64,000 nt of DNA from Celeribacter neptunius (GTDB lineage Bacteria; Pseudomonadota; Alphaproteobacteria; Rhodobacterales; Rhodobacteraceae), in assembly GCF_900113955.1 (NCBI RefSeq), contig NZ_FORH01000007.1, forward strand, positions 62,001 to 126,000, read 5' to 3'. Positions within the stretch are counted from its first letter, which is position 1; every line of letters begins with the position of its first letter. A program made the position numbers and the translations under genes. Below are positions 1-64,000 of the stretch, piece by piece. The notes beneath the pieces are model-generated. The model had not been told where the DNA came from. It searched no databases and saw only the letters and a list, made by a program, of their open reading frames with translations.

Positions 1-493
1 GGTAGCCACGAAACGCACCATCGCCGAGAACGATGTAGCTGATCCCGCGAAACAGGCTCATGGTGCCGATGGTCACAACAATGGAGGGCAGGCCCAGACG
101 CGTCACCAGCACGCCGTTGAAGGCCCCGCACAAGAGCCCGGTCACAAGGCCCGTGGCAACAATCGCAGGTGTGCCAAAGCCGGCCTGCATCACCACCCCC
201 ATCGCCGTGGATGACAGAGCGATGATGGAGGCGACGGAGAGATCGATCTCGCCGGCGATGATCAAAAGCGCCATGGCAAAGGCGATCATCGCCTTTTCCG
301 TGAAGTTGAACGTCGCATCCGACAGGTTCCACGCATTCAGGAAGTAGGGCGAGGCAAAGCTGTTGAGGATGAAGATGCCGATCGCGACCAAGAGCAGCAG
401 GCTTTCCCAGCTTTTGAACGTGCGCGCCAGCGGCGTGGTCAGCCGGTCGGGAATGTGACGGGCGGCGGTCTGTTGTGTCTCTGCAAGGCTCAT
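1..493 (-). CDS. rhaQ: Rhamnose ABC transporter permease RhaQ (3' end beyond window)
   Basis: Inner-membrane permease of an RbsC-type sugar importer. Only the N-terminal 164 codons lie in the window; the gene runs off the left edge. The visible part has a hydrophilic start (MSLAETQQ), a first membrane segment (SWESLLLLVAIGIFIL) and the family motif GEIDLSV around residues 80-86. The ATG overlaps the stop of the preceding permease gene as ATGA, so translation is probably coupled. In rhizobial rhamnose loci the order is rhaR-S-T-P-Q-U-K, which makes this the second permease and predicts rhaU and rhaK just outside the window. The sugar specificity is inferred from the neighbouring rhaD and rhaI. 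Confidence 0.85.
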   Translation of the reverse strand, partial: MSLAETQQTAARHIPDRLTTPLARTFKSWESLLLLVAIGIFILNSFASPYFLNAWNLSDATFNFTEKAMIAFAMALLIIAGEIDLSVASIIALSSTAMGVVMQAGFGTPAIVATGLVTGLLCGAFNGVLVTRLGLPSIVVTIGTMSLFRGISYIVLGDGAFRGY

Positions 494-1467
494 TGGGCAT
501 GCTCCGCGGATTTGAGGATGACACGGCCTTTCGAGCGGCCAGCACGGGAATTGAAGGTCACGGCGATGATGATCGCGGCCCCGGAGATGGCGAGTTGCCA
601 GAAGGGCGAGACGTCGATCACCGGCAGGGCGTTCTTGATGATGCCCAAGAACAGCGCGCCCAGGACGGCTCCGCCGACGGTGGCAATGCCGCCGGCGATG
701 GAGACGCCGCCGATAACGCAGGCCGCGACCACATCGAGCTCGAAACCGCCGGCGATGTCGACATAGGCCACGGCATAGCGCGCCACCCAGAGATAGCCGG
801 TGAGACCGGCCAGCATGCCGGAGATCACGAAGGCGAGGAACTGGGTCCGACCCACATTGATTCCGGTGTAGACGGCGGCATGCGGGTTGCCGCCCACGGC
901 AAAGAAGGCGCGCCCCAGTGTCGTGCGGCTCATGACGAGCCCGAGGATCAGCGTGACGATCACGGCGATCCAGCCCAGAACCGGCAGGCCGAGGATGTTT
1001 TCACGCGGAAAGGCCTTGAACGCGGCGCTCATCTGGTGCGAGTTCACCCAGCTCCCGTTGGTCAGAAGAAAGATGACACCGCGGAAGATTGTCATCGTGC
1101 CGAGGGTCACGACGATGGGCGGGATCGTCAGTTTCCAGACCAGAAAGCCGTTGATCGCACCCATGAGCGCGCCGAGGCCAAGCGCCAGTGCGACCAGAAC
1201 CGGAACCGGCACTCCGGGGAAGGACACGTTGATCAAGGCGCAGACCATGCCCGTCAGCGCGAGGTTCGCGGCGACCGAGAGGTCGATGGAGCGGGTCAGG
1301 ATGACGACCATCTGCCCCAGCGCGAGGATGATCAGCGGCGCGGTGTCGGTGAACACCGCCACGAGGTTCGAGGGGGTCACGAAACCGGGAAAGCGGCTTG
1401 CGACCAGGGCGAGCAGAAGCAGGATGGCGCCCACAAGGATCGCCTCGCGGGATTTCAGCAGGGTCAT
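490..1467 (-). CDS. rhaP: Rhamnose ABC transporter permease RhaP
   Basis: First of two permeases of the rhamnose importer, 325 aa, the usual length for RbsC/BPD_transp_2 permeases, with about eight to ten hydrophobic segments. It carries the family motif RSIDLSVAANLALTG near residues 60-75 and a second conserved stretch (PPIVVTLGTMTIFRG) near 115-130. Its ATG overlaps the rhaT stop (ATGA) and its stop overlaps the next permease start, so rhaT, rhaP and rhaQ form one translationally coupled unit. The family is clear; the rhamnose assignment comes from the locus. Confidence 0.88.
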   Translation of the reverse strand: MTLLKSREAILVGAILLLLALVASRFPGFVTPSNLVAVFTDTAPLIILALGQMVVILTRSIDLSVAANLALTGMVCALINVSFPGVPVPVLVALALGLGALMGAINGFLVWKLTIPPIVVTLGTMTIFRGVIFLLTNGSWVNSHQMSAAFKAFPRENILGLPVLGWIAVIVTLILGLVMSRTTLGRAFFAVGGNPHAAVYTGINVGRTQFLAFVISGMLAGLTGYLWVARYAVAYVDIAGGFELDVVAACVIGGVSIAGGIATVGGAVLGALFLGIIKNALPVIDVSPFWQLAISGAAIIIAVTFNSRAGRSKGRVILKSAEHAQ

Positions 1468-2990
1468 GCTGCTTCTCCTTTCGATGAAATGCCTGCCGCG
1501 TGGCGGACCAGGGTTTCGGGCGTCAGATCCTCGCCTTCCAACTCGGCGACCATCCGGCCTTCGCGCATGACGATCACGCGATCCGACATGCCGAGAATTT
1601 CGGGAATTTCGGAACTGACCATGATGACGGACAGCCCCTCGGAAGCCAGTTCCGACATGAAATCATGCACGGCCGCCTTGGAGCCGATGTCGATGCCCTT
1701 GGTCGGCTCGTCGAGAATGATGACGGTCGGTTGCGTGGCGAGCCATTTTGCGATGACCACCTTCTGCTGGTTGCCGCCAGAGAGACTCCCGACCGTGGTG
1801 TCGAGCGAGGCCGCGCGCAGATCGAGCCGTTCGGTATATTGACGTGCCAGTGCGAATTCCTCGGCCATCCGGGTGAACCCGTTCTTGGACAGGCGCGGCA
1901 GGGACGGCAGGGTGACATTCTGGAAAATCGGCATGTCGAGGATCGCCCCCTGTTTGCCGCGATCTTCGGGAACATAGACGATCCCTGCCGCGATGGCGTC
2001 GGCGGGGGAGCGGATCACCCGCACCTTGCCGTTCAGGCGGATTGCGCCTTTCGAGGGTCGTGTCACGCCGATCAGGCTTTGCATGAACTCGGAGCGCCCC
2101 GCGCCCACGAGGCCGTAGAAGCCGAGGATTTCGCCCCGGCGCAGGGTAAAGTGGATGTCTTCGAACTCGGTCGGGTGGCTGTAGCCCGCGACGAGCAAAA
2201 CATCCTCGCCGATCTCGGCGGCGCGTTTCGGGAAAATCTGGTCGACGGAGCGCCCGACCATCATCTTCACTAACTCGGCCTCCGCGATATCCGCCATCTC
2301 GCCCGCACCGATAAACTGGCCGTCACGAAACACGGTATAGCGGTCGGCGATGCGGAAAATCTCGTCGAATTTGTGAGAGATGAACAGGATCGCCTTGCCC
2401 TGCGCCTTGAGCGCATCAACAAGCTCGTAGAGCTCTTCGATCTCCTTGCGGCTGAGCGCGGCGGTGGGTTCGTCCATGATCACGACGCGGGCCTCGACGG
2501 AGAGCGCGCGTGCAATGGCAACCAGGTGGCGCGACGCGATGCCGAGATCCTTGAGCCGCACGCCCGCATCGATTTCCGCGCCGATGCCATCAAGAATGGC
2601 TTGGGCGTCCTTGTGCATGGCTTTGCGGTCGATCAGGCCGAACCGGCCCTTCGGAGCATGTCCGAGAAAGATATTTTCTGCGACAGACAATTCGTCGAAC
2701 AGCACGGTTTCCTGATGGATCGCCGTCACGCCAGCGGCGGAGGCGTCCTGCGCGGTGGGGAAACGGACCTCTTCCCCGTCCATGAGAATGCGCCCGCCAT
2801 CCGGCTGGTAGATGCCGGTGAGTGTTTTCACCACGGTCGATTTGCCCGCGCCGTTTTCACCGATCAAAGCCGTCACTTGCCCGGCATAAAGCTCGAGCGT
2901 GACGCCATCGAGCGCTTTCACGCCCGGAAATGTCTTTGTGATGCCGTCAAGCGCGAGAACCGGCGCGGCAGGTGTCTGTGCATGGCCCAT
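1464..2990 (-). CDS. rhaT: Rhamnose ABC transporter ATP-binding protein RhaT
   Basis: Double-length sugar ABC ATPase (508 aa, RbsA/MglA type) that powers RhaP/RhaQ at the cytoplasmic face. The first nucleotide-binding domain has a canonical Walker A (GENGAGKST, about residue 45) and Walker B (VVIMDEPTAALS). The second domain has the degenerate Walker A typical of this family (GLVGAGRSE, about residue 290) and a signature LSGGNQQKV near 405. The degenerate second site is normal for sugar transporters. It follows rhaS after about 100 nt that contain a hairpin, and overlaps rhaP by 4 nt. This RhaT is the ABC ATPase of rhizobial nomenclature and is unrelated to the E. coli RhaT symporter. Confidence 0.9.
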   Translation of the reverse strand: MGHAQTPAAPVLALDGITKTFPGVKALDGVTLELYAGQVTALIGENGAGKSTVVKTLTGIYQPDGGRILMDGEEVRFPTAQDASAAGVTAIHQETVLFDELSVAENIFLGHAPKGRFGLIDRKAMHKDAQAILDGIGAEIDAGVRLKDLGIASRHLVAIARALSVEARVVIMDEPTAALSRKEIEELYELVDALKAQGKAILFISHKFDEIFRIADRYTVFRDGQFIGAGEMADIAEAELVKMMVGRSVDQIFPKRAAEIGEDVLLVAGYSHPTEFEDIHFTLRRGEILGFYGLVGAGRSEFMQSLIGVTRPSKGAIRLNGKVRVIRSPADAIAAGIVYVPEDRGKQGAILDMPIFQNVTLPSLPRLSKNGFTRMAEEFALARQYTERLDLRAASLDTTVGSLSGGNQQKVVIAKWLATQPTVIILDEPTKGIDIGSKAAVHDFMSELASEGLSVIMVSSEIPEILGMSDRVIVMREGRMVAELEGEDLTPETLVRHAAGISSKGEAA

Positions 2991-3030
2991 GGCTACCCCA
3001 TTGGCTTTATGTCTGTCGGAAAGGTGAAAT

Positions 3031-3074
3031 GGGCGGCGCCATGGCCCACAGTTTTGATTCAGTGTGCGCCGCCC
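3031..3074 (-). promoter_or_regulatory. Intercistronic hairpin between rhaS and rhaT
   Basis: A perfect 9-bp GC-only inverted repeat (GGGCGGCGC at 3031-3039, GCGCCGCCC at 3066-3074) with a 26-nt loop lies just after the rhaS stop and before rhaT. No T-run follows, so it is not a classical terminator. In binding-protein transporter operons such hairpins commonly protect the upstream message from 3' decay, giving more binding protein than ATPase and permease. That role is inferred here. Confidence 0.6.
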
Positions 3075-3094
3075 GCAAAGAACGTCTTCGGAAG

Positions 3095-4087
3095 TTAGAA
3101 GATGTCTTTGAAGTCTGCGATGTTGGATGCGTCGTAGACGAACGGATCGGCCATCGCGCCGGAGTTTGTCTCATCGAGCGTCACTTCGCCCATGCGGCCC
3201 ATCGGAATGCTGGCGCCCGGCTCGGCCACGGCGTCGCCTTTGGACAGGTGATAGGCAATCATGGTGGCCGAATAGCCGAGGTCAATCGGATTCCAGATCG
3301 CGAAGGATTTCGACGCGCCGCTCTCAATCGCTCCGGCCATCTCGGACGGAAGACCGAGACCGGTCACATTGACCTGGCCCACCTTGCCCGCATCGACGAC
3401 AGCCTGTGCGGCGGCCACGATCCCCACGGAGGTCGGTGCGATGATCGCGTCGAGATCCGGGTAGGACTGCATTAGGCCGGTGGCCTCGCGATAGGATTTA
3501 TCGGCGAGATCGTCGCCATAAACGGTCGCGACCACTTCGACGCCCGGATAATTGCTCATCACCTTGTTCATCTCGTCGATCCAGATGTTCTGGTTCGTGG
3601 AGGTGGTGGTGGCGGAGAGCACGGCAACCTGGCCGCCTTCCGGCAGTTCATCGGCGGCAAGCTTGATGATCATGTTGCCGATGAGCGGGTTGGACGACGG
3701 GTTGAGGTGCATCTGGCGCCCCTCTTCGGCCACACCGGAATCCCAGGAGATGACGGTGATCCCGCGCTGCATCGCCTTTTTGAGGGTCGGCACGAGCGCG
3801 TCGGTGTCATTGGCGGACACGGCGATGGCATCGACATTTTGCGCGATCAGAGAGTTGATCACTTCGATCTGCCCCTCGGCCGTGGTGTCGGTCGGGCCGG
3901 TATAGATGATTTCGACATCGCCCAGCTCCGAGGCGGCCTCTTCCGCGCCCTTTGCCGCCGCTTCAAAGAAGCCGATGCCGAGGGCTTTCACAACGAGCGC
4001 GATGCGCATGTCCTCAGCGGATGCAGCCCCTGCGAACAGGCCCGTCGCGATTGCGGCGGTGGTCAGAAGTTTGGTCAGTTTTTTCAT
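3095..4087 (-). CDS. rhaS: Rhamnose ABC transporter substrate-binding protein RhaS
   Basis: Periplasmic sugar-binding protein (330 aa, type 1 periplasmic-binding fold, RbsB/LsrB class). A Sec signal peptide is clear: MKK, a hydrophobic core and an ASA-E cleavage site near residue 24. Family features include VDAIAVSANDTDALVP and the aromatic and acidic ligand-pocket stretch ITVISWDSGV. The ATG is preceded by GGGAGG, a strong ribosome site. As the first transporter gene downstream of rhaR it is probably the most highly expressed. Rhamnose specificity is inferred from rhaD and rhaI next door. Confidence 0.9.
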   Translation of the reverse strand: MKKLTKLLTTAAIATGLFAGAASAEDMRIALVVKALGIGFFEAAAKGAEEAASELGDVEIIYTGPTDTTAEGQIEVINSLIAQNVDAIAVSANDTDALVPTLKKAMQRGITVISWDSGVAEEGRQMHLNPSSNPLIGNMIIKLAADELPEGGQVAVLSATTTSTNQNIWIDEMNKVMSNYPGVEVVATVYGDDLADKSYREATGLMQSYPDLDAIIAPTSVGIVAAAQAVVDAGKVGQVNVTGLGLPSEMAGAIESGASKSFAIWNPIDLGYSATMIAYHLSKGDAVAEPGASIPMGRMGEVTLDETNSGAMADPFVYDASNIADFKDIF

Positions 4088-4138
4088 TTGGAGTCCTCCC
4101 TAAGTCTCCTGGTTGATCTTCGCGCCCCATCCTCCCGG

Positions 4139-4939
4139 TCAGGACGCAACGTCCTCCTGCGCCGCGCCGGAGGGCGCGACGATGAGTTTGATGTCGGCCG
4201 CTTCAATCATGGCGGCCTCCCGATCCCCGATCCCTTCGTCGGTGATCAAGACGTCGATCCGGTCGAGCGGGCAGAGCACGAGGCTCGAACGGTTCGCGAA
4301 TTTCGTGGAATCGACCAGAAGGACGAGTTCGTCCGCCTGACCGATCAGTTTCTGTTCGGCCTGGATCAGCAGGGGATCGGCCTCCATGACACCCAGAGGC
4401 GCAACGCCCTGCGCGCCCATGAACATGCGGCGGGCGTAGAAGTTGCGCGTCACGTCATTGTCAAACGGCGACAGCACGATGTTCTGTTCGCGGTAGATCA
4501 CGCCCCCGGAAATCAGCACCGAGTTTTTCGAGGTCTTCAAAAGATGCTCGGCAATCGGGAACGAGTTGGTGAACACCTGACAGCGGCGCGTCGCGAGCGG
4601 ATGCACCATCTGGAATGTGGTGGTGCCGCCGTTGATGATGATCGGCTCGCCGTCTTCGATCATGTCGACGGCGGCGCGCGCGATTGCTTGTTTCTGCTTG
4701 ATGTTGCGCGTTTCGTTCACGGCAAAGGGGCGCCCCGCGAGGCCGGGGAAGGGATTAGGGGCCAGGGCCTCGGCCCCGCCACGGACACGGCGCAGCTTCT
4801 TGGCGACGTGCAAAGCGGCGATATCACGGCGAATCGTGGCCTCGGATGCGCCCGTCAGGCCGCAAAGCTCGACGACGGTCACGACCGGCCGTTCCTGAAC
4901 GGCGGACAGAATGATTCCGTGGCGCTCTCTCTCGTGCAT
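4139..4939 (-). CDS. rhaR: DeoR-family transcriptional regulator RhaR
   Basis: Sugar-responsive repressor, 266 aa. The N-terminal DeoR winged helix has MHERERHGIILSAV followed by the recognition helix ASEATIRRDIAAL at residues 31-43. The rest is a DeoRC sensor domain related to sugar-phosphate isomerases (INGGTTTF, LISGGVIY, LLVDSTKF). I chose the ATG at 4939 because GGGAGG lies upstream of it and the family normally begins there; an in-frame ATG at 4996 would run into the operator region. It is the first gene of the leftward rha cluster, so it is likely autoregulated and should control divergent rhaDI as in Rhizobium leguminosarum. The inducer is inferred. Confidence 0.88.
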   Translation of the reverse strand: MHERERHGIILSAVQERPVVTVVELCGLTGASEATIRRDIAALHVAKKLRRVRGGAEALAPNPFPGLAGRPFAVNETRNIKQKQAIARAAVDMIEDGEPIIINGGTTTFQMVHPLATRRCQVFTNSFPIAEHLLKTSKNSVLISGGVIYREQNIVLSPFDNDVTRNFYARRMFMGAQGVAPLGVMEADPLLIQAEQKLIGQADELVLLVDSTKFANRSSLVLCPLDRIDVLITDEGIGDREAAMIEAADIKLIVAPSGAAQEDVAS

Positions 4940-5130
4940 TGATGAAGTTCCTCCCGTTCGGTCAGCGTGGCGCTCGAAACAATCATTGTCAATCATAAAA
5001 TGTCATTATGATCATTTTCGCGGATGCATTATGATCGATTTTGATTATTTGTGATTGACAATCTGACGCATGCCACGCAGATTTGGCTCAATACGACTAT
5101 CCACTACCTGATGATCGGGAGGAGATCACC
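4940..5130. promoter_or_regulatory. Divergent rhaR/rhaD promoter-operator region
   Basis: The 191-bp intergenic region is AT-rich against a GC-rich background. It holds a perfect 11-bp inverted repeat, ATTGTCAATCA at 4985-4995 and TGATTGACAAT at 5052-5062, with arms 56 bp apart. Between the arms lies a 10-bp direct repeat, CATTATGATC, at 5004-5013 and 5027-5036. Widely spaced arms are typical of DeoR-family operators that loop DNA, so this is the likely RhaR site controlling both directions. The rhaD ribosome site is GGGAGGAGATCACC just before 5131. Confidence 0.7.
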
Positions 5131-7227
5131 ATGACATCCGCGTCCACGCGGCTCGCTTCGCTTTGGGATGATGCCAAAGCGAAAGATATGAGCGAACCTG
5201 ATAAACTGCTTTACCGTTCGAACCTCTTGGGGTCCGACAAACGCGTGACCAATTATGGTGGCGGCAACACGTCGGCGAAGGTCATGGAGGACGATCCTCT
5301 CACGGGTGACAAGGCAGAAGTGCTCTGGGTCAAGGGCTCTGGGGGCGATGTCGGCTCGATCAAGATGGACGGGTTCGCGACCCTCTACATGGACAAGCTC
5401 CGCGCGCTGAAGGGCAAATATCGCGGTGTGGAGTTCGAAGACGAGATGGTCGGCTACCTGCCGCATTGCACCTTCAACCTGAACCCGCGCGCGGCCTCGA
5501 TCGACACGCCTCTGCATGCCTATGTGCCCAAAAAACATGTCGATCACATGCACCCGGATGCGATCATTGCCATCGCGGCGTCGAAAGACTCCAAGGCGCT
5601 GACCCAGGAGATCTTCGGTGATGAGATCGGCTGGTTGCCGTGGAAAAAGCCGGGCTACGAGTTGGGGCTTTGGCTGGAAAAATTCTGCCTTGAGAACCCG
5701 GAGGCCAAAGGCGTCGTGCTCGAATCCCACGGTCTCTTCACCTGGGATGACGATGCGAAGACCTGTTACGAGCTGACGCTGGAGATCATCAACAAGGCGA
5801 TCGCCTATTTCGAAGAAAAAACGGCGGACATCCCGGCCTTTGGCGGTGCGGTGCACGAGAGCCTTGCCCCAGAAGCCCGTCGTGAGGTGGCCGCGAAACT
5901 GATGCCTGCGATCCGAGGCTTTGTCTCCGGCGCGCAGCATATGGTCGGCAATTTCGACGACTCGGACACGGTTCTGGAATTCGTCAACGCCAAGAACATG
6001 CGCGATCTGGCGGCTCTGGGCACCTCCTGTCCCGACCACTTCCTGCGCACGAAAATTCGCCCGCTCGTGGTAGACTTCGATCCGGCGAAAAACAATATCG
6101 ACGACGTGCTCGCGGGGTTGGACGCCCAGATCGCGGCCTATCGCGAGGATTACGCCGCCTATTACACCCGCTGCAAACATGACGATTCGCCCGCCCTGCG
6201 CGATCCCAACGCGGTGGTCTATCTGATCCCCGGCGTCGGCATGATCACCTTCGCCAAGGATCGGGCCACGGCGCGGATTTCCGGCGAGTTCTATGTCAAC
6301 GCAATCAACGTGATGCGCGGTTCCTCGGCGGTCTCCGAATATTGCGGCCTGCCGGAACAGGAAGCTTTCGACATCGAATATTGGCTCTTGGAAGAAGCCA
6401 AGCTGCAACGCATGCCGAAACCGAAATCGCTCGCGGGTCGAGTGGCGCTCGTCACTGGTGGCGCCGGCGGCATCGGTGCGGCGACGGCGGCGCGCTATCT
6501 GCAAGAGGGGGCCTGTGTCCTTCTGGCCGACATCAACGAGACCGCCCTCGATGAGGTGCGCAATGGCTTCGCCAAGCAATTCGGCGCGGATGTCGTGCGC
6601 TCCGTGGTGATGAACGTCACCGATGAGACGGCGGTGGCCGGCGCCTATGCCTATAGCGCGGTGGAGTTCGGCGGGGTCGATATCCTCGTGTCGAACGCGG
6701 GCATCGCCTCTTCGGCTCCGGTTGAGGACACGACGCTCGAACTGTGGAACAAAAATATGGACATCCTGTCCACGGGCTATTTCCTTGTCTCGCGCGAAGC
6801 CTTCAAGGTGATGCGCACGCAGGGTATCGGTGGCTCCATCGTGTTCGTGGCGTCCAAGAACGGTCTCGCGGCCAGCCCGAATGCCTCGGCCTATTGCACG
6901 GCGAAAGCCTCCGAAATCCACCTCGCGCGCTGTCTGGCGCTCGAAGGGGCCGAAGCGGGCATCCGTGTGAACGTGGTGAACCCCGACGCGGTGCTGCGCG
7001 GCTCCAAGATCTGGGAAGGCGAATGGCTGGAACAGCGTGCCGGCACCTATGGCACCGACAAGGAGGGGCTGGAGGAAATGTATCGCCAGCGTTCCATGCT
7101 CAAGCGGTCTGTCCTTCCTGAGGACATCGCGGAAGCGGCCTATTTCTTTGCCTCCGAGCAATCGGCAAAATCCACCGGCAATATCGTCAACGTCGACGCC
7201 GGCAACGTGCAGGCCTTTACCCGCTAA
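5131..7227 (+). CDS. rhaD: Bifunctional rhamnulose-1-phosphate aldolase/short-chain dehydrogenase RhaD
   Basis: A 698-aa fusion enzyme of rhamnose catabolism. Residues about 1-430 are a class II aldolase domain (TNYGGGNTSAKV, HVDHMHPDAI, ESHGLFTW) expected to cleave rhamnulose-1-phosphate to dihydroxyacetone phosphate and lactaldehyde. Residues about 440-698 are an SDR domain with the nucleotide motif TGGAGGIG and the catalytic YCTAK tetrad segment, expected to oxidise lactaldehyde. The ATG at 5131 has a near-perfect ribosome site (GGAGGA) and gives the usual family length; an upstream in-frame ATG at 5083 lies in the operator region. It is followed by rhaI after an 86-nt gap with a hairpin. 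Confidence 0.92.
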   Translation: MTSASTRLASLWDDAKAKDMSEPDKLLYRSNLLGSDKRVTNYGGGNTSAKVMEDDPLTGDKAEVLWVKGSGGDVGSIKMDGFATLYMDKLRALKGKYRGVEFEDEMVGYLPHCTFNLNPRAASIDTPLHAYVPKKHVDHMHPDAIIAIAASKDSKALTQEIFGDEIGWLPWKKPGYELGLWLEKFCLENPEAKGVVLESHGLFTWDDDAKTCYELTLEIINKAIAYFEEKTADIPAFGGAVHESLAPEARREVAAKLMPAIRGFVSGAQHMVGNFDDSDTVLEFVNAKNMRDLAALGTSCPDHFLRTKIRPLVVDFDPAKNNIDDVLAGLDAQIAAYREDYAAYYTRCKHDDSPALRDPNAVVYLIPGVGMITFAKDRATARISGEFYVNAINVMRGSSAVSEYCGLPEQEAFDIEYWLLEEAKLQRMPKPKSLAGRVALVTGGAGGIGAATAARYLQEGACVLLADINETALDEVRNGFAKQFGADVVRSVVMNVTDETAVAGAYAYSAVEFGGVDILVSNAGIASSAPVEDTTLELWNKNMDILSTGYFLVSREAFKVMRTQGIGGSIVFVASKNGLAASPNASAYCTAKASEIHLARCLALEGAEAGIRVNVVNPDAVLRGSKIWEGEWLEQRAGTYGTDKEGLEEMYRQRSMLKRSVLPEDIAEAAYFFASEQSAKSTGNIVNVDAGNVQAFTR

Positions 7228-7259
7228 GCGGCTGTAGAGACGACACTGCAAAGACCAAG

Positions 7260-7299
7260 CTGCGCGCCTGCTCAAGGATCGGGCGGGGCGCGCAGTTTT
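7260..7299 (+). promoter_or_regulatory. Terminator-like hairpin between rhaD and rhaI
   Basis: A 9-bp perfect stem (CTGCGCGCC at 7260-7268, GGCGCGCAG at 7287-7295) is followed directly by TTTT at 7296-7299. The 18-nt loop and short T-run suggest partial termination or message processing, so that rhaD and rhaI are not made in equal amounts. The rhaI ribosome site (GGGAGGAAATC) begins just after it. Confidence 0.55.
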
Positions 7300-7313
7300 C
7301 ACGGGAGGAAATC

Positions 7314-8588
7314 ATGATCGACACCACCATCATCGAGGCTCGGAACGCCACGCACGCCGCTGAGCTGACACGAGATTACGACACCTTGGGCGAAAAACTG
7401 TCCCGCAAAGGTGTAGACATCGACGCCATCAAGGACCGCGCCAAGGGCTTTTCCGTGGCTGTGCCGAGCTGGGGCACGGGCACCGGCGGGACGCGGTTCG
7501 CGCGTTTCCCCGGCGAGGGCGAGCCGCGCGACATTTTCGACAAGCTCGACGATTGCGGCGTGATCCACAAGCTGACCGGCGCCGCGGGCTCCGTCTCGCT
7601 CCATATCCCTTGGGACAAGGCCGATCCTGCGGATCTTTTGGCCAAGGCCGAAGAACACGGGCTGAGCTTTGATGCGATGAACTCGAACACCTTCCAGGAC
7701 CAGCCGGACCAGGCACAGTCCTATAAATTCGGCTCGCTTTCGCATGTGGATGCGGCCACCCGCGCGCAGGCGGTGGAGCACAACCTCGAATGTATCGAGA
7801 TTGGCGAGAGCCTCGGCTCCAAAGCGCTCACGGTCTGGATCGGCGACGGCGCGAACTTTCCCGGGCAGACCCACATGGGCCGCCAGTTCGAACGCTATCT
7901 TTCGTCGATGAAAGACATTTACAAAGGCCTGCCGGAGGATTGGTCGATCTTTTCCGAGCACAAGATTTACGAACCGGCCTTCTATTCGACGGTGGTGCAG
8001 GATTGGGGCAGCTCGCTTTTGACGGCGCAGGAGCTGGGCGATAAGGCGAAATGCCTCGTCGATCTCGGCCACCACGCGCCCAATGTGAACATCGAGATGA
8101 TCGTCTCGCGGCTCATTCACGCGGGCAAACTCGGCGGCTTCCATTTCAACGACTCGAAATACGGCGACGATGATCTCGACTCGGGCACCATCGAGCCTTA
8201 CCGCCTGTTCCTCGTCTGGAATGAGCTTGTGGATGCCGAAGGGACGCCTGGACTGGACCTGTCGCATATGATCGACCAGAGCCACAACGTGACCGATCCG
8301 ATCGAAAGCCTGATGATTTCGGCGGTGGAAATCCAGCGCGCCTATGTCCAGGCCAGCCTCGTGGATCGTGCGGCACTCGCGGCCTATCAGCAGGAGAACG
8401 ACGCGCTCATGGCCTCTGCCACGCTGCGCGCCGCTTTCCGTACGGATGTCGAGCCGATCCTGCAAATGGCGCGGTTCGAAGCCGGCGCGGCCATCGACCC
8501 GGTCATGACCTATCGCGCCTCAGGCTACCGCGCAAAAGTCGCCTCGGAACGCCCGAAAGTTTCGGGTGCGGGCGGCGGGATCGTCTGA
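7314..8588 (+). CDS. rhaI: L-rhamnose isomerase (RhaI type)
   Basis: A 424-aa TIM-barrel isomerase converting L-rhamnose to L-rhamnulose. Metal-binding residues of the xylose-isomerase-like fold are visible: Glu in FSEHKIYEP, Asp in CLVDLGHHAP, and His/Asp in GGFHFNDSKYGDDD. This is the RhaI type found in rhizobia and Pseudomonas stutzeri, distinct from E. coli RhaA. A strong ribosome site (GGGAGGAAATC) precedes the ATG. It sits downstream of rhaD, and a rhamnulokinase (rhaK) is expected in the transporter operon beyond the left edge. Confidence 0.92.
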   Translation: MIDTTIIEARNATHAAELTRDYDTLGEKLSRKGVDIDAIKDRAKGFSVAVPSWGTGTGGTRFARFPGEGEPRDIFDKLDDCGVIHKLTGAAGSVSLHIPWDKADPADLLAKAEEHGLSFDAMNSNTFQDQPDQAQSYKFGSLSHVDAATRAQAVEHNLECIEIGESLGSKALTVWIGDGANFPGQTHMGRQFERYLSSMKDIYKGLPEDWSIFSEHKIYEPAFYSTVVQDWGSSLLTAQELGDKAKCLVDLGHHAPNVNIEMIVSRLIHAGKLGGFHFNDSKYGDDDLDSGTIEPYRLFLVWNELVDAEGTPGLDLSHMIDQSHNVTDPIESLMISAVEIQRAYVQASLVDRAALAAYQQENDALMASATLRAAFRTDVEPILQMARFEAGAAIDPVMTYRASGYRAKVASERPKVSGAGGGIV

Positions 8589-8693
8589 TCTCTTTTGAGA
8601 CAAATAGTTTGCGGTGAGAGGCCATATCCAACTTTTGATGGGCAGGCTTCTCACTTGTATATGAGCATATTGCTTGCCGGTGTCTCGCTGCGT

Positions 8694-9905
8694 TCAGAGC
8701 GTCTCGCGGTCGATGATGGCGGTTCCGTCCTTGACCGTGTCGGCCGGATGCGGGATGACCCTGTCGCCCGCACTCAGCCCGGAGCGCACCTCGGCGGTAC
8801 GATCGGATTGATGGCCGATCTCGACCTCTCTGAGCCGGGCCGTGCCATTGTCATCGACAAAGACCGCCCAGCCGCCGCCATTGCGAAACAGCGCCGAGAC
8901 CGGGACGATCACCACATCATCCGCCTCCCATTCCACGACCTTCAGAAAGACCGCGTATTTATGGCCGAGACCCGGGCGCTCTTGCGGCGGGGTGATCAGG
9001 TCGAAGACGGCGGAGACCCGTTGTTCCTCGATCCCCAGGGATGAGGTATGGGTTTCGGCCTTGGGGGCGAGGCTTTTCAGCCGGGCTTCCAGTGGCGGTG
9101 TGCCCCCCCAGCGTTCGACCATGGCACGGGCGCCGATTTTGAGCCCGACCGCGTCGGAGGACAGCAGATCCGCCTCGATCTCCAGATCCGTGACATCGCC
9201 GATCGACAGCAGCGGCGTGCCGACCGCGACCGCATGTTCGGAGACCTGGGTGATCGCCAGCACCTGTCCCGAGGCGGGGGCCGTGATCTCGACACAGCAA
9301 CTGCCGTCGATCCGGGTGCCGCTACCGGGTTCGATCAGGGCCGCTTTGGCGCGGGCCAGCGAGGACTCGGCCATTTGCACGTTCGACTGGGCGGCATCGC
9401 GTGCGGCGACGCGCAGCGACAGCAGCTGTTGCGCATCTTCCAATGCGGTGATCGAGGAGACACCCTTGGTCACCAGTGCCTTGGTGCGGTCGAACTGGCT
9501 TTGGGCATAGGACAGTTCCTCATCGGCCTGACGCGATTGCGCCGCGGCCAGATCGGCGGCGGCAGAGGCCTCGCGCACCGCGGCCTCGAGCTGCAGCCTT
9601 GTGCGGGCATCGATGAGCGAGGGCGCAACCGGTTCGACCGTGGCGACCACAGTTTCGCCCGCGATGACGGCGTCACCTTCCTCGACCGGCGAGCGCAGCG
9701 CCGTGCCGGCGATCGGTGCGGAGACCTCGTAGAGGTTGCGGATGCGGGTCTTGCCATCGGCATTGATGGTGACTTCCATATGGCCTTTCGTGACCTCGGT
9801 CAGATCGACCGCCACCGGGTGCGGGCGGAAGGCCACGAACAGCAGCGCCGCCACCAGCGCGGCCACGATCAGGGTCAAAAGCGATTTGCGGGATCTGGAG
9901 GTCAT
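8694..9905 (-). CDS. HlyD/RND-type periplasmic adaptor subunit
   Basis: A 403-aa membrane-fusion protein. It has an N-terminal membrane anchor (residues 9-26), a lipoyl half-domain (YEVSAPIAGTALRSPVEEGDAV, split over residues 61-82), a long alpha-hairpin coiled coil at about 100-190, the second lipoyl half (ITAPASGQVLAI) and a beta-barrel C-terminal region. It is the last gene of a three-gene leftward unit behind an ABC ATPase and an FtsX-like permease, which makes a MacA-type adaptor the obvious role. No outer-membrane channel gene is nearby, so a shared TolC would be needed. The substrate is unknown. Confidence 0.85.
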   Translation of the reverse strand: MTSRSRKSLLTLIVAALVAALLFVAFRPHPVAVDLTEVTKGHMEVTINADGKTRIRNLYEVSAPIAGTALRSPVEEGDAVIAGETVVATVEPVAPSLIDARTRLQLEAAVREASAAADLAAAQSRQADEELSYAQSQFDRTKALVTKGVSSITALEDAQQLLSLRVAARDAAQSNVQMAESSLARAKAALIEPGSGTRIDGSCCVEITAPASGQVLAITQVSEHAVAVGTPLLSIGDVTDLEIEADLLSSDAVGLKIGARAMVERWGGTPPLEARLKSLAPKAETHTSSLGIEEQRVSAVFDLITPPQERPGLGHKYAVFLKVVEWEADDVVIVPVSALFRNGGGWAVFVDDNGTARLREVEIGHQSDRTAEVRSGLSAGDRVIPHPADTVKDGTAIIDRETL

Positions 9906-9909
9906 CGGG

Positions 9910-12276
9910 TCACTCCCGGGTTTTCATGACAGAGACAAGGTCGAGACGGTCGATCCGCCGTCGCACCAGCATGACGGAGACGAAAGACGTCGCCAAGACC
10001 ACAAGCGAGGCGCGGGCATAGGCGGCGGGCGGCAGGACCATCGGGATGGAATAGAGATCGGAGGAGAAGCTCGCCGCCATCAGTTCGCCGAGCCCGTAAC
10101 CGATGAGCCAGCCCAGAGGCTGGGCCAGCGCGGCGATCAACATGATCTCGCCGACGAGGACAAAGGAGACTTCCCAGTTCGAGAAGCCGAGGATACGCAG
10201 CGAGGCCAGCTCGCGGGCGCGTTCGGAGAGCTGTATCCGGGCGCTGTTATAGGTCAGCCCGACGGTGATCAGAATGGCGACGATGCTGAACAGTCCGTTC
10301 ATGATCGAGATATTCTCATCCACCGTGGCGGCAAAGGAGGCTTTCATATCGGTCACCCGGACAGCGCCGGAGATCATCGGCACCTCCTTGATGGCGGTGT
10401 TGAACGCCATGTCTTGGCGTGGATCGAGCGAGACATTGGCGACCGAGATTTGCGGCTCTGTGCGGGTCAGCCGGGCCATGGCCTCACGGCTCATATAGGC
10501 GCCGAGGCCGAGAAACTGTTCGGTAATGCCGGAAACGGTCAGCCAATAGGTCTCACGCCGCCCGGTCATGAATTCGACCTCGACCTGGTCGCCGGGGCGG
10601 AGCCCGAGCACCTCGGCCACCCGGGTGGTGATCAGCAGGCCGGAACCGTTTGCTTCGACCACATGGCCGACCTCATCGATCGAGCGTGCCAGAGTGGCGC
10701 CCTCACCGCGGGTGATGATCGACAGTTGTTTCTCGCGCCAGCCATTGCGCAGTTTCACCGGTGTATAGAGCTCGCCCTCGACCTCTTCGACCCCGGGCAA
10801 TTTGCGCACGTCCTCGAGCGCGGAGAGCGAGCGTTCCTTGGCAAAGAGCAGGACCGTGTCTTCGCGATTGGACTGGTCAAAGGCGATATCGGAGACCGCG
10901 TTGATCGAATAGGAAAAGAACCCGACCGAGATCATGATGGCGACGGCGAGCGACAGGCCGACGGCGGACATGGCGGCGCGCAGCGGCCAGCGAAACAAGG
11001 ATCGCCAGATCATCATCGAGGGCTGGCTGAGCCGCAAGGCTGCGAGCAGGCGATCAAACAGGCTGCGTTTGAACCGCGGCGGGGCCGGCGGCGACATGGC
11101 GACGGCGGGCGGCAGGGTGGCGGCGGCCATGGCGGAGCGCAAGGCGCCGATGGCAGCGGTCAAAAGCGCCAGAAACCCGGAGATCGCATAGGCATCGTAA
11201 GAGACGTTGAAGATCAGATAGGGAAATTTGAAATATTGCGCATATTCCGCGGCCATCCAGCGCGCCGACATGCCGCCGGTGATCCAGCCGATGACAATGC
11301 CCAATAGGGCGGTCAGCCCGGCGAGGAGCACATAATGCGCGGCGATATGGAGATCGGTATAGCCCAGAGCCTTCAACAGCCCGATCTCGCCGCGTTCGAG
11401 CGCAATGATCCTGCCGATCACCATATTGACCAGAAAGGCGGAGATGCCGAAGAACACCGGCGGCAGGATGGTCGCCATGTTCTTGAGTTGCTTGATTTCG
11501 GTGGCGATGAAAGCGTTCGAGGCCTGCTGATCCCGGCCATGGGCGCCGGTGCCGCCATAGGGTGCCAGAAGGTCGTCCAGCGCATCGATCACCTGCGGCT
11601 CATTGGCGCCACGCGTGAGGCTCAAAGAGACCGAATTGAACGCCCCCGACATGTCGAAAGCAGAGGCGAGCATCGCCTGTGGCAACCACATCACGCCGAA
11701 ACTCGTATCGTCGGGCATCAGCGTGCCGGGACCGATGGCATAGACGAATTCCGGCGACAGCGCGGTGCCGGTGATCTTCAGGCTGCGCTTTTGCCCCGAC
11801 AGAAGCGCATCGAATGTGTCGCCGAGGACAAAGCCGTTGGCCTGGGCAAAGGGTTCGGTCACCAGCACTTCATCCGTGGCCTGCGGATCAGGCAGGCGGC
11901 CGGAGCGCAGAAGCGGCACGTTGAGCCCGGGCAGGGCACCGTTGTCAGGCAGGGAAAGCGCCAGGCCGGTCGCGGATTTGACCCGCCCCGGCAGGTCGAG
12001 CATCAGATATTCCTGCACCCGGGCTTCGGCGCGTTGCACCCCGTCGAGCGCCGCGATCTCGCGCAACAGCGGGCGCGGCGCTTTTTCGGTCGCGGCCCAG
12101 ACATCGGCAAACTCATTGCGTTCGTAAAAGGCTTCCAGAGTATCGTCGAGCGCCCGATACATGCCGAACGCCGTCAGCAAGATCATCACCCCGCAGGCGA
12201 GCACCAGCGCAATGGCAAGCGACTGGCCCCAGAGCCGTTTGAAATCCCGCAGGAGTTTCTTGTCGAGCGCATGCAT
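9910..12276 (-). CDS. FtsX/MacB-like ABC transporter permease
   Basis: A 788-aa permease with two FtsX-type core domains, which is double the usual length. A membrane helix near residues 20-40 (ALVLACGVMILL) is followed by a large periplasmic domain, then three helices with PPVFFGISAFLVNMVIGRI and ERGEIGLLKALGY at 275-310. A second block repeats the layout and ends with SERARELASLRILGFSNWEV near 705-725. The ATG at 12276 lies 3 nt after the ATPase stop; an in-frame GTG at 12285 would overlap the ATPase gene. It works with the flanking ATPase and adaptor, probably extracting a periplasmic or membrane substrate rather than importing. Confidence 0.85.
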   Translation of the reverse strand: MHALDKKLLRDFKRLWGQSLAIALVLACGVMILLTAFGMYRALDDTLEAFYERNEFADVWAATEKAPRPLLREIAALDGVQRAEARVQEYLMLDLPGRVKSATGLALSLPDNGALPGLNVPLLRSGRLPDPQATDEVLVTEPFAQANGFVLGDTFDALLSGQKRSLKITGTALSPEFVYAIGPGTLMPDDTSFGVMWLPQAMLASAFDMSGAFNSVSLSLTRGANEPQVIDALDDLLAPYGGTGAHGRDQQASNAFIATEIKQLKNMATILPPVFFGISAFLVNMVIGRIIALERGEIGLLKALGYTDLHIAAHYVLLAGLTALLGIVIGWITGGMSARWMAAEYAQYFKFPYLIFNVSYDAYAISGFLALLTAAIGALRSAMAAATLPPAVAMSPPAPPRFKRSLFDRLLAALRLSQPSMMIWRSLFRWPLRAAMSAVGLSLAVAIMISVGFFSYSINAVSDIAFDQSNREDTVLLFAKERSLSALEDVRKLPGVEEVEGELYTPVKLRNGWREKQLSIITRGEGATLARSIDEVGHVVEANGSGLLITTRVAEVLGLRPGDQVEVEFMTGRRETYWLTVSGITEQFLGLGAYMSREAMARLTRTEPQISVANVSLDPRQDMAFNTAIKEVPMISGAVRVTDMKASFAATVDENISIMNGLFSIVAILITVGLTYNSARIQLSERARELASLRILGFSNWEVSFVLVGEIMLIAALAQPLGWLIGYGLGELMAASFSSDLYSIPMVLPPAAYARASLVVLATSFVSVMLVRRRIDRLDLVSVMKTRE

Positions 12277-12278
12277 GG

Positions 12279-12986
12279 CTACCACTCGATCTGCGACGGC
12301 GCGAGCCGGGTGTCATTGGTGGACACGGTGGAGATATTGCCGTCCTGAAAATGTACCACGCGATGGGCCATGCCCTGAATCGCGGCATTGTGGGTGATCA
12401 CGATGGCGGTGGTGCCCAGATCCTCGTTGATGTCGCGAATGGCCTCGAGCACCTGCACGCCGGTGGAACTGTCGAGCGCGCCGGTGGGTTCGTCGCACAA
12501 GAGCACCTCGGGGCGTTTGGCGATGGCGCGGGCGATGGCGACGCGCTGTTGTTGCCCGCCCGACAGCTCGGCCGGGAAATGATCGATCCGGTCGCTCATG
12601 CCGACACGCGCGAGCGCCTCTTCGGCGCGCATCGGGTTGGGCGCGATATCGGTGACCATCTGGACATTTTCGCGCGCCGTGAGCGAGGGCACGAGATTGT
12701 AGAACTGAAAGACGAAGCCGACATGGTCCCGGCGATAGCGGGTCAGCTCGCGATCCGAGAGCAAGGTGAGATCGCGGCCACGGAACTCGACCAGCCCAGA
12801 GGTGGCGTGATCGAGCCCGCCCAGAATATTGAGAAGCGTGGATTTGCCCGAGCCCGAGGGGCCGAGGAGCACGGTCAGCTCGGAGCCATAGAGATCGAGA
12901 TCCACCCCGGAGAGCGCCCGCACCTCGGTGCCGCCGGTGTGATAGGTTTTCACCAGATCCTCGGTGTGGAATATGGTCTCGGACAA
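12279..12986 (-). CDS. ABC transporter ATP-binding protein (MacB/LolD type)
   Basis: A 235-aa ATPase with Walker [10 protein letters not shown] (about residue 42), Q-loop [17 protein letters not shown], signature [14 protein letters not shown], Walker [13 protein letters not shown] and H-loop VITHNA. The LVPSLTA and EPTGALD wording is typical of the MacB/LolD/FtsE group that energises mechanotransmission rather than substrate passage through the membrane. It is the first gene of the unit with the permease at 9910 and the adaptor at 8694. The substrate cannot be told from sequence. Confidence 0.9.
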
Positions 12987-13056
12987 AGCAGCCTCCCTCA
13001 GCCCTTGTCACCCTATGCTGTTTTCAAGCTCCTGCCTTGCGGCGGGTCAAATTCCC

Positions 13057-16000
13057 TCAATAGTCTTTCTCGAAAAATACGCCAAACCCGGTATCGCCAT
13101 CCGAGGTCGCCGTGCCCTTGATCGTCACGTTCCGGGTGGCATCGAAATTCAGGTTGATCTGGGTCTTGCCGGCATTGTCGATGGTGACGTCGGTGTAGAC
13201 GGAGTCGGAAATGTATTTGCCGAGCTTCAGCGAACTGCCGCCTTCCTCCGAGGTCTGCAGGTCGAGGTCGTCGAGGCCGAAGCTGTCGCGGATCGAGCCG
13301 ACCAGCCCGCCACCGCCGCCGGTGAGCGTGGCCACCGCGGCAGCCATCTGCGCGGCTTGCAGGGCGGAGATTTCGCTCAGGCTCTTGCCGAACAGCAAGC
13401 GCGCGAGGATCTCGTCCTGGGGCAGCACCGGCGAGGAGGTGAGCGTGAGCTCGGGGGAGCTGACCGGGCCTTCGGTGATCAGCTGCACGGTCAGATCATC
13501 GGTCTCTGTGACCGCCACGAGGCGCATCATCGGGTCGAGTTCGCCTTGTAGGGTGACCGCGCCTTCCTCCATGACGATGCGTTTGCCCAGAAGCGACAGG
13601 CGCCCGCGGATCAGCGAGAATTGCCCGACCGGCACGACATCCGTGGTGGTGCCGCGCAGCCGCAGCTGACCGCCCATCTCGGCATCGAGACCGCGCCCGC
13701 GAATGAAAATCTGACTGGGGGCGGAAATGGTGAGGTCGAGCCCGTAGCTCGCGCCCGGCCCGCCGGTTTTTTCCTCGGCAATCAACCCGGCGCGGTCGCG
13801 GGTGCTCTGAACCTTGGCGGAGGCACCGCGATGGGTGATCGCCGGAATGTCGCCGCCGCTGCCGAGCGCCGCGGGCGAGACCGTCACATCGGTCTTGCCC
13901 AGGGTGAGCGCCCCGGAAATCTGGCCACCGCCGGTGAGCCCGCCCTCAAAGCGCAAATTCCCGTCGAGCGAGGTGCTGTAGAGCTGCGGGTCGCTCAGGC
14001 CGAGCTGATTGATGCCGATGGCGAGGCTGGCGGGAAAGGCGCCGGACAGGGTGATCGGCCCGGAGGTGGTGAGGCTGCCGCCAGTGTCGGCGCTGGCGGC
14101 AAAATCGAGCTGTGCCTGCCCACCGTTCAGCGTCACCAGACCGCGCTCGACGGTGAGCGCCAGCCCGGCCGAGGAAATCACCGCCCGGCCGCCGGGCACA
14201 ATCTGTGCCTGTCCTGAAACTGCGTTCAGGCCCAAAGGCCCGTTGAGGCGCAGATCGAACGTGGTATTGCCCTGGGTCAGCGCCGCCGTGGTGAACCGGT
14301 TCGACAGGCCCAGAGGTGCTGTGCCGGTGAGGCTCAGGTCCGCCGTGGCGAAATCCTGCGCCAGCGCGCCGGACATTTGGGCGGCCGTGCCGCCGGGGCC
14401 TGTCATGTTCGCGGCCGCCTGCCAAGGTGTCTCTGTGCCGCTGTGCGACAGTTGCGCGTCAAGGGACAGCGGCCCGCTCAGGGCGACGCCCAGCCGGGCC
14501 ACGTCGTCGAGCCGCGCGGTCACCGTGATCTCGGCGCTCTCGGCGGCGAATGTCGTTTCGGCCTGGGCCTGAAGCGCGGGGGTGGCGAGATCTGCCTGGC
14601 GCAGGGTCAGGCCGCTCTCGTCGCGTTTGGCGGAGAGCGAGAGCGTGCTTGTGCCGCCGGTCAGCGCATCGAGCTGGGCGATGCCGCTGCGCAGGTTCGT
14701 TCCCGTGGCCGCGACATCGAGATCGAACAGGCCTGTGAGCGGCGTGACGCTGCCCTTGGCGGAGGCGTTCAGCGCGCCCGACAGGGGCCGCCCGGCCAGC
14801 GTCGAGAATTGCGCCAGCTGCGGCGCGTCGAGCGCGAGCGTGCCATCGAAGGCCAAAGCGTTCAGATCGCCGCTCTCGAGCCCTTTGAGTGCGCCGTTGA
14901 GCTGTGCGGAGGTACCGCCGAGCCCGTCGAGCTCTGCATCCGTTTGCCATGGGCTGTCGGCGCCGGTGCGGGACATGTCCAGGGTCACAGAGAGCGGACC
15001 GCTCAGCCCGAGCCCAAGCCGTGCGGCCTCATCGAGCCTTGCACTGAGGTTCAGATCACCGGCCTCGGTCGAGAGCTGGCCGCGCGCGCGTGCCATCAGA
15101 GCCGTCGTGCTAAGAAAAGCCCGTTGCAGGCTCACGCCGGTGCCGTCGCGCTTGGCCGAAAGGCTGATCGCACTCCGCCCCCCGGTCAGCGCGTCGAGCT
15201 CTGCGATCCCGGCTTGAAGCTCGTTCCCCGTGGCATCGATGTCGAGGTCGAACGTGCCGTTCAGAGGCGCGATACGGCCCTGCGCCGCCGCGGTCAGGGC
15301 GCCGGACAGGTTTTGCCCGCTGAGCGCTGCGAACCGGCTCAGATCCGGCGTGTCGAGGCCGAGCTTGCCGGTGAAGCCCAGACCGTCCGACAGCCCGTCG
15401 AGGGAACCGGAAAGCGTGGCCGTGGTGTCGCTGCTTTGTATCTCCAGCGCCTCGAGGGCCAAGGGCCGGCCCTCGCGCCAGGACAGGCGTCCGGTCAGGC
15501 CGGGGGTGGCGCCGACCGCCTGTTGCAGCGCCGGATCGTCGAAGGCGAGATCCCGCGTCGTCAGGCTGAACCGCGATTTGACTGCGCCCAGCAGGGTCGC
15601 GCCATCGCTGCTGCGGCGACGCGAGATCGTGCCGCGGGCCGCGAGCGCGGCTTGGTCGAGACTGAGCCCGTCCTGGGCATATTGGGTCAGATCGATATCG
15701 GCGGTCCAGCTCTCGCCCTTGCGAATGTCATAGGCGGCACGGATCGCGGCATCGTGGACCCTGCTCCGGGCATTGCCGAAGGGCAACAAAACGGGTTCGC
15801 CATCGGGGCTGACCAGCGTACCGGAGAGGTCAAACGCGTTGGGCAGGCCGTCGGCGGCCAGATCCAGCGCGCCGGTCAGCAACAGTGTGCGGGTCGACAG
15901 GATAAAGCTTTCGAGGTCGAAACCGCCCTGCGGGTATGAGAGCCCCTTGGCGGAAAGCAGCGAGGCGTCCCCGAAGAATTGCGCATAGTCCGGGCTGAAC

Positions 16001-16890
16001 AGCGGTGTCAGGTCGCCCGAGAGATCGGCGGTGAAGCGCCGTGGGGCCGGGGCGTCGGACTGATCCGGGTCCGGCTCGGCGGACAGTGCGACGCGGCCGG
16101 TCAGGCGTTCTTGCCCATCGGTCGAAAGGGCAATGTCGGTGGCGAACCCGTCCAGCGGGCCGGAGCCCTTGGCGACCAGCGACAAGGATGGTGCGCCGGG
16201 CAGATTGGCCAATGTGGTGACGATGCCGCCTTCGCCCTCGCTCAGCGACAGATCGAGATCAAGCTGTTCCGTGGCATTGTCAAAGCTGGCCGCAAGCGAG
16301 AATTGTCCCGTCGTCCCATCGAGCCGGGTGATGTCGAGCGCGGTCTGGCCGGAGCCATCGGCGAGCTGCGCCGAACCGCTCAGAGATATTTCCACGGCTT
16401 CGCCGATTTTCAGCACTGGGGCGCCAAGCCGCACCCGTTCCGCCTCGATCGCGCCGATGTCGATCGAGACCGGCAGATCGGGCAGCGAGAAAGGCGTGGC
16501 CTCCGGCGCAGGGATGTCGACGGTTGTCTGGGGCGCGTCGGGCAGGCGGTCAAACAGGATCTCTTTGGCGGCGATCCGTGTGACTTCGACCCTGCCGGAC
16601 AAAAGTGCCGCCCGGCTCCAGTCGAGCTCCGCGCCTTTCAGGGTGAACCATACGCCCTGATCATCGGCGATGGTCAGCGTGTCGAGCGTCGCCGAGGAGG
16701 CCAGCAGCCCCTTGAACCCCTCGATGCGGATATCGCGCCCGGCGCCCGAAAGATTGTCTTCGAGAAAACCGACGATCATTGAACGGTCGCGCTCGGTCTC
16801 CGCCGGGGTGCCGCTGTCCTGCGCCAGAAGCGTCGAGGGCAGGGCTGTGGACGCGGCCAGGGCGAGGGTGATGGGAAGAAGCTTTTTCAA
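13057..16890 (-). CDS. tamB: Translocation and assembly module protein TamB
   Basis: A 1277-aa AsmA-like beta-taco protein that spans the periplasm and works with TamA in outer-membrane protein assembly or lipid transport. It has an N-terminal hydrophobic segment (LLPITLALAASTALPSTLLA) and a long region of short beta-strand repeats. The C-terminal TamB (DUF490) domain is recognisable by SLIRGRLSLLGKRIVMEEG, SPVLPQDEILARLLFGKS and a terminal strand ending in FFEKDY. Its ATG overlaps the tamA stop by 4 nt. The middle holds near-duplicate blocks of about 160-190 aa, each with a DLDxxATG...LDALTGG...LSAKRD core. Confidence 0.92.
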   Translation of the reverse strand: MKKLLPITLALAASTALPSTLLAQDSGTPAETERDRSMIVGFLEDNLSGAGRDIRIEGFKGLLASSATLDTLTIADDQGVWFTLKGAELDWSRAALLSGRVEVTRIAAKEILFDRLPDAPQTTVDIPAPEATPFSLPDLPVSIDIGAIEAERVRLGAPVLKIGEAVEISLSGSAQLADGSGQTALDITRLDGTTGQFSLAASFDNATEQLDLDLSLSEGEGGIVTTLANLPGAPSLSLVAKGSGPLDGFATDIALSTDGQERLTGRVALSAEPDPDQSDAPAPRRFTADLSGDLTPLFSPDYAQFFGDASLLSAKGLSYPQGGFDLESFILSTRTLLLTGALDLAADGLPNAFDLSGTLVSPDGEPVLLPFGNARSRVHDAAIRAAYDIRKGESWTADIDLTQYAQDGLSLDQAALAARGTISRRRSSDGATLLGAVKSRFSLTTRDLAFDDPALQQAVGATPGLTGRLSWREGRPLALEALEIQSSDTTATLSGSLDGLSDGLGFTGKLGLDTPDLSRFAALSGQNLSGALTAAAQGRIAPLNGTFDLDIDATGNELQAGIAELDALTGGRSAISLSAKRDGTGVSLQRAFLSTTALMARARGQLSTEAGDLNLSARLDEAARLGLGLSGPLSVTLDMSRTGADSPWQTDAELDGLGGTSAQLNGALKGLESGDLNALAFDGTLALDAPQLAQFSTLAGRPLSGALNASAKGSVTPLTGLFDLDVAATGTNLRSGIAQLDALTGGTSTLSLSAKRDESGLTLRQADLATPALQAQAETTFAAESAEITVTARLDDVARLGVALSGPLSLDAQLSHSGTETPWQAAANMTGPGGTAAQMSGALAQDFATADLSLTGTAPLGLSNRFTTAALTQGNTTFDLRLNGPLGLNAVSGQAQIVPGGRAVISSAGLALTVERGLVTLNGGQAQLDFAASADTGGSLTTSGPITLSGAFPASLAIGINQLGLSDPQLYSTSLDGNLRFEGGLTGGGQISGALTLGKTDVTVSPAALGSGGDIPAITHRGASAKVQSTRDRAGLIAEEKTGGPGASYGLDLTISAPSQIFIRGRGLDAEMGGQLRLRGTTTDVVPVGQFSLIRGRLSLLGKRIVMEEGAVTLQGELDPMMRLVAVTETDDLTVQLITEGPVSSPELTLTSSPVLPQDEILARLLFGKSLSEISALQAAQMAAAVATLTGGGGGLVGSIRDSFGLDDLDLQTSEEGGSSLKLGKYISDSVYTDVTIDNAGKTQINLNFDATRNVTIKGTATSDGDTGFGVFFEKDY

Positions 16891-18677
16891 AATGCCTGTC
16901 CGATGCCGATATAGATTTGCACCCCGTCACCGGTGTTGCCGGACACCGGCCCGGCAAGATCGAAGCGGATCGGTCCAAACCCGGTCTCGTAGCGCAGGCC
17001 AAGACCGGCACCGGCGTGCCATTCCGCGTCTTCGCCCGGCAGCGCGGTGGTGCCGATGCCGCCCAGATCGTAGAAACCGACGACAGAGATCGGACCTTTG
17101 ATCTTGGTGCGCAACTCGGCGGAGAGGCCAAGGAAACTGGCGCCACCGGTCTCATCGCCACCGCCGAGATCGACGCCCAGAGACTGATAGGGCTGGCCGC
17201 GCACGGTGCCGCCGCCGCCGGAGAAAAACAGCATGTCGGGCGGCACTTCGGTGTAATCGGCGCCCATGACAGAGCCCAGTTGCAGCCGGCCGGCGAAGGT
17301 GAAACGATCATTGTCGCCAAAGCTGCGATAGCCGCGCCCGTCGGCGAACACCCGCGTGCCGGAGGCCGAGCCGTCGATGCCGACAAAAGGCAGGATCTCG
17401 GCTTCGAAATAGGAGCCGGAGGCGGGGTTCAGCGCATTGTCGCGTGTGTCGCGCGAACCGGAGATCGGAAAGATCACATGCGAGAAGTTGCGCGAGCCGA
17501 GATCGTCCTCGACCTCGGAATAGCGATAGCCGATGCCAGCGGTGAAGGTCGAATTGGGCGAGGTCTCGACATCGAAGCCGAGGGTGAATTCGCCCGAATC
17601 CGACAGGTAATCGGGCTCGTCGAGATGTTCCACCGTCGCGCCGAGCACCAGCGTGGTCTTGCGCGTCACCGTCGCCGGGCGGCGGTAGCTGGCGGAGACG
17701 GTCGCATCGACGCCGGTGGTGCCGCCCAATCCCGAGATTTCGCCGTCGAAACGCAGCCGGTCGGCATTGTCGGTGAGGTTGCGATGCATCCAATAGGCCG
17801 AGAGCGTGCCGCCCTCGAGCGACGACAGTTCGGCGCCAAAGCCGAAGCGACGCGGCTTTTCATCGATCAGCGTGGCGGTGATGTCGAGACTGCCATCGGC
17901 ATTGAGCGTGTCGGCCTCGCGCAGGGTGATCGAGCGGAATGTGCCGGTCTTCTGCAGCCGTTTGGTGACCAGCACCAGCTTGTCCGGATGATAGGCGGTG
18001 CCGGTGGGCAGGTTGGCGATGCGCCAAAGCCGGTCTTCGCGCACCGTGGTGTTGCCGGCAAAGCGCAAGCGACCGAGGGTGACGGCAGGGCCGGGATCGA
18101 TGGTGAGATCGGCATCGAGCGTCCGCGTGTCGTGATCGGCCACGATGTCCTGACCGGCGGGCGCAGCCTTGGCATGCGAGGCTTCGCGCCAGGCCTCGAT
18201 GGCGGCATCCGAGGCCTCCCCGATCAGCGACGCCCGGGCGATTTCGCCACGGGCGAAACCCTCGGGCAATTCCGTGCCTGCGGCCAGCGGCACCACGCGG
18301 GTCTCGCCAAAGACGAATTGCGGTCCGGGCGCCACGGTGATCACCACGGTGGAGATCGAGGCCGGTAGGGAAATCAATGACATGGAGGCGCCTTCGCGGC
18401 CATCGACACGGATCGAGATGCTCGGTCCGTAATAGCCTTCGCGATAGAGCGTGCCGATCAATGTGCGATAATCGCTCTGAACCGCGGCGATAATTTCTTC
18501 GGGCGCGGTCACATCCTGACCGACGGCCTCGAGCACGGCGGAAGCCGCGCGCAGACGCTTGCTCAGATCGTCACTGCCGGAGCTGTCCAGCCTCGCTTCG
18601 AACGCCCCGGCGGCGGTGCCGCCGAGCGTTGCGGCACAGAGGCAAATCACGGCTGCAAATTTGGTTGCGTTCAACAC
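16887..18677 (-). CDS. tamA: Outer-membrane translocation and assembly module protein TamA
   Basis: A 596-aa Omp85-family barrel protein. The signal peptide is MLNATKFAAVICLCAATLG with cleavage near AAGAFEA. POTRA domains follow; the last, at about 180-260, contains GRLRFAGNTTVREDRLWRI. The C-terminal 16-strand barrel has the Omp85 motif VRGQPYQSLG near residue 490 and a final strand ending in GIGQAF with terminal phenylalanine. It is the first gene of the tamA-tamB unit with a 4-nt overlap. The 289 nt upstream, shared with the divergent PhnA-like gene, should hold its promoter; I could not pick out clear boxes. Confidence 0.92.
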   Translation of the reverse strand: MLNATKFAAVICLCAATLGGTAAGAFEARLDSSGSDDLSKRLRAASAVLEAVGQDVTAPEEIIAAVQSDYRTLIGTLYREGYYGPSISIRVDGREGASMSLISLPASISTVVITVAPGPQFVFGETRVVPLAAGTELPEGFARGEIARASLIGEASDAAIEAWREASHAKAAPAGQDIVADHDTRTLDADLTIDPGPAVTLGRLRFAGNTTVREDRLWRIANLPTGTAYHPDKLVLVTKRLQKTGTFRSITLREADTLNADGSLDITATLIDEKPRRFGFGAELSSLEGGTLSAYWMHRNLTDNADRLRFDGEISGLGGTTGVDATVSASYRRPATVTRKTTLVLGATVEHLDEPDYLSDSGEFTLGFDVETSPNSTFTAGIGYRYSEVEDDLGSRNFSHVIFPISGSRDTRDNALNPASGSYFEAEILPFVGIDGSASGTRVFADGRGYRSFGDNDRFTFAGRLQLGSVMGADYTEVPPDMLFFSGGGGTVRGQPYQSLGVDLGGGDETGGASFLGLSAELRTKIKGPISVVGFYDLGGIGTTALPGEDAEWHAGAGLGLRYETGFGPIRFDLAGPVSGNTGDGVQIYIGIGQAF

Positions 18678-18966
18678 CTTTGGTCGTCCCCTCGAACGGT
18701 CCCCCCCGTCCTTGTTGCCCCGACTATGCGGTGTTCCGCCGACAGTTGAAAGGGGCTTTGCCGTGATTTTGCAGAGAGTTCATCGCGAGGGCGGTTTGTT
18801 GCTTGCTCCGAGGCGCCTAGCGCCCTAAAGCCATTCATGACCAAGCAAAGACACGGTTTGAGCGCGATGCGCAGGCGCCCGGCAATCGGGGGCCGGTGCT
18901 TTGCGTTTCGTTGGATTTACCCGAGGGTGAATTGCCTCGGGGGCCGTGCGAATTCAGGAGGACGCT

Positions 18967-19476
18967 ATGGCCGAATGTGAGATTTGTGGAGCGGATGCCG
19001 CTCTGACCGAGGTGGCTGTGCAGCCGAAAAGCGAGACGGTGAGCCTGTGCGACACCTGTGCAAACGGGCTCAAGGGCGAAGCGGTGCCCGAAGGTCACTG
19101 GCAGGCGCTGACCAGCTCGATGTGGTCGGAAAGCGACGCGGTCAAGGTGGTGTCCTGGCGGCTCTTGAACCGGTTCAAGGATGAGGCCTGGGCCGCCGAT
19201 GCGCTCGACATGCTGTACCTGGAACCCGAGGTCGAGGACTGGGCCAAGGCCGCCGGTCCCGAGGTGATCCATCGCGACAGTGTCGGTGCGGTTCTGTCCT
19301 CGGGAGACACCGTGGTGCTGATCAAGGACCTGCCGGTCAAGGGCGGTGGCTTTACCGCCAAGCGCGGCACGGCGGTGCGGGGCATTTCTCTGGTGCAGGA
19401 CAACGCCGGCCAGATCGAAGGCCGCGTCGAAGGCCAGCGCATCGTCATTCTCACGGAGTTCGTGAAAAAGCGCTGA
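18967..19476 (+). CDS. PhnA-domain zinc-ribbon protein
   Basis: A 169-aa protein with an N-terminal zinc ribbon (CEICGADAALTEVAV then LCDTC, residues 4-38) and a C-terminal PhnA/YjdM domain (residues about 108-169: SGDTVVLIKDLPVKGGG, KRGTAVRGI). The middle 70 residues make it longer than the roughly 110-aa YjdM. The name PhnA is historical; no C-P lyase or other phosphonate gene is nearby, so phosphonate metabolism should not be inferred. I chose the ATG at 18967 because CAGGAGGACGCT precedes it; a GTG at 18946 would include that ribosome site in the coding sequence. Confidence 0.8.
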   Translation: MAECEICGADAALTEVAVQPKSETVSLCDTCANGLKGEAVPEGHWQALTSSMWSESDAVKVVSWRLLNRFKDEAWAADALDMLYLEPEVEDWAKAAGPEVIHRDSVGAVLSSGDTVVLIKDLPVKGGGFTAKRGTAVRGISLVQDNAGQIEGRVEGQRIVILTEFVKKR

Positions 19477-19587
19477 GCGCCTTTGGGCCTTCAAGAAACT
19501 TGACGAAAACACGGCGTCGCAGTACTGCGGCGCCGATGCACGCCCGACGTGCAGCGTGTCACCCGCCGCGTGGCCATTGCAAGGCAA

Positions 19588-20568
19588 ATGAGCGGGTCCT
19601 TTCGAAAGATGAAAAAGATGGCGGGGAGCCTGTTTTCCTCGGGCGATCTGACGGTGGACCGTCGGGCGTCTTTTGCCGAAACGCTGGCGCATCTGGGGGA
19701 TTTGGCCGGGGCGGTGGAGACACTTGCGGGTGCATTGGACTTGGTGCCGGGCTGGGTGGCCGGCTGGTTTCGACTGGGCGAATGGCTGGAGGCGCTGGGG
19801 GAGACTGACGCGGCTTGTGCCGCCTGGGAGCGGGCGATTTTGGCCGATCCGTGCGATGCGTTGGGGGCCGGGCTCAAACGCGATCTGGCGCGCAAAGTGC
19901 CGATGGCGGAGGCCATGCCCGCCGCTTTTGTCGAGCTGTTGTTCGATCAATACGCGCCGCGGTTCGAGCGCTCTCTGGTCGAAAAACTCGGTTATCGCGG
20001 GCCGGAGATCCTGCGCGACAGCCTGCTCCTGACCGGGCGCACGCGGTTTGAGCATGTGCTCGATCTCGGCTGTGGCACAGGGTTGATGGGGGGCGCGATC
20101 CGGCCGTTTTGTGACCAGCTGTCCGGCTATGACATCTCCGAGGGCATGCTGGTCGAGGCGGATCGCAAGGGCATCTACGATCTGTTGGAGAAACAGGATA
20201 TCGCCCGGCTGGAGCTCGGGGCCGAACGCTATGACCTGATTCTGGCGGCGGATGTGTTCATCTACTTGGGCGCTTTGGAGCGGATCATGTCCTGGTGTGC
20301 CGGCTCACTCGCCGATCACGGTGTTCTGGCCTTCACGGTCGAGCTGGGGGCGGCGCCGGTGGAATTGCGGGACACGAGGCGGTTCGCGCATTCCCAGGCC
20401 TATGTCGAAGCCCTTCTGGCCGAGGCCGGCTTTGGCCGGGTGACGATGACGCCCTGTACGCTCCGCGAAGATCGTGGCGAAGCCATCGCGGCGCTGGCCG
20501 TGGTGGCCACCGATCTGGTCGGGGTGCGAGACCGTGAGGGCGATGGCGAGACCTTGATAAGGGCCTGA
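19588..20568 (+). CDS. TPR-containing class I SAM-dependent methyltransferase
   Basis: About 326 aa from the ATG at 19588; a GTG at 19549 would add 13 residues. The first roughly 90 residues read as tetratricopeptide-like helices (FAETLAHLGDLAGAVETLAGAL, split by turns, and WFRLGEWLEALGETDAA). The rest is a Rossmann methyltransferase with motif I VLDLGCGTGLMGG, motif II YDISEGML and motif IV LILAADVFIYLG. Such TPR-methyltransferase fusions are common in Rhodobacterales but the substrate is unknown. It is preceded by the PhnA-like gene 111 nt upstream and ends at a strong terminator. Confidence 0.75.
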   Translation: MSGSFRKMKKMAGSLFSSGDLTVDRRASFAETLAHLGDLAGAVETLAGALDLVPGWVAGWFRLGEWLEALGETDAACAAWERAILADPCDALGAGLKRDLARKVPMAEAMPAAFVELLFDQYAPRFERSLVEKLGYRGPEILRDSLLLTGRTRFEHVLDLGCGTGLMGGAIRPFCDQLSGYDISEGMLVEADRKGIYDLLEKQDIARLELGAERYDLILAADVFIYLGALERIMSWCAGSLADHGVLAFTVELGAAPVELRDTRRFAHSQAYVEALLAEAGFGRVTMTPCTLREDRGEAIAALAVVATDLVGVRDREGDGETLIRA

Positions 20569-20581
20569 AGTCAGGAAAGAA

Positions 20582-20612
20582 AAACGCCCGCATAGGTGCG
20601 GGCGTTTCTTTG
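20582..20612. terminator. Bidirectional intrinsic terminator
   Basis: An 11-bp perfect stem, AAACGCCCGCA (20582-20592) and TGCGGGCGTTT (20597-20607), with a 4-nt loop and T-rich flanks on both strands. It lies between the convergent methyltransferase and cold-shock genes and can end both transcripts. Confidence 0.9.
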
Positions 20613-20655
20613 TCTCGGGTCAGCGCAGGCTTCAGCACAAGGGCTGAAAAAGCGC

Positions 20656-20862
20656 TTAGGCCAGAACGAGGTTCACAGCGGATTCGCGACCGTCACGGCC
20701 GGCTTCGATGTCGAAGGTGACCTTCGCGCCATCGGCCAGGCCGGTGAGGCCGGAACGCTCGACGGCAGAGATGTGCACGAACACGTCCTTGCTGCCGCCT
20801 TCCGGCTGAATGAAGCCGAAGCCTTTGGTGGAATTGAACCATTTCACGGTGCCATTGGCCAT
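20656..20862 (-). CDS. Cold-shock-domain protein (CspA family)
   Basis: A 68-aa single cold-shock domain, the standard length. RNP1 (KGFGFIQ) and RNP2 (VFVHIS) are both intact. It binds single-stranded RNA or DNA and acts as an RNA chaperone. The start is supported by CAGGAGTAAACACG before the ATG. Alphaproteobacteria usually have several paralogues, so a numbered cspA symbol is not assigned. Confidence 0.95.
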
Positions 20863-21155
20863 CGTGTTTACTCCTGTTTGTCTTGTCGCTCGCGAGATTG
20901 CAGCGACCCGGCGTCGTCAAGGATCGTTCGATGACTGTGGCCGGTAAAACCGAACAGAAGGGTCGAAAGAGGTAACTTAGCGCGGGGAATATGACAGGTT
21001 TCTGTGTCGCTGGATAGGGGAATTTTGCCCTGCCGGGTCGGCGTCGGATTCGCGTCGGCCTCCTGTCGGCCTTCCGTTGGACCCCGCGTGCGCTCCGGTG
21101 AGGCGGGATTAACACCGCTTTGACAAGCTGGGGCGCGCAGAAATCGGAGCGTGCC
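20863..21155 (-). promoter_or_regulatory. Divergent upstream region with presumed csp leader
   Basis: 293 bp separate the cold-shock gene from the divergent BrnA-like gene. cspA-family genes usually have a long structured 5' leader, and this region is long enough for one. I see the csp ribosome site but no unambiguous -35/-10 pair or cold-box sequence, so the leader is an inference only. Confidence 0.35.
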
Positions 21156-21611
21156 ATGACCCCCCGCCAGCCCCCTCGCCAGCCCTCCCGCCAGACCCAA
21201 TCGACCGGTTCCCAATCGACCCGCCGCCCGCAGCGCCCGCGGCTCACCAAGACCCAACGCCTTGCCATGGACCGTCTCGAGCGGCAGGTCTATGCGCTCG
21301 GGAAGCTGGACATGTTCGACTGGGACGTCGCCCAGATCGTGCTGGAGGCCTGGGCAACGCTGGAACAGGATCTCGATGTCACCGAGAAGAAGGTCAAGGT
21401 GACGCTGCGCCTCGACGAGAGCGTCGCGAAATTCTTTCGCGCCCAAGGCCAGGGCTATCAGGCGCGGATCAACCGGGTGCTGGGCACCTATGCCCAGATG
21501 AAAATCGCCGAGATCGCCCTGACCGAGCGGAAATTCAAAGCCTGGCGTGCGGCCCGGAAGGCCGGCGCGAGCGAGGCGGAACAGTTGGCGGCATGGCGGG
21601 AGGCGGAGTGA
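21156..21611 (+). CDS. BrnA-like antitoxin-family protein without a BrnT partner
   Basis: A 151-aa protein. The C-terminal part (residues about 88-125) matches the BrnA antitoxin ribbon-helix-helix region: VTLRLDESVAKFFRAQG followed by GYQARINRVLGTY. Classical BrnA is about 80-100 aa and is encoded just after a BrnT toxin. No BrnT-like gene is present here. Instead the protein has a basic, disordered N-terminus with short Pro-Arg-Gln repeats (residues 3-30) and a helical middle. It may be a stand-alone DNA-binding regulator. The ATG has GGAG upstream; an in-frame TTG lies at 21120. Confidence 0.7.
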   Translation: MTPRQPPRQPSRQTQSTGSQSTRRPQRPRLTKTQRLAMDRLERQVYALGKLDMFDWDVAQIVLEAWATLEQDLDVTEKKVKVTLRLDESVAKFFRAQGQGYQARINRVLGTYAQMKIAEIALTERKFKAWRAARKAGASEAEQLAAWREAE

Positions 21612-21730
21612 TGCGGGCGGCGCGACGCGCGCGTGGGGCGCACCTTTGGTGCGACGGGGCTGCGCGTTTCACGCGCCCCCCTCGGATCAGGCGCGAGAGA
21701 GTGTCCGACCAGACAGCGGGCACGTCTATT

Positions 21731-22411
21731 TCATTGTTTTTGGGAGGGAGCAGATAACATCAAATAACTGTCAAGAATTCTTGGTGCGAAAAGTGCAATC
21801 CTTTCTTGAAGCTCATCGTTCTTCAGGCTGGCCTGTTGCCACTCTTGGTCTGCATGATCGCCGAGCTCTTTCTCCCATTTTTCGTACAATTTCCAAAAGG
21901 CTGCATTGTACTCAGGGTACTGCGTGTGCCGGGTATATCTCGTTGACTTGGAACTGGATATTTTGTGAAGCCCTTCCCGTGCCAATGTGTCCCACATCGC
22001 GAACTCTGTTGGTTGCCAAGTGCAAAGGAGCTTCGAAAGGAGCGAGATTCGATTTTGATTGAGGACTCTTTCTTGTTTTTGCGCCTCTTTGTTTTTGTCC
22101 TTCGGCAGATCGATGAGCATTTTCTTGAACTCGCCAAAACCTTTCTCAAAAGCTTCGTAAGTCATGTTTTTCGAGAAATTGGATAAAAAACCGGGGGTGG
22201 ATTTCAGATCTTTTCGGAGAGTATCACACTGTCGTGCACTGAGGCCGCGGACGACCGAGTAGTCCGCGCCAAAACCGCGAAAGCGCGGGTAATCCAGCAA
22301 GAGTGGCAAAGACTTGAAATCTGGTTCCAGAAAGTCCGGTCCCCACCAGCCCCAGTTTTCCTTTGCTTGCATGGCGGCTTTCTTAAGAAGATTCTGGTCG
22401 GGACAAGGCAT
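21731..22411 (-). CDS. Uncharacterised protein of atypical composition
   Basis: A 226-aa protein, mainly helical, Lys- and Trp-rich, with no signal peptide or membrane segment. I do not recognise its family. The segment SKLLCTWQPTEFAMWD (about residues 132-147) resembles the serine-lysine-leucine helix and following aspartate seen in some helix-hairpin-helix/OGG-like glycosylase folds, but this is a weak impression. Base composition is visibly less GC-rich than the flanking genes, suggesting acquisition. The ATG at 22411 follows AAAAGGAATTCC; an in-frame GTG sits at 22432 inside that signal. It begins just downstream of the ettA terminator and is followed by the end of the BrnA-like gene. Confidence 0.7.
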   Translation of the reverse strand: MPCPDQNLLKKAAMQAKENWGWWGPDFLEPDFKSLPLLLDYPRFRGFGADYSVVRGLSARQCDTLRKDLKSTPGFLSNFSKNMTYEAFEKGFGEFKKMLIDLPKDKNKEAQKQERVLNQNRISLLSKLLCTWQPTEFAMWDTLAREGLHKISSSKSTRYTRHTQYPEYNAAFWKLYEKWEKELGDHADQEWQQASLKNDELQERIALFAPRILDSYLMLSAPSQKQ

Positions 22412-22435
22412 TGAGGAATTCCTTTTGGACACGAA

Positions 22436-22464
22436 AAGAGAACGCCCCGCACAGGGCGGGGCGT
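22436..22464 (-). terminator. Intrinsic terminator of ettA
   Basis: A 9-bp stem, ACGCCCCGC (22442-22450) and GCGGGGCGT (22456-22464). On the minus strand it is followed by TCTCTTTT. It lies 5 nt past the ettA stop and about 30 nt before the start of the next gene. Confidence 0.85.
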
Positions 22465-22468
22465 CAGG

Positions 22469-24124
<1,656 letters not shown>

Positions 24125-24194
24125 TTGGGGGCTCCTTGGAGGGAATTGGGATTTTGTGCTTAGATAGCGGAGTGTGACAAGGGGGGCAATTGGT

Positions 24195-24935
24195 ATGGCG
24201 AAGAGATTGGCAGAACTTGGGATCGGGCGCGGCGAGATTTTGACCGTACTCAAACAGATGCGCGATATCCCGAAAGGTCCGCACAATTGGTCGGGCAAGA
24301 CTTTTCTCGTCGACCCAGATGATGGGAGCGTTTGGGACCTGAAGCCCGCTATACGGGAAGCCTATAAAAACGCGAATGCGGCGTGGAACGACAACGATTA
24401 CTGGGGTAGCTTTGACGATGAACTCCGTACTATGGGTTTCTCCTATCTAAAGTTCGACAAGGATTCACGCCGCTCCCTCGGCCTCAGCGGTTACGACCCC
24501 GAAGCGTTCTATGATCGCTTCACGGTGTTCTACCCCGATGGCGCTGAGAAGATATCCGAAGAGGGAGAGGCGCCTCCGTGGGAATTCCCGAGCAACGAGG
24601 CCCAAACCGAACGCCCCTCGTTCAGTGAGAAAAAGGTTGCCGTTGTGCACAAAGCGTGGGAGCGGCGCGGGGTGAATACGCGCAAGATCAAGGAGGAGAA
24701 AGGGTACGTTTGTGAGGGCTGCGAGCTAGACGCGATTGCAGCTTATGGCGCGGAGATCGCGACGAGCGTGATCGAGGCCCATCACCTCAAACCCGTGGCA
24801 GAGATGCCTCCCGAGGGGCGTGTGGTCGATCCTGACGATTTCGCGGTGCTTTGCGCCACTTGTCACCGCATTATTCATCGTCTCGATAGTCCCGATGATC
24901 TTGATGGTTTGCGAGAGATGGTGCGGGGGAAATGA
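24195..24935 (+). CDS. HNH endonuclease family protein
   Basis: A 246-aa protein with a C-terminal HNH nuclease domain (residues about 165-240): CEGC for the first zinc knuckle, IEAHHLKPV as the catalytic His-containing strand, and VLCATCHRIIHRL for the second knuckle and helix. The N-terminal 150 residues (QMRDIPKGPHNWSGKTFLVD and onward) are not recognised and may recognise DNA or a partner. The domain resembles McrA-like and stand-alone accessory HNH nucleases. It is divergent from ettA and 3 nt from the convergent MarR-GNAT gene, with no methyltransferase beside it. ATG 24195 is preferred over GTG 24174, with AAGGGGGG upstream. Confidence 0.78.
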   Translation: MAKRLAELGIGRGEILTVLKQMRDIPKGPHNWSGKTFLVDPDDGSVWDLKPAIREAYKNANAAWNDNDYWGSFDDELRTMGFSYLKFDKDSRRSLGLSGYDPEAFYDRFTVFYPDGAEKISEEGEAPPWEFPSNEAQTERPSFSEKKVAVVHKAWERRGVNTRKIKEEKGYVCEGCELDAIAAYGAEIATSVIEAHHLKPVAEMPPEGRVVDPDDFAVLCATCHRIIHRLDSPDDLDGLREMVRGK

Positions 24936-24938
24936 CCC

Positions 24939-25829
24939 TCACATCGCCTTCTCGAAAAACAGGTCCGGATAAGGATCGTCGTTGAACCGCTCGATCTCAC
25001 TCCATCCCAATCGCTGATACAATCCCGCAGCTTCCGGCAGGGCGGAGTTGGTGTCCAGGCGCAGCGTGGTGATGCCGATCTCCCGCGCGCGGGTCTCGAT
25101 CTCGGACATCAGCCGTTTGGCGAGGCCGAGGCCGCGCGCCGAAGGGGCGACCCAGAGGCGTTTGATCTCGGCATAGCCCCCTTTTTCTTTAGACGTGTCG
25201 GTGCCTTTCAAGCCGACGCAGCCCGACGGCAGCCCGTCCGCCATGGCGACGAGAAAGGCGCCGCGCGGGGGGCGCATGTCGGAGGCGTCGAGGCGGGCGG
25301 CTTTTGCCGGGTCGAAGCCCATCGAAAACCGCACGGCCAGCTCGCTGTAATAGCTCTGCATCGCGTCTTGCGCCATTGCGCTGTCGGGGTCCATCTCGAG
25401 CACTTCGATCCGGTCGCGCCCCAAGGCGGAGGCGATCAGATCCATCGCGGCGAGGAGCTGTTCCGGATGCGGATGCCGGTCCAGAAGCGCCTGGGCGCGG
25501 GTGTCGGAGAGCGCCTCATAGGCCTCGTATTCACTGAGCCCCGCGGGCGTCAGCGCGGCATGGCGGCGGCGCTTGTCCTCCGGGTCTTCGCTGACCGCGA
25601 TCAGCCCTTCCTCTTCCAGCCCGCGCAACAGCCGCGACATCAGCCCGGTGTCGAGATCGAGAAAATCGCGCACCTCCGAGACGGCGCGCCCCTCCGGGCC
25701 GATGGCATTGAGCACACGGGCCGCGCCGAGCGGGCGGCCACGGCCGAGAAAGCTCTGGTCCAGGGCGCCGGTCTCGGTGGTGACGGCGCGGTTGAAGCGG
25801 CGGATGCGGGCGACGGGAGAAAGCGACAT
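24939..25829 (-). CDS. MarR-type HTH regulator fused to GNAT acetyltransferase
   Basis: A 296-aa two-domain protein. Residues 1-140 are a MarR winged helix (LNAIGPEGRAVSEVRDFL, LMSRLLRGLEEEGLI, DKRRRHAALTPAGL). Residues about 150-296 are a GNAT fold with the acetyl-CoA loop APSARGLGLAKRLM and the late motif LYQRLGWSEI. These fusions are widespread in proteobacteria; the acetyl acceptor is unknown. The ribosome site is AGGAATAAA before the ATG. A perfect palindrome 31 nt upstream of the start is a good autoregulatory operator candidate shared with nadD. Confidence 0.87.
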   Translation of the reverse strand: MSLSPVARIRRFNRAVTTETGALDQSFLGRGRPLGAARVLNAIGPEGRAVSEVRDFLDLDTGLMSRLLRGLEEEGLIAVSEDPEDKRRRHAALTPAGLSEYEAYEALSDTRAQALLDRHPHPEQLLAAMDLIASALGRDRIEVLEMDPDSAMAQDAMQSYYSELAVRFSMGFDPAKAARLDASDMRPPRGAFLVAMADGLPSGCVGLKGTDTSKEKGGYAEIKRLWVAPSARGLGLAKRLMSEIETRAREIGITTLRLDTNSALPEAAGLYQRLGWSEIERFNDDPYPDLFFEKAM

Positions 25830-25859
25830 TTTATTCCTGACCTGGGTCTGCTATTTTGT

Positions 25860-25873
25860 CTGACTTTAGTCAG
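25860..25873. promoter_or_regulatory. Palindromic operator candidate for the MarR-GNAT regulator
   Basis: CTGACT at 25860-25865 and AGTCAG at 25868-25873 form a perfect palindrome with a 2-nt centre. It sits in the 107-bp divergent space between the regulator and nadD. MarR proteins bind such short palindromes near their own promoters. The regulator assignment is inferred. Confidence 0.6.
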
Positions 25874-25936
25874 CAAATGGAAATCGTCAAGCCCATACGG
25901 CGGAGCAGAATATTGACAGTGCGGCGACATGTCGCC

Positions 25937-26551
25937 ATGCAGGACGCCATGCGTTGCGACCTGCCATATGCCCGCCCCGGTCAGGTGATCGGTTTGCTCG
26001 GGGGATCCTTCGATCCCGCGCATGAGGGCCATGTGCATATCACAAAAATGGCGTTGAAACGCTTTGGCTTGGATCGGGTCTGGTGGCTGGTCAGCCCCGG
26101 CAATCCATTGAAGGAACACGGCCCGGCGGGGATGGAAAAGCGGCTCGCCCATGCCCGGGCGATCATGCGCCATCCGAAGGTCGAGGTGACCGATCTCGAG
26201 GCCCGCACCGGCACGCGTTACACCGCGGCGACGCTCGAGGCGGTGAAGCGGCTCTACCCCGGAGTGACCTTCGTCTGGCTGATGGGGGCGGATAATCTGG
26301 CACAGTTTCACCTCTGGCAGGATTGGCGCGGCATCATGGAGACCACGCCCATGGGGGTGATCGCCCGGCCGGGCACGCGCGGCGCGGCGCGCAATTCGGT
26401 GGCGGCGCATAGTTTTGCCCATGCCAAGCTGCCGTCGGGCTCTTCGCGGCTTCTGGGGCGTTGCGCGGCGCCGTGCTGGTGTTTCATCAACGTGCCGATG
26501 TCGCATGCCTCCTCGACAGAAATCCGTGCCAAAGGGGAATGGCAGCGCTGA
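25937..26551 (+). CDS. nadD: Nicotinate-nucleotide adenylyltransferase NadD
   Basis: About 204 aa; adenylates nicotinate mononucleotide in NAD synthesis. The nucleotidyltransferase motif [17 protein letters not shown] gives the GxFDPxHxGH signature at residues 16-32. [15 protein letters not shown] and the C-terminal SHASSTEIR correspond to the second conserved region and ISSTxIR. The gene carries an internal region richer in Ala/Ser/Cys ([15 protein letters not shown]). Two nearby ATGs, 25937 and 25949, are possible starts; neither has a strong ribosome site. Confidence 0.88.
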
Positions 26552-26603
26552 TCGGCGCATTCCCGTCTTGATCAAGTCACACTCCCCCGGTTAACTCGGC
26601 GGC

Positions 26604-28136
26604 ATGAGTGAGGACGGGCATATCGGGATCAATCGGCACAGGATCAGTCGGCGCGGGGCGCTGGGGCTTTTGCTCGGCGGTGCGGCGCAGCTCGGCCTGG
26701 CGCGGGGCGCGCTGGCCGAGGGGCTGATGGCGTCGCCCCTCCCTGTGCCGCGTCCCGAGGGCCTGTTCAAACAGAGCCTGCCAAGCTCCGAAGAGCTCGT
26801 CGCAGCCGCCCGGCTTTCCGGTCAGGTCAGTTTCGCGGTGGCGGACGCGGCGACCGGCGAGAGCCTCGAGACCCGTGATCCGCTGATGCGCCTGCCACCG
26901 GCCTCGGTGGCGAAGACCGTCACCAGCCTCTATGCGCTCGAACATCTCGGAGCGGGGTATCGCTTTGCCACCCGCGTGTTGCGCAGCGGGCCGGTGGTCG
27001 ACGGCGTGCTCGAGGGCGATCTGATCCTCCTGGGCGGGGGAGATCCGACACTTGACACCGATGCGCTGGCGGCGCTGGCGCAACAGCTGGTGAGCGCCGG
27101 GATCACCAGGGTCAGCGGGCGGTTTCTGGTCGATGACAGCGCCCTGCCCAGAATTGACCAGATCGACGGGCAACAGACCGAATATGCCGGTTACAACCCG
27201 ACGATTTCCGGACTCAATCTGAATTACAACCGCGTGCATTTCGAATGGCGGCGGCAGGGCGAGAGCTACAGTCTCAAGATGGATGCCCGTGCCACGAACC
27301 ATGCCCCGGATGTGCGGATCTCGCATATGCAGCTGGCGAGCCGCGATCTGCCGGTGTTCGATCACGAGCCGGGCAAGGGGCGCGACGAATGGACCGTGGC
27401 GCGCAGTGCGCTGGGCAATGGCGGCGCGCGCTGGCTGCCGGTGCGGTTGCCGGCGCTATATGCCGCCGAAGTGTTTCAGCTCCTGGCCGGGTCTGCTGGC
27501 CTGCGTCTGCCGCAGGGGCAGCGCGGGACGATGCCCGCAGATGCGATCGAGATGGCCCGGATCGACAGCGCGCCTCTGCGCGACATCGTGCGGGACATGC
27601 TGAAATACTCGACCAATCTGACCGCCGAGGTGATCGGGCTTGCGGCCAGCCGGGCGCGCGGGGGCGCGCCGGATACACTGGCCGCCTCGGCCGGGGCGAT
27701 GAGCGCCTGGGCGCGCGAGACGCTGGGCATGCGCCATATCGCCTTTGTCGATCATTCGGGGCTCGGCGCGGACTCGCAGGTCAGCGTGGCCGATCTGGTC
27801 ACCCTGCTGACGGCGCCCGGGGTCGAGACGGTGCTGGCCCCGCTGATGAAGCCGATCCGGATGCTCGACGAGAAGGGCAACCTGCTCGAGAACAGCCCGG
27901 TCAGCGTGCATGCCAAGACCGGCACGCTGGATTTCGTCTCGAACCTGGCGGGCTATGCCGATCTGCCGGATGGCCGGCGTCTGGCCTTTGCCGTCATCGC
28001 GGCCGATGTGCCGGCGCGCGAGGCGGCCAAGGCGCAAGGCGCCGAGATCCCGAAAGGGGCGCGCAGCTTCAATGGCCGGGCGAAACGGTTGCAACAGGCG
28101 TTGATCCAGCGCTGGGGGGCGTTTTACGCGGCGTGA
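26604..28136 (+). CDS. dacB: D-alanyl-D-alanine carboxypeptidase/endopeptidase (PBP4, DacB)
   Basis: A 510-aa class C penicillin-binding protein that trims peptidoglycan in the periplasm. Catalytic motifs are intact: SVAK (SxxK, about residue 100), STN (SxN, about 336) and KTG (about 437). The N-terminus carries a twin-arginine signal (RISRRGALGLLLGG), so it is predicted to be exported folded through Tat, unlike the Sec signal of E. coli DacB. It follows nadD with a 52-nt gap. A degenerate 24-bp tandem repeat lies just after the stop. Confidence 0.9.
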   Translation: MSEDGHIGINRHRISRRGALGLLLGGAAQLGLARGALAEGLMASPLPVPRPEGLFKQSLPSSEELVAAARLSGQVSFAVADAATGESLETRDPLMRLPPASVAKTVTSLYALEHLGAGYRFATRVLRSGPVVDGVLEGDLILLGGGDPTLDTDALAALAQQLVSAGITRVSGRFLVDDSALPRIDQIDGQQTEYAGYNPTISGLNLNYNRVHFEWRRQGESYSLKMDARATNHAPDVRISHMQLASRDLPVFDHEPGKGRDEWTVARSALGNGGARWLPVRLPALYAAEVFQLLAGSAGLRLPQGQRGTMPADAIEMARIDSAPLRDIVRDMLKYSTNLTAEVIGLAASRARGGAPDTLAASAGAMSAWARETLGMRHIAFVDHSGLGADSQVSVADLVTLLTAPGVETVLAPLMKPIRMLDEKGNLLENSPVSVHAKTGTLDFVSNLAGYADLPDGRRLAFAVIAADVPAREAAKAQGAEIPKGARSFNGRAKRLQQALIQRWGAFYAA

Positions 28137-28153
28137 AGAGCGCGCCGGTTTCG

Positions 28154-28201
28154 GTCGCCCCGATGGTCGTCCGGGTGGCCGCCCCGATGCGCGTCCCGGT
28201 G
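28154..28201. repeat. Imperfect 24-bp tandem repeat after dacB
   Basis: Two copies of a 24-bp unit (28154-28177 and 28178-28201) share the core CCGCCCCGATG or CGCCCCGATG and end in GTG. They fill most of the space between dacB and the convergent DsbA-like gene. Confidence 0.5.
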
Positions 28202-28211
28202 AAAAGCGCGC

Positions 28212-28820
28212 CTAGCGCAACAGGGTCGTGATTTCTTCGGGCCGATTATAATAGTCGGAGAGGGCGATATTGTAGAGCGTCTCGTCGCGTTCCATGATCA
28301 GCACCGGGACGCCGGAGAGACCATATTGGTGCATCAGGCGCTCGGTTTCCTGCGCCATCGCGCGGGCTGCGTCGGAGGCGTCGGAGAGCGCTGTGCTGGT
28401 GTCGAATTCGTCGCTGAGGATCTGCTCGATATATGCCGCGTCCTGTGCCGAGCGGCCCTCTTCCCAACGTGCCTTTTGCAGGCGACGCGCCAGGGCCATC
28501 TCGACCTTTGCGCCTTGATCATGGACCAGGGCGGCGGCCTGCGCGGTCAGGGTCGACTCGAGTCTCTCTTCGGGGGCGCGCAGGATGTTCTCGCGATAGG
28601 TCTCGGAAAACGGCTGGCCGGAGAGCTGTTCGGCGCGGGCGTCGTGTTGTTCGATCATCCGGCCGAGACCCGACCCCATGGTCTGGGCGTGCTCGGGGGC
28701 AAAGAGCCACCTGTGATGCATCTCGACCTCGGCGCCGGCCTCGACAAGGGCGGAGATCACCGGTGCACCGGCATAGCACCAGCCGCAATAGGTGTCGTAG
28801 AGATACGTGAAGCGGGGCAT
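28212..28820 (-). CDS. DsbA-family thioredoxin-fold protein
   Basis: A 202-aa DsbA-like protein with a CGWC redox motif at residues 12-15 right after the first strand (YLYDTYCGWCYAGAP) and a cis-Pro-type segment, GLSGVPVLI, near 167-175. There is no signal peptide, so it is probably cytoplasmic like FrnE and 2-hydroxychromene-2-carboxylate isomerase relatives. The ribosome site AAAGGACAGAT precedes the ATG. It follows the TerB-like gene by 20 nt on the same strand, suggesting co-transcription. Confidence 0.82.
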   Translation of the reverse strand: MPRFTYLYDTYCGWCYAGAPVISALVEAGAEVEMHHRWLFAPEHAQTMGSGLGRMIEQHDARAEQLSGQPFSETYRENILRAPEERLESTLTAQAAALVHDQGAKVEMALARRLQKARWEEGRSAQDAAYIEQILSDEFDTSTALSDASDAARAMAQETERLMHQYGLSGVPVLIMERDETLYNIALSDYYNRPEEITTLLR

Positions 28821-28840
28821 ATCTGTCCTTTGCAGGGCTC

Positions 28841-29275
28841 TCAGAGCGGAGCGTGGATCAGCATGTAGCGCGCACGTGCCCCCCGTTCAATGGCGGCGGC
28901 GTGCAGCCGGTCGATGTTGAGCTCGTAGCGGATCTCCTCGAGAAGCCGCAGCTCGGCCTCGTAGGTATGACCATCGGCGGCGGCGACATCGCAGGCCAGC
29001 GCATAGGCGGTCTCGTGCAGATAGTCGGGCAGGTTGTCGCGGATGAGACCGAACAGGGCATCGAGCCCGTCCTCTTCCGAGAACAGGTCGAACACGGTCG
29101 AGGACACCACCTTGATCCGGTCGGGATCGTAATCGCCGAAGATCGGCAGATGGTTGACGATATTCTCGATCGTGACCAGTTCGGCGGTGCGGATATTCTC
29201 ATCCGACATGGATTGCGCGATCATCACCGCGACGAGACAGTCCTGCGGGGTCAGCGAATGGGGCATATCGTTCAT
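28841..29275 (-). CDS. TerB-family tellurite-resistance-like protein
   Basis: A 144-aa all-helical protein of the TerB/DjlA fold. The internally repeated helices and acidic metal-site pattern are visible (ALACDVAAADGHTYEAELRLLEEI). Stand-alone TerB-like proteins occur widely without the ter operon, and no terC/D/E genes are present here, so tellurite resistance should not be assumed. The ATG at 29275 is a conservative start; longer readings upstream run antisense through lysS. Confidence 0.8.
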   Translation of the reverse strand: MNDMPHSLTPQDCLVAVMIAQSMSDENIRTAELVTIENIVNHLPIFGDYDPDRIKVVSSTVFDLFSEEDGLDALFGLIRDNLPDYLHETAYALACDVAAADGHTYEAELRLLEEIRYELNIDRLHAAAIERGARARYMLIHAPL

Positions 29276-29389
29276 TTTATTGGCTCCTGAGCGGGCGTTT
29301 CCATCCAAACAATATTGACGCAACGCGGCATGTTCAATAGGAACCGGGCTTTGCGGGATGGACCCGTGCGAGATAAGGATTCCTTGATC

Positions 29390-31033
29390 ATGACTGACCT
29401 GCGTGACGCTGGTATGAGCTCTAAAGCCTGGCCTTTTGATGAGGCAAGGAAAGTTCTCAAACGCTATGAGCAGTCCAAGGACAAGAAGGGCTATGTGCTC
29501 TTCGAGACCGGGTATGGCCCCTCGGGCCTGCCGCATATCGGCACCTTTGGCGAGGTGCTGCGCACGACGATGATCCGCCGCGCCTTCGAGGTGATCTCTG
29601 ACATTCCGACGCGTCTGATCTGTTTCTCGGACGATATGGACGGGATGCGCAAGATCCCCGGCAATGTGCCCAATCAGGAGCGCCTGAAAGAGGACATCCA
29701 GAAGCCGCTGACCAGCGTGTTCGACCCGTTCGAGGAATTCGAGAGCTTCGGCGCGCATAACAACGCCATGCTGCGTCGCTTCCTCGACACGTTCGGCTTC
29801 GAATATGAATTCTATTCGGCGACCGAGTTCTACAAATCGGGTCAGTTTGACGAGGTTCTGAAACGCGCCGTCGAGAAATACGACGATGTGATGAAGGTCA
29901 TGCTCAAGAGCCTGCGCGAAGAGCGCGCCGCGACCTATTCGATCTTCCTGCCGATCCACCCGGAAACCGGTCGCGTGCTCTACGTGCCGATGAAATCGGT
30001 CAACAAGGATGATTACACCATCACCTTCGATGACGAAGACGGCCGCGAATGGACCCTGCCGGTCACCGGCGGCAATGTGAAATTGCAATGGAAACCCGAC
30101 TTCGGCGCGCGCTGGGCGGCGCTTGGCGTGGATTTCGAGATGTATGGCAAGGACCACTCGACCAACACGCCGATCTACGACCGGATCTGTGAGATTTTGG
30201 GCGGCAAGAAGCCGGAGCATTTCACCTATGAGCTGTTCCTCGACGCGCAGGGCCAGAAGATTTCCAAGTCGTCCGGCAACGGTCTGTCGATCGACGAATG
30301 GCTGACCTATGCCTCGACGGAGAGCCTCAGCTATTTCATGTATCAAAAGCCGAAAACGGCGAAGCGGATGCATTTCGATGTGATCCCGCGGGCGATGGAT
30401 GAGTACCACCAGCAGCTGCGCGCCTATCCGAAACAGGACGCGACGCAAAAGGCCAATAACCCGGTGTTCCACATCCATGGTCAGAATGTGCCGGCCTCCG
30501 ACATGGTCGTGCCCTTCACCATGCTGTTGAACCTGGCCTCTGTCGCCGGCGCCGAGGACAAGGATCAGCTTTGGGGGTTCATCCAGCGTTACGCGCCGGA
30601 CGCCAGCCCGGAGCACAATCCGCAGCTCGACGCCGCCGCCGGCTATGCCGTGCGCTATTACAATGACTTCGTGAAGCCGGAGAAGACCTTCCGTGCGCCC
30701 TCTGCCGAAGAGCGCGCCGCGATGGAAGATCTCAAGGCGGCCTTTGGTTCCGCCGAGCTGGCGCTCGCCGAAATCGCCAAAAAGAACGAAGCCGCCGGTT
30801 CCGACGAGGCGCTGCCGGAGGCGGATTTCACCGACGGCGATTTCCTGCAATCGATCGTCTTCGCGGTCGGCAAGAACCACGGGTTCGAGAATCTGCGCGA
30901 CTGGTTCAAGGCGCTTTACGAAGTGCTTCTGGGGCAGAGCCAGGGCCCGCGGTTCGGCTCCTTTGCGGCGCTCTACGGGGTGAACGAGACCATCGCGCTT
31001 CTGGACAAAGGGCTGGCGGGCGAGCTGTCCTGA
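29390..31033 (+). CDS. lysS: Lysyl-tRNA synthetase, class I
   Basis: A 547-aa class I LysRS, the archaeal-type enzyme that replaces the usual class II LysRS in many Alphaproteobacteria. The HIGH motif is HIGT in [13 protein letters not shown] (about residue 49), and the KMSKS equivalent is KISKS (about residue 297). The C-terminal alpha-helix-cage anticodon-binding region runs from about 350. The ATG at 29390 has AAGGAT upstream; an earlier in-frame start at 29315 would add 25 residues absent from the family. It ends at a strong terminator. Confidence 0.93.
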
Positions 31034-31058
31034 GTTTTGTGAAAGGCGAAATGATTTG

Positions 31059-31083
31059 GGCGGTCCCTCGGGGCCGCCTTTTT
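31059..31083 (+). terminator. Intrinsic terminator of lysS
   Basis: An 8-bp stem with one G-U pair (GGCGGTCC at 31059-31066, GGGCCGCC at 31071-31078), a 4-nt loop and a TTTTT tail, about 25 nt past the lysS stop. Confidence 0.9.
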
Positions 31084-31145
31084 CATTGGCCTGCACTGGA
31101 TTGCGTGATCATGTCGGGCATGGGGTCAATCAGATGGAGGCCGGG

Positions 31146-31541
31146 ATGGGAACTGTGCTTGGGAGAGTGTTGATTTACACCGATAAGATCGACGAGATGA
31201 CCGGATTTTACGCGCGGTATTTCGGCTATGCGATCTATCGCTCAAAGACCGATCCGATCGTCGAACTGCGGTCCCGGGCGGAGGGGATGACGCTTCTGCT
31301 GCACCCGCTGCGGCCGGGACAGGACGAGGGGCAATCCCAGGTCAAACTGGTGTTCGATGTCGAGGATGTCGCCGGGTTTTGCGCCTCTGCGAAGGCCGAC
31401 GGGCTGGATTTCGGCGAGATCATCCGCATGGAGGGCTGCGCCTTCGCCAATGTGCGGGACCCGGCGGGGCATACGATTCAGGTGTCGGACCGGGTCTTTG
31501 CCCAGTCGCAGCGGGGGCAGGGCGATTACCGGCCCGGATGA
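31146..31541 (+). CDS. VOC/glyoxalase-fold protein
   Basis: A 131-aa single vicinal-oxygen-chelate domain with two beta-alpha-beta modules (VLIYTDKIDEMTGFYARYFG, and VKLVFDVEDVAGFCASAKA). The last strand, ANVRDPAGHTIQVSDRV, resembles the DPxGHxI metal-site strand. Substrate unknown. GGAGG lies 5 nt before the ATG at 31146, which decides the start over the ATG at 31134. It is convergent with the CHAD gene, 9 nt away. Confidence 0.8.
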   Translation: MGTVLGRVLIYTDKIDEMTGFYARYFGYAIYRSKTDPIVELRSRAEGMTLLLHPLRPGQDEGQSQVKLVFDVEDVAGFCASAKADGLDFGEIIRMEGCAFANVRDPAGHTIQVSDRVFAQSQRGQGDYRPG

Positions 31542-31550
31542 GGCGCCCGC

Positions 31551-32438
31551 TCAACCGGCCTGCCAGAGCCGGTACCAGATCGACCAACGCCGGCCCAGCG
31601 CTTCGGGCGTGTCGGCGAAAAGCCGGGCACCGTCGCGAAAGGCCTGGCGCTCCAGGACCTTTCGGCGTTTCTCCATGGCCTTTTCAATCGTCTGGACATT
31701 CTCGGTGGAAATCCCGGCCTTGCGGGCCTCTTCGGCGAGCACGACGAGATCGTGATGCTGTCCCAGTAAACTGCCGAGCTGCGTGGCGGCCGTGCTATGG
31801 GCCATCATCGCCTCGGGCCAGATCGGGGTGAGGATATAGGCGTGATAGGCATGATATTTCACATGTTTGCGCCAGTCGTGGAAATCCTCGGGGGCGTGGC
31901 TTTCGCGGGCCCGGGCCAGATCGGTATAGCCGGCGGCATAGGTGGCCCGGAGACCGGGAAAGACGGCTTTGCGCCCGGCATGTTGCAATTGCCAGCTCTG
32001 GCTCGCCGCGCGGAAGGCACGCAGATCCTCGCGCACCTGTTTCAGGCGAAGCTCTGCACTGTCGGACCCATAGGCCTCGATCCGCGCCGCTTCGAGCCGG
32101 CTGCGATAGCGGGTGCAGGAGGGCGATGAGAGATCGACCAGATCGGCGAGCTGCAGAAACGTGTCGAGCCGCACCTTGGCGTCGCGCATTTCCGAGAGCT
32201 CGCGGGCAATGTCGCGCAGCGCCCGGTCGCTGTCGTGGAACCCTTTGAAATCCGGCTGCACGAGGCGCAGCAGGCCCCGCAATTCCTTGATCCGTCGGCG
32301 AATATTATGCACCGCGCGCATCCTGTCCTCGAGGCTGTGCGCCGCGGTCTCGGCGATCGCCCGATCCAGACGGTCGGCGGCGAGGCGCCGTAGGGCGCGT
32401 GTCATGTCGGGGTCTTTTCTGCGGATGCGATCGCTCAT
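31551..32438 (-). CDS. CHAD-domain protein
   Basis: A 295-aa helical CHAD domain. Conserved histidines and basic residues line up with the polyphosphate-binding surface of the family: AVHNIRRRIKELRGLLRLV near residue 40 and DFHDWRKHVKYHAYH near 200. CHAD proteins bind inorganic polyphosphate; many are fused or linked to CYTH triphosphatases, but no CYTH domain is visible here. The ATG at 32438 is chosen over a TTG at 32447. Confidence 0.85.
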   Translation of the reverse strand: MSDRIRRKDPDMTRALRRLAADRLDRAIAETAAHSLEDRMRAVHNIRRRIKELRGLLRLVQPDFKGFHDSDRALRDIARELSEMRDAKVRLDTFLQLADLVDLSSPSCTRYRSRLEAARIEAYGSDSAELRLKQVREDLRAFRAASQSWQLQHAGRKAVFPGLRATYAAGYTDLARARESHAPEDFHDWRKHVKYHAYHAYILTPIWPEAMMAHSTAATQLGSLLGQHHDLVVLAEEARKAGISTENVQTIEKAMEKRRKVLERQAFRDGARLFADTPEALGRRWSIWYRLWQAG

Positions 32439-32631
32439 GATGGGCAAAGCCTACGCCGATGTCGGTGAGGTGCCAATGATCTATTCGCCGCAGGGCGCGA
32501 AGTGTTGCGCCTGCGGGGGCGGCGCCGCACGGGGTGCTAACAGGGCCGTAAATCCGGGACGGTAAACCGGGTCCATCTCGGGGCAGATGCGCGCTGACAT
32601 TGGCGTCGATCGATGGATGAAAGGGGCTCGT

Positions 32632-34920
32632 ATGAACAAGGCCATCACTGACGGGCTGGCGCTGATGCCGCCGGCCTTTGCGCAGGGGCTGGATGTCTGG
32701 TCCAGCGAGGACGGAACACCGGGCTCCGCGACCTATGACGGGGCGGCGAACGCGGCCTTTGTCGCGGCGGATGCGGATTTCGGCGGCTGTCTCGAACTGG
32801 TCAAGACCACGATGACGACCAGGCTGCGCTACATGGGCGAGACGCCTTTGCAGCCGGGGATGTATTTGCAGATCACCGCGCGGGTGAAGGCCATCTCCGG
32901 CAATCTGCCCTCGGTGCGGATCGCCGGCTGGGCCGGCAACGGCGCGTTCAATCACGTGGGCGGGCTGACCGAGCTGGGCGCCTCGGTGGCGCTCGACAGC
33001 TACGGCGAGGTGGTCGAGGTCTCGGCCATCGTCGGGTCGGGCGCGCGCGGTGGCGTCGACATGCCCTGGGGGCTCGCGCCGGTCTATGGCCATTTCGGTC
33101 TCGATCTCACCGGCTTGAACGGCGGCACGGTGCGGATCGACGACATCCGGATCGAGGATGTTTCGGGCTGGTATCTCGGCGACAGCAGCGGTGTCATCGA
33201 TGTGCGCGACTATGGCGCCGTGGGGGACGGGGTGACGGATTGCACCAACGCCTTCGATGCCGCCAATGACGCCGCGAACGGGCGTCGTATCCTGGTCCCC
33301 GAAGGGGTGTACAAGCTCACCGATACGGTGTCGTTTACCACCGAGGTGACATTCGACGGCACGGTGAGCCTGCCGGCGAATGAGCGGCTGGTGCTGCGCA
33401 ACAATTTCCACCTCGACGCCTATATCGATGCGTTCGGCGATGAGGTCGAAGGGTTCAAACGCGCGATTCAGGCGATGTTCCAATATACCGACCATGACAG
33501 TCTCGACATGCGGGGGCGGCGGATCGAGCTTTACGGCCCGCTGGATATTGCCGCGATCGCCGGCAAGGACACGCTCGAGGTGCGCCGGGTGATCCGCAAC
33601 GGTCAGATCAACGTGCAGGCCTCGAGCGATTGGAATACCGAGACCGCGACGTCGCAGGCCAGCTACAGCCCGGCCAGCCCGCGCAAGCTTTCCAATGTCG
33701 CCAATGCCGCCAATATTCCCGTCGGCAGTCTGGTCACCGGCAAGGGGGTCGGGCGCGAGGTCTATGTCACCTCGGTCAATATCGGCAATCAGACGATCGA
33801 CCTGAGCCAGCCGCTTTTCGGGCCCGACGCGACCCAGAGCTACACGTTCACGCGGTTCAAATATGTGCTCGATTTCTCGGGCCTGTCGAAACTCTCGCAA
33901 TTCAGCCTGTTGGAGATGGAATTTCTCTGCAACAGCCGCGCCTCGGCGGTGATGCTGGCGCCCTCGGGAAATAATTTCCATATCCGGGACTGCCATTTCA
34001 AATCGCCGCTCAACCGCGGGGTGAGTTCCTTGGGCGAGGGCTGTCAGGATCTGCATATCGACCGCTGTTCCTTTGTCTCGAACGAACAGAGCGTGCCGGC
34101 GGAGGACCGGCAATCGATCGCCTTCAACGTCAACGCCAATGACACCAAGATCCGCGACAACGTGTTCCAGAAATTCGGCCATACCGGGATCTGCTATGGC
34201 AATGGGCATATTTTTGTCGGCAATCACTGGTATCAGGGCGACAGTGTGGCCGACAGCCCGCGCATGGCGGGGCTGGTTTTGACCTATCCCAATGTCAAAT
34301 CCATCATCACCGGAAATTACATCGACAATTCCTTTATCGAGATGACCAACGAGCATGACGCGCGACCGGATTTCTCCTCGGAATATTCCTTTGGCGGGCT
34401 GACCGTCACCGGCAATATCTTCACCGTCAACGATGCGGCGCGCTGGTTCTCCTGGATCGTGGTCAAACCCTATGGGCCGGGCCATTTCATTCAGGGGCTT
34501 TCGGTCCAGAACAACACGTTCAAATCCCTGAACGGGATCACCGACCGGGTGGAGACGGTGGACACGACCTATGCCGATCTCAGCTATAACCTGATGCGCA
34601 ACATCACCTTCGAGGGCAATACGTTCAACGGCATCGGGCAGGTCACGGTCAACCCGGTGTCGCTGGAGTTTTCCCAGAGTACGGCGTCGAACAACTGGGT
34701 GCTCGACCCGTCGGGCTACCTGCCGTTCGGCGGCCAGGCGCGGGTGGTGGAGAGCCTGGTGTTCCGCAATGCCATGACCAATGGCTCCGGCTCGACCGTC
34801 TATCACCGGCCCTATGTGACGGTGAATTACGGGGCGTCGGCGAACCAGCTGCGCCTGACCTTTCCCGAGGCGGTGAAAGGCACGGTCAATGTGGTGACGC
34901 GGATGGACAAGCCGATCTGA
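32632..34920 (+). CDS. Right-handed beta-helix protein, pectate-lyase-like/tailspike-like
   Basis: A 762-aa protein. Residues 1-185 form an N-terminal module (ITDGLALMPPAFAQGLDVW) of jelly-roll or head-binding character. Residues about 190-230 match the Pectate_lyase_3 start (DVRDYGAVGDGVTDCTNAF, then ILVPEGVYKL). The rest is a parallel beta-helix rich in asparagine turns (GNNFHIRDCHF, ITGNYIDNSF, VQNNTFKSL). There is no signal peptide. That combination, cytoplasmic synthesis plus an N-terminal adaptor and a beta-helix, is typical of phage tailspikes. Rhodobacterales gene transfer agents use separately encoded spike/fibre proteins, so this may be one. AAAGGGG precedes the ATG. An enzymatic polysaccharide lyase is the alternative. 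Confidence 0.75.
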   Translation: MNKAITDGLALMPPAFAQGLDVWSSEDGTPGSATYDGAANAAFVAADADFGGCLELVKTTMTTRLRYMGETPLQPGMYLQITARVKAISGNLPSVRIAGWAGNGAFNHVGGLTELGASVALDSYGEVVEVSAIVGSGARGGVDMPWGLAPVYGHFGLDLTGLNGGTVRIDDIRIEDVSGWYLGDSSGVIDVRDYGAVGDGVTDCTNAFDAANDAANGRRILVPEGVYKLTDTVSFTTEVTFDGTVSLPANERLVLRNNFHLDAYIDAFGDEVEGFKRAIQAMFQYTDHDSLDMRGRRIELYGPLDIAAIAGKDTLEVRRVIRNGQINVQASSDWNTETATSQASYSPASPRKLSNVANAANIPVGSLVTGKGVGREVYVTSVNIGNQTIDLSQPLFGPDATQSYTFTRFKYVLDFSGLSKLSQFSLLEMEFLCNSRASAVMLAPSGNNFHIRDCHFKSPLNRGVSSLGEGCQDLHIDRCSFVSNEQSVPAEDRQSIAFNVNANDTKIRDNVFQKFGHTGICYGNGHIFVGNHWYQGDSVADSPRMAGLVLTYPNVKSIITGNYIDNSFIEMTNEHDARPDFSSEYSFGGLTVTGNIFTVNDAARWFSWIVVKPYGPGHFIQGLSVQNNTFKSLNGITDRVETVDTTYADLSYNLMRNITFEGNTFNGIGQVTVNPVSLEFSQSTASNNWVLDPSGYLPFGGQARVVESLVFRNAMTNGSGSTVYHRPYVTVNYGASANQLRLTFPEAVKGTVNVVTRMDKPI

Positions 34921-34974
34921 ACCATGATCCGGCCCGAGCGTGACGGAGCCTCGTGGGCGAACGGCCCGCGGGGG

Positions 34975-35475
34975 TTAGGCGTCGCGCGACAGATCCCCGG
35001 GGGACAGGCGATAGGCCTTGCCGAAACCACCGTTCAGGTCGGCGGAGCGCGGCGTGAAGCGGACAAAGGAGAAATCTCCGAAATCGACATAAAGCTTGGC
35101 TTTCGGGTGGTGGGTGACCCAGGCGGCACGACAGGCGGCGTGCTCTTCGCTCTGGCGGGGAACGAAATGCGCCTCGACGCTCACGGACAGGCGCGGAAAG
35201 GCCAGCGGGTCGCCCTTTTGCGGCGCCTCGCCGAGCAGGAGCCCGGCCATCGGATTGGCGCGCAGGGCTTTGGTATGGCCGGACAGATCCGAGACCAGCG
35301 TCAGCCAGGCGCCATCGCCGCCCAGCCCGAAGGCGATGCGGGTGACATGCGGGGCCGCCGTCTCCGGATCGGTGACCGCCAGCGCGGCGATCCGGGCCCC
35401 GGTCACCAGATCCCGCGCCATCTGGCGGGCGTCGTCATCGGTCGGGCGGATCGGGGAGGGTTTGTCTTCACGCAT
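34975..35475 (-). CDS. HugZ/pyridoxamine-phosphate-oxidase-like split-barrel protein
   Basis: A 166-aa split-barrel protein. RQMARDLVTGARIAALAVTD and LVSDLSGHTKALRANPMAGLLL are typical of HugZ-family proteins, whose members include haem-degrading enzymes and flavin-binding proteins. It lacks the C-terminal DUF2470 extension of longer HugZ proteins. No haem transport genes are nearby, so the substrate is unknown. It is convergent with the beta-helix gene, 54 nt away. Confidence 0.8.
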   Translation of the reverse strand: MREDKPSPIRPTDDDARQMARDLVTGARIAALAVTDPETAAPHVTRIAFGLGGDGAWLTLVSDLSGHTKALRANPMAGLLLGEAPQKGDPLAFPRLSVSVEAHFVPRQSEEHAACRAAWVTHHPKAKLYVDFGDFSFVRFTPRSADLNGGFGKAYRLSPGDLSRDA

Positions 35476-35595
35476 ACGCGCAGTCTAGGGACGCGCAACA
35501 GGCGAGGCCAGCGCAAATTCCGCTGGCCTCCTCCGCATAACACGCGGCTTCACAAAAACTGTCGGGCGGGCCAATCTGTCGGGTGGCTTGCCCCC

Positions 35596-35654
35596 GTGCT
35601 CAGGCGCCTGTGTTCAGGCGGCCCGTGCTCAGGCGGCCTGTGCTCAGGCGGCCT
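35596..35654. repeat. 15-bp tandem repeat spanning the response-regulator stop codon
   Basis: About four copies of a 15-bp unit (consensus GTGCTCAGGCGGCCT): 35596-35609 (14 nt), 35610-35624, 35625-35639 and 35640-35654. Read on the minus strand, each of the last three units encodes Ala-Gln-Ala-Ala-stop, so the stop recurs in frame at 35646, 35631 and 35616. Confidence 0.8.
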
Positions 35655-36336
35655 GTGCGGCGTCGGCTCTGGCGGTGATCCTGTAGCCCAGCCCCCAGAC
35701 GGTTTCGACAATGTCCGGTTCGCCGCCGCAAAGCTCGATCTGCTGGCGGATGCGCGACAGGTAGACATTGATGATGCGGGTGTCCGGCTCGTCGTTCCAG
35801 GCATAGAGATGGTTCATGAAGGTCTCGCGGGTCACCAGACGCTCGCGGTTCAGCACCAGCATTTCGAGGATCTCGTATTCCTTGCGGGTGAGCTGCAGCT
35901 CCTGGCCGTTGATCGTGGCCACGTTGTGATCGGTGTCGAGCGTCAGCGCGCCGACCTGAAGCGATTTGCTGGCATAGCCGGCGGTGCGGCGCACGGCGGC
36001 CTTGATCTGGGCGGCGAGGAAGGCCGGGTTCACCGGGCCGGAGATCACGTCATCGGCACCGGCCTCATAGGCGCGTTTGCGGCTCTCCCAATCGTCATGC
36101 GCGGTGAGCGCGTAGATCGGCATCAGCGGATCGCGGTGGCGCAGCTGTTCGATCAGTTTGAAGGCGTTGATGTCGGGCACGTCGAGGTCGAGGACAATCG
36201 CGTTCTGTTCGCCGAAGTCGGCGAAATCCATCAGTTCTCGCCCGTCGTTCACACGGGTGACCAGCAGACCGGCATCATCGAGACCGGCGGCAGCGGTCAT
36301 GGCATTCCAATTGGTTTCAGCAAGAAGTACACGCAT
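35644..36336 (-). CDS. Atypical response regulator with CtrA-like DNA-binding domain
   Basis: A 230-aa OmpR-class protein. The C-terminal winged helix (residues about 125-222) closely resembles CtrA: LTRKEYEILEMLVLNRE, NHLYAWNDEPDTRIINVYL and IVETVWGLGYRI. The receiver keeps the phospho-acceptor Asp50 (VLDLDVPD) and Thr78. It has Glu-Thr-Asn instead of an acidic triad at residues 7-9 and Gly100 where the essential lysine should be. Phosphorylation is therefore doubtful and it may act as a pseudo-receiver regulator. It is not CtrA itself, whose receiver differs. AAAGGACAAATC precedes the ATG. The last codons lie in a tandem repeat. Confidence 0.82.
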   Translation of the reverse strand: MRVLLAETNWNAMTAAAGLDDAGLLVTRVNDGRELMDFADFGEQNAIVLDLDVPDINAFKLIEQLRHRDPLMPIYALTAHDDWESRKRAYEAGADDVISGPVNPAFLAAQIKAAVRRTAGYASKSLQVGALTLDTDHNVATINGQELQLTRKEYEILEMLVLNRERLVTRETFMNHLYAWNDEPDTRIINVYLSRIRQQIELCGGEPDIVETVWGLGYRITARADAAQAA

Positions 36337-36828
36337 GATTTGTCCTTTCCTGACACATCCCTATCCCGGATCTCCGGGGTCGCTTTTCGGGTTCGGGGGT
36401 GGGTCCGTTCTGGACATTTACGACCGCATTTTAGCTGGCCATGTTCGAGTTCAATTGGATTTTAGCTAAATCCGCATGGCCTCTTGCAAGCATTTGTTAT
36501 GGTTAACGCACTGAAAACACAGAAAAGCCGGAATGACTCAGGGGGCGCTCGCGAAATGCGGCGGGGCTTGGGCAAAAGCGTGATCTGACTGGGGAGAATA
36601 CCCGAAAAACAATGGTTAATGCATGGGGCATTCCGGTTCGGGGATGCGGTATGGGTAAGGCCCGCCGGGTGATTCTCCAAATGCGGACTGGCTAAAATGC
36701 GAGCTATTCCGGTGGCGGGAGGCGGCAAGGGCGGCGAGCGGGTTTCTTCCGCGGATCGAAAAGAGGTATGCGAATGCACGCATATGGCTCTATGCTTCTC
36801 CTACAAGGCTCAGATTTGGGAGGAGACG
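36337..36828. promoter_or_regulatory. Divergent regulatory region with repeated elements
   Basis: 492 bp without a gene lie between the response regulator and the monooxygenase gene. ATGGTTAAYGCA occurs at 36499-36510 and 36612-36623; its reverse complement contains TTAACCAT, a described CtrA half-site type. A second motif, GCATTTTAGC, appears at 36426-36435 and inverted at 36691-36700, and a third ATTTTAGCT lies at 36459-36467 inside the near-palindrome GGATTT-N5-AAATCC. These suggest autoregulation and control of both transcripts by a CtrA-like protein. Two conserved ends are seen but no certain -35/-10 boxes. Confidence 0.6.
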
Positions 36829-37146
36829 ATGCCGACAATATCCAAGGACCGCGCGTGCCAGACCGTTTTGACGACATTCGAGACGACGCCGGGCATGGCT
36901 CAGGATCTGATGGAAGCACTGCAATCCGCCTATTCGGAAGTGATCTCGAAGCAGAAAGGCTTCATCGCGGCGGCGCTGCATATCAATGATGCACAGACCC
37001 GGATCGCGAATTATTCGCAATGGGAGGAGCGCGGCGATTATCAGGCCATGCTCCGGACCGAGGAGATGCGCAAGCGCAACCGGGAGATCAACGGCATGTG
37101 CAAGACCTTTGAGCCGGTGATGTATGAAGTGGAAGGACTCTATTGA
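36829..37146 (+). CDS. Antibiotic-biosynthesis-monooxygenase-like (ABM) protein
   Basis: A 105-aa dimeric ferredoxin-like ABM domain: VLTTFETTPGMAQDLMEAL, GFIAAALHINDAQTRIANYSQW split over residues 44-65, and a C-terminal EPVMYEVEGLY. ABM proteins are small cofactor-free oxygenases or haem-binding proteins; the substrate is unknown. GGGAGGAGACG precedes the ATG. Its stop overlaps the rhodanese start (TGATG), so the two are translationally coupled. Confidence 0.8.
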   Translation: MPTISKDRACQTVLTTFETTPGMAQDLMEALQSAYSEVISKQKGFIAAALHINDAQTRIANYSQWEERGDYQAMLRTEEMRKRNREINGMCKTFEPVMYEVEGLY

Positions 37147-37742
37147 TGCGTTTGACAATTGTAATGGCCGCCGCGGCCGCATGTTTCGGGGCGGCTGCCA
37201 TGGCCGAACCGGTCGGGATCACACCCGACACGATGTCGGTGACGGTGGAGACCGGGGCCGGGCCGGTGGAAATTTCCCGGATTCAGGACAACGCCAATGA
37301 GGTGACGGGCATCTGGGCCCAGACCTCGCGCCCCTGTCCGAATTTCTGCATCCAGCCGATGACCCCGGCCGAGGGTGTGACCACCATCGGCGAGCTGGAG
37401 CTCATGGAGATGCTGCAGGCGCCTGATGCGGTGGTGCTCGACAGCCGGGTGCAGCCGGATTTCGAAGGCGGTGCCATCCCCGGGGCCAAGCATATGGCCT
37501 ATACCGAAGCGGCGGACCGCTTGGGCGAGCTGGGCTGTGAGCCGGATTTCGAAGGTTTCATCTGTGAGGGCGACGCTGTTCCCCGCGTGGCGCTTTATTG
37601 CAACGGGCCGTGGTGCGGCCAGTCGCCGACCGCGGCGCGGCGGATGATCGAGGCGGGCTTCCCGGCCGAGAAACTCTATTACTACCGCGGCGGCATACAG
37701 GTCTGGCGGATGCTCGGCCTCACCGTGGTGGTGCCGGAATGA
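37146..37742 (+). CDS. Exported rhodanese-like protein
   Basis: A 198-aa protein with a Sec signal peptide (MRLTIVMAAAAACFGAAAMA, cleavage AMA-E) and a rhodanese domain: VVLDSRVQPDFEGGAIPGA and the active-site loop YCNGPWCGQSPTAARRM. The catalytic loop has CNGPWC rather than the six-residue CxxGxR sulfurtransferase loop, so it may handle other oxyanions or act as a thiol relay. It also has a CPNFC pair near residue 60, interesting for a periplasmic redox protein. Translationally coupled to the ABM gene upstream. Confidence 0.83.
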   Translation: MRLTIVMAAAAACFGAAAMAEPVGITPDTMSVTVETGAGPVEISRIQDNANEVTGIWAQTSRPCPNFCIQPMTPAEGVTTIGELELMEMLQAPDAVVLDSRVQPDFEGGAIPGAKHMAYTEAADRLGELGCEPDFEGFICEGDAVPRVALYCNGPWCGQSPTAARRMIEAGFPAEKLYYYRGGIQVWRMLGLTVVVPE

Positions 37743-37748
37743 ACCAGG

Positions 37749-37774
37749 GCCGCCGGGGCACGGGTCCCGGCGGC
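37749..37774. terminator. Hairpin between convergent genes
   Basis: A 9-bp perfect stem (GCCGCCGGG at 37749-37757, CCCGGCGGC at 37766-37774) with an 8-nt loop, 7 nt past the rhodanese stop. No T-run follows on either strand, so termination would be weak or factor-assisted. Confidence 0.55.
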
Positions 37775-37806
37775 ACCTGACGGTCGAGCCGGATCAAGCT
37801 GCCGGT

Positions 37807-38640
37807 CTACAGCGCGCCGTAGAGATAGAGCGCGAAATCATATTGGGTGAGCATCTCGCGGATCGACTGCTGGACGGTCTGCGCCTCTGTCGGGGCGAGG
37901 TCACCGCGCTCGGTGATCTGTTGCAACAGCGGCAGCATTTCCGCCCATTTCACGTCGATCTCCGCCATCACCATGGCGATCTTGTCCGTGGGAGGCGGCA
38001 CGATCTGTTTGTCGTCATTGCCATGGGCCAGGGCGGCGCTCACCATCGTGTAGCGGAACAGTTTCTTTGACACGGCTTTCAGCCGGTCCCCGGGATCGCC
38101 CAGCTTGACGGCTTCGCAGAGATCGGCCCCCATGCCGGCGAGGTCCTGGGCCTGACGGGCGGCGAGAGTGGCGAGTTTCGCCGCAGTCGGGTCGGGCACC
38201 GAAAACCGCGCCTGGGTGTCGAGCGCCTTGCCGATCGCGGCGGTCTTTCCGGCGAGCTGTTTGAGCGTGGCGGCGTTTTCCGGGCTGAAGAACGGGCTTA
38301 CCCCGGCAATGAGCGGCTCCGCCTCCGCGATCTTTTCCAGGATCTTCGGATGGGCCATGGGCAACAGCCCCTCGTCGAGCGAGCCTTCGCGCAGCGCCCA
38401 GATGTAAAATTCGAGATCGTCGACATGGCGCAGCACGGAGCCGAGCCCCTCCGAGGTGATGCCATAGACACAGCTGTCGCGGCGCAGGGCTTCGCCGGCC
38501 AGGGCCAGCCGTCCGGCAACCTCGATACGCCTGAGCGCGCCCTGTTCGGTGTCGGGCCCTGTCTCGGGAGGGCTCTCCGGTTCTGCCGCCGCGAGCGGCA
38601 AGGCCAGAAGAATGGGAATGAAGGCCGTCGAAATGCGCAT
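37807..38640 (-). CDS. Exported helical protein resembling PilJ/NarX-type sensor domains
   Basis: A 277-aa protein with a signal peptide (MRISTAFIPILLALPLAAA) and an all-helical mature part. The segment RIEVAGRLALAGEALRRDSC is reminiscent of the P-box-like first helix of PilJ/NarX-type sensor domains (R-xx-x-xxRLxxxxQR). A second, similar helical unit follows from about residue 165, so the protein looks like a duplicated sensor bundle without any membrane-anchored output domain. Function unknown; the resemblance is moderate. It lies convergent to the rhodanese gene. Confidence 0.65.
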   Translation of the reverse strand: MRISTAFIPILLALPLAAAEPESPPETGPDTEQGALRRIEVAGRLALAGEALRRDSCVYGITSEGLGSVLRHVDDLEFYIWALREGSLDEGLLPMAHPKILEKIAEAEPLIAGVSPFFSPENAATLKQLAGKTAAIGKALDTQARFSVPDPTAAKLATLAARQAQDLAGMGADLCEAVKLGDPGDRLKAVSKKLFRYTMVSAALAHGNDDKQIVPPPTDKIAMVMAEIDVKWAEMLPLLQQITERGDLAPTEAQTVQQSIREMLTQYDFALYLYGAL

Positions 38641-38786
38641 GATCTGTTCGCCACCTGTGCGTTGGTCGATTGTTTGTCACAGGATCGGCGCAATGCGACA
38701 AACAAGGGTAAACCACGCCCCCGGATGGGGTGAAGGTTTTGTGACAGATGCGTCGGATTTGAGGGAAGGGGGCTGTGAGGTCGCGG

Positions 38787-39149
38787 TCAATCGGGCAGGG
38801 CAAGCCGCCAGGTCAGCCCGGTCTTGCTGCCTTTGAAGAAACTGTTCTCAGCGAGGACTTTGGCCGGGCCGTGGGAGATGTCTTCGAGATCTTTCAGCCG
38901 CGCCCAGGACGGGACTGTGATGGTCAAAACCGGCTTGGTCTTGCCCATCACGGACACTTTGGGAAACATGCTCCATGTGCCCTCGGCCGTGATCCGGCAC
39001 ATGCCGCCATCCGTGGCGAGCCCCCCGTGCTGGCCTTTGGGCGGGTTCTCTTCCCAGAACAGGGTCTCATCCTCCGCGCCGCCGGAAATCCTGATCCAGA
39101 GAACGGTTTGTGGCGCCTTGTCGTGACGGATCTTGATGAAGCAGTCCAT
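38787..39149 (-). CDS. Conserved-looking hypothetical protein
   Basis: A 120-aa soluble protein that I do not recognise. It is beta-rich with many charged residues (FIKIRHDKAPQTVLWIRISGG, split at residue 20) and no signal or membrane segment. The start at 39149 is set by TTGGAGGTTGCC; an in-frame start at 39266 would add 39 residues of low coding quality. It stands alone between an exported protein and the Mrr-like gene. Confidence 0.6.
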   Translation of the reverse strand: MDCFIKIRHDKAPQTVLWIRISGGAEDETLFWEENPPKGQHGGLATDGGMCRITAEGTWSMFPKVSVMGKTKPVLTITVPSWARLKDLEDISHGPAKVLAENSFFKGSKTGLTWRLALPD

Positions 39150-39299
39150 GGCAACCTCCAAGGTCTGCGCGCTTCCGCCGTATTCTAACAGAAATGAGAG
39201 GAAATGTCTTGATTGGTCGCAAGCCTCAGCGTTTCTTCTTGCCGCCCCTTTATCTCTGTTGGCCAAGGAGGGCGTGCCTAAATCACAGCTCTGATAAGT

Positions 39300-39898
39300 C
39301 TACTTCGAGTTGGAGAGCCAGCTCACAAGATCATCATGATCCCGCAGTTCAAGTTGTGATGGGATATAATTTTTCCATTCCACTTTGGCTGTCGGCGCGA
39401 AAGTCGAGGTGGTCGTAATGACAGCTCGCGTCGGCGTATTGTCAAAGTCGGTATTCAATTTGAAAGTTCCCATCATGGCGCGAACGTCATTCATGCCTAC
39501 GGTGTTGCCTTTTGAGAACGCCTTGCATTGATCCAGAATACGGAGTTTTCCGAAGCCACTCTTCTCAGCAATGAGGTCTTTGCCCCCATCTCCGCTCCTT
39601 GGTGTAAGTGTTACCTTGTAGCCGAGGCGGTCGTATGTGGATGCGATAAACTCCTCAAACTCTCGCGGGTGCTTTGAGAATTGATACAAGATTTCAGGCG
39701 AGGTTTTGACCTGCTGAAAGATTGCCTCCCACGGGTAGCGCAGGGCTGCAATTATCTGCCCCTCATTGGCATGTTCTACGACTTCAAGGAGCTGTATTGG
39801 GATGATCAATTCATGTGAAAGCGTCTCCATCTGTTCGCGCACCTGCGCAGGTCTTTGGTGAAGCACAACATTTCCTATGCTAAGTCCAAGGCCTAACA

Positions 39899-39899
<1 letters not shown>
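39300..39899 (-). CDS. Mrr-type restriction endonuclease, coupled to uvrB
   Basis: A 199-aa protein whose C-terminal half (residues about 78-165) is an Mrr catalytic domain of the PD-(D/E)xK class: FEEFIASTYDRLGYKVTLT, the aspartate motif SGDGGKDLI, then DQCKAFSKGNTVGMNDVR carrying the QxK pair. Mrr-type nucleases cleave modified DNA or guard against foreign DNA. The N-terminal 75 residues are helical and unrecognised. Its ATG overlaps the uvrB stop by one base (TGATG) with AGAGGAAG upstream, so translation is coupled to uvrB. Base composition is visibly less GC-rich than uvrB, consistent with later acquisition. Confidence 0.82.
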
Positions 39900-42079
<2,180 letters not shown>

Positions 42080-42626
42080 GGGCGATCCTTTGGTGGGCGT
42101 TTGAGGGGCAAGGGGCGGAACGGTTAAGAGATGATCTCTTTTTGTTCTCGGTTCAAGCCCCGAGCCCGATTCAACCGACAAGAGGCCGCAAGAGGTACTT
42201 GGTTAACAAATCGTTGCTACTTTAGCGAGTATTTTCGGATTTTTTATGCAACTTTAGCGATATTTTCTCTTGCCACAGAAATGCCGACAGGCCTATCCTA
42301 TATATGCAAGCAGCAGAACAGACTGTCCCGGCCGGGTGCGTACCACCACCCACCCCTCGCTCCCACGCTCCGGTCGGGCAGTCACCCTCCTCCCCTCAAT
42401 TCATTCCCCTCGATCTTGGCCGCTGGACCCGAGCCTCTAGCCTCTAGCCCTGAGATCCTGGCCCGTAATCTTTCGCGATCATCGGGTTTCGCGTTTGCCC
42501 CGATGCCATCGATTTTCCGCCCCCTGAGCCACGGTGTTTCGGCAATGTCGGCCTCTGTCTCGTGAAAGACTTGAAACGGCTGTGGGAAATGGGGATAACC
42601 GCAGCAAGAAGCAAAGGAGTCTCTTG
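42080..42626. other. Gene-free region upstream of uvrB and the NDUFS4-like gene
   Basis: 547 bp of divergent intergenic sequence. The part next to uvrB (about 42180-42300) is AT-rich and likely holds its promoter. A short direct repeat, CTCTAGC twice, lies near 42435-42450. No tRNA, riboswitch or convincing small gene was seen. Confidence 0.5.
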
Positions 42627-42938
42627 ATGCGCGCTCGTATCTATCAGCCCGCCCGCAACGCGATGCAATCCGGGCAAGGCAAGACCAAACACTGGATGCT
42701 CGATTACGCCCCGGCCTCGAGCCGCGATATCGACCCGCTGATGGGCTGGACCTCGTCCAGCGACACCCAGACCCAAGTGCGCATGAGTTTCGAGAGCAAG
42801 GAAAAGGCGATCGCCTATGCCGAACAGCATGGCATCGACTATGTGGTGCAGGAGCCGCACAACCGCGCGCATAACGTGCGTGCCGGCGGCTATGGCGAAA
42901 ACTTCGCCACCAACCGTCGTGCCCCCTGGACGCATTGA
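42627..42938 (+). CDS. NADH dehydrogenase accessory subunit, NDUFS4-like
   Basis: A 103-aa ETC complex I subunit (NDUFS4/18 kDa family), found in mitochondria and Alphaproteobacteria. Conserved stretches are [21 protein letters not shown], split at residue 20, then [20 protein letters not shown] and the terminal [15 protein letters not shown]. It stabilises the N-module of complex I; the nuo operon is elsewhere. AAAGGAGTCTCTTG precedes the ATG. Confidence 0.9.
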
Positions 42939-43066
42939 TCGAGACGCCTTGATCGGATGGCGTCGGCACGGGATGTGCCGGTATATTGTCGAATGACCTG
43001 TGTGGGCGGCCAATCGGTCGCCCTTGTCGTCTTGGCCCCTATGAACCTTCGTTTTGGAGACCGCCC

Positions 43067-43984
43067 ATGACCTTCATCCATCTCGTGACCCATTCCGGCG
43101 GCTTTCATGCCGATGAGGTGTTGTCCTCTGTCATCCTGACCCGATTGTTCCCCGAGGCCAAGCTGGTGCGCAGCCGCGATGAGGCCTGGCTCACCCCGGC
43201 CGCGGATCGGATCATCTATGATGTCGGGCGTGCCTATGATGCCGGGGCCGGGATTTTCGATCACCATCAAAAGCCCAACCCGCTGCGCCCCGACGGCCAG
43301 CCCTATAGTTCCTTCGGGTTGATCTGGGCGCATTTCGGACGCGACTATCTGCGGGCGCTGGATGTGCCGCAAGCGCGGGCGGACGCGATCCACGCGGCAT
43401 TCGACGCCGATTTCGTGCTTCCCGTCGATCTTCTGGACAATGGCGCCATGGACCCGGGCGTGGCCGGTCCGCTGTCGAAGCTGACCCTGCCCAACCTGCT
43501 GGAGAGCTTCAAACCGGATTTCGACGATCGTTCCCCGGAGGCGGATGATCGGGGGTTTCATCGGGCGCTCGCGGTGGCCCGCGGATTGGTCGAGGCCGAA
43601 ATCGCGCGTCTGGCCGCGAAATACCGGGCCGAGACCCTGGTGCTCGATGCGATCGAGGCCGCCGGTGCGGCGCGCATCCTCGAGCTGCCGATGGGCATGC
43701 CGTTCCGCTCCGCGATCGAGGCGGCGGGGGCCGATCACCTGCTCTTCGTGGTGCATCCGCGTGGCGCCGACTGGGCCCTGACCACGATCCGGCTGGGCGC
43801 TGACACATTCGAGAGCCGGGCCGATCTGCCGGAGGCCTGGGCCGGGCTCACGGATACGGCGCTCGAGGCGGCCAGCGGAGTGAAAGGCGCAAAATTCTGT
43901 CACAACGGCCGGTTCATCGCCGTGGCCGACAGTCGGGAGGCCATTTTGCGCATGGCGGCACTGGCACTCGAAGCGTTGGAATAG
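43067..43984 (+). CDS. MYG1/UPF0160-family protein
   Basis: A 305-aa protein of the MYG1 family, related to DHH phosphoesterases; eukaryotic MYG1 is a 3'-5' RNA exonuclease. The conserved metal-site motifs are THSGGFHADEVLS at residues 8-20, VYDVG-like IIYDVGRAYD, and FDHHQK near residue 65. The bacterial role is untested. TTTTGGAGACC precedes the ATG. It is convergent with the diguanylate cyclase gene, 19 nt away. Confidence 0.88.
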   Translation: MTFIHLVTHSGGFHADEVLSSVILTRLFPEAKLVRSRDEAWLTPAADRIIYDVGRAYDAGAGIFDHHQKPNPLRPDGQPYSSFGLIWAHFGRDYLRALDVPQARADAIHAAFDADFVLPVDLLDNGAMDPGVAGPLSKLTLPNLLESFKPDFDDRSPEADDRGFHRALAVARGLVEAEIARLAAKYRAETLVLDAIEAAGAARILELPMGMPFRSAIEAAGADHLLFVVHPRGADWALTTIRLGADTFESRADLPEAWAGLTDTALEAASGVKGAKFCHNGRFIAVADSREAILRMAALALEALE

Positions 43985-44003
43985 CCGCTACAGGGGCAGG
44001 CTG

Positions 44004-45356
44004 TCAGGGCAGGCGGTCCATCGGGCAGCTCGGCGGCACCATGTGGAAGATGGCGCTTTGCACCGCTTCGGCACAGGCATGGCCGTTGCGCTGACAGCGT
44101 TTGCAGGCCTTGCCGTGATACAGCGCCCGGTCGGCGCGTTCGCGGGCCTCGTTGAACCCTTCGAGCGTGGCTGTCATCGCCGCAGGGCCGAAGGAGGCGC
44201 TGAGCGAGATCGTCTCGCCGGTGGGGGCCGAAAGCGCGCCCCGTGCCAGCGCCTGATCGAGCCGGTTGCAGGTCTCATGCAGGGATTTCGCGGCGCTCTT
44301 GTCGAGCAGGACGATGAACTCGTCGCCGCCCCAGCGTCCGACGATGCCGTGCTCCCCGATCTCGCGTTCCAGGATCGTCGCGGCCAGTTGAATGGCCTCA
44401 TCGCCGATCTCATGGCCGAATGTGTCATTGAGCCATTTCAGACGGTCCAGATCGATCAGGATCATGGCGCTGTAATGCCAGGTCTTGACCGCCTGCAGGA
44501 CGCCGCGCCGGTTGCGGATGCGGGTCAGCGGATCGCTGATCGCGGCGAGTTCCATTTCGAGATTCTGACTGCGCATCAGGTCGCCGACCCAGAGGGTCAG
44601 CCCAACCAGGAGCATCGACATCAGGCCGAAGGCGATCTCGAGCCCATGTGCGATATGGGCCGACATCCACAATGTCTTGGCCAGCCAGAGCCCGACCGCA
44701 GAAGGGATCATGATCGCGGCGAGGGTCAGGGCGCGGACCAGCTGGCATTGGCCATGTGGGCACATCAGCCCGGAAAAGGGGCGCTGGTCGCGTTTGTGAT
44801 GCATCAGGTCGAGGCTGAGCAGAAGCATCAGCCCGACGGAGAAGACCGACAGTTCCAGATCGGTCAAAAGTGCCTGAAAGGCCAGGCCTTGAATGGCGAT
44901 CGTGGTGACCAGCGCCGAGAACAGCGTGGCGGCGGTCGACAGGCGCGGGTAGCGGCTCTCGCTCAGGAGCGCGGCGCCGATTGCCGCCTGGGCGATGGCG
45001 GTCTGGGTGGAAAACTCGGCCCGCAAAGGCGGCTCGATGCCCCAGCTGCTCAGCGGCGCCTTGCCGATCAGCAGCGGCCAGCCCGGCAGGCTTTGTTCAA
45101 GGAGCCTCTGAATGGCGAACATCAGCACATAGCCCAGGGCCATGCCACGCAGCAGGCGCAGCCCTCCCGTGGCTTCTCGGGTCAAAATACAATATAGAAG
45201 AAGCCCGTACCCCAGGGCCGAAAAGATGTTCAGAGAGGGGGTGTGGGTTGACGGGAAAACATAGAGGTTATGGGTCAGACCCAAAGCGATGAGGAGCGCG
45301 ACCAGGCTGCGTCCATACTTCGGGAAAACAGAATACGTGTTACCTATCAGGGTCAT
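44004..45356 (-). CDS. Membrane diguanylate cyclase with cysteine-rich tail
   Basis: About 450 aa from the ATG at 45356. The N-terminal half has six to eight membrane helices with no recognised sensor family. The C-terminal GGDEF domain is intact (DPLTRIRNRRG, WLNDTFGHEIGDEAI, GRWGGDEF), so it should make cyclic di-GMP. The position of the usual RxxD inhibitory site lacks the aspartate, suggesting weak product inhibition. A cysteine cluster, ACKRCQRNGHACAEA, closes the protein after the GGDEF domain, and CPHGQC sits in a loop between helices. No flagellar or polysaccharide genes adjoin. The start is uncertain because no strong ribosome site is visible. Confidence 0.83.
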   Translation of the reverse strand: MTLIGNTYSVFPKYGRSLVALLIALGLTHNLYVFPSTHTPSLNIFSALGYGLLLYCILTREATGGLRLLRGMALGYVLMFAIQRLLEQSLPGWPLLIGKAPLSSWGIEPPLRAEFSTQTAIAQAAIGAALLSESRYPRLSTAATLFSALVTTIAIQGLAFQALLTDLELSVFSVGLMLLLSLDLMHHKRDQRPFSGLMCPHGQCQLVRALTLAAIMIPSAVGLWLAKTLWMSAHIAHGLEIAFGLMSMLLVGLTLWVGDLMRSQNLEMELAAISDPLTRIRNRRGVLQAVKTWHYSAMILIDLDRLKWLNDTFGHEIGDEAIQLAATILEREIGEHGIVGRWGGDEFIVLLDKSAAKSLHETCNRLDQALARGALSAPTGETISLSASFGPAAMTATLEGFNEARERADRALYHGKACKRCQRNGHACAEAVQSAIFHMVPPSCPMDRLP

Positions 45357-46009
45357 TACCGGATGCCATGCCTTCGAACATACGAGATATTCATGGTAAA
45401 AATTTCGTTGATCGATACGTGAAGTCGGGCTTTGGCGATAGCTTCTTTTTGTGCTGAGGCGCGGGTTTCTGCCGATGGCAACCCTTCTTGCGAGAATGCA
45501 AATAAAGCATACGCCCAAGAGTTGTGTTTTGTGCGTCAGAAAACAGCGGGCGCCGCCGAAGGTGCGGTACAGCTCGCGGTTTTCGCGTGAGATCGATCTG
45601 GTCTGTGGGGCCGGTCCGTGCCCGGGAAAGCGATGGCCGTTTCAGAGCATCTGGCACTGGTCTGGATGCGGGGCCTGGATGTGGGGTCCGGAGGCGGCCT
45701 GGAAGCGGATCGTGGCCGAGATGTCACGGGTTTTTCTGCGTCGCGGCGGTGGCGGGTTGAAATTTGGGGCAGAATGACTACCCTATTGCCAGGGTCCACG
45801 CGACGGACCCGCTCGGTTTTCCGGGACTGCCCGCCGGTGTTGCACGTAGTGTTGCATGGCTCGTGTTCCGTGACCGACCCGCTTGGCGCTGATGCCCGCC
45901 TGGCCTGACGACTGTATCGTCCTTCGGCCTGCCTATGGAGTGTCTTTGCCCCTTGTCGCGCGGCCTCGATCAGAGGCGGGTGGGGCGCGCGGAACCTGAA
46001 GAAGACATA
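45357..46009. other. Long gene-free region upstream of gpsA
   Basis: About 650 bp between the divergent diguanylate cyclase and gpsA genes. Several short open frames exist on both strands, but none has a ribosome site or protein-like composition. A small hairpin (GGGTCC at 45792-45797, GGACCC at 45805-45810) is followed after a few bases by TTTT. The size is unusual for this compact window and may carry regulatory sites for the osmolyte operon. Confidence 0.45.
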
Positions 46010-47158
46010 TTGAGTAAGAGCACCCAAAAGGAGCTCCCCATCAAGGATTCCATATCCCACACCCCGTCGCAGCCCTATGCGCGTGTCGCCGTTCTTGGCG
46101 CCGGCAGCTGGGGCACTGCGCTCGCCACCGTTCTGGCTCGCAACGGACGCGAGGTGCGTCTCTGGGCGCGCCGTCCTGATCTGGCCGAACGGATCAATGA
46201 AACCCATGAGAATGCCGATTACCTGCCCGAGGTCGCTCTGCCAAACGGTCTGAGGGCCACGGCTGATCTGTCGCACGCGCTCGAGGGTGCGGAGGCCGTT
46301 TTGATGGTCACCCCCTCGTCGACGCTGCGCCCGATGTGTCAGGCGATCGCGTCGCATATCCCGGCGGGCATTCCGATTGCGTTGGCCTGCAAGGGCGTCG
46401 AGAAGCGCACCGGCTTTCTCTTGTCCGAGGTGGTCTCCGAGGTGCTGCCCGGCCATCCGGTGGGTGCCGTCTCCGGTCCCACCTTTGCCCGCGAGACCGC
46501 GCTCGATCATCCGACCGCGGCCACCGTGGCCTTTCCGTTTTCCTATGCCGACCGGCTCGCGCCGGAACAGAGCCCGGCGGCGCGGCTCGCCATGTCGCTC
46601 TCGGGCGGCGGGTTCCGGCCCTATGTCTCCGACGATCTGGTCGGGGTCGAGGTTGGCGGGGCGGTGAAAAACGTCATCGCCATCGCCTGTGGCATGATGT
46701 CGGGGGCAGGCTTTGCCGAAAACACCCGCGCCGCGCTGATCACCCGTGGCACCGACGAGATGAAGGCGCTCGCCCAGGCCCTGGGTGGTTCGCGCGAAAC
46801 CGTCACCGGCCTCTCGGGGGCGGGCGATCTGACGCTGACCTGCAGCTCGACCACCTCGCGCAACATGTCGCTCGGCTATCAGCTCGGCCAGGGGATCGCG
46901 CGTCCGTCCTGTTTTGAAGGCCGCCCGGTGGTGGTCGAGGGCGAGGTCAACGCGGTCTCGGTCACCGATCTGGCGCATCGCATCAATGTGCCGATGCCGA
47001 TCTGTGAGACGGTCCATGCGGTCCTGCACAAGGGCGCCGATCTGCAAGCGGCCTTTACCGCGCTCTGGGCGCGGCCGATCGAGGCGGAGCCCAATGCGCT
47101 CGACCTGTCACTGACCCACCCAACGCCAGATATGCCGTTACAATTCGGAGTTTCCTGA
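46010..47158 (+). CDS. gpsA: Glycerol-3-phosphate dehydrogenase [NAD(P)+] GpsA
   Basis: Reduces dihydroxyacetone phosphate to sn-glycerol-3-phosphate. The Rossmann motif VAVLGAGSWGTALATVLAR, the GVEKRTGFLLSE substrate-site region with catalytic lysine, VSGPTFARE, GGAVKNVIAIA and the GLSGAGDLTLTC signature are present. The start is unclear: no in-frame ATG has a ribosome site. The given TTG at 46010 has a weak purine stretch, whereas AAAAGGAG lies 6 nt before an in-frame ATC at 46040. It leads an operon with ggpP (3-nt gap) and ggpS (1-nt gap), where its product is the acceptor substrate for glucosylglycerol synthesis as well as for phospholipids. Confidence 0.88.
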   Translation: MSKSTQKELPIKDSISHTPSQPYARVAVLGAGSWGTALATVLARNGREVRLWARRPDLAERINETHENADYLPEVALPNGLRATADLSHALEGAEAVLMVTPSSTLRPMCQAIASHIPAGIPIALACKGVEKRTGFLLSEVVSEVLPGHPVGAVSGPTFARETALDHPTAATVAFPFSYADRLAPEQSPAARLAMSLSGGGFRPYVSDDLVGVEVGGAVKNVIAIACGMMSGAGFAENTRAALITRGTDEMKALAQALGGSRETVTGLSGAGDLTLTCSSTTSRNMSLGYQLGQGIARPSCFEGRPVVVEGEVNAVSVTDLAHRINVPMPICETVHAVLHKGADLQAAFTALWARPIEAEPNALDLSLTHPTPDMPLQFGVS

Positions 47159-47161
47159 GAC

Positions 47162-47968
47162 ATGAATGTTCATGCCACACCGCGCCCGGCGATTGCCGCG
47201 CGCCGCTTTACCCTTGCGACCGATCTCGACGGCACCTTTCTGGGCGGCTCTGAAGAGGATCGCAAAATTCTCTACGACTGGATCGAGGCCAATCGCGACA
47301 CCGTCGGGCTGATTTTCGTGACCGGGCGCGACCCGGAATTCATCATGGACATGTGCCGCGAGCAGGGTCTGCCCTGGCCCGAATATGTCGTCGGCGACGT
47401 CGGCACGACGATTGCCCATGTGCGCCCGGACGGTCATGTCGAACCGATCCCGGAACTCGAAGCCGATATCGCCGCGCGCTGGCACAACAAGGGTGATCAT
47501 GTGCGCGCGGCGCTCGACGGGATCTCGGGGCTGACGCTTCAGCCGACAGCGTTTCGATACCGGGTCAGCTACGATCTGACACCCTCGGTCTATGATGCCT
47601 CTGCCGAGGTGCTGGTCGAGACCATGGGGCTCGACTGGCTGATTTCCGACAATCGCTATTTCGACGTTTTGCCCAAAGGCGTCTCGAAAGGTCCGTCGAT
47701 CAAGCGGTTGATCTCGCATCTGGGCATTCCGGAAAACCGGGTGCTCTGCGCCGGCGACACGATGAACGACCTGTCGATGCTGATTTCCGGCCTGCCCGCC
47801 GTGGCGGTGGGCAATTCCGAGACCGCGCTCACCCAGCGCCTGCACGGTCATGACACGGTCCATCATGCCAAAGCCCACGGGGCCGCCGGCATTCTCGAGG
47901 CCATCGCCGCATTTGACCTTCATGACGCGCCAAATCACGCCTCAAATCATGCCCTGAAAGGAGCCTGA
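47162..47968 (+). CDS. ggpP: HAD phosphatase, probable glucosylglycerol-3-phosphatase
   Basis: A 268-aa HAD-IIB/sucrose-phosphatase-like enzyme. HAD motif I is DLDGTFLGG (about residue 22), motif II is FVTGRD, the motif III lysine is in PKGVSKG, and motif IV is AGDTMNDLS. It sits 3 nt after gpsA and 1 nt before ggpS. In Pseudomonas-type GgpPS enzymes a HAD phosphatase is fused in front of the synthase, so the order here looks like the split version of that fusion. The specific substrate is inferred from this context; the enzyme class is certain. Confidence 0.82.
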   Translation: MNVHATPRPAIAARRFTLATDLDGTFLGGSEEDRKILYDWIEANRDTVGLIFVTGRDPEFIMDMCREQGLPWPEYVVGDVGTTIAHVRPDGHVEPIPELEADIAARWHNKGDHVRAALDGISGLTLQPTAFRYRVSYDLTPSVYDASAEVLVETMGLDWLISDNRYFDVLPKGVSKGPSIKRLISHLGIPENRVLCAGDTMNDLSMLISGLPAVAVGNSETALTQRLHGHDTVHHAKAHGAAGILEAIAAFDLHDAPNHASNHALKGA

Positions 47969-47969
47969 T

Positions 47970-49484
47970 ATGTCTTCCAATCTTGTGATCGTCTACCATC
48001 GCCAGCCTTACGAAGAGGTCGAGGTCGACGGCAAAATCGAATATCGCGAAAACAAAAGTCCGAACGGCATCGTGCCGACGCTGAAAAGCTTTTTCGGCCG
48101 CGTCGACAAGGGCGCCTGGATCGCCTGGAAACATGCCGATGATCCGGCGAATCCCGATTTCGAGCGGGTGATCGAGATCGACGACGCCTATGGTAAATAC
48201 ACCGTGTCGCGCCTGCCGCTGACGCCGGAACAGGTGACGAGCTTCTATCACGTGTCCTCGAAAGAGGCGTTCTGGCCGATCCTGCACGGGTTCAAGGAGC
48301 GCTACAATTACGACCCGGTCGACTGGCCGACCTTCCGCGAGGTGAACTGGGCCTTTGCCGAGGCCGCCGCCGCCGAAGCCGCCGAGGGCGCCGTGGTCTG
48401 GGTGCATGACTACAACCTGTGGCTGGTGCCCGGTTATCTGCGCACGCTTCGGCCCGATGTGAAGATCTCCTTCTTCCACCACACGCCGTTTCCGAACGCC
48501 GATATTTTCAACGTGCTGCCCTGGCGCAAGGAGATCCTCGAGAGCCTTCTGGCCTGCGATGTCGTCGGTTTCCACATCCCGCGTTACGTGAACAATTTCG
48601 TCTCGGCGGCGCGCTCGCTGCTCGAGGTCGAGACGCTCAAACGCGAAAAGGTCAAGCCGGAGCTGGCGTCAGAGACCTCGGCGCTCTCGGAGCAGAGCGT
48701 GGTGACCGAGGTTGGTTTTGACGGCCGGACCGTGCGGCTGCAAGCGAGCCCGGTGGGCGTCGATGTCGAGTATATCGAACAGCTTGCCTCCAGTGACAAG
48801 ACGGCGGCCAAGGTCAAGGAGATCAAGCAGGAGATCGGCGACGGTCAGCTGATCCTCTCGGTCGGGCGCACGGACTACACCAAGGGCGGCATCGAACAGC
48901 TCGAAAGTTTTGAGCGGCTCTTGGAGAGCCGTCCCGATCTCAGGGGCAAGGTGCGTTTGATGCATGTCTCGGTGGCGGCCAATTCCAACATGACCGCCTA
49001 TGAGGAGATCCAGCGCGATCTCGAACATCTCGCGGGCAAGATCAATGGCCGCTATGGCTCGTTCGAATGGCAACCGATTGCGCTGATCTCGCGCCCCGTG
49101 CCCTTCGAGGATCTGGTGGCCTATTATCGCGCCGCCGATGTCGCCTGGATCACGCCCTTGGCCGACGGGATGAACCTCGTGTGCAAGGAATACTGCGCTG
49201 CGCGCACCGATGAGGACGGGGTGCTGGTGCTCTCCGAATTCGCGGGGGCCGCGGTCGAGCTGGCCGCCGCCGTGCCCGCCAACCCGTTCTCGCACAAGTC
49301 GATGGACGGGGCGATCCAGTTCGCGCTCGACCTGCCACTGGAAGAGCGGCGCGGTCGGATGATTTCAAATCGCAAGATGGTCAAGCTGCAGGATATCCGC
49401 TTCTGGGCGGAAGATCAGATGCAGGCTTTCGGCGATGAGGTCCTGCCGGCCGATATCGCCGATCTGACCGGGACCGCCGCCTAA
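47970..49484 (+). CDS. ggpS: Glucosylglycerol-phosphate synthase GgpS
   Basis: A 504-aa GT20-family glycosyltransferase that joins ADP-glucose and glycerol-3-phosphate to glucosylglycerol phosphate. The N-terminus (NLVIVYHRQPYEEV, then SPNGIVPTL) matches GgpS more than trehalose-phosphate synthase. GT20 features are present: VWVHDYNLWLVP, FFHHTPFPNADIF, SVGRTDYTKG and the acidic loop TPLADGMNLVCKEY. Only ggpP and gpsA flank it, so no trehalose pathway is implied. Glucosylglycerol is a compatible solute of cyanobacteria and marine bacteria. It overlaps the convergent M23 gene by 4 nt. Confidence 0.88.
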   Translation: MSSNLVIVYHRQPYEEVEVDGKIEYRENKSPNGIVPTLKSFFGRVDKGAWIAWKHADDPANPDFERVIEIDDAYGKYTVSRLPLTPEQVTSFYHVSSKEAFWPILHGFKERYNYDPVDWPTFREVNWAFAEAAAAEAAEGAVVWVHDYNLWLVPGYLRTLRPDVKISFFHHTPFPNADIFNVLPWRKEILESLLACDVVGFHIPRYVNNFVSAARSLLEVETLKREKVKPELASETSALSEQSVVTEVGFDGRTVRLQASPVGVDVEYIEQLASSDKTAAKVKEIKQEIGDGQLILSVGRTDYTKGGIEQLESFERLLESRPDLRGKVRLMHVSVAANSNMTAYEEIQRDLEHLAGKINGRYGSFEWQPIALISRPVPFEDLVAYYRAADVAWITPLADGMNLVCKEYCAARTDEDGVLVLSEFAGAAVELAAAVPANPFSHKSMDGAIQFALDLPLEERRGRMISNRKMVKLQDIRFWAEDQMQAFGDEVLPADIADLTGTAA

Positions 49485-50407
49485 AGCCGGAACACGGCCT
49501 CGGGCAGCCGCAGGATCAGGTTCGGGTCGGGGGAAATCCCGGCCCAGACCGGCCAGAGGCTGTCATGGCCGACGCCGTAGAAATTGCCACCGGTCTGTGC
49601 GAGCAGGCTGGTGATCAGCTGGAAATGCAGATGCGGCGCCCAGCCGCCATTCTCGTGCCAGTCCCCCAGCGGCGCGATGGTCTGACCCGGGGCGATCTCA
49701 TCGCCTTCGGCGACATGCGGCTGACCCAGATGACCGTAGAGCGTCCAGAACGGCAGGCCGTCTTCCGTGGCGTGTCGCAAGATCACCGTATGGCCATAGT
49801 CGAGTGGATCGGCGTTATAGGCGACCCGGTGCACGTACCCGGGCAGCGGCGCGGTGACGGAGGTGCCCGCGGGCGCGAAAATATCGATGCCGAGATGGCG
49901 CGAGCGTGGTTCCGGCCCGGAGGCGTCGCGATATTGATCGGCCATATAGACCCGGCGCTTCTCGCCATAGAGCCCGTAGCCGTAGAGCATCTCCTCGCCT
50001 TCGCGCAGCCCGTCGAACCAGGCATCGAAAGCCCGGTCGGAAAAGGCCGGCATGCGGGGCCGCTCGGAGGGCAGGGCGGTCGCGCGGGTTTCACGCGGGT
50101 CGGGCGACATCACCGGCGCGACCTCTGCATTTTTCAGGTGGCTTTGGATGGCGGCAGAGCCCGGGATCGGCGCATGGCCGCAGGCATGGCGGATCACGGC
50201 GGTGAGAAAGCCGGCGTCCAACTGGTCGAGCCGGGCGATCAATGCCGCCTCGGCCTCTCGACGGATCAGCGGCAAAAGCGCATCTGCCTCTGCCTCGGAA
50301 AGCGGCGCCCGGGCCAGCTCCGCCACAAGTGTCTCATGCAGATCCTCTGCGCCGGTAAGCGCGCCTGCGAGGCTCTTTGCGAGCTCTGTCATCTGTATCG
50401 CATCCAT
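49481..50407 (-). CDS. Cytosolic-looking M23-family peptidase
   Basis: A 308-aa protein whose C-terminal half (residues about 165-290) is an M23 LytM fold with complete zinc motifs: SRHLGIDIFAPAGT (HxxxD), YGHLG and HLHFQ. No signal peptide or membrane segment is visible, unusual for an enzyme of peptidoglycan. The domain resembles the M23 module found between kinase and class III aminotransferase domains in some large fusion proteins, which suggests a non-cell-wall role. The N-terminal 130 residues are helical and unrecognised. The start has no strong ribosome site. Confidence 0.8.
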   Translation of the reverse strand: MDAIQMTELAKSLAGALTGAEDLHETLVAELARAPLSEAEADALLPLIRREAEAALIARLDQLDAGFLTAVIRHACGHAPIPGSAAIQSHLKNAEVAPVMSPDPRETRATALPSERPRMPAFSDRAFDAWFDGLREGEEMLYGYGLYGEKRRVYMADQYRDASGPEPRSRHLGIDIFAPAGTSVTAPLPGYVHRVAYNADPLDYGHTVILRHATEDGLPFWTLYGHLGQPHVAEGDEIAPGQTIAPLGDWHENGGWAPHLHFQLITSLLAQTGGNFYGVGHDSLWPVWAGISPDPNLILRLPEAVFRL

Positions 50408-50446
50408 GGCGGCACCCTGACGGAATGGAACATGAGAGACCAGAGA

Positions 50447-50471
50447 AAAGGCCTCCGATCCGGAGGCCTTT
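50447..50471 (-). terminator. Intrinsic terminator of the CoA-transferase gene
   Basis: An 11-bp perfect stem (AAAGGCCTCCG at 50447-50457, CGGAGGCCTTT at 50461-50471) with a 3-nt loop. On the minus strand it ends in TTTTCTCT, 4 nt after the acetyl-CoA hydrolase/transferase stop. Confidence 0.9.
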
Positions 50472-50474
50472 CGC

Positions 50475-51989
50475 TTATTTCATTGAACCGGTGTCGACAA
50501 AGCGCTGGTGCCAGCTCAACGCTTCGCGCAGATCGTGCGGCGCGTGGCCGCCAAAGGAGCTTTTCTTCGCCCGCTCGTAATAGTCGCGCAGCATGTCGCG
50601 ATACATCGGATGGGCGCAGGTGTTGATGATTTTCTCGGCCTTCTGCTTCGGGTCGAGCCCGCGCAGATCGGCCAGCCCCTGTTCGGTGACGATGACCTGC
50701 ACATCCTGATTGATGTGATCGACATGGCTGGCCATCGGCACGATGGCGGAGATCGCGCCGCCCTTGGCGGTCGACGGCGTCATGAAGATCGACACGAAAG
50801 CGTTGCGGGCAAAATCGCCCGAGCCGCCGATGCCGTTCTGGATGCGCGACCCCATGACATGGGTCGAGTTGACGTTGCCGTAGATGTCGGCCTCGATCAG
50901 ACCGTTCATCGCGACACAGCCCAGGCGACGCACCAGCTCCGGGTGGTTGGAGATTTCCTGCGGTCGCAGGATCAATTTGTCCCGATAGCGATGCGCCTCG
51001 GCATTGAACCTCTCGGCGGCCTCGGGCGAGAGCGAGAACGCGGTGGCCGAGGCCATGCGCAGCTTGCCGGCGTCGAGCATGTCAAGCATGCCGTCCTGAA
51101 TCACCTCGGTGAAGGCGGTCATGTTTTCGAACGGGCTGTCGAGAAGGCCCGCGAGCACGGCATTGGTGACATTGCCAACCCCCGATTGCAGCGGCAGCAG
51201 CTCTTTCGGCATCCGGCCCATTTTCAGCTCATGGCTGAGGAACTCCAACAGATGCCCGGCAATGTCGAGCGCGACCTGATCGGGCTTGGCAAAGGGCGCG
51301 TTGCGGTCCGGCGTATCGGTCTCGACGATGGCGACGATCTTCGAGGGGTCGACCTTGAAATGCGCCTGACCGATGCGGTCGTCGGGTCTGGTCAGCGGAA
51401 TGGCGACACGGTTCGGCGGCAGGGCCGTGCCGTAATAGATGTCATGCATGCCGTTGAGATATTCGCTCTGCCAGGAGTTCAGCTCGAGAATGATCTTGTC
51501 GGCACGCTCCAGCCAGGTCTTGTTGTTGCCGATCGAGGACGAGGGGATGAGATCGCCCTCGGGCGTGATGCCGGAAATCTCGATCACCGCGGTGTCCAAC
51601 TCGCCCAGGAAACCCTGCCAGGCCATCGGCGCCACCTGCGACAGGTGCATGTCGAAATAGCGCATCTCGCCCTTGTTGATCCGCTCGCGGGCGATCGGGT
51701 CGGAATTGTAGGGCAGGCGGAAATCGATGCCGTCGGCCTTGGCCAGGGCGCCGTCGAGCTCCGGGCCGGTGGACGCGCCGGACCAGATCTTGATCCGGAA
51801 GGGATTGCCCTTTTCATGTTCCGCTTCGATCCGGGCGGCGAGCGCCAGCGGCACGGCTTTCGGATAACCGGAGCCGGTGAAGCCGCTCATGCCGACAGTG
51901 GCACCATTGGTGACGAGGGCGGCGGCGTCCTCGGCGGACATGATCTTGGATTGCAGCGAGGCTGGAACAGGGCGGCGTGCGATGGTCAC
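50475..51989 (-). CDS. Acetyl-CoA hydrolase/succinyl-CoA:acetate CoA-transferase
   Basis: A 504-aa class I CoA-transferase (AarC/Ach1 family) that swaps CoA between succinyl-CoA and acetate, or hydrolyses acetyl-CoA. Typical stretches are GMSGFTGSGYPKAVP near residue 35, GVGNVTNAVLAGL, and FTEVIQD near residue 290, where the catalytic glutamate of the family lies. Later HVMGSRIQNGIGGSGDFARN matches the CoA-binding region. The start codon is GTG, preceded by GGAGACC. The gene is monocistronic with its own terminator. Which reaction it favours cannot be told from sequence. Confidence 0.9.
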   Translation of the reverse strand: MTIARRPVPASLQSKIMSAEDAAALVTNGATVGMSGFTGSGYPKAVPLALAARIEAEHEKGNPFRIKIWSGASTGPELDGALAKADGIDFRLPYNSDPIARERINKGEMRYFDMHLSQVAPMAWQGFLGELDTAVIEISGITPEGDLIPSSSIGNNKTWLERADKIILELNSWQSEYLNGMHDIYYGTALPPNRVAIPLTRPDDRIGQAHFKVDPSKIVAIVETDTPDRNAPFAKPDQVALDIAGHLLEFLSHELKMGRMPKELLPLQSGVGNVTNAVLAGLLDSPFENMTAFTEVIQDGMLDMLDAGKLRMASATAFSLSPEAAERFNAEAHRYRDKLILRPQEISNHPELVRRLGCVAMNGLIEADIYGNVNSTHVMGSRIQNGIGGSGDFARNAFVSIFMTPSTAKGGAISAIVPMASHVDHINQDVQVIVTEQGLADLRGLDPKQKAEKIINTCAHPMYRDMLRDYYERAKKSSFGGHAPHDLREALSWHQRFVDTGSMK

Positions 51990-52281
51990 GAGAGGTCTCC
52001 AACTGGTGGAAAGTCATGGATGCGTGTCCGGTGCGGCGCATATATCGGGGAAGAGAGGGGGGATTCGATCCGACCTACTCCTCCCAAAAGCCGCCCGATC
52101 ATCCCGTGCATCTAGACGCCTTCTGAGGGCGCTGCCAGTCAATTTCCGCTGGTCAAATCCGGTATGCGATTGTGCACAGGTTTTTGTAATGGTTTTTGCA
52201 ATTTCAATCTGTGAAGCAGGATTTGCAAACTTCTTTCAAACTCTCTGTGCAAAGCCTGAAATGGGAAAATTTATAAACGAA

Positions 52282-52302
52282 AACAGGCCCAAAGGGCCTG
52301 TT
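52282..52302 (-). terminator. Intrinsic terminator of the 62-aa protein gene
   Basis: A 9-bp perfect stem (AACAGGCCC at 52282-52290, GGGCCTGTT at 52294-52302) with an AAA loop. On the minus strand TTTTCG follows. It lies 24 nt past the stop of the small gene. Confidence 0.88.
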
Positions 52303-52326
52303 CGGGGGTGTTGTGTCGGCCTGGGA

Positions 52327-52515
52327 TCAGGCCAATTGACCGCGTTCCACCCGCAGGAACTGTTTCACGCGGGAGGCATCTTTCGGACCTTTGCGCGCAC
52401 GGTCGATCTGTTCCCAGACGCGGGAGCGCCCGGCGGCGCGATCATGGCTGAGATAATGGACGAGACGACCATTACCTGCGGCGCGGTGGGACGTGTCTAC
52501 GATATTGCGAGTCAT
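52327..52515 (-). CDS. Small basic protein, unknown function
   Basis: A 62-aa, highly basic, soluble protein (LVHYLSHDRAAGRSRVWEQI) with no recognised family. It is a real gene by two signs: an unusually strong ribosome site (AAGGAGGAGGAGAGTT) directly before the ATG, and a perfect terminator just downstream. The strong site suggests high expression. It stands alone between the CoA-transferase promoter and the Tet-type pump. A nucleic-acid or ribosome-associated role is possible from its charge, but this is a guess. Confidence 0.75.
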   Translation of the reverse strand: MTRNIVDTSHRAAGNGRLVHYLSHDRAAGRSRVWEQIDRARKGPKDASRVKQFLRVERGQLA

Positions 52516-52633
52516 AACTCTCCTCCTCCTTGACTGAGCCTAGTATAGCACAAGAGCACGGGGTCGGACCCGATATAGATCAAATTTCCGCAAAGAGCCT
52601 GTATTTGCGCCGTCAGACGGGGGCGGGGCAGGC

Positions 52634-53884
52634 TCAGCTCCGGCCATGAACACGCTGCCAGCACCAGAGGATCAGCCCGCCGATCAGCACGATGATCAGC
52701 GACAGCAGAAACGGTGCACCGGGCTGGTAATGCGGGGTGCCGGGGCGGGAGAAGATCGCGAAAGTCTCGGTCATGATCAGCGGGCTGAGGATCGTGGCAA
52801 GGGCCGCGATGGAGCCGGTGACCCCTTGCAATTCGCCCTGCTGGTCGTCCGGGGTGGCGGTGCTCATCATCGATTGCAGCGCCGGGATCGAAATGGCGGA
52901 AATTCCGGAGAGGATCGTCATGATCCACATCAGCGGCACATTGGCGGTGAAGCCGAAGGCGAGAAACACGATACTGTCCATTGCGATCCCGGCCATGGCG
53001 ACGCGATAGGCGCCGAACCGGCTGACCAGCGGGCCGACCAGCACGGCCTGGGCGATCCCCATGGTGATGCCGAAGGCAAAGAGCGTCAGGCCGATCATCG
53101 CAGTGTCGAAGCCAAAGCGTTCCTCGGTGAAAAACGACCAGACCGCCGGGTAGACGAAATAGGCGAGCTCATAGAGGCCGAAGACCGCCAGGAGCCCGGT
53201 CAGCCCCTTGAGCTGGCCGATGGCGCGAAAGGCGCCGAACGGGTTGGCGCGCGACAGCTGAAAGGGCCGGCGTTTGTCCCGGGCGAGGCTCTCGGGCATG
53301 ACCAGCAGGCCAAAGAGCATATTGGCCCCGGCAATCGCGGCCGCGAGCAGAAAGGGCGCGCGGGTGTCGATCGTGGCGAGAAGCCCGCCGATCTTCGGTC
53401 CGAAGGCAAATCCAAGTCCGAAAGCGGCATGGACATAGCCGAAATTGCGGGCGCGCTCCCCGGGTTTCGAGATATCCGCCATGAAGGCCGCCGCCGTGCC
53501 CGGGGTGGCGGCGGTGATCCCGGCGATCACCCGGCCAATGAGCAGGAGCCAGATCGTCTGCGCCACCGCCATCACCAGATAGTCGAGCATCATCACGAAA
53601 AGCGCGGAGATCAGCACGGGTTTGCGGCCAAAACGGTCGGAGAGATTGCCGACCAGCGGGCCGAACAGGAATTGCATCACCGCGAAACCGGTGGCCAGAA
53701 GCCCGCCCCAGAGCGCCGCATCGGCCAGCGCCTGACCGGTGACTTCGCGGATCAGCGTTGGCATGACCGGAAAGATCAGCCCGATGCCGATGCCGTCGAT
53801 CAGCACCGTGGTGACGATGAAGATGATCGGCAGGCGATGGCGCCGGGGCGCGGGGGCAGACGCGGGAATGGAGGGGATGGACAT
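52634..53884 (-). CDS. MFS drug efflux transporter (Tet(A)-type)
   Basis: A 416-aa major facilitator with 12 predicted membrane helices. Motif A is GNLSDRFGRKPVL between helices 2 and 3, and motif C-like GFAFGPKIGGLL follows in helix 5. The start FIVTTVLIDGIGIGLIFPVMP resembles Tet(A)/TCR proteins. No TetR gene adjoins it, so tetracycline specificity is only suggested. Drug:H+ antiport is the general family role. Confidence 0.87.
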   Translation of the reverse strand: MSIPSIPASAPAPRRHRLPIIFIVTTVLIDGIGIGLIFPVMPTLIREVTGQALADAALWGGLLATGFAVMQFLFGPLVGNLSDRFGRKPVLISALFVMMLDYLVMAVAQTIWLLLIGRVIAGITAATPGTAAAFMADISKPGERARNFGYVHAAFGLGFAFGPKIGGLLATIDTRAPFLLAAAIAGANMLFGLLVMPESLARDKRRPFQLSRANPFGAFRAIGQLKGLTGLLAVFGLYELAYFVYPAVWSFFTEERFGFDTAMIGLTLFAFGITMGIAQAVLVGPLVSRFGAYRVAMAGIAMDSIVFLAFGFTANVPLMWIMTILSGISAISIPALQSMMSTATPDDQQGELQGVTGSIAALATILSPLIMTETFAIFSRPGTPHYQPGAPFLLSLIIVLIGGLILWCWQRVHGRS

Positions 53885-53971
53885 GGGGGTGACCTGAAAA
53901 AGGGGGCGACCTGAAAAGGCGGGATATTTCGAAAAAGACCCCGTCTTTGTGGCCCGCCTTTCGTGATCTGT

Positions 53972-54697
53972 CTATGACAGTTCGCGCAGAGCCCCCTCGA
54001 TGATATCCGCAACCCGGTCGGGCATGGCGAAATACGGTGCATGGCCCGAGGGCAGGGCATGCACATGTCCGGCGGGAAACTCCGCGCTCATCTTGCGCTG
54101 CTCTTCGGGCGGGATCACCCGGTCTGCGTCACAGATGACATAATGGCGCGGCAGGGTTTGCGAGGCTTCGGTGACATGAAGCGGCGTTTCCTGTGGCCGG
54201 ATCGCCTGTGGCCCGAGATGGGTTCTGACATAGTCCGCCACATCGTCCGGGCAATCGTGACAGAGCGCCTCGACGCCCTCTTTCGCTTTGAACAGAAAGG
54301 CGCGGCCATCGTCGGTCCGCTCGATGAGATCCAGCACCGGATGCGCCTCGGCGGTTTTGCGCATATCCGCGAGGCTCATGCCGTCGCGCGGTACATAGGC
54401 GCAAAGATAGACGAGACCCGCGATCTTTTCGGGCGCGTGCTCTGCGGCGGCGGCGATGGAAAACCCGCCGGCGGAATGGCCGATCAGAAGCACCGGGCGG
54501 TTCCCATGCCGGGCGATGTCGTGCAGGATGGCGTCGCGATAGCGTTCCTGCGTCACCTCGGTGTAATCCATCCGGTCCTCGCCATGGGACGGCAGGTCGA
54601 TGGCGCGGGCGTCAATGCCGCGGGCGGCAAGCGCGGCAAGCAGGTCGCGCCAGCACCAGGCGCCATGGCCGGAGCCGTGGATCAAAAAGCACCTCAG
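53972..54697 (-). CDS. Alpha/beta-hydrolase (third of three)
   Basis: About 241 aa from a proposed CTG start at 54697; the alternative is a TTG at 54685, which would truncate the first beta-strand. Catalytic residues are visible: oxyanion loop HGSGHGAWCW, nucleophile GHSAGG, an acidic residue near ICDADRVIP, and His in PSGHAPYF. It resembles the plant-esterase-like EstC/hydroxynitrile-lyase group. The CTG overlaps the previous gene's stop as CTGA, mirroring the GTGA overlap upstream. Substrate unknown. Confidence 0.8.
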   Translation of the reverse strand: MRCFLIHGSGHGAWCWRDLLAALAARGIDARAIDLPSHGEDRMDYTEVTQERYRDAILHDIARHGNRPVLLIGHSAGGFSIAAAAEHAPEKIAGLVYLCAYVPRDGMSLADMRKTAEAHPVLDLIERTDDGRAFLFKAKEGVEALCHDCPDDVADYVRTHLGPQAIRPQETPLHVTEASQTLPRHYVICDADRVIPPEEQRKMSAEFPAGHVHALPSGHAPYFAMPDRVADIIEGALRELS

Positions 54698-55497
54698 GTT
54701 GCGACATGGCCAATCTCCTTGAGAAAATCCCCGATGAGCCGGGCGTAATCCTCTGGCGCGTCGACCGGCGGCAAATGGCCGGACCGGCGCATCAGTTCGA
54801 ATTTCGAGCCGGGGATGACGCCGAGAGTTTCGCGCACCAGATCGGGCGGGGTCGAGCCGTCATAGCCGCCGGCAATGCCCAGGCACGACAGGCGCAGCCC
54901 CGAGCTCGGCGTGTAGAAATCCGTGCCGGCGATGGCGGCGGCGCAGCCGAGATAGCCCTCGAGCGGGGTGTCGGTGATGCTCTGGCCCCAGCGCCTTGCG
55001 GCGTCGCTCTGGCGAAACTTCGGCGCGAACCAGCGTTCCAGAGTGGGGGCCACCATGGCCTCCAGGCCCTTGTCGCGGATCTCGGCGATGCGCTTGTCCC
55101 AAACGGAGCGCGTGCCGATCTTGGCGGCGGTGTTCGACAGCACCAGCGCCCGGATCTGGTCGAGGCGCTTGACCGCCAGCCCCTGGGCGATCAGCCCGCC
55201 GATGGAAATGCCGACAAACACCGCGTCCTTCACCCCGAGATGGTCGAGCAGGCGCTCGGCATCCTTGACCAGCGCCCCCATGGAATAGGGCCCATCGGGC
55301 GCATCCGATTGGCCGTGGCCGCGCAGGTCATAGCGAATGAGCCTGAGTCCCTCGGGCAGATGCGGTACCACATCGTCCCAGAGATGCAGGTTGGTTCCCA
55401 AGGCATGGGCAAAGACCACCGGCGCGCCCCCTGCAGGCCCGCTTTCCGCGACATTGAGGGCGATGTGGCCGAGGTCAATCTTCATGGCTGAAGTCAC
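54694..55497 (-). CDS. Alpha/beta-hydrolase, 3-oxoadipate enol-lactonase-like (second of three)
   Basis: About 267 aa. Core features are FAHALGTNLHLWDDV, RYDLRGHGQSDAP, nucleophile GISIGG and catalytic His in RSGHLPP. The order and wording are closest to PcaD enol-lactonases of the beta-ketoadipate pathway, but no other pca genes are visible, so the substrate is open. A GTG at 55497 is taken as the start because it overlaps the upstream stop as GTGA; an internal ATG at 55485 would lose four residues. Confidence 0.82.
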   Translation of the reverse strand: MTSAMKIDLGHIALNVAESGPAGGAPVVFAHALGTNLHLWDDVVPHLPEGLRLIRYDLRGHGQSDAPDGPYSMGALVKDAERLLDHLGVKDAVFVGISIGGLIAQGLAVKRLDQIRALVLSNTAAKIGTRSVWDKRIAEIRDKGLEAMVAPTLERWFAPKFRQSDAARRWGQSITDTPLEGYLGCAAAIAGTDFYTPSSGLRLSCLGIAGGYDGSTPPDLVRETLGVIPGSKFELMRRSGHLPPVDAPEDYARLIGDFLKEIGHVAT

Positions 55498-56339
55498 GGT
55501 TGGGCCTCGTCGAGCATGTCGATGAAACGGGTGATCACATTGAGACTTTCCGGCTCGTCGAGAAACGGCACATGGCCGCGGTTCCCGACCGTGGCGGCGA
55601 TCATGTCGGGGCGGCGGCGGCACATCTCGGCCATGGTCTCGGCGCTCAGAAGGTTGGAATTCTCGCCTCTGAGGAGCGCCAGCGGCAACCCGTCGAGCGC
55701 ATCGAATAATGGCCAGAGATCCGGCAGGGCGCCGGTGACGCTCTGGGCCTCGATCGCATCGCGCAGCTTCGGATCGTACCGCAACTCGAGGCGCTTTTCG
55801 CCCTCGCTCCAGATCCGGCGGGCATAGGTCAGCCAGTCCTCATGCGAGACATCGGGGAATTGCGCGCCCATGGCTTTTGGCAACCGCAGGGCCGCATCCT
55901 CATAGGAACGATAGGCCGAGGGGCGCCCGAGAAAATCCATGATATGGGCGAGCCCGACGGGATCTATGTCCGGCCCGATGTCGTTCAGCAGCACCCCCGT
56001 CAGCCTGTCCCTGGCGGTGATCGCAAGCGCCATGGCGATCAGCCCGCCACGGGATGTGCCGAGGATCGCGGCCTTCTCGAGACCCAGATGATCGAGCAGG
56101 GCCAGCGCATCGGCGCCTTCCTGCGGGATGGTGTAATTCATGAAATCCGGATCATGATCCGAGGCGCCGCGGCCGCGGCTGTCGAGCCGGATGATCCGGG
56201 CGCGGGCGGCGAAATGCTCCACCACCGGTTCGAAATCATCCATGTTGCGGGTCAGTCCGGCGAGACAGAGGATCGGCCCCCCCGTGCCCTGATCGTCATA
56301 GGCCAGTGTCAGCCCGTCTGCGGTGGTGAATGTGGTCAT
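55494..56339 (-). CDS. Alpha/beta-hydrolase (first of three)
   Basis: A 281-aa hydrolase with oxyanion region CLAGLTRNMDDFEPV, RLDSRGRGASDHDP, nucleophile GTSRGG and catalytic His in NRGHVPFLDEP. The cap domain sits between about residues 130 and 210. It starts a chain of three hydrolase genes joined by 4-nt overlaps, so they are probably co-expressed, perhaps acting on related esters or lactones. Its ATG has only a weak purine-rich site (GGAGAGC). Confidence 0.83.
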   Translation of the reverse strand: MTTFTTADGLTLAYDDQGTGGPILCLAGLTRNMDDFEPVVEHFAARARIIRLDSRGRGASDHDPDFMNYTIPQEGADALALLDHLGLEKAAILGTSRGGLIAMALAITARDRLTGVLLNDIGPDIDPVGLAHIMDFLGRPSAYRSYEDAALRLPKAMGAQFPDVSHEDWLTYARRIWSEGEKRLELRYDPKLRDAIEAQSVTGALPDLWPLFDALDGLPLALLRGENSNLLSAETMAEMCRRRPDMIAATVGNRGHVPFLDEPESLNVITRFIDMLDEAQP

Positions 56340-56416
56340 GGCGCTCTCCTTGCCGCGAGAGTGTCATGTGGGTCTGGCAGAGAAAAGGGCTTTTGCGGCC
56401 TTCGGGTGCGCGGCGC

Positions 56417-57196
56417 TCAGATCAGCCCGGTCAGCAGCCAATAGCCGCCGGTGAAATGCACGGTCAGGGTAAAGGCGTAAGCGGCCATGACCAGAAGCGC
56501 CTGATTGGGGCTGAGGCGGGCCTGTTTCGGACGATGCCGGTGCAACAGGCTCTGGAAACCGGCCGCGGCGAGGATGCCCATGGCAATGGAGTGATCTCGC
56601 AGCGCGGCCGAGGCAAAGGCGGCGCTCATGAAGACGGTGACGATCGGGCTCAGCTGCGGCCAGAAGGCGTCCGAGACGGCATGGACCACTCGGCCGCCGC
56701 CAAACGGCAGAAACGGCAGGAGCATGATGAAATTGAACGTGCCCAGCATGATGGCGAGGATGCGCATCAGGTTGGCGATGCCCGGCGCATGGGGCGCAAG
56801 CGCGTGGAACAGGCCGAAGGCCAGGACCATCGGCACGATGGCCAGCGCCGGCGCATAGAGCGCGGCAAAGCTTTCCTCGAGCGCGTGATCGAACGCCCGG
56901 TCGGAGCGCGGTCCGGACAGGTAAGGCAGGGGCACGAGGCGCACGCGGGCCACCTCATGGCCGATGAAACGACAGGCCAGCGCCGAGCCGTATTCATGCA
57001 GCAGCACCGCGAGCACGAAGCCGATGCCGAACAAGGGCGAGGTGAGGGCCGAGACCGCCACGGTGATGACAAAGCCGATCACAACGCCCGTGCCATCGAA
57101 ACCGCTTGCGGTGATCCGCCCGGCGCCGGGCAGCGGCGCGGTGACGAGCGGCAGGGCAAAAATGCCCAACGCGATGGCAAGGATGAGAAAACTCAT
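56417..57196 (-). CDS. M50-like membrane protein lacking key catalytic residues
   Basis: A 259-aa protein with about six membrane helices and the layout of site-2 (M50) proteases. The zinc motif, normally HExxH, reads HEYGSA near residue 67, so the second histidine is missing. The third-ligand motif, normally NxxPxxxLDGGR, reads FLPFGGGR, with glycine for the aspartate. It is therefore probably a non-proteolytic relative, or an unrelated protein that resembles one. It follows the hydrolase chain on the same strand with a 77-nt gap. Confidence 0.65.
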   Translation of the reverse strand: MSFLILAIALGIFALPLVTAPLPGAGRITASGFDGTGVVIGFVITVAVSALTSPLFGIGFVLAVLLHEYGSALACRFIGHEVARVRLVPLPYLSGPRSDRAFDHALEESFAALYAPALAIVPMVLAFGLFHALAPHAPGIANLMRILAIMLGTFNFIMLLPFLPFGGGRVVHAVSDAFWPQLSPIVTVFMSAAFASAALRDHSIAMGILAAAGFQSLLHRHRPKQARLSPNQALLVMAAYAFTLTVHFTGGYWLLTGLI

Positions 57197-57449
57197 GGCA
57201 ATTTACGGCGTTCACTTATCTTAAATGCTTGAGGTTTTGATGCGTCTGGAATGTGGCGAGAATGTGGCACATGCCCCGCCTGACCCGATGAAAGCCGCGA
57301 TCAACGCTCTGTTTCCATGTTTGCTACAGTGGCGAAATGGGCGAAAAATCAGGATGAAAGGCAAAAAATGCCCGGGCAAACGACAAGGGGGTGACTTGTC
57401 GTATTTGTGCCCTAATCTTGGGACAGCGCGAATTTGCCCGGAGGGGATC

Positions 57450-58070
57450 ATGAACAATACGGTTGAGAAACTTCGCGAAAGCCTTCGGGAACTGCAAGAC
57501 CAGCTTGAACGCGAGGCGATGGAGGCGCGCGAACGCTTCCAGTACCGGCTTTCGAACGGGCGGGTGATCTTCGAGGAAGAGGCGCGGCGGCGCGGGCGCC
57601 TGCTCAAGGTGCGCTGGTCGGTGTTCCTGCGCCGGGCGCGCCCCTGGGAGATCATCACCGCGCCGCTGATCTACGGGCTGATCGTGCCCTTCGTGCTCCT
57701 CGATCTCGCCGTGACGATCTATCAATGGGTCTGTTTCCCGGTCTACGGGCTGCCGAAGGTCGAGCGCAAAAAATATATCGCCGTCGACCGCCACAAGCTC
57801 ACCTATCTGAATTTCATGCAGAAGCTGAACTGTATCTATTGCGGCTATGGCAACGGGCTTCTGGCCTATGTGCGCGAGGTGGCCGGGCGCACGGAATATT
57901 ACTGGTGCCCGATCAAACACGCCCGGAACATGCCGGACCGGCATGACCATTATCAGGATTTCCTGGAATTCGGCGATGGCGAGAGCTGGGATGAGAAGTT
58001 CATCGACATGAAGGGGCGGGCGCGGGCTTGCGAAGATTGCGATGGCTGCGGTTCCGACGGTTGTCACTGA
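57450..58070 (+). CDS. Membrane-anchored protein with Cys-rich C-terminus
   Basis: A 206-aa protein of unknown function. It has an N-terminal coiled coil (residues 1-45: KLRESLRELQDQLEREAMEA), a basic patch, one or two membrane helices (ITAPLIYGLIVPFVLLDLAV, residues about 69-88) and a soluble cysteine-bearing region: CIYCGYGNG, YYWCPIKH, and a final CEDCDGCGSDGCH. The CxxC and C pairs suggest metal or redox binding. I recall similar proteins across marine Proteobacteria, without assigned function. The ATG at 57450 has CCGGAGGGGATC upstream. It is convergent with the GMC gene. Confidence 0.75.
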   Translation: MNNTVEKLRESLRELQDQLEREAMEARERFQYRLSNGRVIFEEEARRRGRLLKVRWSVFLRRARPWEIITAPLIYGLIVPFVLLDLAVTIYQWVCFPVYGLPKVERKKYIAVDRHKLTYLNFMQKLNCIYCGYGNGLLAYVREVAGRTEYYWCPIKHARNMPDRHDHYQDFLEFGDGESWDEKFIDMKGRARACEDCDGCGSDGCH

Positions 58071-58079
58071 CGCAGGATT

Positions 58080-59666
58080 TCAGCCGCGCGCCGGCGCCCC
58101 CATCATATCCGCCACATTTTCCGCGATCATCATCGTTGGCGCGTTGGTGTTGCCGGCAATGATGCAGGGCATGATCGAGGCATCGACCACGCGCAGCCCG
58201 CTCACGCCACGCAGCCGCGCCTCGGGATCGACCACAGATCCCGTGTCTGCCCCCATGCGACAGGTGCCGACCGGGTGGTAGATCGTTTCGGCGCGCGCGC
58301 GGATGTCGGCGATCAGCGCTTCATCGCTTTGGACTTCGGGGCCGGGCTCCAGCTCGGCTTTGACATGGCGGGTGAGGCTCGGCGCCTGCATCACCCTGCG
58401 GGCGATCTTGAACGCCTTGAGCAAGGTGTCCATGTCCTCGGGGTGGCTCAGGTAATTCGCATCGATCCGGGGAAGCGCCCGCGGATCGGGTGAGGCGAGT
58501 GTCACATGGCCGCGCGATTTCGGCAGCAGATCACAGACATGCAGGGTCATGCCATAGCCCCACGCGGTCTGGCGCCCGTGATCGCGCAGGAAGGCCGGCA
58601 GGAAATGGAATTGCAGGTTCGGGCGTGGCTGGTCGGCATCGGAGCGCACGAAGCCCCCGGCCTCGGCAACATTCGAGGTCAGATCGCCCCGGCGCTTGCG
58701 CGCGAATTGCCAGGCGCTGCGCAGCGCACGCGGCAGGTAAGAGGGCGCGATGCCGATCGGCAGGCGGTCGGCGGCGGCGCTCACCACGGTGATGTCGAGG
58801 TGATCGGCGAGATTGGCGCCGACCTCCGGCTGCTCGAAGAGCACATCGATGCCATGGTCTTTGAGCGTGGCGCCGGGGCCAATCCCCGAGAGCATGAGGA
58901 TCTGTGGGGTCTGCAGCGCGCCGGCGGACAGGATGACCTCGCCGCCGGGATTGAGCGGGACCTCGCGATCCGCAAGCGCAACACCCGTTGCCTGCCGGTC
59001 CCTGAACACGACGCGGGAGACCTGTGCTTCGGTGAGGATGTCGAGGTTCGGACGATGCCGCACCGGATCGAGAAAGGCGCGGGCGGAGGAAAAGCGTTGG
59101 CCGTTCTTCTGCGTCAATTGGTAAAGCCCGACGCCCTCCTGATCCGCACCATTGAAATCGCGCCGCTCGGGGTAGCCCAGCTCCACCCCGGCCTGCACGA
59201 AAGCCGTCGAAAGCGGATTGGGGCTGCGCAGATCGGACACAGACAGAGGTCCATCGCTGCTGTGGAACTCGTCGGCGATCTGGGCATTGGCCTCGAGCCG
59301 TTTGAACAGCTCGAATGCGCGCGGCCAGTCCCAAGCCTCGCCTGCCGCCTCGGCCCAACCGCGATAATCCTCGGGATGGCCGCGCATATAGATCATCGCA
59401 TTGATCGAGGAGGAGCCGCCCAGGGTCTTGCCGCGTGGCCAATAGAGGCTGCGGTGATTCAAGGCGGGATCGGGGGCGGTGTGATGGCCCCAGCTGAACC
59501 AGCCCATCCGCGCAATGGCGGCGATGCCCAGCGGGATGTGGATCAGCCGGTTTTTGTCACGCGGTCCGGCCTCGATCAGGCAGACCCGCTTCTCGGGGTC
59601 GGCCGAAAGCCGGTTGGCCATGACACAGCCCGCCGACCCGCCGCCGACAATGATATAATCGTACAT
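58080..59666 (-). CDS. GMC-family FAD oxidoreductase (choline-dehydrogenase-like)
   Basis: A 528-aa flavoprotein. The FAD motif is [18 protein letters not shown] at the N-terminus; GMC signatures [20 protein letters not shown] and [15 protein letters not shown] are present, and the active-site pair is HPVGTCRMG with the terminal [16 protein letters not shown] enzymes oxidise alcohols such as choline or long-chain alcohols; no bet genes adjoin, so the substrate is unknown. GGAGGAGAAGC precedes the ATG at 59666. Confidence 0.88.
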
Positions 59667-59739
59667 GCCGCTTCTCCTCCGCGCGCCACACGGGGGAAGG
59701 CTACACCAGCTTTGCCGCATGTCCCAAAGGACGTCGCGT

Positions 59740-59775
59740 CAGGTTCAGGAGCAAGTTCAGGGCCAGGTTCAGAGG
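59740..59775. repeat. 12-bp tandem repeat spanning the histidine-phosphatase stop codon
   Basis: Three copies of a 12-bp unit (CARGTTCAG plus 3 nt) at 59740-59751, 59752-59763 and 59764-59775. On the minus strand each unit carries TGA in the frame of the histidine phosphatase, so in-frame stops recur at 59771, 59759 and 59747. Confidence 0.75.
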
Positions 59776-60350
59776 GGGGGCATCTCTTCCAGCGGCGTCC
59801 AGCCGAACAGGAGTGCGCGGCTTTCCGGATCAAAGGCGAAAAGATTGCCGCCACCTGCGGGTTGATCGGCGTCGCGCGAGATCGGTTTGCCTGCGAGCGA
59901 CAACATCAACAGCGTGCCGACCCCGCCATGGCCACAGATCAGCACGTCGCCCGTCTCATGGCCGTCGAGCACTTGACCGACCGCGGCGATGACGCGTGCC
60001 TGCGCCCGGCGTGCCGGCTCCCAGCCGCGGATGCTCTTGTCCGGGTGCGCGAAGAACGCGTCGGCCACCGCCTCGAACTCCTCGGGCGGCAGAAAGCCGG
60101 TGGCGGAACGGTCGTTCTCATGCAACTCGGGAAAGGCGGTCAGCGGCAGGGATTTGGCCTCGGCAAAATGCGCCGCCGTCTCCATCGCCTTGCTCTCGGT
60201 CGAGCTGACGATGCGGGTGATTTTTCGGTGCCATGACATGGAAAGGGCCGCCTCCAATCGGAGACGGCCCTGATGATTGAGACCCCAGCGGGGCACCGGA
60301 ACCTGCCTGTCCAACGCGATCTGCGGATGGGACAGGTAGAAGACCCGCAT
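59769..60350 (-). CDS. Histidine-phosphatase-superfamily protein, atypical RHG motif
   Basis: A 193-aa phosphoglycerate-mutase-like protein. The usual RHG motif is replaced by YLSHPQIALD at residues 5-14, keeping the catalytic histidine but losing the arginine. Later conserved features are SSTESKAMETA and the second histidine motif ICGHGGVGTLL. It could still be active with reduced phosphate binding, or could have changed substrate. Its ATG overlaps the fabI stop (TGATG), so it is translated coupled to fabI. Confidence 0.8.
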   Translation of the reverse strand: MRVFYLSHPQIALDRQVPVPRWGLNHQGRLRLEAALSMSWHRKITRIVSSTESKAMETAAHFAEAKSLPLTAFPELHENDRSATGFLPPEEFEAVADAFFAHPDKSIRGWEPARRAQARVIAAVGQVLDGHETGDVLICGHGGVGTLLMLSLAGKPISRDADQPAGGGNLFAFDPESRALLFGWTPLEEMPPL

Positions 60351-61138
60351 CAGATATTTTCGATCCGCGGCATGCCCATGATGTGATAGCCGCCATCGAC
60401 GCGGATGATCTCGCCGGTGGTGAAGGCACCACCGTCTGAGGCGAGATAGACCGCCGTGGCGCCGACCGCCTCAAGCGTTGCGTTCGACTGCAAAGGCGCG
60501 TTGCTTTCGGCGTGTTTATAGGTCCGGCGCGCACCGCCGATGGCGGAGCCGGCGAGCGTTTTCATCGGACCGGGAGAGATCGCGTTGACGCGGATGCCCT
60601 CGGGGCCGAGATCGTTGGCGAGGTAGCGCACGGAGCTTTCCAGAGCGGCTTTGGCAACCCCCATGACATTGTAGTTCGGCACGACCTTGTTCGAGCCTTC
60701 GAAAGTGAGCGTCATCAGCGTGCCGCCATTCGTCATCAGCGCGGAGGCGCGTTTGGCAACATCGATGAAGCTGAAACACGAGATATGCAGCGAATTCTTG
60801 AAATTCGCCTCGGTGGTGTCGCGGAACCGGCCGGTGAGTTCGGATTTGTCCGAATAGGCAATGGCGTGTACCACGAAATCGAGGCTGCCCCATTTGTCTT
60901 TCAGAGCGCCGAAGGCCTCGTCCATCTGTTCGGGATTGGTGACATCGACATCGACCATGGTGTCGGAGCCGACGGAGGCCGCGAGCGGTTCCAAGCGTTT
61001 GCCGAATGCCTCGCCCTGATAGGTGAAGGCCAGTTCCGCGCCCTCATCGGCACAGGCTTTCGCGATGCCCCAGGCGATGGAGCGTTCATTGGCGACGCCC
61101 ATGACGAGCCCGCGTTTGCCTTTGAGAAGATCAGCCAT
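60350..61138 (-). CDS. fabI: Enoyl-[acyl-carrier-protein] reductase FabI
   Basis: A 262-aa NADH-dependent enoyl-ACP reductase of type II fatty-acid synthesis. The FabI-type cofactor motif GVANERSIAWGIA is present, and the catalytic Tyr-x6-Lys is YNVMGVAK near residue 155. LTFEGSNKVVPNYN and ISPGPMKTLAGSAI match the family. GGGAGCTGAC precedes the ATG. It is separated from fabB by 374 nt with structured repeats and a terminator, so it has its own promoter, and is coupled to the downstream histidine phosphatase. Confidence 0.94.
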   Translation of the reverse strand: MADLLKGKRGLVMGVANERSIAWGIAKACADEGAELAFTYQGEAFGKRLEPLAASVGSDTMVDVDVTNPEQMDEAFGALKDKWGSLDFVVHAIAYSDKSELTGRFRDTTEANFKNSLHISCFSFIDVAKRASALMTNGGTLMTLTFEGSNKVVPNYNVMGVAKAALESSVRYLANDLGPEGIRVNAISPGPMKTLAGSAIGGARRTYKHAESNAPLQSNATLEAVGATAVYLASDGGAFTTGEIIRVDGGYHIMGMPRIENI

Positions 61139-61353
61139 GTCAGCTCCCGTATTTCATTTGCGGTTTGTTTGGCCTGTTTGGCTCTTGGGGTCAAGGTTTT
61201 GGGGGAGGGTCAGCTTTGTGGACGGAGGGGACGTTGGCGTCTTTGGCATCAAGCCGTGACCAGCCTGTCCGTGGGGTGGCGCTCACACGATTGAGCAAGG
61301 CACTTTATGGCGCCAAGTACATCCATCATTTGAGGTCATTGCGAGCTCAGAAT

Positions 61354-61413
61354 GCGCCAGCCCGCCGGGACGGGCAGGCGCAGGCGCGGCGGCCTTCGGC
61401 CTCGTTCCGCGCC
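61354..61413. repeat. Paired palindromic element between fabI and fabB
   Basis: Two adjacent GC-rich hairpins. The first pairs GCGCC (61354-61358) and CCCG (61361-61364) with CGGG (61371-61374) and GGCGC (61377-61381). The second pairs GGCGCGG (61383-61389) with CCGCGCC (61407-61413) and has an inner GGCC-TTC-GGCC at 61391-61401. This looks like a REP-like repeated element; whether it recurs elsewhere in the genome cannot be seen. The rest of the 374-nt gap holds nothing clear. Confidence 0.6.
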
Positions 61414-61462
61414 AGAAGGGTCAACGTCCCCAAAGGGCTCATTCTCACCGCTCTCCAAGGAA

Positions 61463-61490
61463 ACGGCCACGCCCTTTCGAGCATGGCCGT
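61463..61490 (-). terminator. Intrinsic terminator of fabA-fabB
   Basis: A 10-bp stem with one G-U pair (ACGGCCACGC at 61463-61472, GCATGGCCGT at 61481-61490) and an 8-nt loop, followed on the minus strand by TTTCCTT. It lies 22 nt past the fabB stop. Confidence 0.82.
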
Positions 61491-61512
61491 ACATTCAATC
61501 CTGAGGCAATTC

Positions 61513-62742
61513 TCAGCCGAGGTATTTCGACATCAGCATCGAGCCATTGGTGCCGCCGAACCCAAACGAGTTGGTCATAACCGTATCAAGGCCCGCATTT
61601 TCCACCAGTTTGGTGGCAATCTCGCCGTCGAGGATCGCCGGATCGAGCGTCTCGACGTTGATCGACGGGATGATGAAATCGTTCTGAAGCGCCAGGAGGC
61701 AATAGACGGCCTCTTGCGCGCCGGTCGCGCCTTGGCTGTGGCCGGTCATCGATTTCGTCGAGGAAATCACCGGGCTTGCGCCTTCGCCGAACACCCGGCG
61801 CACGGCTTCCACCTCGCCGACATCGCCGACGGGGGTCGAGGTGCCATGGGCGTTGATATAATCGACCTTGCGGCCTTCCGGCAGGGTGGAGAGCGCCAGA
61901 CGCATCGCGCGCTCGCCGCCTTCGCCGGAGGGGGCGACCATGTCGGCGCCGTCGGAGGTGGCGGCAAAACCGGTCACTTCGGCATAGATCTTGGCGCCGC
62001 GGGCCTTCGCGTGTTCCAGCTCTTCGAGCACCAGAATGGCGCCGCCGCCGGAGATCACGAAACCGTCGCGATTGGCATCAAAGGCGCGGGAGGCTTTTTC
62101 CGGCGTGTCGTTGAATTTCGAGGACATCGCGCCCATCGCGTCAAACAGGCAGGACAGCGTCCAGTCGAGCTCTTCGCCACCACCTGCGAACATCACGTCC
62201 TGCTTGCCCATCATGATCTGCTCGGAGGCCGAACCGATGCAATGCAGCGAGGTCGAGCAGGCCGAGGTGATCGAATAGTTGATCCCCTTGATCTGATAGG
62301 CGGTCGCGAGGTTGGCGGAAATCGTCGACCCCATGCATTTCGGCACCGCGAAAGGCCCGACGCGCTTGGTCGACATGGTCTTCAATACGGATTGATGCGC
62401 CGTGAGCATGGCCGAGGTGGACGGGCCGCCGGAACCGGCAATCAGACCGGTGCGCGGGTTCACCACGTCGCTTTCCTCGAGGCCTGCGTCGGCGATGGCC
62501 TGACCCATGGCGATATGGGCATAGGCGGCACCCGGTCCCATGAAGCGCAGGGCGCGTTTGTCGACATGTTCCTTGATGTCGAGATCGATGGCCCCGGCAA
62601 TCTGGGACCGGAACCCGTATTCCTTCATGTCCTCATTGGCGGTGATGCCGGATTTCCCGGCTTTCAACGAGGCCAGCACCTCTTCGGCATTGTTGCCGAT
62701 GGAGGAGACAATCCCCAGACCTGTAACGACGACGCGACGCAT
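61513..62742 (-). CDS. fabB: Beta-ketoacyl-ACP synthase I FabB
   Basis: A 409-aa condensing enzyme that elongates unsaturated fatty-acid intermediates. The catalytic cysteine is in SACSTSLHCIG (about residue 161), and the two histidines are in NAHGTSTPVGD and TGHSQGATG. The FabB rather than FabF type is indicated by length and by its pairing with fabA. GGAAGGAACACGCC precedes the ATG. It follows fabA with a 68-nt gap on the same strand. Confidence 0.94.
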   Translation of the reverse strand: MRRVVVTGLGIVSSIGNNAEEVLASLKAGKSGITANEDMKEYGFRSQIAGAIDLDIKEHVDKRALRFMGPGAAYAHIAMGQAIADAGLEESDVVNPRTGLIAGSGGPSTSAMLTAHQSVLKTMSTKRVGPFAVPKCMGSTISANLATAYQIKGINYSITSACSTSLHCIGSASEQIMMGKQDVMFAGGGEELDWTLSCLFDAMGAMSSKFNDTPEKASRAFDANRDGFVISGGGAILVLEELEHAKARGAKIYAEVTGFAATSDGADMVAPSGEGGERAMRLALSTLPEGRKVDYINAHGTSTPVGDVGEVEAVRRVFGEGASPVISSTKSMTGHSQGATGAQEAVYCLLALQNDFIIPSINVETLDPAILDGEIATKLVENAGLDTVMTNSFGFGGTNGSMLMSKYLG

Positions 62743-62810
62743 GGCGTGTTCCTTCCCTGTGTATCTGTGCGACCCGGAGACCCGGGTCTTGTCTCACTTT
62801 AGCCGACGGA

Positions 62811-63320
62811 TCAGCTCTCCGAGAGCGCGACTTTCATATCCTTGACCTGATAGATCACTTCGCCATCGGCCTCGACGATGCCGTCCGCGACGCCCATGGT
62901 GAGGCGGCGGGTCTGGATCGCCTTGGTGAAATCGATCTTGTAGGTCAGCATTTTACGGTCCGGGCGCACCATGCCGGTGAGTTTCACTTCGCCGACGCCA
63001 AGCGCATAGCCACGGCCCTGCCAGCCGCGCCAGCCGAGGTTGAAACCGGTGAGCTGCCACAGACCGTCGAGGCCGAGACAGCCGGGCATGATCGGGTTGC
63101 CGGGGAAATGGCATTCAAAGAACCACAGCTCGGGCGTGATGTCGAACTCGGCCACGATATGGCCTTTGCCATGGGCGCCGCCATCGGCGGAGACCTCGGT
63201 GATCCGGTCCATCATCAGCATCGGCGGCGCCGGGAGCTGGGCATTGCCCGGGCCGAACAATTCGCCGGCTGCACATTTCAGCAGGTCTTCCTTGGTGAAA
63301 CTCGTGGGATAGTCGGCCAT
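62811..63320 (-). CDS. fabA: 3-hydroxydecanoyl-ACP dehydratase/isomerase FabA
   Basis: A 169-aa hot-dog enzyme that makes the cis-3-decenoyl branch of unsaturated fatty-acid synthesis. Active-site residues are in [20 protein letters not shown], with catalytic His in ECHFPG and Asp in GLDGLW. The ATG at 63320 gives the standard family length; a further in-frame start at 63398 is not needed. It forms an operon with fabB and is divergent from irr. Confidence 0.95.
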
Positions 63321-63481
63321 CGCGGGAACCCTTGCTTTCTCTAATTCTTCAAAGTCACACCCCTCTATCACCGTGGCGCCCAAGCGCGCAAGGCGCAACA
63401 GGGGGGATCAAAAGCGGTGTTTTCGCCCGGTCCGCCTCGGCATCCTACCGGGCGCGGTAAACCTATATCAGGCATTTGCGA

Positions 63482-63511
63482 TTGAATTTGACCGGGCTTC
63501 CGCCCTATATT
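63482..63511 (+). promoter_or_regulatory. Probable irr promoter
   Basis: TTGAAT at 63482-63487 and TATATT at 63506-63511, spaced 18 bp, 28 nt before the irr ATG. The 219-bp divergent region must also hold the fabA promoter; no ICE-box or FabR-like site was recognised with confidence. Confidence 0.5.
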
Positions 63512-63539
63512 GACCGCTGTAGCTAGGAAATGAACGCAC

Positions 63540-63974
63540 ATGACCCAGATTGCAGAGACTGAAATCCGCCGCGGCGAGGCCTGGCTGGCCCATGGCGGTG
63601 TCCGCCCGACGCGTCAGCGTGTCACGTTGGCCACGCTTCTGGTCGGCGATGGGCATGACCGGCATGTCACCGCCGAGAGCCTGTTCGACGCGGCGCGGGA
63701 TGCGGGCGAGAAAGTCTCTCTGGCCACCGTGTACAACACGCTTCGGGCGTTTTGTCAGGCCGGGTTGATGCAAGAGGTGACGGTCGATGGGTCGCGCAGC
63801 TACTTTGACACCAATATGGACGAGCATCCGCATTTCTTCTGGGAAGACAACGGCGCTCTGACCGATGCGCCGGCGCATGAGCTGAAGATTCAAAGCCTGC
63901 CGCAGCCGCCCGAAGGCATGGAGATTGCCTCGGTCGATGTGGTGATCCGGCTGCGTCCGAAAGCCAAGCACTGA
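63540..63974 (+). CDS. irr: Fur-family iron response regulator Irr
   Basis: A 144-aa Fur-family regulator of the Irr branch, which senses haem status in Alphaproteobacteria. The winged helix has GGVRPTRQRVTLATLL and KVSLATVYNTLRAFCQAGL. The Irr-type histidine-rich site DEHPHFFWEDNG replaces the Fur HHDH motif, and the C-terminal CxxC zinc pairs of Fur are absent, as expected. AGGAAATG lies before the ATG. The fabA-irr divergence is common in Rhodobacteraceae. Confidence 0.92.
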   Translation: MTQIAETEIRRGEAWLAHGGVRPTRQRVTLATLLVGDGHDRHVTAESLFDAARDAGEKVSLATVYNTLRAFCQAGLMQEVTVDGSRSYFDTNMDEHPHFFWEDNGALTDAPAHELKIQSLPQPPEGMEIASVDVVIRLRPKAKH

Positions 63975-64000
63975 TACGCCTTCTGTCTCTGCGCCTGACC

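Follow-up and report, generated by a model that had tools for sequence, protein, structure and literature searches.

The window analysed here is a stretch of 64,000 nucleotides from Celeribacter neptunius, and at 32632..34920 on the + strand it contains a gene that we regard with high confidence as the orthologue of tspA, which encodes the detachable tailspike carried by the gene transfer agents (GTAs) of Rhodobacterales. The limits of the open reading frame were confirmed, with the ATG at 32632, a stop codon ending at 34920 and a product of 762 aa (MNKAITDGL...). When the window protein was lined up with 40 homologues, leaving out broken copies and most same-genome repeats, the corresponding ATG was the start in 41/41 sequences, which begin with MN and have Thr at position 6, and many of the 41 have a GAAAGGG-like ribosome site just 5' of the start. 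In the window this ribosome binding site, GAAAGGGG with its spacer, occupies 32619..32631 (+) and forms a block nearly invariant in 18 genus members. Farther upstream, at approximately 32536..32583 (+), a block TAAC...GTAAA...CCATCTCGGGG was partly conserved in the alignment of the 18 genus upstream regions; it is possibly a promoter or a region for GafA, which binds the tspA promoter region in Rhodobacter capsulatus (PMC13420450). Apart from this partly conserved block, no common GafA motif upstream of tspA could be named in the 18 aligned regions. The initial annotation of this locus had noted the absence of a signal peptide, and a signal-peptide-like N-terminal segment was indeed seen by eye in none of the 41 sequences.

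Upstream of tspA in the window lies a lysS-type gene (29315-31033, +), with an ORF (31056-31541) and a CHAD gene in between. Five neighbours scanned with Pfam were a lysS-type tRNA synthetase, CHAD, PNPOx-like, response regulator and rhodanese genes; none of the five matched a phage family above the cut-off, as the initial annotation had observed, and there was no transporter or carbohydrate enzyme among them. These bacterial neighbours are the same in relatives. The best 80 of the scan included 57 named loci with 6 kb of sequence on both sides; of these, 50 had lysS upstream in the same orientation and 52 had lysS or uvrB nearby. In many loci with longer flanks nadD and dacB were also near tspA. 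The window protein matched 153 of the 198 sampled family genomes (window genome included) at E <= 1e-10, which excludes a chance origin of the ORF; the family matches listed are mostly full-length with 41-67% identity, and the closest named relative among the best 80 of the scan is Celeribacter naphthalenivorans (78%).

Could the gene be a prophage-remnant tailspike or a phage cargo gene? PHROG tail-spike matches in the cap region and a tailspike-like predicted fold (both described below) point in this direction, and a pattern scan of IMG/VR found two contigs with tspA. However, both of these contigs start with the host gene, which is followed by an integrated island, and tblastn at 1e-5 detected no tspA match in 50,697 phage records, nor was there a match in 72,556 plasmid records (1e-5). 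The single match in the window genome, the spread through the family, the place near lysS conserved in most loci examined and the lack of phage and plasmid matches together suggest a vertically kept chromosomal gene, and we consider a phage origin of this kind extremely unlikely.

The 3' end of tspA has a connection of its own to mobile elements. Two genomes belonging to the Rhodobacter sp. TJ_12 group contain islands of ~9.8 and ~10.9 kb whose far end carries a second copy of the final 20 bp of tspA (GGATGGACAATCCGAACTGA). These islands encode an integrase, terminase, portal and capsid. The island ORFs that were scanned (five each, and ten more of one) included one head-tail adaptor and no tail genes. 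Since the 20-bp end of tspA recurs at the far ends, capsid-coding, satellite-like islands seem to use it as an attachment site.

The domain limits reported for R. capsulatus TspA (PMC13420450) were transferred by alignment and compared with an AlphaFold2 monomer model built with an alignment (mean pLDDT 91.7, pTM 0.75). They divide the window protein, always on the + strand, into an N-terminal beta-sandwich (residues 1-180; 32632..33171), a first beta-helix part with a PF12708 "cap" start (residues 181-335; 33172..33636), an insertion domain (residues 336-410; 33637..33861), a second beta-helix part including the active site (residues 411-673; 33862..34650) and a C-terminal beta domain (residues 674-762; 34651..34917). 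The model begins with a strand-rich N-terminal domain, continues as a long beta-helical stretch and ends in a C-terminal beta domain, and its strand pattern agrees with the TspA layout of beta-sandwich, beta-helix with insertion and C-terminal barrel. The window protein is thus modelled as a beta-sandwich plus a right-handed beta-helix, as expected from the long beta-helix of the initial annotation, and the Pectate_lyase_3 start named there was recovered by Pfam (PF12708, E 8.7e-9, residues 189-244) together with a second, beta-helix match below threshold. There were 15 PHROG matches, many of them to tail spikes, with the best stretches all inside residues 176-258, and the noteworthy PDB sequence matches were likewise confined to the cap region, so that these matches say little on function. 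According to the main text of PMC13420450, TspA has no phage homologue apart from a short cap region.

In a Foldseek search with the model, the top PDB matches by E-value were a Klebsiella phage depolymerase and the HK620 and Sf6 tailspikes, then GH87 alpha-1,3-glucanases and others; CBM16 fold matches were short, ranked lower and presumably fall in the N-terminal domain (residues 1-180). With the HK620 and Sf6 tailspikes (PDB 2vji and 2vbk; E 1.1e-9 and 9.0e-9) the protein shares the right-handed beta-helix fold, but the identity is 11-12% and the whole-chain TM-scores are low (0.16-0.29), and phage tailspikes, as a feature of their own, are equipped at the N-terminus with a baseplate anchor (PMC13420450). 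The inter-subunit active site of TspA has been compared with that of the Sf6 tailspike (PMC13420450). The GH87 alpha-1,3-glucanase of Streptomyces thermodiastaticus (PDB 7c7d), a reported fold relative of TspA and the nearest for its N-terminal domain (PMC13420450), was also matched by the window protein in fold, but it is 12% identical and not a GTA part.

Correspondence to the R. capsulatus tailspike

Functional data on TspA all come from one non-peer-reviewed bioRxiv preprint of 20 July 2026, chiefly on R. capsulatus, and are summarized here from its main text (PMC13420450). TspA (Rcc02623) was described there as the tailspike of the R. capsulatus GTA (RcGTA), co-induced with the GTA about 1000-fold, and cryo-EM showed TspA homotrimers attached loosely at the RcGTA baseplate. 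The protein degraded biofilm in a calcium-dependent manner; His533 and Asp566 were essential by mutation, and Asp505 lies in the same inter-subunit cleft. The gene is conserved in Rhodobacterales, adjoining lysS. Among homologues, that of Tritonibacter mobilis showed activity and one from Phaeobacter gave no reproducible activity; release of surplus free TspA by lysis was put forward as the authors' hypothesis (PMC13420450).

In the window genome, the tspA orthologue encodes a predicted GTA tailspike and biofilm depolymerase with 54.2% identity to R. capsulatus TspA (763 aa) over 762 aligned residues. The R. capsulatus reference genome was recognised by its capsid, which shows full identity to the 386-residue PDB chain of Rcc01687, and its tspA has the expected residue at 19/19 checked positions named in PMC13420450. 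The window residues Asp504 (codon 34141..34143), His532 (34225..34227) and Asp565 (34324..34326), all on the + strand, correspond to R. capsulatus Asp505, His533 and Asp566, the first of them in the inter-subunit active-site cleft. Conservation was counted over 175 full-length loci with 158 distinct sequences, leaving out partial loci and the loci L006 and L060 with an early in-frame stop: the first Asp is kept in 157/158, the His in 158/158 and the second Asp in 158/158. Six of the seven calcium ligands (E271, D287, R297, D299, D542, D602 and N635) are identical in the window protein and Asp299 is replaced by Glu, at a position that is Asp in 27/158 sequences; most calcium-ligand sites are variable in the TspA family. 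The two glutamates Glu377 and Glu575 (R. capsulatus numbering) were invariant in 158/158 sequences. They had been judged non-catalytic from unstable mutants (PMC13420450), and with such invariance the intra-subunit cleft merits renewed attention.

Membership in the TspA family is well supported by the 19 checked residues, the identity and the catalytic D/H/D conserved in the window protein and across the family, and from this sequence evidence we infer TspA activity for the window protein. The two proteins are also alike in length, domain order, place near lysS, the absence of a signal-peptide-like start and the presence of gafA in the genome; they differ in the Glu at position 299, and the window genome differs in an internal deletion of its GTA virion cluster. 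The N-terminal domain is 63.9% identical between the two. Its loop 26-36, which in RcGTA is the contact to the megatron (PMC13420450), reads EDGTPGSATYD in the window protein, and the C-terminal domain makes trimer contacts and a tail-tube contact in RcGTA (PMC13420450).

The initial annotation had guessed a GTA tailspike encoded away from the main cluster, and this guess, supported by R. capsulatus TspA (PMC13420450) and by the orthology, was essentially right: a GTA part first published in July 2026 was here reached from sequence. The co-regulation with the GTA that had been suggested there as a check agrees with the reported co-induction and with GafA at the promoter region of R. capsulatus tspA (PMC13420450). 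The N-terminal module called adaptor-like in the initial annotation is a carbohydrate-module-like beta-sandwich in the structure of the preprint, and the substrate shown for TspA is biofilm matrix and not the proposed capsule (PMC13420450). None of the findings named in advance as speaking against the guess (secretion by another route, a genome without a GTA cluster, a close match to a characterised secreted polysaccharide lyase) was cleanly obtained, though the GTA cluster is internally deleted.

A likeness to the R. capsulatus GTA tail fibre Rcc00171, also drawn in the initial annotation, did not hold. The likeness between the tail fibre and the window protein is that Rcc00171, like TspA, is a GTA protein directed at glycans whose R. 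capsulatus gene lies outside the main cluster. However, Rcc00171 is a protein of 371 aa with a rod/knob/foot build, a DUF2793 N-terminus and a place of its own, DUF2793 is absent from the window protein, and the window genome has its own, separate DUF2793 gene behind the GTA cluster (L136:4-717). The two are not homologous, and we see hardly any chance that the window gene is a counterpart of Rcc00171.

The PF12708 start raises another idea, a nutritional exo-enzyme, that is, a secreted pectate-lyase-like hydrolase for algal or plant polysaccharide. Among the hydrolase-like exoproteins in co-culture, a probable homologue, Ruegeria pomeroyi SPO0459, was the most abundant and was called a possible pectate lyase (PMC5839243), but the same paper presents that annotation as only "suggested". 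Against a nutritional enzyme stand the 41 sequences lacking, by eye, a signal-peptide-like start, the lack of transporters and carbohydrate enzymes among the five scanned neighbours, the conserved chromosomal place with lysS or uvrB near, and the orthology to TspA, which extends to an active site shown by mutation there. We therefore regard a nutritional exo-enzyme as very improbable.

SPO0459 (YP_165722) itself may belong to the TspA family, as we infer from its domain, its clade-wide conservation as a "pectin hydrolase" highly conserved across the Roseobacter clade (PMC4949626) and the accession order, YP_165719 being SPO0456 (PMC4334477). It is an extracellular protein with a pectate-lyase-like domain, but its papers interpret it as a nutritional hydrolase. 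In the exoproteome data of PMC5839243, the SPO0459 "pectate lyase" in artificial sea water made up 3.1-4.9% of exoprotein on days 1-14 and 0.02-0.08% on days 21-60 (4.94, 4.05, 3.23, 3.08, 0.04, 0.02, 0.08 and 1.63% over days 1-100), and the GTA proteins on the same days and in the same medium went from 5-9% down to 0.1-0.3%. If SPO0459 is tspA, its abundance among the exoproteins could reflect GTA release. This hint for a GTA-linked release of TspA is independent but weak, since flagellar proteins had a time course like that of SPO0459, SPO0459 in natural sea water rose instead, from 1.43 to 3.61%, so that only one of the two media shows it tracking the GTA proteins (PMC5839243), and the only exo-enzyme cluster common to three Roseobacters, in all of which GTA was detected, was a nucleotidase (PMC4949626). 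The main texts of two other exoproteome papers (PMC2953401, PMC3933643) contain no pectate or GTA terms.

The GTA cluster of the window genome

A GTA cluster, which the tailspike reading of the initial annotation called for, is present in the window genome but is not intact. It lies on another contig than tspA (C5, about 518-531 kb) and, by Pfam, has the order terminase, portal, then g12, hub, NlpC/P60 peptidase, a 1313-aa megatron and the DUF2793 gene, where terminase and portal were placed by ORF order alone. The capsid place is taken by a single open frame in which approximately the first 216 capsid residues run directly into the C-part of a protein resembling a tape measure, with the capsid/g11 junction at about 523.4 kb (G000:C5). 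Genome-wide, no full GTA capsid was found, the match covering query residues 29-234 only; another capsid in the genome is 34% identical, and g9 had no match in the window genome. The cluster thus lacks the C-half of the capsid and, by layout, g6-g10 and the N-part of g11, there being no space left in it for g6-g8 and g10.

Three congeners that possess both capsid and g9 have the two break points 3.13-3.15 kb apart, and in the congener locus L192 both of them carry GCCGAGGC. A short-homology deletion that removed ~3.1 kb, from the C-half of the capsid to the N-part of the tape measure, is likelier than a misassembly. In the megatron, the loop contacting TspA in RcGTA has 7/9 residues conserved in the window genome, and a gafA homologue is present (G000:C5:1066551-1067696). 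Given the deletion, it is improbable that the window strain now makes GTA particles or attaches TspA to them. An incomplete GTA is, however, not decisive against TspA membership, because a good part of the family genomes without either marker carry tspA, as described next.

tspA in genomes without GTA markers

A full capsid match and g9 were both found in 16/20 genus genomes. The window genome and the congeners G220, G230 and G231 lack the full capsid and g9, yet all four have a full-length tspA; G224, with both markers, has tspA in two pieces, and G232, an 85%-complete genome, lacks it. The positions of the four GTA-less rows in the tspA tree require 4 changes, at least 2 of them forced by well-supported branches. 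In the family, 37/198 genomes had neither a full capsid nor a strong GTA_TIM match, and tspA was present in 22 of the 37; in 19 of these 22 the match extended over residues 1-752 or more, with the frame open and free of stops, and in the remaining three it was split in two frames (G045) or consisted of two matches (G095 and G123). Conversely, tspA was missing in 29/149 genomes with both the capsid and the megatron marker, so that the linkage between gene and GTA is loose in both directions.

For these counts, the weakest capsid matches (seven genomes, 2e-99 and weaker) and thirteen GTA_TIM matches (about 1e-36 to 1e-46) were scored as absent, with cut-offs chosen after the match lists had been inspected. 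With and without the marker, respectively, tspA was found in 143/173 and 10/25 genomes for GTA_TIM alone (Fisher p = 1.6e-5), in 120/149 and 22/37 for capsid plus strong GTA_TIM (p = 0.0098) and in 120/150 and 33/48 for the capsid alone (p = 0.12). We did not take this co-occurrence as proof of function, and give little weight to p-values that ignore kinship. The gene gafA was matched in 77/77 chosen genomes, both GTA-bearing and GTA-less, the latter all carrying tspA; the window genome, its three GTA-less congeners and the 22 family genomes with orphan tspA were among them. It is a fragment in G220, G114 and G028, contains a stop in G003, G055 and G234, and is in two aligned pieces in G013, G018, G123, G234, G049, G110 and G117 (one open frame in G018, G049 and G110). 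Being found in all chosen genomes, gafA was rejected as the mark of a module, since such a distribution cannot show that it is kept for tspA, and its presence beside an orphan tspA proves little.

In GTA-competent relatives, GafA would switch on the virion genes together with tspA, and TspA, having no signal peptide, would accumulate in the cytoplasm of GTA-induced cells. Lysis may then free it either as baseplate-bound trimers on GTA or as free trimers, whose inter-subunit clefts (Asp504, His532 and Asp565 in the window protein) would cut biofilm polysaccharide and open the matrix, with calcium keeping TspA in its closed state. With the virion genes partly deleted, the TspA of the window, if made, is most likely a free enzyme whose gene may still be switched on by gafA, or else a leftover.

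The leftover reading supposes that the GTA died by deletion and that tspA is a passenger not yet decayed. We take this vestige as a realistic possibility, though we lean against it. The capsid N-half fused to the tape-measure C-part and the genome-wide absence of a g9 match argue for it, as does the tspA dN/dS of the window genome against four relatives (0.14-0.20), which ranks among the higher values of the 45 pairs listed. As a sign of relaxed selection these values were not decisive, with dS near 1. On the other side, the window protein has a full-length frame and intact catalytic residues, all 27 distinct tspA of genomes lacking a full capsid match retain the catalytic D/H/D, and in the GTA-less congeners dN/dS is 0.05-0.06 for G230 with G231 and for each against G228, and higher, 0.085-0.17, for G220.

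The other reading is that a tspA and gafA module outlives the GTA, and that lineages without virion genes release free TspA by lysis, dispersing biofilm for kin. We advance this speculatively and consider it rather doubtful; if true, a tailspike would have turned into a public good without a particle. Compared with the main text of PMC13420450, where tspA in genomes without a GTA is not discussed, what is new here is a deleted GTA cluster with an intact tspA, and orphan tspA in congeners and family genomes. An intact spike kept without virion genes raises the question of whether the enzyme pays for itself, and orphan tspA is relevant to the unsolved problem of why GTA production persists despite its cost.

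We also asked whether GTA-less genomes had lost the baseplate-contact residues of TspA, and dropped this idea when loop 26-36, region 205-320 and the C-terminal domain showed no difference. Among six regions compared between 22 GTA-less and 131 other sequences, the latter including loci of undefined GTA status, only the insertion domain differed (p = 0.0185, uncorrected).

A capsid/tape-measure fusion in the GTA cluster of the window genome

The GTA cluster of C. neptunius lies outside the window, on another contig of the same genome (G000:C5), and in it the N-terminal half of the GTA capsid is joined in frame to the C-terminal part of the tape measure as a single ORF (L135:12768-13997; about 522.8-524.0 kb of G000:C5). 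Compared with its counterpart in three congeners, the fusion locus is shorter by about 3.1 kb, and an 8-bp word was common to both break points in one of these three. With this fusion and the accompanying loss, the strain's GTA is probably dead. The same contig also holds another HK97-type capsid gene (G000:C5:1040393-1041286; 34% identity to the GTA capsid query), which possibly belongs to a prophage.

Conserved and variable residues of TspA

Among 158 distinct full-length tspA sequences, Glu377 and Glu575 (R. capsulatus numbering) were invariant (158/158); the TspA preprint deems both non-catalytic on the basis of unstable mutants (PMC13420450). At position 299, a calcium ligand, Asp was seen in only 27 of the 158.

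Broken tspA copies and islands at the tspA end

In G224 (L177/L176), where the GTA capsid match was full, tspA was in two pieces; in G045 (L036), a genome with neither a capsid nor a megatron match, it was split over two frames.

In L195 (G209) and L196 (G203), islands roughly 9.8 and 10.9 kb long are integrated at the final 20 bp of the tspA gene, and these 20 bp recur at the far end of the islands. They encode an integrase, a terminase, a portal and a capsid; a scan of five ORFs per island, and of ten more in one, found no tail gene. These islands resemble capsid-forming phage satellites (cf-PICI). The observation also concerns three further loci (L053, L054 and L081).
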